A DNA stretch of 21,274 bases from the IMG/VR virus record IMGVR_UViG_3300025889_001125, positions 1-21,274 of that record; one strand, 5' to 3'. This document shows, in pieces, positions 1-21,274 of this stretch; the stretch's first letter is position 1; the number at the start of each line of letters is the position of its first letter. The stretch is from a virus. A program made the position numbers and the translations under genes. The notes under the pieces are model-generated. The model ran no database searches and had not been told where the DNA came from. It worked only from the letters and a program-made list of their open reading frames with translations.

Positions 1-1485
1 GAGGTCCAACACACTGGTGTTATACCTTTTCTTAAAAAGTTTGAGGCAACGGTTAAGTGTTGCACTCAAAATGGAGTCCGAGGAGGATCAGCAACAGTCC
101 ACTTCCCAATCTGGCACCAAGAAATAGGTGACATTATTGTTCTTAAAAACAATAAAGGTAGTGAAGATAATCGAGTCAGAAAACTTGACTACTCAATACA
201 GTTATCAAAACTGTTTTATGAAAGATTTATAAACAACCAAGATATAACTTTATTTTCACCACACGAAGTACCTGAACTGTATGAGGCATGGGGTACACCA
301 GAGTTTGATGAACTTTATGAAAAGGCAGAAAGAAAAATTAGCGTTAAGAAAAAGAAGATAAATGCACAAGAATTATTTTTTGACATATTGAAAGAACGTG
401 CTGAAACAGGCCGTATCTATATTATGAATATTGACCATTGTAATACTCACTCATCTTTTAAAGATAGAGTTTACATGTCCAATCTATGTCAGGAAATAAC
501 TTTACCAACCACTCCAATACAACACATTGATGGTGAAGGTGAGATTGCTTTATGTATCTTATCTGCCATCAATGTGGGTAAAATAAACAAACGTGATGAA
601 CTAGAACCTTTATGTGATTTAGCAGTAAGAGCATTAGATGAAATAATAGATCATCAAAAGTATCCTATTGACGCTGCTGAAAAATCTACAAAGGCACGTA
701 GAAGTTTAGGTATTGGTTACATTGGTCTTGCTCATTACCTTGCAAAGAAAGGTTACAAATACGATCAGAAACTTGCATGGCGACAAGTTGATAAACTTAC
801 CGAAGCATTTCAATATTTTCTATTAAAGGCAAGTAATCAACTTGCAAAAGAAAAAGGCCAATGTTCAGCATTTAAACAAACAAAATATGCAGATGGTATA
901 CTACCTATTGACACTTATAAAAAAGACGTAGATGAATTAGTAAAAAGAGATTACACTTACGATTGGGAACATTTAAGAAAAGAAATTAAAGAACATGGTT
1001 TAAGACATAGTACATTGTCAGCACAAATGCCTAGTGAATCTTCTAGTGTAGTTTCAAATGCGACAAACGGTATTGAACCACCTAGAGATTATTTGTCTGT
1101 TAAAAAGTCTAAAAAAGGCCCATTAAAACAGATAGTACCAGAGTATAATAAATTAAAAAACTTCTATACACTACTTTGGGACATGAAGGGGAACGAAGGA
1201 TATATAAATATCGTTGCAGTAATGCAAAAATATTTTGATCAGGCAATAAGTGGTAACTGGTCATATAATCCTGAAAATTATACTGATGGTCAAGTACCAG
1301 TATCAGTAATGGCACAAGATTTATTAACAACATATAAGTTAGGTTGGAAGACTTCTTATTATCAAAACACATATGATAGTAAAAAAGACGAAGACGAACC
1401 CACCCATACAATTGGGTTCCACGATAATGTGCCTGAAGATAAACCAAAAGAGGAGGACGAGAATTGCGACTCGTGTACAATTTAA
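1..1485 (+). CDS. nrdA: Ribonucleoside-diphosphate reductase alpha subunit (class Ia), 5' end cut by the window
   Basis: Catalytic large subunit of ribonucleotide reductase, making dNDPs from NDPs. The frame is open from base 1, so the N-terminus lies upstream; the TTG at 388 is an internal Leu codon, not a start. The partial product is 494 residues and matches the C-terminal two thirds of E. coli/T4 NrdA. Visible: NGVRGGSATVHFP near the start; the active-site trio N-x-C-x-E in SNLCQE (481-495), equivalent to E. coli N437/C439/E441; the second redox Cys in GEIALC (553-555), equivalent to C462; the PSESSSVVSNATNGIEPPR block; the radical-transfer Tyr pair in KTSYYQN; and a C-terminal Cys pair (CDSC) that would be re-reduced by glutaredoxin. 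A glutaredoxin gene lies at 9166. The stop overlaps the next start by one base (TAATG). Identification is secure. Confidence 0.97.
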   Translation, partial: EVQHTGVIPFLKKFEATVKCCTQNGVRGGSATVHFPIWHQEIGDIIVLKNNKGSEDNRVRKLDYSIQLSKLFYERFINNQDITLFSPHEVPELYEAWGTPEFDELYEKAERKISVKKKKINAQELFFDILKERAETGRIYIMNIDHCNTHSSFKDRVYMSNLCQEITLPTTPIQHIDGEGEIALCILSAINVGKINKRDELEPLCDLAVRALDEIIDHQKYPIDAAEKSTKARRSLGIGYIGLAHYLAKKGYKYDQKLAWRQVDKLTEAFQYFLLKASNQLAKEKGQCSAFKQTKYADGILPIDTYKKDVDELVKRDYTYDWEHLRKEIKEHGLRHSTLSAQMPSESSSVVSNATNGIEPPRDYLSVKKSKKGPLKQIVPEYNKLKNFYTLLWDMKGNEGYINIVAVMQKYFDQAISGNWSYNPENYTDGQVPVSVMAQDLLTTYKLGWKTSYYQNTYDSKKDEDEPTHTIGFHDNVPEDKPKEEDENCDSCTI

Positions 1486-2183
1486 TGAACGAAGTAATAG
1501 ACATTTTTAGTAAAAGAAAACATCCATCAGTTTATGACGATAAGATTATACCTACTGAAACTGAAATAAGAGATATAGTCAGTAAGGCATATCCTTTAGT
1601 TACATCATTTAGAAAAATGTACGGATATAAAATACATGTTTTAGGTCCTAATAAAGAACGTAGTAATCATATATGGGAACTATGCGAAGGATTTAAACAA
1701 TGGATTGATGATACCCACTATGGTGAAGAAGCTAGACAAACAAAGAGTATAGGTTTATCACATATACAAACAGCACCTTGGATATTAATTTATACACCAA
1801 GAGTTTCTCCTCCTAATGAATATCATGCTGGTGAAACCGATCATATAGATGGTAAAAGTGTATGGGATGGTCTTAATTGGGATTATATGAATAATCAGAA
1901 TAGAGAATCTGGTGCAGTAGAAATAGGAATGGTTGCTCAAATGATAATGGGTGGTGTATTAGATAAAGGTTATGACACTGGTTTTTGTGTTTGTTTACCA
2001 AGATCAGGCGATAAAGGGCTAGAAAAATGGAAAAATTATCCTTTTTTAGATTTTTATCCTACTGTGATACAAACAATAGGTAAAGCAAAAAAATATCAAT
2101 ATCAAAATAAAACACCAAAACAACTTAAAAAAGATACAAGGCCACCTATAGATGATATATTTAATTTTGTAGGAAGTAATTAA
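1485..2183 (+). CDS. Nitroreductase-family-like protein, paralogue 1
   Basis: Product of 232 residues. I place the start at the ATG at 1485, overlapping the nrdA stop, because it aligns with the start of the paralogue at 3291 (MNEVIDIFSKRKH against MNQQPILNLLNRRQH); a TTG at 1464 behind an AGGAGG is the alternative. The nitroreductase layout is visible: basic N-terminal segment, V-L-G-P strand, HIQTAPWILIYTPRV core, a later VEIGM helix, and IGKAK near the C-terminus. The family's usual flavin-contacting P-S-x-x-N stretch, present in paralogue 2 (TPSKNN), reads VTSFRK here, so FMN binding may be altered. Family members are FMN-dependent oxidoreductases; substrate unknown. Lying between nrdA and nrdB suggests a nucleotide or redox role, which is inference. 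Confidence 0.7.
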   Translation: MNEVIDIFSKRKHPSVYDDKIIPTETEIRDIVSKAYPLVTSFRKMYGYKIHVLGPNKERSNHIWELCEGFKQWIDDTHYGEEARQTKSIGLSHIQTAPWILIYTPRVSPPNEYHAGETDHIDGKSVWDGLNWDYMNNQNRESGAVEIGMVAQMIMGGVLDKGYDTGFCVCLPRSGDKGLEKWKNYPFLDFYPTVIQTIGKAKKYQYQNKTPKQLKKDTRPPIDDIFNFVGSN

Positions 2184-2184
2184 T

Positions 2185-3291
2185 ATGAAAACAGTATTTA
2201 ATAAGAAACAAAATTTAGACGCTACAAAACAACCATTGTTTTTTGGTGAAGACCTTGCAGTACAAAGATATGATACGTTTAAGTATCCTGTATTTGATAG
2301 ATTGGCTCAACAACAACTAGGTTTCTTTTGGCGACCTGAAGAAGTTTCTTTACAGAAAGATAGAAACGACTATGCTCAACTATCAGAATCACAAAAGTTT
2401 ATCTTTACATCTAATCTAAAATATCAAACTATGTTAGATAGTGTACAAGGTAGAGGTCCATGCCTTGCATTTTTACCTTTTGTAACTAATCCTGAATTAG
2501 AAGGTGCCATAGTTGCATGGGACTTTATGGAAACAATTCATAGTAGAAGTTATACATACATAATTAAAAACTTATATTCAGACCCTAGTGATATATTTGA
2601 TACTATTATTGCAGATAAGAAGATTGAAGAAAGATCAAAAGCAGTTACAGAAGCATACGATAAACTAATTGCATTAGGCTACAAATGGCATACTGATCCT
2701 AAATCAGTTGATATGTACGAACTAAAGAAAGCATTATGGCTTGCGTTAGTAACTGTAAATGTACTAGAAGGTTTAAGATTTTACGTATCATTTGCTTGTT
2801 CGTTTGCATTTGGTGAATTAAAACTTATGGAGGGTAGTGCTAAGATATTATCTCTTATTGCTAGAGATGAAAGTCAACACCTTGCAATGAGTCAACAGAT
2901 TATCAAAGCATATCTTACAAAAGAAAATGATAAGGTTATGAATAAAGTTATTAAAGATACACAAAAAGAATGTTATAAAATATATGATGACGCAGTACAA
3001 CAAGAGAAAGATTGGGCAACTTATCTATTTCAAAAAGGTTCTATGATAGGACTATCAGAAAAACTACTACATCAATATGTTGAATATATAGCAAATAGAA
3101 GAATGAGAGTTATTGGTTTAGAACAAAAGTATGAACACTCATCATCACAGAATCCATTACCTTGGACACAACATTGGTTTAATAGTCACTCACTACAAAA
3201 CGCACCACAAGAAACTGAAATAGAAAGTTATGTTATTGGTGGTCTTAAACAAGACGTAACAAAAGATCAGTTTAAAAAATTTAAACTATAA
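2185..3291 (+). CDS. nrdB: Ribonucleoside-diphosphate reductase beta subunit (class Ia)
   Basis: Radical-generating small subunit, 368 residues, near the usual length. The di-iron ligands known from E. coli NrdB can be assigned: D85 (YQTMLD), E116 and H119 (METIH), E195 (VLEGLRF), E229 and H232 (ARDESQH). The radical tyrosine is Y123 in HSRSYTYI, so this is a canonical tyrosyl-radical enzyme. FACSFAFGE is also intact. The C-terminus ends FKKFKL, the tail by which NrdB docks on NrdA. Start ATG at 2185 has AGGAAG 8 bases upstream. The stop overlaps the next gene (TAATG), so the two nitroreductase-like genes and nrdB are probably translationally coupled. Confidence 0.97.
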   Translation: MKTVFNKKQNLDATKQPLFFGEDLAVQRYDTFKYPVFDRLAQQQLGFFWRPEEVSLQKDRNDYAQLSESQKFIFTSNLKYQTMLDSVQGRGPCLAFLPFVTNPELEGAIVAWDFMETIHSRSYTYIIKNLYSDPSDIFDTIIADKKIEERSKAVTEAYDKLIALGYKWHTDPKSVDMYELKKALWLALVTVNVLEGLRFYVSFACSFAFGELKLMEGSAKILSLIARDESQHLAMSQQIIKAYLTKENDKVMNKVIKDTQKECYKIYDDAVQQEKDWATYLFQKGSMIGLSEKLLHQYVEYIANRRMRVIGLEQKYEHSSSQNPLPWTQHWFNSHSLQNAPQETEIESYVIGGLKQDVTKDQFKKFKL

Positions 3292-3968
3292 TGAATCAAC
3301 AACCGATCCTAAATTTATTAAATAGAAGACAACACGTTATGGCCTACGATACAGAGGACATACCTGAAAAACAATTGATTGAAGATTTATTATGGAAGGC
3401 ATGGAAAGTTACACCATCTAAAAACAATTTTATGCCATATAATTGTAATGTATTAGGTCCTGATAAGGTAACAGAAAAACACTCTATATGGATGAAAAGT
3501 GTAAAGAATAAAAAACATATAAATGAAAAAAACATTGAAGATCATAAAGAAGAAGGATACAATCCGTACTTTGAACATATAAGTACAGCACCTTATCTAT
3601 TAGTATTTACACAAAGGGTATGTGATCCTAATGAGTACTACAGAAAGAGAATAGAAAAAGGAGACTACTACGAGCAAATGCACGAAGACGAGGTAGACTC
3701 AATGATGAGAACTACAACCGTAGAAGTAGGAATGTGGATGGCTAATTTATCAGCCTTTGCATTAGAGAAAGGTCTAAATACATCTACAATAGCATGTTTT
3801 CCATATAAACCTTTGTCAGCATGGGCAGATTTACCTTGGGTAAAACATCCTGTTGTATTGTTAGGTAGTATAGGTAAAGCAAAAGAATTTCGTAGAGAAA
3901 GTATGAGTGATGTTGAAAAGAAAGACGACAAGAAACCAGAACCTGAAACAATAATAAAGTGGATATGA
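3291..3968 (+). CDS. Nitroreductase-family-like protein, paralogue 2
   Basis: Product of 225 residues, clearly homologous to the gene at 1485: both have a basic N-terminus, a V-L-G-P strand, H-I-x-T-A-P followed by a hydrophobic strand and R-V-x-x-P-N-E-Y, a V-E-[VI]-G-M helix and I-G-K-A-K. This copy is closer to classical nitroreductases: NRRQHVMAYDTEDIP resembles the FMN phosphate-binding start, TPSKNN matches the P-S-x-x-N segment, and ANLSAFALEKGLNTS matches the family's helix and strand after the dimer interface. Expected to be a homodimeric FMN oxidoreductase; substrate unknown. The start overlaps the nrdB stop and the stop overlaps the next gene (ATGA). Family membership likely, function open. 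Confidence 0.75.
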   Translation: MNQQPILNLLNRRQHVMAYDTEDIPEKQLIEDLLWKAWKVTPSKNNFMPYNCNVLGPDKVTEKHSIWMKSVKNKKHINEKNIEDHKEEGYNPYFEHISTAPYLLVFTQRVCDPNEYYRKRIEKGDYYEQMHEDEVDSMMRTTTVEVGMWMANLSAFALEKGLNTSTIACFPYKPLSAWADLPWVKHPVVLLGSIGKAKEFRRESMSDVEKKDDKKPEPETIIKWI

Positions 3969-4513
3969 TATTAAGACCTACAACAATTATAATGCTTATT
4001 GACTTTGAAGGACATCCTGTTTTAGGTGATGAGTTTATAAACAATCAACGTTTTTCTACATTGAATGCTTTACTAAATCCTGTACGAGAGAAACCTCTTT
4101 TTATTATATCTAATCATCTTCCTCATAGACACAAACGAGTAGAGGAAGTTGCAAAGATGGTAAAAATAGAAAACAGACACATATGGAAAACTATTAATCC
4201 AGATGACAGCTCTGTTGAAAGTATTGTTGAAGAATTAAAACAAATGGATTACAGAATAGAAAATGTTATAATAGGTGGTACAAATATATCTGGTTGTGTG
4301 TTAAGAACTAAACCATATAGTGCCATGAGTTGGGCAAAGAAAGGATATGACGTACAAATATTATCAAACATGTGTGCTGATTATCAAATTACAGGTGTCA
4401 ACTCATTAGAACAAAATCAAAACTCCGTAGCGATAGTGTGGCATGAGGTTGCACAAGCAGGGTTTTTTAATAAAGTAAGTTATATAAGGGAGCATGAATG
4501 TCAGATAACATAA
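3965..4513 (+). CDS. Isochorismatase-like cysteine hydrolase, paralogue A
   Basis: Product of 182 residues from the ATG at 3965, which overlaps the preceding stop (ATGA); an in-frame GTG lies at 3959. The fold signature is visible: N-terminal strand ending in Asp (MLIDFEGHP, D13), a second hydrophobic strand (PLFIIS), a strand leading to the candidate nucleophile (VIIGGTNISGCV, C111), then a helix and strand (AMSWAKKGYDVQI) and MCADYQ. This order matches isochorismatase/nicotinamidase-type hydrolases, whose triad is Asp-Lys-Cys. The Lys is uncertain (K76 in IWKT is a candidate). A His-rich NHLPHRHKR follows strand 2, where nicotinamidases bind metal, but the exact motif is absent. Two relatives lie at 16501 and 17055. 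Substrate unknown. Confidence 0.65.
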   Translation: MILRPTTIIMLIDFEGHPVLGDEFINNQRFSTLNALLNPVREKPLFIISNHLPHRHKRVEEVAKMVKIENRHIWKTINPDDSSVESIVEELKQMDYRIENVIIGGTNISGCVLRTKPYSAMSWAKKGYDVQILSNMCADYQITGVNSLEQNQNSVAIVWHEVAQAGFFNKVSYIREHECQIT

Positions 4514-4677
4514 ACAAGGTACAAATAAGTTGTCCTAATTGTGATGTTAGTTATTGGGTCAAGTGGAAAGACGAAGACAATGAGCCTACTACATGTCCAT
4601 TTTGTGGCGCTGATACTTCAATAGATGATGATGACGCAATCTTTGAGCATGATGAAGAAGAAGACGATTGGAATTGA
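4498..4677 (+). CDS. Small zinc-ribbon protein with acidic tail
   Basis: Product of 59 residues. Two CxxC knuckles, CPNC (C12, C15) and CPFCG (C33, C36), are 17 residues apart, a typical zinc ribbon. The last third is very acidic (DDDD, DEEEDDW). The ATG lies 16 bases before the stop of the previous gene, with GGGAG upstream, so it is coupled to the operon. Its own end overlaps the start of the resolvase gene. No function can be assigned; such ribbons bind nucleic acid or protein. Cys spacing makes it a real gene. Confidence 0.75.
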   Translation: MSDNINKVQISCPNCDVSYWVKWKDEDNEPTTCPFCGADTSIDDDDAIFEHDEEEDDWN

Positions 4678-5194
4678 TTATAGTTTAAGCAGTCCTGCTA
4701 TATGTGTATGTAGAGGCGAGTTTAAATTAGATAACTGTAAGATATACTATCTTACAAATGTGAAAAAATATGAAGGCAACTATTGTAATGGTAAAATAAA
4801 TGGCAGATTACATCTACCCTATACCTCCGAGCAACAACGACACGACCAGATTTCCGAGTGGGCAATTTCTGTTATTGATACTGCTATTGGTAATATTTTT
4901 ATAGAAGGATATTCATTTGGTAGTAAAGGACTTGTATTCAACCTAGCAGAGAATATGGGTGCTCTCAAACATAAACTATATAAACTCAATAAACGATTTC
5001 AATCTATAGTACCAGGTCAGATAAAGAAGAATGCTACTGGCAAGGGTAATGCAGATAAACTAAAGATGTATGAGCAGTTTACAAAAGATACTGGCGTTGA
5101 TTTAGTCAAAGAATTTGAACAAACGAAACTCAATAATCCAGTAACCGACATAGTAGATTCATATTATATCGCAAAATATGGGTACGAATCATAG
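4652..5194 (+). CDS. RuvC-like Holliday junction resolvase (RNase H fold)
   Basis: Product of 180 residues from ATG 4652; a tandem ATG at 4649 is equally possible, and an in-frame ATG at 4625 is less likely because the fold begins at once with KKKTIGIDYSL. RNase H-fold landmarks: first acidic residue D9 (IGIDYS), second E85 (IFIEGYSFG), a helix with KGLVFNLAENMGALK, a basic QIKKNATGKGNADK segment, and the C-terminal acidic pair D166/D169 (DIVDSYYIA). This is the RuvC/poxvirus-A22-like resolvase arrangement seen in marine T4-like phages. It would cleave branched DNA during recombination-dependent replication and packaging. It is the last gene before a promoter at 5257. Confidence 0.85.
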   Translation: MKKKTIGIDYSLSSPAICVCRGEFKLDNCKIYYLTNVKKYEGNYCNGKINGRLHLPYTSEQQRHDQISEWAISVIDTAIGNIFIEGYSFGSKGLVFNLAENMGALKHKLYKLNKRFQSIVPGQIKKNATGKGNADKLKMYEQFTKDTGVDLVKEFEQTKLNNPVTDIVDSYYIAKYGYES

Positions 5195-5195
5195 A

Positions 5196-5213
5196 TGTTC
5201 TCGTTTTGTTCTC
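5196..5213 (+). repeat. Short direct repeat TGTTCTC x2, 11-bp period
   Basis: TGTTCTC occurs at 5196-5202 and 5207-5213, one helical turn apart, between the resolvase stop and the promoter at 5257. It could be a protein-binding site, but chance is not excluded. Confidence 0.25.
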
Positions 5214-5256
5214 ATAATTATTCCTAAAAAGTCAATAAAATCAACGTTTTTAACGC

Positions 5257-5285
5257 TTGACAATTCCGTATTTTTCTGATATATT
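5257..5285 (+). promoter_or_regulatory. Sigma70-type promoter (TTGACA-17-TATATT, extended -10)
   Basis: -35 TTGACA at 5257-5262, 17-base spacer, -10 TATATT at 5280-5285 with TGA just before it. The 17 bases GTTTTTAACGCTTGACA are identical to those at the promoter at 7100. The expected transcription start (about 5292) is 3-5 bases from the ATG at 5296. Confidence 0.8.
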
Positions 5286-5295
5286 ATGTGTATAT

Positions 5296-5718
5296 ATGAC
5301 AAAAGAATACTTTAAAAGTTTTAATATCGTTTACAAAAGAGAATATGTTGATCCAGAATCAGAATATGATACGTTCTGGTCTTCAGCTACTATCTACAGA
5401 AATGTACCTATAGATAAAATTAAATTCTATAGAAAACAATTACTTAAATTCAAAGCCTATGCGAACAAGACGTATAGAGAAGACGCTACTAATTTCACAG
5501 GTGCTACTGGTATTGAGATAGTATATCCAGATGAGTATTACCAAACATACGAAGATGTGTTCGGTCCTGAAACGGCTGCAGGTGATGACAACCTATTCAA
5601 CGACTTCGGTCAGATGTATAATGGCAGACAAGGTTTTAGAAAAGATTTTGATCCTGACTTTACAAAGAATTACAAAACTAAAAAGAAAAACCCAAATTAC
5701 ATATACAACTTAAACTAA
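5296..5718 (+). CDS. Conserved-looking hypothetical protein, probably leaderless
   Basis: Product of 140 residues, not recognised. It is rich in Tyr, Phe, Asp and Lys, with no signal peptide or membrane segment; the middle (GIEIVYPDEYYQTYEDVFGPE) is acidic and the C-terminus basic (NYKTKKKNPNY). An in-frame TTG at 5257 falls inside the -35 box, so the real start is ATG 5296. That ATG has no Shine-Dalgarno and sits 3-5 bases from the predicted transcription start, so the mRNA is probably leaderless. First gene of the unit ending at the terminator at 7070. The start is well supported; function unknown. Confidence 0.75.
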   Translation: MTKEYFKSFNIVYKREYVDPESEYDTFWSSATIYRNVPIDKIKFYRKQLLKFKAYANKTYREDATNFTGATGIEIVYPDEYYQTYEDVFGPETAAGDDNLFNDFGQMYNGRQGFRKDFDPDFTKNYKTKKKNPNYIYNLN

Positions 5719-5728
5719 AGGAGACATT

Positions 5729-6031
5729 ATGCAAATAAAACTAGGCGACACGATAAGAGATGATAAAGGTAGAGAAGGTGTTATAACAAACATTGGTATT
5801 GCTACTGATCCTGCTGATATAGCTGCTGAATTAGGAGTAAACGCAAAAGAATATGATACTGATTTAAATTATGTTGGTGCAATTACATTTGGTAGTAACT
5901 GGTGTTATTTTATGCAGATAGAAGAAGTTATTAAAAAGAATGATTATGTTGAAGACACAGCATGGATGAAAGAAGATTCAGATGTTGATGTTGCAATTAA
6001 TTTAGAAAACGAAAGTAAGTTGGGTAAATAA
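5729..6031 (+). CDS. Hypothetical small protein, possible SH3-like beta barrel
   Basis: Product of 100 residues. The N-terminus, LGDTIRDDKGREGVITNIG, is a strand-turn-strand pattern reminiscent of SH3/KOW-type barrels, and FGSNWCYFMQIEEVI looks like closing strands; the C-terminal 25 residues are acidic. The fold is a guess from pattern. AAAGGAGA lies at a good distance before ATG 5729. The stop overlaps the next start (TAATG), coupling it to the 2H phosphoesterase gene. Confidence 0.7.
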   Translation: MQIKLGDTIRDDKGREGVITNIGIATDPADIAAELGVNAKEYDTDLNYVGAITFGSNWCYFMQIEEVIKKNDYVEDTAWMKEDSDVDVAINLENESKLGK

Positions 6032-6435
6032 TGAACGGATATTTTGCTGTACAATTAGATAGACAAAGTTGTAACGTTGTAAAGAAACTTGCTACAAAAG
6101 ACATACTTGTATCAGATCACGTTACACTTGCATTTAAACCTATTAAGAAAGTTTATAACAAATATTCTAAACTTGTAGGTAAAAAGGTGGGTGTGTTTAT
6201 TAAAGGTTACAGAGCAAACAATCATATTGACGCTTTATGGGTTGACAAAATGTGGGATAAAGAGTACAATAGAATCAAAAGACATGATAAAGGCGCTGCC
6301 CATATTACACTTTCACACAAGAAAGGTTACAAATCAGGTGACGCTAACACTATGTTTACAAACCCTAAAGTAAAAGATAAAAAATACGGATACGTAGAAG
6401 GAACTATAAAGTATATTGATTATGACAAAAGATAA
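6031..6435 (+). CDS. 2H phosphoesterase-superfamily protein
   Basis: Product of 134 residues with two H-x-T motifs, H30-V-T32 (SDHVTLAFKP) and H91-I-T93 (AAHITLSHKKG), 61 residues apart. This is the defining signature of 2H phosphoesterases (LigT/2'-5' RNA ligase, CPDase). Each motif is preceded by small or polar residues and followed by a hydrophobic position, as in the family. Members cut 2',3'-cyclic phosphates or 2'-5'/3'-5' phosphodiester bonds; in T4 the 2H protein Acb1 (gene 57B) degrades cyclic nucleotide signals of CBASS defence. Whether this protein acts on such signals or on RNA ends cannot be decided here. Starts within the preceding stop and overlaps the next gene by 14 bases. 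Confidence 0.8.
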   Translation: MNGYFAVQLDRQSCNVVKKLATKDILVSDHVTLAFKPIKKVYNKYSKLVGKKVGVFIKGYRANNHIDALWVDKMWDKEYNRIKRHDKGAAHITLSHKKGYKSGDANTMFTNPKVKDKKYGYVEGTIKYIDYDKR

Positions 6436-6688
6436 ATGGTTGAAGATTAATAGAGAGTCATTTACTAGAACTCTTAAAGGATTTGAAAGACCTGATTATA
6501 CATTAGATATAAACGGTCTACCAAGAAATTCTATACCTACAAGTGATAGAATATCTGGAGCATGTACTAAAGAGTCAAAACCTAAAGTACAACTACCCGA
6601 AGGCAAAACAATCGGCATTGCCTACAACAAGGGTAACTACCAGATAGTTGACAAAGCCGATTTTAAAACAATGGGAAGGAAGACATAA
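6422..6688 (+). CDS. Hypothetical protein
   Basis: Product of 88 residues from ATG 6422; an in-frame TTG at 6416 is less likely. Basic, soluble, no recognised domain. A conserved-looking core reads LPRNSIPTSDRISGACTK, followed by KTIGIAYNKGNYQIV, likely a beta hairpin. It overlaps the 2H gene by 14 bases, and its stop overlaps the next start (TAATG), so it is part of the same coupled block. Confidence 0.65.
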   Translation: MTKDKWLKINRESFTRTLKGFERPDYTLDINGLPRNSIPTSDRISGACTKESKPKVQLPEGKTIGIAYNKGNYQIVDKADFKTMGRKT

Positions 6689-6915
6689 TGTGGAATATGA
6701 AAAAATCATTGTTATTCGCTACGTTATTAGTTGCAGTAATACTAGTATCAATGAATATAGCAAGTGCTAATCCAGTAACTAACTGGTTAACAAATGAGAA
6801 AAACAAAATTGTTGAGTATCAAACAAAGAGTTGGGCAGATAGTAAAGCTCAATTGACTAATACAAAAAAGTCAATTCTAAACATATTTAGGAAGAAAAAT
6901 GCTACACAAGATTAG
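6688..6915 (+). CDS. Small exported protein with Sec signal peptide
   Basis: Product of 75 residues. The N-terminus MWNMKKSLLFATLLVAVILV followed by SMNIASA is a clear signal peptide (Lys pair, long hydrophobic core, A-x-A before a predicted cut at ASA/NPV). The mature part, about 48 residues, is polar and helical (TNEKNKIVEYQTKSW) and ends basic (FRKKNATQD). Predicted periplasmic. GGAAGGAAG precedes the ATG, which overlaps the previous stop. Function unknown; one of several exported products between 6.7 and 9.2 kb. Confidence 0.75.
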   Translation: MWNMKKSLLFATLLVAVILVSMNIASANPVTNWLTNEKNKIVEYQTKSWADSKAQLTNTKKSILNIFRKKNATQD

Positions 6916-7087
6916 TGATTTTTGTAAGAAGATTGATAGTATCAAAGCTCAGGCAGATAAGTTATACAACCTAAAGTATAATCAGATCAAAACGCCTGAG
7001 CGGGATGCTGAAGTGAATCACCTTATAGATGACATACAATCCATGTGTAAAGTAGTGGGTAATGACAATAAACCCTATGATTTATAG
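6899..7087 (+). CDS. Small helical hypothetical protein
   Basis: Product of 62 residues, predicted almost wholly alpha-helical with heptad-like hydrophobics (ISDFCKKIDSIKAQADKLYNLK, then AEVNHLIDDIQSMC), so a short coiled-coil or helical hairpin. AGGAAG lies 5-10 bases before ATG 6899, and the gene overlaps the previous one by 17 bases. Its TAG stop is inside the terminator stem. Function unknown. Confidence 0.65.
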   Translation: MLHKISDFCKKIDSIKAQADKLYNLKYNQIKTPERDAEVNHLIDDIQSMCKVVGNDNKPYDL

Positions 7088-7094
7088 GGTTTTT
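7070..7094 (+). terminator. Rho-independent terminator
   Basis: The inverted repeat AACCCTAT (7071-7078) / ATAGGGTT (7084-7091) forms an 8-9 bp stem with a 5-base loop, followed by a T run (7090-7094). It closes the unit that starts at 5257 and uses the last codons of the preceding gene. The next promoter begins 6 bases later. Confidence 0.85.
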
Positions 7095-7099
7095 AACGC

Positions 7100-7128
7100 T
7101 TGACAAATAGACTATTTTATGATAGAAT
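7100..7128 (+). promoter_or_regulatory. Sigma70-type promoter (TTGACA-17-TAGAAT, extended -10)
   Basis: -35 TTGACA at 7100-7105, 17-base spacer, -10 TAGAAT at 7123-7128 preceded by TGA. The upstream 17 bases are identical to those of the 5257 promoter. It drives the gene at 7159 and the envelope-protein block behind it. Confidence 0.8.
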
Positions 7129-7158
7129 TAACGAATAAACTAACAAAAGGACTATATT

Positions 7159-7542
7159 ATGATAACTAAAGAAACTATATTTGAAGAATTTAAGATTGCA
7201 AAACAAAAAGATATTGCAAAATCTAAATCTAAACCTCCGTATGAAAATGTGTTTACAAACAGAATTACTGTATTGAAATCACATGTTGACACTAAAAAAG
7301 CAAATCCTAAAATGTACAGAAATTTAGATATTAATTTTGATAAACTGTTGCTTGCGTATCAATCGCCTGTGCCAGTTGATCATTTTTACAAAGTCGGTTT
7401 CGGTAAGACTCTTGCAGAATATGAACACGATAAAAGACTTGCTGAACTTACAGAAAAACAAAAAGAAAGAGAAGAAGCTCTTAAAAAAGAATTAAAAGAA
7501 AAAAATAAGGTAGACGGTGTTGAAGAAGTTACTTTTAATTAG
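7159..7542 (+). CDS. Hypothetical protein with charged helical tail
   Basis: Product of 127 residues. The first 90 residues are mixed, with a motif-like YENVFTNRITVLKSHVDTKK; the last 40 are a highly charged K/E helix (LTEKQKEREEALKKELKEK) likely to form a coiled coil. No signal peptide. Start ATG 7159 has AAAAGG 8 bases upstream and is the first start after the promoter at 7100. It overlaps the lipoprotein gene by 26 bases in another frame. Family not recognised. Confidence 0.7.
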   Translation: MITKETIFEEFKIAKQKDIAKSKSKPPYENVFTNRITVLKSHVDTKKANPKMYRNLDINFDKLLLAYQSPVPVDHFYKVGFGKTLAEYEHDKRLAELTEKQKEREEALKKELKEKNKVDGVEEVTFN

Positions 7543-8005
7543 TTGTTTGTTGTTGCTCTCTAACTGTGCTAGTAAACAGTCCTATATTGGTGCGTCCAGT
7601 ACAGCGGCTGTTGCTGGTACGGCTTGTTGGCAATATATAAGTGACAATCCTGCTGTTGTGGCTACTTGTGCAGTTGCAGGTTCATTTAAAGGTGCAGATA
7701 TTATGAATGCTGAAACAGATGACCAATTAATGACAAGAGCATTTGTAGATCATTTAGAAAACGCACCTAATAGTCCAGGGTTTACAACTTGGCAAAATCC
7801 TAAAACACAAAGTAACGGTATTATCAAAACTACAGGTTTTTATTTAAAAGGTCCAATTAAATGTACGATGGTCGAAACTACACACGATCAAAATTTAGAC
7901 AATACAAGATTTTTTGACTCAATACTATATGGCAATCCATATAGAAAAATGGAATGGCACGAAGCTTGCAAAATGCCTGATGGAAGATGGATGATAAATG
8001 AATAA
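7517..8005 (+). CDS. Lipoprotein resembling the rickettsial 17-kDa surface antigen family
   Basis: Product of 162 residues from GTG 7517 (TTG 7520 is the alternative; AAGG lies just upstream). The N-terminus MLKKLLLISCLLLLSNC is a lipoprotein signal with the lipidated Cys at C17; Asn at -1 is unusual. Next comes a small-residue stretch (GASSTAAVAGTACWQ, then VVATCAVAGSFKGADI) like the glycine-zipper helices of the 17-kDa antigen family. The C-terminal part, TWQNPKTQSNGII ... G-x-x-x-C-T-M-V-E ... ACKMPDGRWMI, matches that family's W-x-N-P, Cys and A-C-x-x-x-D-G-x-W landmarks. Predicted outer-membrane attached. Resemblance is from motif order; role in infection unknown. Confidence 0.7.
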   Translation: MLKKLLLISCLLLLSNCASKQSYIGASSTAAVAGTACWQYISDNPAVVATCAVAGSFKGADIMNAETDDQLMTRAFVDHLENAPNSPGFTTWQNPKTQSNGIIKTTGFYLKGPIKCTMVETTHDQNLDNTRFFDSILYGNPYRKMEWHEACKMPDGRWMINE

Positions 8006-8420
8006 AAAGAGAACATTATTTTTTATATTTCTATTGTTATTATTGATACCAATATTAATGCAAGTTGCTTACTCGGAAGACTCATTTGAAAACACAATGA
8101 AGAAACTAGAGGCATTAGAAAACAATGGTACAAAAGTTGAATATGATAAAATACAACCTATCAAAGATCAATATTGTTTCATTAAAGTAGAAATTAAGCA
8201 ATTAGACAATGGTGAGATTGTTAAACAGGAAGTAGTAGAATGTGCAGATGGCCGAAAGGCATACGATGGCCCTAGTTATTGGGAGTTGTATGCTCAATTT
8301 TACTATAGAGATATGTTTACACCTGCCTATTGCAGATATTATGAAAGGCCGAAACATGCTTATCATAAACCTGGCAAAGTTTGCCTTGATAAAGACGGTA
8401 ATTGGGAGGTACAAAAATGA
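7998..8420 (+). CDS. Exported or membrane-anchored protein with a 17-kDa-antigen-like Cys/Trp tail
   Basis: Product of 140 residues. A Lys/Arg start and a long hydrophobic run (FFIFLLLLLIPILMQVAYS) form a signal peptide or anchor. The mature domain has four Cys (QYCFIK, VECADG, AYCRYYE, KVCLDKDGNW), likely two disulfides in the periplasm. The ending C-L-D-K-D-G-N-W-E-V resembles the A-C-x-x-x-D-G-x-W ending of the preceding lipoprotein, so they may be distant relatives by tandem duplication. The start overlaps the upstream gene by 8 bases and the stop overlaps the next start (ATGA). Confidence 0.65.
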   Translation: MNKKRTLFFIFLLLLLIPILMQVAYSEDSFENTMKKLEALENNGTKVEYDKIQPIKDQYCFIKVEIKQLDNGEIVKQEVVECADGRKAYDGPSYWELYAQFYYRDMFTPAYCRYYERPKHAYHKPGKVCLDKDGNWEVQK

Positions 8421-8575
8421 TAAGAGGTCTATTGACACTTACAATATTGTGGGTTATCCTTGCTTTTGCATGGGATCCATTTACGTCAACCGTTGAGAAA
8501 ACACAGGCTGTTGACAAAACAAAAGAAATAGTATATAATGTGTTTAATAATGTAAAGGAGAAGGTGAATGAGTAA
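8417..8575 (+). CDS. Small single-pass membrane protein
   Basis: Product of 52 residues. Start MIRGLLTLTILWVILAFAW gives one transmembrane helix or uncleaved signal anchor; the remainder is polar and helical (STVEKTQAVDKTKEIVYNV, ending KEKVNE). GGGAGGT sits 6 bases before ATG 8417, which overlaps the previous stop. A perfect sigma70 promoter (8511-8539) lies inside its 3' half and its end overlaps the next start. Function unknown; size and topology suit an accessory of the lipoproteins around it. Confidence 0.65.
   Translation: MIRGLLTLTILWVILAFAWDPFTSTVEKTQAVDKTKEIVYNVFNNVKEKVNE
8511..8539 (+). promoter_or_regulatory. Consensus sigma70 promoter inside a coding region
   Basis: TTGACA at 8511-8516, 17-base spacer, TATAAT at 8534-8539, all within the gene at 8417. 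It would give separate transcription of the LPP20-like lipoprotein and glutaredoxin genes. Both hexamers are perfect matches, and AAGGAG follows before ATG 8568. Confidence 0.7.
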
Positions 8576-9176
8576 GATACTCAAATATATAATGATCGGT
8601 TCTATAGGTCTGTTACTTGCAAATTGTTCTAGTAGCACTTATAAAATCAAACAAGAAAAGGATAAACAAGTCCTTAAAGTACCATCTTGGTATATGAAAG
8701 ATTATAACGAGAAGAAAGAATGTGGTACTAAAACGTTCGGCAAAGGCAAAGATAAAGTTTGTATCTTTGGTGTCGGTACAAGTGTTTCACCAGATTTAGA
8801 ACTTGCAATTGAAAAAGGTATGATGATTGCAAAGGCTGAACTTGCTGATAAAGTAAAAGGTGAGATGAATAAGAAAGCAAAAATATTTACTACAGAATTA
8901 GGTAAGAATACTAATAAAACTGTTGTAACAGATGTAGAAACTACATTAGTCAATATCATAAAACAAACACCAGTTAGAGGATACGAAGTGTTTGCTCAGG
9001 AAGTAACACTTACGAAGAACGGTTACTATCGTGCTTGGATTGGTTTAAGATTGCCTATGGGTGAGTACAATAAGATGTATAATTACTCTGTTGAAACCGT
9101 AGTTGACGCTTTCAAACTAAAGGAAATGGCTGATAAGGCATATGATGAAGTAGAGGTTATTGCAAATGAGTCATAA
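8568..9176 (+). CDS. LPP20-like lipoprotein
   Basis: Product of 202 residues. The lipoprotein signal MSKILKYIMIGSIGLLLANC has the lipidated Cys at C20, again with Asn at -1. The mature part has the LPP20-type order: V-P-S-W-Y near the start, then IFGVGTS, then a helix of repeated Ala (ELAIEKGMMIAKAELADKVKGE), and later a strand GYYRAWIGLRLP. LPP20-family proteins are outer-membrane or surface lipoproteins of Proteobacteria of uncertain function. AAGGAGAAGG precedes the ATG. A phage-borne copy suggests change of the host envelope, for example superinfection exclusion; that is inference. Confidence 0.7.
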   Translation: MSKILKYIMIGSIGLLLANCSSSTYKIKQEKDKQVLKVPSWYMKDYNEKKECGTKTFGKGKDKVCIFGVGTSVSPDLELAIEKGMMIAKAELADKVKGEMNKKAKIFTTELGKNTNKTVVTDVETTLVNIIKQTPVRGYEVFAQEVTLTKNGYYRAWIGLRLPMGEYNKMYNYSVETVVDAFKLKEMADKAYDEVEVIANES

Positions 9177-9453
9177 AATAGAAATATACTCAAAACCTAA
9201 TTGTGTCTATTGCGAGAAGTCTAAACATCTTGTAAAGACACTAGGCTTTGAATACACAGAAAAAATGTTTGGCAAAGACTTTAAAACGCCAGATGAATTG
9301 TTTGAAGCTGTAGGTAAACAAGTTAGAACTATGCCACAAATAATAATAGATGATAAACACATTGGTGGATATAATGAGTTAGTTGAGTATCTTGCTGATA
9401 AAGGTCTATGTAATTTTAAAGGTGAAGTAACAAAGAATGTTGATGGCAAATAA
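9166..9453 (+). CDS. Glutaredoxin
   Basis: Product of 95 residues from ATG 9166; an in-frame TTG at 9160 is less likely. Thioredoxin-fold landmarks: active site C13-V-Y-C16 (SKPNCVYC), cis-Pro in R-T-M-P57-Q, and the G67-G68 pair (HIGGYNEL) that holds glutathione. The insert TEKMFGKDFKTPDELFEAVG is typical of phage and bacterial Grx that reduce class Ia ribonucleotide reductase. The likely job is to re-reduce the C-terminal Cys pair of NrdA. It overlaps the LPP20-like gene and is followed by an overlapping gene. Confidence 0.93.
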   Translation: MSHKIEIYSKPNCVYCEKSKHLVKTLGFEYTEKMFGKDFKTPDELFEAVGKQVRTMPQIIIDDKHIGGYNELVEYLADKGLCNFKGEVTKNVDGK

Positions 9454-9814
9454 AAACAAAGATAACGTAATATTGTTTCCTAAAATTCCTAAACAGCCAC
9501 CTAATGCTAAGGCTCTGGAATTAGATGCCAAAAGACAAGAAATGATAAGACTTGAACATAATAAAATTTTTGTTCAATCAGTAAGTGAAGACCTCACAGA
9601 AACAATGTTAATGAGATTAAAAGATGAAAATTTTAATTTAACTGATCCAAAATTTTTAAGTGATTATAAATTATTATCTGAGTCGTTAAAATCAATGCTA
9701 TTAAGACAAGTACACATGAAACACCCTTTACAAGAAAGAGTCGATAAGGCTGTAACAACAAAAGGTGAAGGTGAAAATTTATATGCTATTACAATTGATT
9801 ATAAAAAATTTTAA
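9437..9814 (+). CDS. Conserved phage-type hypothetical protein
   Basis: Product of 125 residues from ATG 9437, or 123 from ATG 9443. The start is basic (NKNKDNVILFPKIPKQPP) and a helical core follows, with SEDLTETMLMRLKDENFNL and then DPKFLSDYKLLSESLKSMLLRQ. The D-x-x-F-L-x-D-Y-x-L-L-x-E-S-L-x-S block is a pattern I associate with a small conserved protein of marine T4-like phages, but I cannot name its function. It starts inside the glutaredoxin gene and ends before a 96-base leader with inverted repeats. Confidence 0.7.
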   Translation: MLMANKNKDNVILFPKIPKQPPNAKALELDAKRQEMIRLEHNKIFVQSVSEDLTETMLMRLKDENFNLTDPKFLSDYKLLSESLKSMLLRQVHMKHPLQERVDKAVTTKGEGENLYAITIDYKKF

Positions 9815-9816
9815 AG

Positions 9817-9910
9817 AATTCCATAAAGCACTTTGGAATACTATGAATGCTATAACGTGCCTAGTATTCAATAGTTTAAATAAGGCACATTATATAATAG
9901 GAGTGAATAA
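9817..9910 (+). promoter_or_regulatory. Structured leader with interlocking inverted repeats and a -10-like box
   Basis: The 96-base gap holds an 8-bp inverted repeat GAATACTA (9836-9843) / TAGTATTC (9862-9869), and a 6-bp repeat GTGCCT (9857-9862) / AGGCAC (9883-9888) whose 5' arm lies in the loop of the first, so they are mutually exclusive or form a pseudoknot. TTCCA/TGGAA flanks 9820-9838. TATAAT at 9893-9898 and AGGAG at 9899-9903 precede ATG 9911. No good -35 is seen. Confidence 0.5.
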
Positions 9911-10243
9911 ATGTTTAAATCATTATTCTCAAATGACTCATTAAGAGTTGTAAAAAAAACTAAAAAAACTGAAACTAGAGGCAGAAAAACTTTGTCAAAA
10001 AGACAAAAAGTTTTAAACCTTTTATCAAAAGGTGAGTCTGTGACTTGGAAAACTCTAAGGAACAAATTTGATCTAGTATCACCAAGAGCTTTAATTGATA
10101 CATTAAGATCAGAAGGAAACATGATCTATGTTAATCAAACTGCTAAAGGTACTTCATACAGAATGGGTGTACCAACAAAAGCGATTATCGCTGCTGGTAT
10201 TAAAAAATTATATGGGACTCCGTTCGCATATAAAAATGCGTAA
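9911..10243 (+). CDS. Small winged-helix-like DNA-binding protein
   Basis: Product of 110 residues. A basic N-terminus (VVKKTKKTETRGRK) leads into a helix-turn-helix-like block: LSKRQKVLNLLSKGESVTWK, then TLRNKFDLVSPRALIDTLR as recognition helix, then a wing-like hairpin (GNMIYVNQTAKGTSYRMG). The C-terminus is PTKAIIAAGIKKLYGT. This pattern recurs in small conserved proteins of marine T4-like phages. Probably binds DNA; target unknown. AGGAG lies 7 bases before the ATG. The long structured leader suggests regulated expression. Confidence 0.75.
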   Translation: MFKSLFSNDSLRVVKKTKKTETRGRKTLSKRQKVLNLLSKGESVTWKTLRNKFDLVSPRALIDTLRSEGNMIYVNQTAKGTSYRMGVPTKAIIAAGIKKLYGTPFAYKNA

Positions 10244-10260
10244 TCTCTCTCTTTAAAAAC

Positions 10261-10269
10261 GCATAAATA
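10261..10269 (+). promoter_or_regulatory. Candidate T4-type late promoter box (GCATAAATA)
   Basis: CATAAATA is one base from the T4 late consensus TATAAATA recognised by the gp55/gp33 system. It lies in a gap, 53 bases before ATG 10322. The same GCATAAATA recurs at 10810, just after that gene. Confidence 0.5.
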
Positions 10270-10277
10270 AATGTAGA

Positions 10278-10318
10278 GGCGGCCTTGTGCCGCCCTTACA
10301 TAACAAAATGAGGAGGGC
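10278..10318 (+). promoter_or_regulatory. GC-rich hairpin that may compete with a stem hiding the ribosome site
   Basis: GGCGGC (10278-10283) and GCCGCC (10289-10294) form a perfect 6-bp all-GC stem with a 5-base loop, striking in this A+T-rich DNA. No T run follows, so it is not a classical terminator. GCCCT (10292-10296) can instead pair with AGGGC (10314-10318) inside the Shine-Dalgarno GAGGAGGGC. The two pairings exclude each other. Confidence 0.5.
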
Positions 10319-10321
10319 ATT

Positions 10322-10810
10322 ATGCCAATGACAACATCACAATTACATGGTATGGATACAGCAGGTTCATCTGCTCCATTACTACATGAAATTCTAATCA
10401 AAGTAAACAACGCCAAAGACAAAGCAAAAAAGATTGAAGTATTAAGAGAAAACGATTCAGTACCTTTAAGACAAGTACTGAAAGGTGCTTTTGATCCTAA
10501 AATTAAATGGGCTTTACCAGAGGGTACGCCACCATACAAAGAGAATGACGCACCAGCAGGTACTGAACATACAACACTACACCAAGAAGCCAGAAGACTA
10601 TGGCATTTTGTAGAAGGCGCTGATCAAAAACTTTCTAAATCCAAAAAAGAAACCATGTTTATTCAAATGCTAGAAGGCCTACATAAAGATGACGCTAAAC
10701 TTTTAATTGCAGTTAAAGAAAAAGAACTGAACAAAATATATAAAGGTTTGACTGATTCTGTGGTCAAAGACGCATTTAGATGGAATGAAGAATACAAAAC
10801 CATCGGATAG
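10322..10810 (+). CDS. DUF6433-like conserved phage protein
   Basis: Product of 162 residues. The block order is one I recognise from marine T4-like phages: LLHEILIKVNNAKDKAKKIEVL, then L-R-Q-V-L-K-G-A-F-D, then ALPEGTPPYKENDAPAGTEH, then LWHFVEGADQKLSKSKKETM, then FIQMLEGLHKDDAKLL and VKDAF at the C-terminus. Soluble and helical; function not established. The strong GAGGAGGGC ribosome site, the GC hairpin and the late-like box upstream suggest a highly expressed late product. Family call is from memory of motif order. Confidence 0.8.
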   Translation: MPMTTSQLHGMDTAGSSAPLLHEILIKVNNAKDKAKKIEVLRENDSVPLRQVLKGAFDPKIKWALPEGTPPYKENDAPAGTEHTTLHQEARRLWHFVEGADQKLSKSKKETMFIQMLEGLHKDDAKLLIAVKEKELNKIYKGLTDSVVKDAFRWNEEYKTIG

Positions 10811-10818
10811 CATAAATA
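10810..10818 (+). promoter_or_regulatory. Candidate T4-type late promoter box (GCATAAATA)
   Basis: Second copy of GCATAAATA, starting at the last base of the DUF6433-like gene and entering the 168-base gap. It would transcribe the hairpin region at 10819-10880 and the genes from 10979. Confidence 0.45.
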
Positions 10819-10880
10819 TTATAGAGTGATTCTATAAAATTCAATTATAGGGTGTATTGACAAGATGTCGCACCCTATAA
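10819..10880 (+). other. Two tandem stem-loops in a 168-base intergenic gap
   Basis: Hairpin 1: TTATAGA (10819-10825) / TCTATAA (10831-10837), 7 bp, 5-base loop. Hairpin 2: TTATAGGGTG (10845-10854) / CACCCTATAA (10871-10880), 10 bp, with an inner 4-bp stem GACA (10859-10862) / TGTC (10866-10869). Both begin TTATAG. Neither is followed by a T run. Could be a terminator, an RNA processing site or a small RNA. Confidence 0.55.
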
Positions 10881-10917
10881 ACCATTGATTTATCTACATT
10901 ATTAGTCCATTTTTTGC

Positions 10918-10946
10918 TTGATTTCTTTGTTGATTTCTGATATTAT
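10918..10946 (+). promoter_or_regulatory. Sigma70-type promoter (TTGATT-17-TATTAT, extended -10)
   Basis: TTGATT at 10918-10923, 17-base spacer, TATTAT at 10941-10946 preceded by TGA. The GCTTGA context matches the other promoters. The predicted start coincides with an ATG at 10953. Confidence 0.65.
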
Positions 10947-10952
10947 TATCAT

Positions 10953-10979
10953 ATGAAAACAACAAAGGAGAATATATAA
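10953..10979 (+). CDS. Candidate 8-codon leader peptide, leaderless
   Basis: ATG at 10953, 7 bases after the -10 box, opens a frame of MKTTKENI ending in TAA at 10977-10979; the stop overlaps the next ATG (TAATG). The AAAGGAG used by the downstream gene lies inside it, so translating the leader could control that gene. Possibly just chance. Confidence 0.35.
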   Translation: MKTTKENI

Positions 10980-11173
10980 TGTCAAAAACAAAACAATGGA
11001 TTGAAGATACTACTGAAACTAAAGTTGACAACATTATTGCTAAATTAACATCTGGTGAGATTACTAGAACAGACGCTAGAAATCAAATTATGAATGTTGA
11101 TAATATTGCAATGTTAGGTATTGATGAAAATACAGTTGATGAAGTAATTTACGAGGCTCATGCCAATGCGTAA
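10979..11173 (+). CDS. Small hypothetical protein
   Basis: Product of 64 residues, acidic and helical: KQWIEDTTETKVDNIIAKLT, then SGEITRTDARNQIMNVDNIA, then GIDENTVDEVIYEAHANA. The S-G-E-I-T-R-x-D-A-R-N-Q-I pattern looks like a short helical repeat (helix, turn, helix). Strong AAAGGAG 9 bases before ATG 10979. It overlaps the next gene by 14 bases. Not recognised. Confidence 0.7.
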   Translation: MSKTKQWIEDTTETKVDNIIAKLTSGEITRTDARNQIMNVDNIAMLGIDENTVDEVIYEAHANA

Positions 11174-11486
11174 ATCTTTTTTAATTTTATTTTTATTATT
11201 TGTCTATACTTGGTCTTGGTCTATCTTTAATGTTGCCAAGGCAGATGATTATAACAAGGCAGTAATTGGTCATGTTATTTCTGAAACTATTAAAGGCACA
11301 GATATTGATACATCATATATTATGGAGCAAGAACTTGAAAAACTTGCACATAAATTTATGATTGATTCTGTAGTTATATTACAGGCATACTTACCACAAA
11401 TACTTGATGGTGTTGCCGCTGATTTAAGATTAAAACTTGACGAGAAATACAAAGAGGCAATTTTAAATGGCGAAAATAACAACTAG
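11160..11486 (+). CDS. Small exported protein with Sec signal peptide
   Basis: Product of 108 residues from ATG 11160 (ATG 11166 is the alternative). The start MPMRKSFLILFLLFVYTWSW followed by SIFNVAKA is a signal peptide with a predicted cut at AKA/DDY. The mature 80 residues are helical (YNKAVIGHVISETI; MEQELEKLAHKFMID; AADLRLKLDEKYKEAILN). Probably periplasmic; a role near the cell wall would fit the glucosaminidase two genes downstream, which is inference. It overlaps both neighbours. Confidence 0.7.
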   Translation: MPMRKSFLILFLLFVYTWSWSIFNVAKADDYNKAVIGHVISETIKGTDIDTSYIMEQELEKLAHKFMIDSVVILQAYLPQILDGVAADLRLKLDEKYKEAILNGENNN

Positions 11487-11886
11487 AAAAATGAAGGCAA
11501 TGAAGTTGAAAAAGGCTCTTAAAAAGGAGTTTTCTTCTAAGCGTCAATATAAGACTACCTATAAAGATATTAAAAAGTATTTCAAAATTCTAAACAATGT
11601 TATTTTTAATAGCAAGTTAAGTCCGTTCGGACAAATTGAAATAAAAGATTTACAAAGAGAGAAGTGTGTAGGACAAGTAGTAACCTTTGAATGGAAAAGA
11701 AAAGGTACTAGATTATACAAATTAGAGATGTTACCTACATATCCTGATAAAAGAGATTTTATGGACACGTTAGTACATGAAATGGTACATTTGTACCAAA
11801 TGCAAAACCTGGGAGACTCGGGCAATCACAATAATGTGTTTTGGTCGTTTAGTCCAAAAGTAAACTACTTAGGTTTACAATTATAA
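11467..11886 (+). CDS. SprT-like zinc metalloprotease-fold protein
   Basis: Product of 139 residues. The zinc site H104-E-M-V-H108 (TLVHEMVHLYQMQ) is followed 13 residues later by H121 (GNHNNVFW), the SprT/Spartan N-terminal arrangement; the upstream FKILNNVIFNSKLSPFGQIEI also matches the SprT start, and the C-terminal zinc ribbon of longer members is missing. The family includes DNA-protein crosslink proteases, and similar short versions occur in T4-like phages. Basic N-terminal helix (TTRKMKAMKLKKALKKEF). ATG 11467 overlaps the previous gene by 20 bases. Confidence 0.8.
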   Translation: MAKITTRKMKAMKLKKALKKEFSSKRQYKTTYKDIKKYFKILNNVIFNSKLSPFGQIEIKDLQREKCVGQVVTFEWKRKGTRLYKLEMLPTYPDKRDFMDTLVHEMVHLYQMQNLGDSGNHNNVFWSFSPKVNYLGLQL

Positions 11887-11899
11887 GAAAGAATATATT

Positions 11900-12178
11900 A
11901 TGAAAAACGGTGAGAAGAACCACATTGATGAGTGGCTACAAAAACAAATCAAAAAAGGTATTGTCATTATTGACAAGGTACTTAACAATAACATAAAAGA
12001 GTGGGAACTATACTATACAGGTCATCTACAAAAAGATATACTAACTAACTTTCCTGGTAGAACTAGTAAAAAGATTTTCAAAGGATATAGAAGTCATTTG
12101 GATAACGACAACCTTGTCTTTACACAAAAAAAATTTGAAGAACATGGTTATGAATACTATGTAAAGAAAGGTATATAA
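11900..12178 (+). CDS. Hypothetical protein
   Basis: Product of 92 residues, basic, soluble, with no recognised motif; amphipathic helices (HIDEWLQKQIKKGIVIID) are followed by an aromatic segment (KEWELYYTGHLQKDIL). The ribosome site is weak (AAGAAAG), and it follows the SprT-like gene after 13 bases. The stop overlaps the next ATG (TAATG). Confidence 0.6.
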   Translation: MKNGEKNHIDEWLQKQIKKGIVIIDKVLNNNIKEWELYYTGHLQKDILTNFPGRTSKKIFKGYRSHLDNDNLVFTQKKFEEHGYEYYVKKGI

Positions 12179-12468
12179 TGAAACTATTGAAAAAACATAA
12201 AGAGATATTAAACGAACTAATCAAAGGTAAAGGCTTCTGGAAGACGCCTACTCTACCTAAAGATTACAAAGACAAAACAAGTGTGCTAGATATACTTGTG
12301 CCATTGTACTTAAAAGGCTTATTGACGTTTCAAAGACAATACGACATACCAATAATCGGACCTAGTAACGAGCATATGATTAGATTTAAATGGTATAATG
12401 TTAAGATTGATAAAAAGAAAACAATTAAAGACTTGAAAAAGGTGGTTAAAGATGGGCAAATCATATAA
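12178..12468 (+). CDS. Hypothetical protein
   Basis: Product of 96 residues. LKKHKEILNELIKGKGFWKT and DILVPLYLKGLLTFQRQYD suggest a small winged-helix-like layout (helix-helix then strands), but I do not recognise the family. Strongly basic C-terminus (KKTIKDLKKVVKDG). The start overlaps the previous stop, and the gene overlaps the glucosaminidase gene by 17 bases. Confidence 0.65.
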   Translation: MKLLKKHKEILNELIKGKGFWKTPTLPKDYKDKTSVLDILVPLYLKGLLTFQRQYDIPIIGPSNEHMIRFKWYNVKIDKKKTIKDLKKVVKDGQII

Positions 12469-13135
12469 TTGGCATACATTAGCAAATAAGGCTTGGTTTT
12501 ATACAAAGGTATTTTTTACAATATTAACTTTAATGGTTGCTGCTTATATCTACGGCACATACAATCCTAATAATACAGCAAAGACTATAGTCAACGAAGA
12601 GCTTGATTTATTCTATATGAAAAAAATAGAAGACATGGGATTACAAGAACCTGAATTTACTTACAACAATGATATTCAATTTATACGTGCTATGCACAAA
12701 TGTATAAATTATATAAACTTTTCATTATCAAAGGATAAAAGAGTGCCATACGAGATGATTATAGGTCAGGCTGCGTTAGAGTCTGGTTGGGGTAAAAGTA
12801 GATTTGCTATAAAGGCAAACAATTTATTTGGTATTAGAACATGGTCAGAATCAACACCACACCTATTACCACAAGGTATAACTGAATGGCCAGGTTGGGG
12901 TGTAAGAGCATTTGCTAGTAAGTGTGATAGTGTTAAAGAGTATGTAAGATTATTAAACGAACATAATGCTTACAAAGAGTTTAGAGTGTTAAGGCAAAAG
13001 ATGTTAGATAAAAATCAACAACTTGATTCTATACAACTTATAAAAACTTTAGATAAGTTTTCTACTACAGGAGATTATGACAAAAGAGTTATAAGAATGA
13101 TAAAAAAAATAAGAAAACTAGAGGAGAGTAAATGA
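12452..13135 (+). CDS. Membrane-anchored Bax/FlgJ-like N-acetylglucosaminidase (candidate endolysin)
   Basis: Product of 227 residues. One N-terminal transmembrane anchor (residues about 17-36, AWFYTKVFFTILTLMVAAYI) precedes a glycoside hydrolase 73/Bax-type domain: YEMIIGQAALESGWGKS holds the catalytic Glu (E110), followed by ANNLFGIRTWSE, PGWGVRAF and the C-terminal helix (ATTGDYDKRV-like FSTTGDYDKRVIRMIK). The enzyme cuts the glycan chain of peptidoglycan in the periplasm. The uncleaved-looking anchor suggests a signal-anchor endolysin exported by the host Sec system, or a virion-independent wall remodeller. It is followed at once (ATGA) by a small membrane protein. Confidence 0.88.
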   Translation: MGKSYNWHTLANKAWFYTKVFFTILTLMVAAYIYGTYNPNNTAKTIVNEELDLFYMKKIEDMGLQEPEFTYNNDIQFIRAMHKCINYINFSLSKDKRVPYEMIIGQAALESGWGKSRFAIKANNLFGIRTWSESTPHLLPQGITEWPGWGVRAFASKCDSVKEYVRLLNEHNAYKEFRVLRQKMLDKNQQLDSIQLIKTLDKFSTTGDYDKRVIRMIKKIRKLEESK

Positions 13136-13314
13136 CAGTAGAGCATGGTTTGTTAATGGGTTTTATAGGTTGCTCAGTAACGTTTATCGGTTTCTTTATT
13201 GCACATCTAATTGCTAATAGAAATCATATGAAGTTATATAAAAAGAAAGCCAAAACCCCTATGGATGATCTAATGAAAGATATGCCTGGGTGGAAAGCAG
13301 ATGATTGTCAATAA
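13132..13314 (+). CDS. Small membrane protein beside the glucosaminidase (possible lysis accessory)
   Basis: Product of 60 residues. One transmembrane segment near the N-terminus (LLMGFIGCSVTFIGFFIAHL), then a basic stretch (NRNHMKLYKKKAK) and a short tail; basic residues after the helix predict N-out, C-in. Its coupling (ATGA) to a wall hydrolase suggests a holin- or pinholin-like helper, but no holin family is recognised. The 28 bases before the next -35 box hold only a weak inverted repeat. Confidence 0.6.
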   Translation: MTVEHGLLMGFIGCSVTFIGFFIAHLIANRNHMKLYKKKAKTPMDDLMKDMPGWKADDCQ

Positions 13315-13342
13315 GTACTGTAAAAACAAGTATTTTTAATGC

Positions 13343-13371
13343 TTGACTTTGCAGATAAATTGATATATAAT
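13343..13371 (+). promoter_or_regulatory. Sigma70-type promoter (TTGACT-17-TATAAT)
   Basis: TTGACT at 13343-13348 in the context TTTTTAATGCTTGAC, 17-base spacer, TATAAT at 13366-13371. The expected start, about 13378-13379, falls on the ATG at 13379. Confidence 0.8.
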
Positions 13372-13378
13372 AGACCCT

Positions 13379-13561
13379 ATGATACACGAAGAAGACATTA
13401 AAAGACAAGAAGACCCAAAGATTAGAAGACTCAAGGCATTAGCAAAAGCATGTTCCAATGCTCAACTTGACTCTTTCAAAAATTTATGGTATAATAAACT
13501 AATGCAACTTGCTAAACAATACAACATGACAGATTATGTTACGAGAAAGCTGATACACTAA
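13379..13561 (+). CDS. Small hypothetical protein, leaderless
   Basis: Product of 60 residues, basic and helical (IRRLKALAKACSNAQLDSFK; NKLMQLAKQYNMTDYVTRKL), not recognised. ATG 13379 is 7 bases after the -10 box, so the message begins at or one base before the start codon. There is no room for a Shine-Dalgarno and no other in-frame ATG until late in the gene. The stop overlaps the next start (TAATG). Confidence 0.7.
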   Translation: MIHEEDIKRQEDPKIRRLKALAKACSNAQLDSFKNLWYNKLMQLAKQYNMTDYVTRKLIH

Positions 13562-14139
13562 TGAATATTTTTTACGTTGACAAAGACCCGAAGACAGCGG
13601 CTAAGATGATGTGTGATAAACATATTATCAAAATGATACTAGAGTCTGCTCAGATGTTATGTACTGCTAAAAGAGTACTTGACGGCACAGAATATTTTGA
13701 TACTACAAAGAATGGTCGTAAGATTAAAAGATGGCGACTAGATAATTCTAACGAAGAAGCAATAGTTTACAAGGCAGGTTGGTTAGGTCACCCTAGTACA
13801 CAATGGGTACTAAAGTCAGCATATAATTACAAGTGGTTATTCAATCACTTCATAGCACTAAACGAAGAATACAAATTAAGATGGCAAAAAGATACAGACC
13901 ATGTATCAATAACTAAACTTGCTGATCTACTAAAACACCCACCTAAAAATGCACCATTGAATGTAATTGCTACAGACGCTACACCAGCAATGCCAGATCA
14001 TTGTAAGATACCAGGCGATGTTGTAGGTTCGTATCGTAAGTATTACATATTAGAAAAAGTAAGATTTGCTAAATGGGAAAAACATGGTGCAGTTATGCCT
14101 GATTGGTTCAAACAAGGTATAGAACAAAATGCCAGGTAA
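13561..14139 (+). CDS. Conserved phage protein, possibly pyrimidine-dimer-glycosylase-like family
   Basis: Product of 192 residues. MNIFYVDKDPKTAAKMMCDK, then HIIKMILESAQMLCTAKRVL, then G-H-P-S-T-Q-W-V with SAYNYKWLFNHFIALNEEY, then AMPDHCKIPGDVVGSYRKYY and FAKWEKH. This order is common in T4-like and other phages; such proteins are often annotated as related to the pyrimidine dimer DNA glycosylase (Pyr_excise) family, but I cannot confirm catalytic residues, so treat the function as open. Conserved His, Lys and Glu in the first helix (DKHIIKMILES) suggest an enzyme. The start overlaps the upstream stop. Confidence 0.7.
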   Translation: MNIFYVDKDPKTAAKMMCDKHIIKMILESAQMLCTAKRVLDGTEYFDTTKNGRKIKRWRLDNSNEEAIVYKAGWLGHPSTQWVLKSAYNYKWLFNHFIALNEEYKLRWQKDTDHVSITKLADLLKHPPKNAPLNVIATDATPAMPDHCKIPGDVVGSYRKYYILEKVRFAKWEKHGAVMPDWFKQGIEQNAR

Positions 14140-14272
14140 GTGGGACGGTAAAAGTAGGATACCTACTCAACTATACAAAGATAATTACGACAGAATATTT
14201 GGTAAGAAGGATGATAAAAGAAAGAATACAACAAAAAGGCGAAGACCTAAAAATGTTGCAAGGACACGATAG
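14129..14272 (+). CDS. 47-residue basic conserved peptide
   Basis: Product of 47 residues beginning MPGKWDGKSRIPTQLYKDNY, then DRIFGKK and a very basic tail (KRKNTTKRRRPKNVARTR). The M-P-G-K-W-D-G-K-S-R start is one I associate with a tiny conserved protein of marine T4-like phages. It overlaps the preceding gene by 11 bases and the SufE-like gene by 20, filling the only space between them. The tail suggests nucleic-acid binding. Confidence 0.6.
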   Translation: MPGKWDGKSRIPTQLYKDNYDRIFGKKDDKRKNTTKRRRPKNVARTR

Positions 14273-14615
14273 ACTTGCATATTTAATTGACATTGCCAAA
14301 GACGTAGAATCACTACCACAAGAATTAAGAACAGATCAAAATAGAATACGAGGGTGTGCTAGTAATCTATGGTTGATTGGTGGAGCAAAAGAAGATAATA
14401 CAATGATATATAAAATAGACGCTGACGCATTTATAACAAAAGGCACAGCGAAATTAGTAACAGACCTAGTCAATGGTTGTCCTAGAGATGAAGTGGCTGC
14501 TCTTACTATAGAGGATTTTTTACCTTTAGGTGTTAGAGAACTACTTACAATGCAAAGACAGAATGGTTTAGGGTCATTAATACAGAGGATAGTAGATATA
14601 GCAAATACTAAATAA
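14253..14615 (+). CDS. SufE-like iron-sulfur assembly sulfur acceptor
   Basis: Product of 120 residues from ATG 14253. The frame is open back to a TTG at 14103, but the upstream part overlaps a plausible separate gene and does not look like SufE; ATG 14211 is a second alternative. Family landmarks: RLAYLIDIAKDVESLP, then RTDQNRIRGCASNLWL with the sulfur-accepting Cys at C35, then the VTDLVNGCPRDEVAAL helix and IQRIVDIAN. SufE takes persulfide from the desulfurase SufS for Fe-S cluster building. No SufS is in the window, so it would work with a host desulfurase, perhaps to raise Fe-S output during infection. Confidence 0.88.
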   Translation: MLQGHDRLAYLIDIAKDVESLPQELRTDQNRIRGCASNLWLIGGAKEDNTMIYKIDADAFITKGTAKLVTDLVNGCPRDEVAALTIEDFLPLGVRELLTMQRQNGLGSLIQRIVDIANTK

Positions 14616-14619
14616 TATT

Positions 14620-15000
14620 ATGAATAATACAACAGATTTTATACAATTAAATATGAACTTTTTGAATGATATTCAAAGTTACCATTGGCAAACAGAGTCA
14701 TATTCTGAGCATGAAAGTACAGGTGAATATTATGAAAAGTTTAGTAAATTAAATGACGAGTTTGTAGAAACTTGGCAAGGCAAATCAGGTACTAGAATTA
14801 AGTTTAGTGCTGAATTAAGACCTGGCATAATGAATTACGCTGACAATGGTCAAGTTAAAGGTGAAGTACAAAAACAAGTAGCACGAATAACGAAGATTGC
14901 AGAAAACAGCAAAGTAAAAGGTCAAATGGATTTAGAAAGCATACTTGAAGATATGCTTTTAACAACTAATCAGTTATTGTTTCATCTAACATTAAAATAA
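14620..15000 (+). CDS. DUF5856-like phage protein, ferritin/Dps-like helix pattern
   Basis: Product of 126 residues, all helical. LNDIQSYHWQTESYSEHEST, then G-E-Y-Y-E-K-F-S-K-L-N-D-E-F-V-E-T-W-Q-G-K, and a last long helix (ESILEDMLLTTNQLLFHLTL). The H-W-Q-T ... H ... L-x-D-x-F-x-E pattern resembles the first helices of Dps/ferritin-like proteins and the DUF5856 family of marine phages. Metal binding is possible but not shown. Four bases after the SufE-like gene. Confidence 0.65.
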   Translation: MNNTTDFIQLNMNFLNDIQSYHWQTESYSEHESTGEYYEKFSKLNDEFVETWQGKSGTRIKFSAELRPGIMNYADNGQVKGEVQKQVARITKIAENSKVKGQMDLESILEDMLLTTNQLLFHLTLK

Positions 15001-15315
15001 ATGCCCATATACACATTTACAAATAAAAGAACTGGTAAAGAGTTTACCGAAATGATGACTATTGACGAGAGGGAAAAGTATCTTAAAAAGAACAAACACA
15101 TCAAGCAAAATATATCAGGCATAAGAATTGTTGCAGGTGTAAGTGGCGCTAGTTATAGATCAGATAGTGGTTGGAAAGAAACATTATCAAAAGTAGCAGA
15201 AGCACACCCAATGAGTGCTTTAGCAAATGAAATGGGAACAAAGTCAACAAAACAAATCAAAACAGAGCAAGTTATGAAAAAACACAAGGCTAGACAAAGT
15301 GCAAAATCTAAATAA
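15001..15315 (+). CDS. Conserved phage protein, FmdB-like fold without the cysteines
   Basis: Product of 104 residues. The start MPIYTFTNKRTGKEFTEMMT with DEREKYLKKNKHIKQ looks like FmdB-type zinc ribbons, but the metal Cys are absent, as is usual for this family in T4-like phages. The middle is Gly/Ser-rich and the C-terminus very basic (KKHKARQSAKSK). It begins directly after the previous stop with no obvious ribosome site of its own. Function unknown. Confidence 0.7.
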   Translation: MPIYTFTNKRTGKEFTEMMTIDEREKYLKKNKHIKQNISGIRIVAGVSGASYRSDSGWKETLSKVAEAHPMSALANEMGTKSTKQIKTEQVMKKHKARQSAKSK

Positions 15316-15320
15316 TATAG

Positions 15321-15393
15321 GGGTGCAGAGCGAGCAACTGAAAAACAACGGTCGTATACCAGAGTCTAATAAGTCAATCCGCTCATTGCACCT
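15321..15393 (+). ncRNA. Candidate 73-nt structured RNA or leader element
   Basis: GGGTGCA (15321-15327) pairs with TGCACCT (15387-15393), one G-U, and directly inside it GAGCG (15328-15332) pairs with CGCTC (15380-15384), leaving only a 2-base bulge: 12 bp in all. The 47-base interior has only weak pairings. It fills the 99-base gap between two genes and ends 14 bases before AAGGAG of the gene at 15415. Local G+C is above the surroundings. It has a tRNA-like length and outer stem but no D, anticodon or T arms. Confidence 0.5.
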
Positions 15394-15414
15394 ACCTAAA
15401 CAAGGAGAAAACTA

Positions 15415-15804
15415 ATGGCAGACATACCTGATTTTATGAGGGAGTTTGATACCGATGTAGATTATGGTTTTACTCCTGTATCAAAGAAACCAGTTGAAGA
15501 CACACCAGCAATAGATCCGAAGGTTGTAGAAGACTCTAATTTAGAGATTGCAAAAGTTAAAGCAGACGTAGGCGATATAAAGTCTATGATGAATGAGATT
15601 ATGCAAATTGTAGCAGAGAAAGATTCTGTTAACAAAGAGATACAGGACGCTGACGTATCAGCGAGATTTAAAGAGATTGAAAAGACTATACTACCGTTTT
15701 TGTATAATCTTTCAAAAACCAACGAACCTTATATACATTGGCCTAATAGAGGACCAATTATTAAGGCACAGATGGATAAAATATTAAAACTTACAAGGGG
15801 ATAA
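15415..15804 (+). CDS. Conserved hypothetical phage protein
   Basis: Product of 129 residues. Acidic start MADIPDFMREFDTDVDYGFT, a Pro-rich linker, a coiled-coil middle (KVKADVGDIKSMMNEIMQIV ... RFKEIEKTILPFL) and a conserved end, YIHWPNRGPIIKAQMDKILK. The end motif, Y-I-H-W-P-N-R, recurs in marine T4-like phages. Function not known. A strong AAGGAG lies upstream of ATG 15415, behind the structured element at 15321. Confidence 0.75.
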   Translation: MADIPDFMREFDTDVDYGFTPVSKKPVEDTPAIDPKVVEDSNLEIAKVKADVGDIKSMMNEIMQIVAEKDSVNKEIQDADVSARFKEIEKTILPFLYNLSKTNEPYIHWPNRGPIIKAQMDKILKLTRG

Positions 15805-15805
15805 T

Positions 15806-15979
15806 ATGTTAGAAGTAAAAGCTCATCACAAAGAATTAAAACGAGCGGTGAATGAAATTGAAGATAAAAGAAAACAAGACAGATCAACTAAATTATGGTA
15901 CGATATAAGAACCTTAAAGAAAATAAAACTTATAGCAAAGGATAAATTAAATGCAACTAAGCAAAAACTTTTCGCTTAA
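15806..15979 (+). CDS. Small helical protein, YdcH/DUF465-like
   Basis: Product of 57 residues. AHHKELKRAVNEIEDKRK is one helix, and IRTLKKIKLIAKDKLNATK a second, with the L-K-K-x-K-L-x-x-K-D pattern of the YdcH/DUF465 family. These are short antiparallel coiled coils of unknown function, found in bacteria and T4-like phages. AGGGG precedes ATG 15806, and the gene overlaps the peptidase gene by 29 bases. Confidence 0.65.
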   Translation: MLEVKAHHKELKRAVNEIEDKRKQDRSTKLWYDIRTLKKIKLIAKDKLNATKQKLFA

Positions 15980-16421
15980 AGAACTAACTGCTTCTCAAAC
16001 AGCAGATAGACATGGGATTAGTAATAATCCAAGCGAAGATCATATGGATAACTTAAAGAAGCTATGTGATAATGTTCTACAAAAAGTTAGAGATCATTAT
16101 GGCAAAGTGGTATCTGTATCTTCAGGATATAGAAGTCCTGAACTATGTTTAAAAATAGGTTCAAGTGCAAAATCACAGCACGCAAAAGGTCAAGCCGCGG
16201 ATTTTGAAATCTTTGGCGTGCCGAATGCTGAACTAGCAAAATACATCATTGACTCGTTAGATTTTGACCAGTTGATATTAGAATATCATAATCCAGAAGA
16301 GCCTAACAGCGGTTGGATTCATTGTTCGTACAAGAATGCTGAAGACAACAGAAAACAAGTATTAAGAGCATACAGAAATGATGATGGTAAGACGGTATAT
16401 GAACCGTACGATCCCAGCTGA
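15951..16421 (+). CDS. Peptidase M15 family protein (peptidoglycan D,D-peptidase type)
   Basis: Product of 156 residues with the M15A/VanY-like zinc site: SSGYRSPELC, then S-x-H77-A-K-G-Q-A-A-D84 (SQHAKGQAADFEIFG), and H124 in GWIHCSY; E111 (LILEYH) is the likely general base. The start SKNFSLKELTASQTADRHGI is typical of the Peptidase_M15_3 type. These enzymes cut peptidoglycan cross-links or stem peptides. No signal peptide is seen, so it needs a holin to reach the wall or acts in the virion. With the glucosaminidase at 12452 the window has two wall-cutting activities. The frame continues 25 codons past the TGA stop. Confidence 0.9.
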   Translation: MQLSKNFSLKELTASQTADRHGISNNPSEDHMDNLKKLCDNVLQKVRDHYGKVVSVSSGYRSPELCLKIGSSAKSQHAKGQAADFEIFGVPNAELAKYIIDSLDFDQLILEYHNPEEPNSGWIHCSYKNAEDNRKQVLRAYRNDDGKTVYEPYDPS

Positions 16422-16499
16422 GCGTTTGAACGTCTTAATAATGATAAAAAACTAGAGCAAGATAAGATCATAGATCAATATATGCAGAAAGGTATATGA
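16422..16499 (+). other. In-frame open extension after the M15 peptidase stop
   Basis: After the TGA at 16419-16421 the same frame stays open for 25 codons to TGA 16497-16499 and reads as protein-like, charged and helical (AFERLNNDKKLEQDKIIDQY). There is no start codon of its own except a late ATG. It may be readthrough, a recent nonsense mutation, or chance. Confidence 0.35.
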
Positions 16500-16500
16500 G

Positions 16501-17058
16501 GTGAAGACGGTTATATTATTAATAGATTTTAAAGGACATCCTGCCCTCGGTAGCGAATATCTTAACAATAGGAGATATGCCGAGGTGCAGAAAATCTTAA
16601 CAGATACACAAATAGATAGATCAAAAATAATATTTGCAGTTTCCAAAGGCAATAAAGATTTAAAACTTGAAGAACTTAAATTTATGGCTAAACACCTTGA
16701 TATTAAGTATTACGAATATGATTCACATATAACCTTTGAAGATTTACAAAAACAATTACTTCAACACCACAATTTTTTAATGGGTACAGATAATACACAG
16801 ATTATAATTGGTGGAACTAATACAGCAGGTTGTGTTATAAAATCATCTAAACCTATGAACGCAATTAATTCATATATTAAAGGTTATGCAACAACCATAT
16901 ATTTGCCAATGTGTGCTGAATATGAGCAACCAGGTATTAATGATATTGAAAGAACAATGGTGTCTTTAGTTGATGTATATAAATGGATTAAAAAGTATGG
17001 AGCATATAAAATAAAACTTGAAACAAATTATACAGAATTAAATTTACCCAAAAAATGA
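16501..17058 (+). CDS. Isochorismatase-like cysteine hydrolase, paralogue B
   Basis: Product of 185 residues from GTG 16501, with AAAGG 8-12 bases upstream; the start is fixed by alignment to its neighbour (MKTVILLIDF against MNTLILLIDF). D9 (LLIDFKGHP) and C111 (IIIGGTNTAGCV) match the Asp and nucleophile Cys of the isochorismatase fold, followed by the helix-strand INSYIKGYATTIYLPMCAEY. The Lys of the triad is not evident: the region before the last strand is YYEYDSHITFEDL. Paralogues A (3965) and C (17055) share L-I-D-F, I-I-G-G-T-x-x-x-G-C and K/R-G-Y plus M-C-A/D-x-Y. Coupled to paralogue C (ATGA). Substrate unknown. Confidence 0.65.
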   Translation: MKTVILLIDFKGHPALGSEYLNNRRYAEVQKILTDTQIDRSKIIFAVSKGNKDLKLEELKFMAKHLDIKYYEYDSHITFEDLQKQLLQHHNFLMGTDNTQIIIGGTNTAGCVIKSSKPMNAINSYIKGYATTIYLPMCAEYEQPGINDIERTMVSLVDVYKWIKKYGAYKIKLETNYTELNLPKK

Positions 17059-17729
17059 ATACACTTATATTATTAATAGACTTTGAGGGTGAAAAAGAAT
17101 TACAAGATCAGAATTACCTACACAAAAGATATCTTGCTTTAGCGAACATATTATCTAATAGATACATAGATAGAGAAAAATGTTTAGTTGTCTTTAATAC
17201 TTACAATAAACAGAAATCATGGATAAATCAATGGTCTAAACCACTTGATGAAAAATTAAGAGCATTAAGTAAATTTGCATGGATTAATAAATGGCAAGTA
17301 TTTGAAACATCAAAAGAAACTCAAACTGAAGATGGCTCAATAAAAGATATAGATATTGATTTTTTTATAGACACAATAAACAAAAAAGTATCAAATTTTC
17401 AATTTGATTCTAAAATTACAAAAGTAATAATAGGTGGTACAGAAACATCAGGTTGTTGTTTAGATAGTAAAAAACTAGGTGCCTTAAATTGGGTAAAACG
17501 AGGTTACGATACAACAATATATTTACCTATGATGTGTGATTATTCAACTGAAGGTGATACTTGGTATGAAAAACAACAATGTGGTTTTGTTAGCTTCTGG
17601 AGAACAGTAATTAACTCTAATTTAAGACCTGATTATTATACAAAATTGAGTGTAGAATACAAATATCAATCAATTTTAAAGAAATTACCAATGGTAACAA
17701 AAGATAAAAAAGTTGATCCATTAGCTTGA
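17055..17729 (+). CDS. Isochorismatase-like cysteine hydrolase, paralogue C
   Basis: Product of 224 residues, the longest of the three. D9 (LLIDFEGEK), then an insert of about 25 residues with many Trp and Lys (NKQKSWINQW; SKFAWINKWQV), then VIIGGTETSGCCLD with the nucleophile at C134, LNWVKRGYDTTIYLPMMCDY, and a C-terminal extension of about 45 residues (FWRTVINSNLRPDYYTKLS). A second Cys directly follows the nucleophile. Clear homologue of paralogue B, with which it overlaps (ATGA); the pair probably arose by tandem duplication and then diverged. Its TGA stop lies inside the -35 box of the next promoter. Confidence 0.65.
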   Translation: MNTLILLIDFEGEKELQDQNYLHKRYLALANILSNRYIDREKCLVVFNTYNKQKSWINQWSKPLDEKLRALSKFAWINKWQVFETSKETQTEDGSIKDIDIDFFIDTINKKVSNFQFDSKITKVIIGGTETSGCCLDSKKLGALNWVKRGYDTTIYLPMMCDYSTEGDTWYEKQQCGFVSFWRTVINSNLRPDYYTKLSVEYKYQSILKKLPMVTKDKKVDPLA

Positions 17730-17754
17730 CAATATTGACAAATTGTGATATAAT
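17726..17754 (+). promoter_or_regulatory. Sigma70-type promoter (TTGACA-17-TATAAT, extended -10)
   Basis: TTGACA at 17726-17731 (a second TTGACA at 17735 is too close), 17-base spacer, TATAAT at 17749-17754 preceded by TGA. TTGTGATATAAT is shared with the promoter at 19124. It drives the nuclease gene at 17786, which has GGAAAGG upstream. Confidence 0.88.
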
Positions 17755-17785
17755 AATTATATAAATTTATACGGAAAGGTATATT

Positions 17786-18487
17786 ATGTTTAAACATGTT
17801 AAATTGAATGAAGAAGTATTGCCTAAATCGTTAGGTGTGAAAGGCAAGAATCAAAACGGTGTAAGATATTATACTATTGATGGTGTTAATATGCCTTCCG
17901 TTACATCTATACTAGGACAAATACCCGAAAAACAAGCAGGTCTACAGGCATGGCGAAATGCAGTTGGTGAGAAAATGGCTAACTACATATCAACGTCTGC
18001 TGTCAATAGAGGTAAGACAACTCATACCTTGATTGAGAATCACTTGAACAACGAAGACGAGAAGTCGGTAGGTATAACTGCTGTTACACCACTAGGTCTT
18101 TTTAGAATTATTAAACCATATCTTGCTAGAATAGATAACATACATTGCCTAGAAGAATACCTATACTCAAAAGAAATAAGTGTTGCAGGTCAGGTAGATT
18201 GTATTGCTGAGTATAGAGGTAAACTATCAGTTATTGATTTTAAGACCTCTACAAAGAAAAGGGATGCCAATTACAATTATGCTAACTTTTTACAATGTTC
18301 GGCATATGCAAAAATGTATGAAGAGCTATACCCAAATCACAAAATAGAACAAACTGTTATATTAGCCACATGTGAAGATGGTTTTGTACAAGAATGGATA
18401 CATACCGAAGATAAAATCAAAGAACACCAAGAGTTATTTTATAAACACACTAAAGACTTTTTTAACAGAAATAATATAAATAGTTAA
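17786..18487 (+). CDS. PD-(D/E)XK nuclease, Cas4/RecB-like exonuclease
   Basis: Product of 233 residues. Nuclease landmarks: R-G-K-x-x-H80-T-L-I-E (core helix), EEYLYSKEISVAGQVDCIAE with D138, then LSVIDFKTSTKK with D151-x-K153, and a later LQCSAYAKMYEEL helix. The order H ... G-x-V-D ... D-F-K-T-S ... Q-x-x-A-Y is the RecB/Cas4-type exonuclease layout, without the Cas4 Fe-S Cys cluster. The N-terminal segment (YYTIDGVNMPSVTSIL) is typical of the phage version. Probable role in recombination or host DNA breakdown. It is transcribed from its own strong promoter. Confidence 0.88.
   Translation: MFKHVKLNEEVLPKSLGVKGKNQNGVRYYTIDGVNMPSVTSILGQIPEKQAGLQAWRNAVGEKMANYISTSAVNRGKTTHTLIENHLNNEDEKSVGITAVTPLGLFRIIKPYLARIDNIHCLEEYLYSKEISVAGQVDCIAEYRGKLSVIDFKTSTKKRDANYNYANFLQCSAYAKMYEELYPNHKIEQTVILATCEDGFVQEWIHTEDKIKEHQELFYKHTKDFFNRNNINS
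18475..18482 (+). promoter_or_regulatory. Perfect T4-type late promoter box (TATAAATA)
   Basis: TATAAATA at the very end of the nuclease gene, about 82 bases before ATG 18564. It matches the T4 late consensus exactly and would transcribe the periplasmic protein and the tmRNA. An identical octamer at 1203 is inside nrdA and is probably chance. Confidence 0.5.
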
Positions 18488-18563
18488 TAAAGAGTCAATA
18501 GTTGAATTAATAAAAAAGGCGATTTATATATCCTACTTGCGACCATAACAGCTAAAGGGAAAT

Positions 18564-18899
18564 ATGAAAAAAATATTAATAGTTTTAAGTATATTATTTG
18601 CAACTGTAGTTTATGCCGAGCATGAAGAATTTAGTAATGAAGTTTATATGCAACAGGTACCTGCTTTATGTGGTACAGTAAATGCTATACAAACTTATGT
18701 TGATCATTATAAATTTAAACCATATCACTTAACACTAGGTAGAACAGGTATGGTAGAAGATGGTGAACCAGTTTATATGATAACTTATATGGTAAATGAA
18801 GATAATACACAATCAATTGCTGTATTAGATATACCAAGTGGACTTGAAAGATGTATTTTATTTCATACATTTGATTTAGTAGTGCCACAAAAGAATTAA
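18564..18899 (+). CDS. Small periplasmic protein with Sec signal peptide
   Basis: Product of 111 residues. The signal peptide MKKILIVLSILFATVVYA has a predicted cut at VYA/EHE. The mature 93 residues carry two Cys (PALCGTVN and LERCILF), a likely disulfide, and strands (PVYMITYMVN, SIAVLDIPSG). Not recognised; a beta-rich secreted domain. AAAGGG lies 6 bases before the ATG. The gene ends directly before the tmRNA acceptor segment, so both may share a late transcript from TATAAATA at 18475. Confidence 0.75.
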   Translation: MKKILIVLSILFATVVYAEHEEFSNEVYMQQVPALCGTVNAIQTYVDHYKFKPYHLTLGRTGMVEDGEPVYMITYMVNEDNTQSIAVLDIPSGLERCILFHTFDLVVPQKN

Positions 18900-18900
18900 A

Positions 18901-18958
18901 CGTTGAAGGTAAGAGAATACCTGGAGAAGACGTGGCTGCAATGCCACCCACTCCACCA
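18901..18958 (+). ncRNA. ssrA: Two-piece (circularly permuted) tmRNA, acceptor part
   Basis: This is the 3' half of the tRNA-like domain, placed upstream as in permuted ssrA genes. The 3' end is C-C-A at 18956-18958 with discriminator A 18955. The 3' acceptor strand CCACTCC (18948-18954) pairs all seven bases with GGGGTGG at 18978-18984, giving a G3-U70 wobble, the alanine identity mark. The T-arm is GTGGC (18932-18936) / GCCAC (18943-18947) around TGCAAT, with GAC before it as in other tmRNAs; the loop is one base short. GGTAAG (18908-18913) can pair with CTTACT (19010-19015) as a P2-like stem. The 5' end is approximate. 18959-18977 is the intervening segment. Confidence 0.85.
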
Positions 18959-18977
18959 TTTAAACAATGAAATTTAA

Positions 18978-19123
18978 GGGGTGGAACTAGGATCGATTCA
19001 CAGTTAAAACTTACTGGAGTTTAGTCGCTGACAACGTAAAGTCATCTTATAAATGCTAACAATTTAGCGATGGCAGCTTAATACTGCTAAACGGTTTGCC
19101 TGTACCGAGTAACAGAAACAGGC
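18978..19123 (+). ncRNA. ssrA: Two-piece (circularly permuted) tmRNA, coding part with tag frame and PK2
   Basis: Begins GGGGTGG (18978-18984), the 5' acceptor strand, then AACTAGGATCGA, resembling the conserved tmRNA D-loop (CTGGATTCGA in E. coli). The resume signal TTTAGTC-GCT (resume codon 19027-19029) is close to E. coli AATAGTC-GCA, and reads A-D-N-V-K-S-S-Y-K-C-stop. A second frame from GCT 19055 reads A-N-N-L-A-M-A-A then TAA 19079-19081, a classic degradation ending. The frames differ by +1 near 19051. After the tag an H-type pseudoknot follows: CGGT (19092-19095) / ACCG (19104-19107) and GCCTG (19098-19102) / CAGGC (19119-19123). No usual PK1 is seen; a hairpin AAACT/AGTTT (19007-19022) takes its place. 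The 3' end is approximate. Confidence 0.82.
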
Positions 19124-19151
19124 TTGACAAACACGTAGATTGTGATATAAT
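19124..19151 (+). promoter_or_regulatory. Sigma70-type promoter (TTGACA-16-TATAAT, extended -10)
   Basis: TTGACA at 19124-19129 directly after the tmRNA pseudoknot (CAGGC), 16-base spacer, TATAAT at 19146-19151 preceded by TGA. TTGTGATATAATA is shared with the promoter at 17726. It serves the gp33-gp59 operon; TGAGG precedes ATG 19175. Confidence 0.88.
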
Positions 19152-19174
19152 ATTATTATAAAGTGAGGTAAATT

Positions 19175-19378
19175 ATGAGTGAAAATATAGAAAGAGATTC
19201 CCGTGAGCATGATATGACTTATGAGAATGAACAATCAACGGTAACAATACCGTTAAAAGAATATGATAGACTAAAAGCAGAACAAACTTATATCACAGAC
19301 CCAAGTTTAATTAGTATCATAGATAAAATAGAAGAACTAACAAGAGCATTAAGAAAACACATAGTAAGAAAATTCTGA
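19175..19378 (+). CDS. Small hypothetical protein with coiled-coil end
   Basis: Product of 67 residues. Acidic polar N-terminus (MSENIERDSREHDMTYENEQ), then TVTIPLKEYDRLK, a helix-starting pattern like the I-P-x-x-E-Y-x-x-L of small phage coiled coils, and a basic helix (ELTRALRKHIVRKF). First gene after the promoter, before gp33, with its stop overlapping the next start. Not recognised. Confidence 0.7.
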   Translation: MSENIERDSREHDMTYENEQSTVTIPLKEYDRLKAEQTYITDPSLISIIDKIEELTRALRKHIVRKF

Positions 19379-19599
19379 TGTTAATGAATAGTAAAAAGTT
19401 TGCTCAAATAATAGAGGCAATAGTAAAAGAGAAACGGATGTCCTATATGGATGCCGTGTTAAAATATTGTGAAGAAAATGATATTGACACAGCGTCTGTA
19501 GGTCCTTTAATCAACAAGTCACTAAAAGAAAAGATAAAAGAAGAGGCAGAAAAGCTAAACTTGGTTGAACGATCAAGCACAGCAATCTTACCTATATGA
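19378..19599 (+). CDS. 33: Late-transcription coactivator, T4 gp33-like
   Basis: Product of 73 residues (71 from ATG 19384). KKFAQIIEAIVKEKRMSYMD, then A-V-L-K-Y-C-E-E-N-D-I-D, then GPLINKSLKEKIKEEAEKLN and L-V-E-R-S-S. This lines up with the C-terminal two thirds of T4 gp33 (F-I-I-E-K-M-V-E-E-F-G-M-S-Y, E-E-N-S-I, F-I-P-S-G-I-I-E-K-I, L-L-R-P-S). T4 gp33 binds the RNA polymerase beta flap and joins the sliding clamp to the late sigma factor gp55. The version here is short, as in other marine T4-like phages. gp55 is not in the window. It supports the late boxes at 10261, 10810 and 18475. Coupled to gp59 (ATGA). Confidence 0.82.
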   Translation: MLMNSKKFAQIIEAIVKEKRMSYMDAVLKYCEENDIDTASVGPLINKSLKEKIKEEAEKLNLVERSSTAILPI

Positions 19600-20198
19600 A
19601 CAGTTATGAGGCTTATACATTATATTTGGCTATTAAACTACACTTCACTTCCGATAGTTATGATTTTTACAGGCACAATGCCAAAGTTAATTCAACATTT
19701 AACACATTTTTAAAACGTAATGATAGGTTCTTTTTTCATAAACTTACAACTAAATATACAAAGGAAGAAATGCTAGACTATTTTGTATCTAATTTCTTTC
19801 ATAATTCAAAAACATGGATAGGTAATCTAGTTAGAGCAGATGGAGAAACAACTTATAACAAGTGGAAAAAATATAATCAATCTTTTACGTACAATTTTAG
19901 AGGGGATTGTGTATTACTTTCTAATGTCATTAATGATAATAGGATTCGGTTTGATGATTTGTTTCGTGTACATAGTGGGCAACATCCACGATTGCTACGA
20001 TTACTTCTATCTGAAAAAATATCAGTACAGACAATCATCATCTTGGATAAAGTTTTATCATTTGTTAAAAGATGGGACAAAGAGATTGCTGAAACAGTTA
20101 TCTGGCCTGAAAAATCGTTTAAAATAAAGAAATTATCACCTTTTATTAAGTTTAACCTTACTAAATGTAAGTTTATAATGAAAGAGGTGTTTGTGTGA
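19596..20198 (+). CDS. 59: Helicase loader, T4 gp59-like
   Basis: Product of 200 residues (T4 gp59 is 217). The match to T4 gp59 is visible in YEAYTLYLAIKLHFTSDSYDF, then KRNDRFFFHKLTTKYTKEEML, F-V-S-N-F-F, and N-S-K-T-W-I-G-N-L-V-R-A-D; the T4 equivalents are K-L-Y-L-M-I-K-Q-H, R-R-D-K-Y-F-F-Q-K-L and Q-D-A-W-I-G-D-I. The second half is leucine-rich and ends basic. gp59 loads the replicative helicase gp41 onto gp32-coated forks, starting recombination-dependent replication. It overlaps gp33 (ATGA) and the next gene (GTGA). Identification strong by motif order. Confidence 0.88.
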   Translation: MNSYEAYTLYLAIKLHFTSDSYDFYRHNAKVNSTFNTFLKRNDRFFFHKLTTKYTKEEMLDYFVSNFFHNSKTWIGNLVRADGETTYNKWKKYNQSFTYNFRGDCVLLSNVINDNRIRFDDLFRVHSGQHPRLLRLLLSEKISVQTIIILDKVLSFVKRWDKEIAETVIWPEKSFKIKKLSPFIKFNLTKCKFIMKEVFV

Positions 20199-20368
20199 GT
20201 GATGACTATGTACCTACGCCGTGCATAAACATATGTACGATTGACCAAGATAGTGGTTATTGCATGGGTTGTAGTAGAACACCAGATGAAATAGATAAAT
20301 GGGGTAGGCCTGAAACAACTAAAGAATGGAAAGAAAACAATTTGAAGGAGTTGGATGGAAGAACGTAA
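20195..20368 (+). CDS. DUF1289-like Cys-rich small protein
   Basis: Product of 57 residues from GTG 20195, overlapping the gp59 stop (GTGA). PCINICTIDQDSGYCMGCSR followed by T-P-D-E-I-D-K-W is the full DUF1289 signature, with C10, C14, C23 and C26 as probable Zn or Fe-S ligands. This family is common in Proteobacteria and occurs in their phages; function unknown. The C-terminus overlaps the next gene. Confidence 0.85.
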   Translation: MSDDYVPTPCINICTIDQDSGYCMGCSRTPDEIDKWGRPETTKEWKENNLKELDGRT

Positions 20369-20519
20369 ACTAACAGAGCAAGAAGTAAGAGAAGAATACA
20401 GATCACAACGTAAGGACAGAGTCTTTGCTGCATGTTGGCCTGCTAATAATGATAGTTTTTACGAGTGGTGTTCTGAATATGTAGATTACAAACATATAAC
20501 AAAAAATAAAAAGAAATGA
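20355..20519 (+). CDS. Small hypothetical protein
   Basis: Product of 54 residues: ERKLTEQEVREEYRSQRKDR, then VFAACWPANNDSFYEWCSEY, ending basic (KHITKNKKK). Highly charged N-terminal helix, a compact Cys/Trp centre (C-W-P ... E-W-C). GAAGGAG lies 7 bases before ATG 20355. It overlaps both neighbours (14 bases and ATGA), as expected for a real gene in this operon. Not recognised. Confidence 0.6.
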   Translation: MEERKLTEQEVREEYRSQRKDRVFAACWPANNDSFYEWCSEYVDYKHITKNKKK

Positions 20520-20827
20520 CAATTGAACCTATAAGAGAAAAACTAGATGATAAGATTGCCAAACTAAACTCAAGCAGAGTTTATAAAAAGGTAACACCTA
20601 AAGGTGACTTGTCATGGTACATCAAGTGGGCAAGTAGTATTATATTAATTATTGCTATGATGTTTACAGCAGTAGAGTTGTTTCCTTTAAACATGTTTAT
20701 TGCTAACATAGGTTTCATAGGTTGGTTAACTGTAGGTTTGTTATGGCATGACAGGTCCTTAATTGTATTGAATGCTATATCACTTACAATATATTCTATG
20801 GGTTTATTGAATTATTATTATGGCTAA
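20516..20827 (+). CDS. DUF6552-like membrane protein
   Basis: Product of 103 residues. A soluble N-terminus (EPIREKLDDKIAKLNSSR) is followed by three hydrophobic segments: WYIKWASSIILIIAMMFTAV, FIANIGFIGWLTVGLLWH and LIVLNAISLTIYSMGLLN. The W-Y-I-K-W start, L-F-P-L-N, W-H-D-R-S-L-I-V-L-N and L-L-N-Y-Y-Y-G end match a small inner-membrane family of marine T4-like phages that I recall as DUF6552. Role unknown. Overlaps both neighbours. Confidence 0.75.
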   Translation: MTIEPIREKLDDKIAKLNSSRVYKKVTPKGDLSWYIKWASSIILIIAMMFTAVELFPLNMFIANIGFIGWLTVGLLWHDRSLIVLNAISLTIYSMGLLNYYYG

Positions 20828-21274
20828 GAAATATTTTGATGAAGAATGGCCTAGACAAGGTAAGATTATGAAAAAAAGAGCATTTATTATAGGTAATGGC
20901 GAGTCACGTAAGGACTTTGACTTGACAACATTAAAAAAGCATGGTAAGATATATGCCTGTAATGCTTACTATAGAGATAATCCTCTACCAGATGTATTGA
21001 TTGCTGTTGACAGCACAATGACACACGAAATATATCACAAGGGTGTTGCTCATAAGATACCTTGTTACTTTAGAGAGTGGACTAAATGTCCCAACTTCAT
21101 GTATGACACAATGGTGTTAGGCATGTTACATACACAAGACAAAGACAAGGCAGATAGTTTTATAACTAATAAAGGCCCAACTAATTACTATGTTATGAAT
21201 GCCCATACAATCAAAGGCAACGCAACAATAAGAAAAGAAGACGGTACGAAGTATAAGAAAGATATTGACAATAC
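20820..21274 (+). CDS. Phage protein with GNGxSR motif, 3' end cut by the window
   Basis: At least 151 residues, open to the window end. ATG 20820 overlaps the preceding stop by 8 bases; ATG 20868 with AAGG upstream is an alternative that puts the start next to the first strand (KKRAFIIGNGESRKDFDL). G-N-G-E-S-R, then IYACNAYYRDN, P-D-V-L-I-A-V-D and T-M-T-H-E-I-Y form a Rossmann-like pattern found in T4-like phage proteins of unknown function, distantly like DUF115/MptE-type proteins. G-N-G-x-S-R at the end of strand 1 probably binds a nucleotide or phosphate. Confidence 0.7.
   Translation, partial: MAKKYFDEEWPRQGKIMKKRAFIIGNGESRKDFDLTTLKKHGKIYACNAYYRDNPLPDVLIAVDSTMTHEIYHKGVAHKIPCYFREWTKCPNFMYDTMVLGMLHTQDKDKADSFITNKGPTNYYVMNAHTIKGNATIRKEDGTKYKKDIDN

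What the first reader, a model, noticed from the sequence alone, without database searches (positions are those of the whole stretch)
18901..19123. Phage-borne circularly permuted (two-piece) tmRNA
The tRNA-like acceptor half (ending CCA at 18958) lies upstream of the coding half (GGGGTGG at 18978). All seven acceptor pairs form, with the G3-U70 alanine mark; the T-arm, a D-loop-like GGATCGA, a TAGTC-GCT resume signal, a tag ending in A-M-A-A-stop and an H-type pseudoknot are all in the right order. Permuted ssrA is an alphaproteobacterial trait, so the phage probably took it from its host. It could rescue ribosomes stalled by host mRNA decay during infection, or retag host proteins with a phage tag.
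Basis: partly seen in the sequence, partly recalled or inferred. Interest (0 to 1): 0.9.

Follow-up and report, generated by a model that had tools for sequence, protein, structure and literature searches.

The report
Two-piece tmRNA gene in a pelagiphage
A virus related to phages of the ocean bacterium SAR11 carries its own intact-looking copy of the bacterial RNA that rescues stuck ribosomes, in the rare split form; phages of this kind were already known to carry it, but this one has an odd loop and is overlooked by the usual gene finder.

Summary
The feature is real: a circularly permuted (two-piece) tmRNA gene. Rfam tmRNA_permuted scores 75.6 bits (gathering 47), alpha_tmRNA 64.3 (gathering 50). 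In 40 distinct phage sequences, the window's included, the helices are kept by compensating changes: 94.8% of cells paired and 34 of 50 pairs changed on both sides, reached by 0 of 500 shuffles. The resume codon is GCT 19055-19057 and the tag ANNLAMAA. Recent capture from the host is not supported: the window's gene groups with those of phages HTVC008M and Mosig, beside SAR11 genes. The gene is an accessory cassette, missing in 24 of 71 relatives that reach far enough. No SmpB was found in 12 phage records, many of them fragments, so host SmpB presumably serves. Phage-borne two-piece ssrA is published (PMC9004378). Peculiar here are a 6-nt T-loop, seen at 23 of 157 parsed phage loci, none detected by ARAGORN, and a covarying hairpin with a near-invariant loop in the spacer.

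The parts
18896..18958 (+). acceptor piece of the two-piece tmRNA (outer helix strands, T-arm, acceptor 3' strand, CCA end); its 5' end overlaps the stop codon of ORF 18564-18899
   Evidence: RF04321 75.6 bits, RF01849 64.3 bits; covariation
18932..18947 (+). T-arm GTGGC-TGCAAT-GCCAC with a 6-nt loop
   Evidence: sequence; 23 of 157 parsed phage loci have a 6-nt loop, 22 of them of this TGCAA(T/C) kind; those 22 loci are 8 distinct sequences, the window's included
18959..18977 (+). intervening spacer, presumed removed; hairpin TTAAA/TTTAA (18960-18964/18973-18977) with loop CAATGAAA
   Evidence: helix 6: 100% of cells paired, 5 of 5 pairs with double changes in 40 sequences (3 of 5 in the 37); spacer list
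18978..19123 (+). coding piece: acceptor 5' strand, D-loop, helix strands, pseudoknot 1, tag frame, pseudoknot 2
   Evidence: helices 7-9: 3 of 6 pairs with double changes; helices 7-10: 4 of 6
19055..19081 (+). tag frame GCT AAC AAT TTA GCG ATG GCA GCT TAA = ANNLAMAA-stop
   Evidence: conserved AAA-N-GC context; ARAGORN tag of relatives; nucleotide variants
19092..19123 (+). 3' H-type pseudoknot (19092-95/19104-07 and 19098-103/19118-23)
   Evidence: helices 10-11; helices 11-12
19124..19151 (+). consensus sigma-70-type promoter TTGACA-16-TATAAT that starts on the base after the tmRNA structure; presumed promoter of the genes that follow
   Evidence: 3 perfect matches in the window, 0.06 expected
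17726..17754 (+). consensus sigma-70-type promoter TTGACA-17-TATAAT upstream of the exonuclease; nearest perfect upstream match that could transcribe the tmRNA
17786..18487 (+). PD-(D/E)XK exonuclease gene (neighbour, used to find relatives)
   Evidence: phrog_298 E 2.7e-56; PF12705
19378..19599 (+). gp33-type late-transcription coactivator gene (neighbour)
   Evidence: PF16805 E 3.4e-24; phrog_254

Best explanation
The stretch is a functional-type two-piece tmRNA (ssrA) gene of a T4-like pelagimyophage. Shown by sequence and comparison: the permuted order, a tRNA-like domain with the alanine identity pair, two pseudoknots around a short open frame, and selection on the folded RNA. Inferred: a single precursor is made, perhaps by read-through from the promoter at 17726. 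Host tRNA-processing enzymes cut out the 19-nt spacer hairpin, and the two pieces stay paired. The RNA is charged with alanine, binds host SmpB, and enters ribosomes stalled on broken or stop-less mRNAs during infection. The stalled chain receives the charged Ala plus the tag ANNLAMAA, is released, and is degraded by host proteases. The phage gains by keeping ribosomes cycling while mRNAs are cut and replaced. The gene is optional: its presence changes at least three times on the exonuclease tree, most simply read as loss and re-gain by recombination, though the direction is not shown.
For: Rfam RF04321 75.6 bits and RF01849 64.3 bits, both over gathering. Across 40 distinct sequences, the window's included, 94.8% of cells are paired, 34 of 50 pairs have double changes (233 cells), 0 of 500 shuffles reach either, and slid structures pair only 34.1-51.0%; the 37 less divergent ones gave 96.4%, 24 of 50 and 200 cells. 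Within the ANNLA-type tags, 48 loci hold seven nucleotide forms; six encode ANNLAMAA (45 loci) and one ANNLAIAA. Mosig has an annotated SsrA in the same order of genes; HTVC008M has an unannotated one, 83.8 bits. SAR11-order genomes carry two-piece tmRNA in 129 of 147. SmpB had no match in 12 of 12 phage records, so the partner presumably comes from the host.
Against: No RNA was measured; expression, processing and charging are inferred. The 6-nt T-loop departs from the usual seven, and ARAGORN misses it. The window scores 75.6 bits with RF04321, SAR11 host genes about 123-146. The gene is dispensable: 24 of 71 relatives lack it at this place. 129 of 147 hosts have their own copy, so the benefit of a second one is unproven. 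Several of the 12 records searched for SmpB are fragments and none is rated at least 90% complete.
Confidence: 0.9

Rival explanations
1. A decaying or non-functional tmRNA remnant carried along by the phage.
For: 6-nt T-loop and no ARAGORN call; lower covariance scores than host genes; missing in 24 of 71 relatives.
Against: Compensating changes across 40 distinct sequences with 94.8% of cells paired and one 6-nt loop type kept in 8 distinct sequences (22 loci) indicate continued selection. Within the ANNLA-type tags six of seven nucleotide forms keep the protein.
Confidence: 0.05
2. A decoy that titrates host SmpB or another factor and blocks host trans-translation, as suggested for the tRNA-like-only RNA of mycobacteriophage DS6A (passages read in PMC4131195, and PMC11915505).
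For: Phage gene with its own tRNA-like domain and no SmpB match in the 12 phage records searched.
Against: Unlike DS6A it keeps an open tag frame ending AMAA-stop and both pseudoknots, which a decoy would not obviously need.
Confidence: 0.04
3. A phage retagging device: the tag ANNLAMAA sends stalled or host proteins to a fate different from that given by the host tag.
For: ANNLAMAA was not seen in 84 SAR11 loci, of which 40 read ANESYALAA.
Against: Two phage relatives carry exactly the host tag ANESYALAA (L096, L189), and L167 does too when read by eye. Of 143 phage tags parsed, 126 end in A(L/M/I)AA and 17 otherwise (RLAA 8, RMAA 3, AQAA 3, AAAA 2, SLAA 1). ClpX or ClpA recognises the end ALAA (PMC3985003, passages read).
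Confidence: 0.1
4. Chance fold of an AT-rich spacer.
For: None beyond the missing ARAGORN call.
Against: Two covariance-model matches at E 3.6e-13 and 8.4e-16; covariation.
Confidence: 0.005

Closest known systems
Pelagibacter phage Mosig EXVC030M ssrA (MT647606; PMC9004378)
   Same: Two-piece tmRNA between a PD-(D/E)XK nuclease plus small ORF and a late-transcription accessory gene; RF04321 93.6 bits.
   Different: Tag GEDNFALAA, 7-nt T-loop, longer spacer; ARAGORN finds it.
Methylophilales phage Melnitz ssrA (PMC9004378)
   Same: [quoted passage not shown] alphaproteobacterial type (passages read).
   Different: Reported by its authors to carry a glutamine riboswitch; no such family matches this window. 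Its sequence was not examined here.
SAR11 (Pelagibacterales) host ssrA
   Same: Permuted order, acceptor stem and AAAT-GC type resume context.
   Different: Spacers of 5-17 nt with no CAATGAAA-type loop in 84 of 84 loci; nine-residue tags, ANESYALAA most often; separate branch of the tree.
Rfam alpha_tmRNA RF01849 / tmRNA_permuted RF04321
   Same: Window passes both gathering scores.
   Different: Shorter tag and coding piece; one T-loop position deleted (alignment).
Mycobacteriophage DS6A tmRNA-like RNA
   Same: Phage-borne relative of tmRNA.
   Different: Little more than the tRNA-like domain; a similar molecule was reported to inhibit tmRNA (PMC4131195, passages read). The window gene keeps the tag frame and pseudoknots.

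Membership tests
circularly permuted (two-piece) tmRNA | acceptor part encoded upstream of coding part | tested here: met
circularly permuted (two-piece) tmRNA | seven-pair acceptor stem with G3-U70 and 3' CCA | tested here: met
   sequence; U-G at that pair in 40 of 40 aligned sequences. The aligned set was chosen by a pattern that includes TCCACCA and GGGG, which biases this toward conservation
circularly permuted (two-piece) tmRNA | usual T-arm with 7-nt loop (customary, not strictly family-defining) | tested here: not met
   5-bp stem with 6-nt loop TGCAAT; 134 of 157 parsed phage loci and 83 of 83 parsed host loci have 7 nt
circularly permuted (two-piece) tmRNA | short open tag frame with resume codon, ending in alanines | tested here: met
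   ANNLAMAA-stop at 19055-19081
circularly permuted (two-piece) tmRNA | pseudoknots before and after the tag in the coding piece | tested here: met
   helices 7-12; expectation from PMC3985003 passages
circularly permuted (two-piece) tmRNA | covariance-model score over Rfam gathering | tested here: met
   75.6 vs 47 and 64.3 vs 50 bits
circularly permuted (two-piece) tmRNA | precursor cut into two RNAs | not testable with these tools
   needs RNA end mapping
circularly permuted (two-piece) tmRNA | alanine charging, SmpB binding, tagging activity | not testable with these tools
   needs biochemistry; SmpB had no match in 12 of 12 phage records searched
alphaproteobacterial lineage of two-piece tmRNA | closest to alphaproteobacterial sequences | tested here: inconclusive
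   RF01849 hit over gathering; in the midpoint-rooted tree a 98-row branch (99/88) holds the pelagimyophage-type rows and all 45 SAR11 rows used, but no beta- or cyanobacterial rows were included

The most novel reading that the evidence does not exclude
Pelagimyophages run a phage-specialised branch of trans-translation. Their tmRNA precursor carries a hairpin whose stem covaries and whose loop (CAAUGAAA) is nearly invariant although it should be discarded, so it may be a recognition site for a dedicated processing or control factor. Together with a tolerated 6-nt T-loop and exchanged tag modules, this would let the phage time or tune ribosome rescue separately from the host RNA.
Probability: 0.15. 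Interest if true: 0.65.

Novelty: new member of a known kind. Interest (0 to 1): 0.38.

Why it matters
Why a virus carries ribosome-rescue RNA when its host has one is open. This group offers close phage relatives with and without the gene, plus two cultured phage-host systems (Mosig and HTVC008M on HTCC1062) in which it could be tested. Loci with the 6-nt T-loop were all missed by ARAGORN (0 of 23), so surveys that rely on it may undercount phage tmRNAs. HTVC008M, a published pelagiphage, has a tmRNA that its GenBank record does not annotate.

Tried and rejected
TAGTC-GCT as resume site: rejected because it is out of frame and overlaps pseudoknot 1. Pairing ACGTTG (18900-18905) with CAACGT (19032-19037): seen by eye, not kept in relatives such as L049, so not used. 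Late promoter TATAAATA at 18475-18482 as tmRNA promoter: 2 matches in the window against 5.4 expected, so no statistical support. Glutamine riboswitch at ssrA, as published for Melnitz and Mosig: no such family in the window at gathering, in 18800-19200 at E<=1, or in L002 and L003 at E<=0.5. L003 holds 30 kb of Mosig's 141 kb and Melnitz was not examined, so the published claim is not disproved. ARAGORN-negative result as evidence against: not accepted, since all 23 loci with 6-nt loops were missed while 95 of 134 phage loci with 7-nt loops were found. That the loop is the cause is not proved; some of the 39 other misses are cut by locus ends (L057, L171), the rest I did not resolve. Loss versus gain: the exonuclease tree needs three changes, which cannot give direction, and its outgroup branches are very long.

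Rows dropped before counts. One search left out four loci cut by a locus end (L057, L145, L171, L183). One search used 37 of the 40 distinct sequences; L113, L167 and L181, which looked the most divergent, were dropped. I repeated the count with all 40 when checking this report: paired cells fell from 96.4% to 94.8% and double-changed pairs rose from 24 to 34. The first tree ended in a script error at display and was replaced, which used 130 of 211 rows: eleven names were dropped (nine flagged as long branches, plus L131 and L182), and 40 of the other phage rows and 45 host rows were drawn at random. My first host tag parse missed 25 of 84 loci because its pattern was too strict; one search parsed all 84, one of them over-read. 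The 84 host loci are part of the 139 host matches (14, 129, four genomes in both).

Full report
What was checked. The window is a 21,274-base virus record. Its genes are T4-like: ribonucleotide reductase subunits, a PD-(D/E)XK exonuclease, a gp33-type late-transcription coactivator, a gp59-type helicase loader and endolysins. The host is therefore probably SAR11, which is an inference.

The RNA. Rfam tmRNA_permuted (RF04321) matches 18897-19081 at 75.6 bits against a gathering score of 47, and alpha_tmRNA (RF01849) matches 18840-19126 at 64.3 bits against 50. Read directly from the sequence: T-stem GTGGC/GCCAC, acceptor strand CCACTCC then ACCA ending at 18958, a 19-nt spacer, GGGGTGG at 18978-18984, and D-loop GGATCGA. 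The third acceptor pair is the G-U alanine mark.

Relatives and covariation. The pelagimyophage type, picked by its spacer hairpin, gave 40 distinct sequences from 64 loci. I scored them against a structure that I wrote from the window sequence. With 37 of the 40 the result was 1843 cells, 96.4% paired, 24 of 50 pairs changed on both sides and 200 such cells; 0 of 500 shuffles were as high on these measures, but 471 of 500 were on the number of further pair types. With all 40 it was 1991 cells, 94.8% paired, 34 of 50 pairs changed on both sides and 233 such cells, 0 of 500 shuffles; on further pair types 9 of 500 shuffles were as high. Structures slid by one to three columns paired 34.1-51.0%. 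The structure was written after looking at this alignment and from one of its rows, which favours it on cells paired; related rows also count many times. Weak spots: the closing T-stem pair is unpaired in 23 rows as aligned, because the one-base loop difference shifts it; two helix-3 pairs fail in 8 and 9 rows; pairs of pseudoknot 2 fail in up to 7 rows, partly where a stem has been replaced (L068, L069, L078) or the alignment fails (L113, L167, L181).

The tag. The frame that ends in AMAA-stop starts at GCT 19055-19057, preceded by TATAAAT. AAA and GC around this site are invariant in the alignments, whereas TAGTC is not. ARAGORN gives ANNLAMAA for relatives L016, L049, L062, L065, L067 and L115. 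Among 68 pelagimyophage-type loci the tags are ANNLAMAA 45, ADSQGFALAA 6, ANNLAIAA 3, ANNNFAMAA 3, ANSQGYALAA 3, ANESYALAA 2, ANLNSFALAA 2, ANSQGFALAA 1, two 22-residue tags ending LRLAA, and one unparsed. The 45 ANNLAMAA loci are written in six nucleotide forms, and one further form encodes ANNLAIAA. Grouping by tag makes the sameness of the protein partly circular; what it shows is that bases change within the tag mostly without changing it.

The T-loop. The window has a 6-nt T-loop, TGCAAT. Of 157 phage loci parsed, 23 have six bases and 134 seven; of 83 host loci parsed (of 84) all have seven. ARAGORN finds 0 of 23, 95 of 134 and 82 of 83 respectively. Twenty-two of the 23 are of the window's kind and come down to 8 distinct sequences over about 250 bases, the window's included; the other is L131 (TTCGAA). 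In the test with the session tool ARAGORN missed L001, L010, L066 and L096, all of the 6-nt kind, and found a tmRNA in the other 24 of 28. So ARAGORN-based surveys may undercount. PMC9004378 (passages read) reports 53 two-piece among 133 unique phage tmRNA structures by ARAGORN, and permuted tmRNA in 17 of 47 contigs that clustered with Melnitz.

The spacer. The 68 pelagimyophage-type loci have 18-19-nt spacers. The stem varies with compensation (for example TTAAA/TTTAA, TCAAA/TTTGA, TAAAA/TTTTA); all five pairs have double changes and 100% of cells are paired. The loop reads CAATGAAA in 65 of 68 and CTATGCAA, CAATGCAA or CAGTGCAA in one each. These loci were picked by a pattern on that loop (C, any base, A or G, TG, any base, AA), so the near-invariance is partly built in. 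L044 and L039, relatives in the same gene order, have different spacers, so the hairpin is not fixed in the group. None of 84 SAR11 host loci has such a loop; their spacers are 5-17 nt.

Host genes and origin. RF04321 is found in 14 of 20 and 129 of 147 SAR11 genomes. In the 84 host loci parsed, ANESYALAA makes up 40 and ANNLAMAA none. On a midpoint-rooted tree of 130 rows (bootstrap not settled) the 45 host rows are one side of a starred branch (100/96). A set of 49 phage rows (97/81) holds the window, Mosig, HTVC008M and 40 of the 42 hairpin-type rows. The other two hairpin-type rows, L113 and L181, fall with L105 and L134 on the host side (99/93). So most pelagimyophage genes share an old phage history. 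A deep alphaproteobacterial origin is likely; recent capture by the window's phage is not supported. L044 keeps the outer parts and the tag type of the window gene but has a different T-arm, acceptor stem and spacer, which points to exchange of gene segments by recombination.

Position and regulation. The gene lies between a small ORF with a signal-peptide-like start (18564-18899) and a perfect TTGACA-16-TATAAT promoter that begins on the base after the second pseudoknot. Perfect matches of this kind number three in the window against 0.06 expected. The nearest one upstream is at 17726, before the exonuclease. Of the 80 exonuclease loci, 71 reach at least 700 bases downstream; a tmRNA pattern is present in 47 and absent in 24. 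In the 24 the promoter is still there in the form GCTTGACA, and in the four that I read (L013, L014, L018, L028) it follows the small ORF almost at once. None of the 24 records has an RF04321 match in the sequence held, and 16 of them have no Rfam match of any kind in their loci; most are fragments. On the exonuclease tree the gene-less rows need three changes, so presence is labile.

Mechanism. No SmpB (PF01668) was found in 12 of 12 phage records, while the same search rang in 10 of 14 control genomes. The phage RNA would then use host SmpB, AlaRS, EF-Tu and proteases. From general knowledge of trans-translation (PMC3985003, passages read), the most likely role is rescue of ribosomes stalled on cut or unfinished mRNAs during infection. 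Retagging and decoy roles are less likely for the reasons given under rivals.

Known or new. Two-piece ssrA in Melnitz and Mosig is published (PMC9004378, passages read), and the Mosig record annotates SsrA at the matching place. My paper searches (in one search 15 of 37 papers were listed) showed no title or abstract start that describes the 6-nt T-loop or the spacer hairpin. I opened passages of six papers (PMC9004378, PMC11915505, PMC10504331, PMC7892664, PMC4131195, PMC3985003) and none in full, so this is weak evidence of absence from print. I file it as a new member of a known kind with small structural peculiarities.

Noticed in passing
L002 2742-3053 (KC465899.1 145103-145414): The GenBank genome of Pelagibacter phage HTVC008M carries a two-piece tmRNA (RF01849 83.8 bits; ARAGORN tag ANFNEYALAA) with no tmRNA among its annotated features there.
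   Followed up: yes
window 3959-4513, 16501-17058, 17055-17729: Three ORFs look like paralogues by eye (LIDFEG-like starts, IIGGT-GC motif); the one tested (17055-17729) has no PHROG or Pfam match.
   Followed up: partly
window 18564-18899: Small ORF with a signal-peptide-like start just before the tmRNA; no PHROG or Pfam match, and a different variant stands there in relatives such as L013.
   Followed up: partly
window 8511-8539, 17726-17754, 19124-19151: Three perfect TTGACA-TATAAT promoters against 0.06 expected, all on the + strand.
   Followed up: partly
L039 5139-5360, L081, L003: Phage tags that start with a non-alanine resume codon (DNHIDYRMAA, DNESYRMAA, GEDNFALAA).
   Followed up: no
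L131 (pattern at 2875-2920): Another phage tmRNA with a 6-nt T-loop, TTCGAA, also missed by ARAGORN.
   Followed up: no
L105, L113, L134, L181: Phage tmRNAs with 22-residue tags (ANKKALGFADLTV...LRLAA type) that group next to the SAR11 host genes; L113 and L181 share the pelagimyophage spacer hairpin.
   Followed up: no
L003 29654-29957: Rfam finds no glutamine riboswitch family in the 30 kb of Mosig that hold its ssrA at E up to 0.5, in contrast to a published prediction for Mosig.
   Followed up: partly
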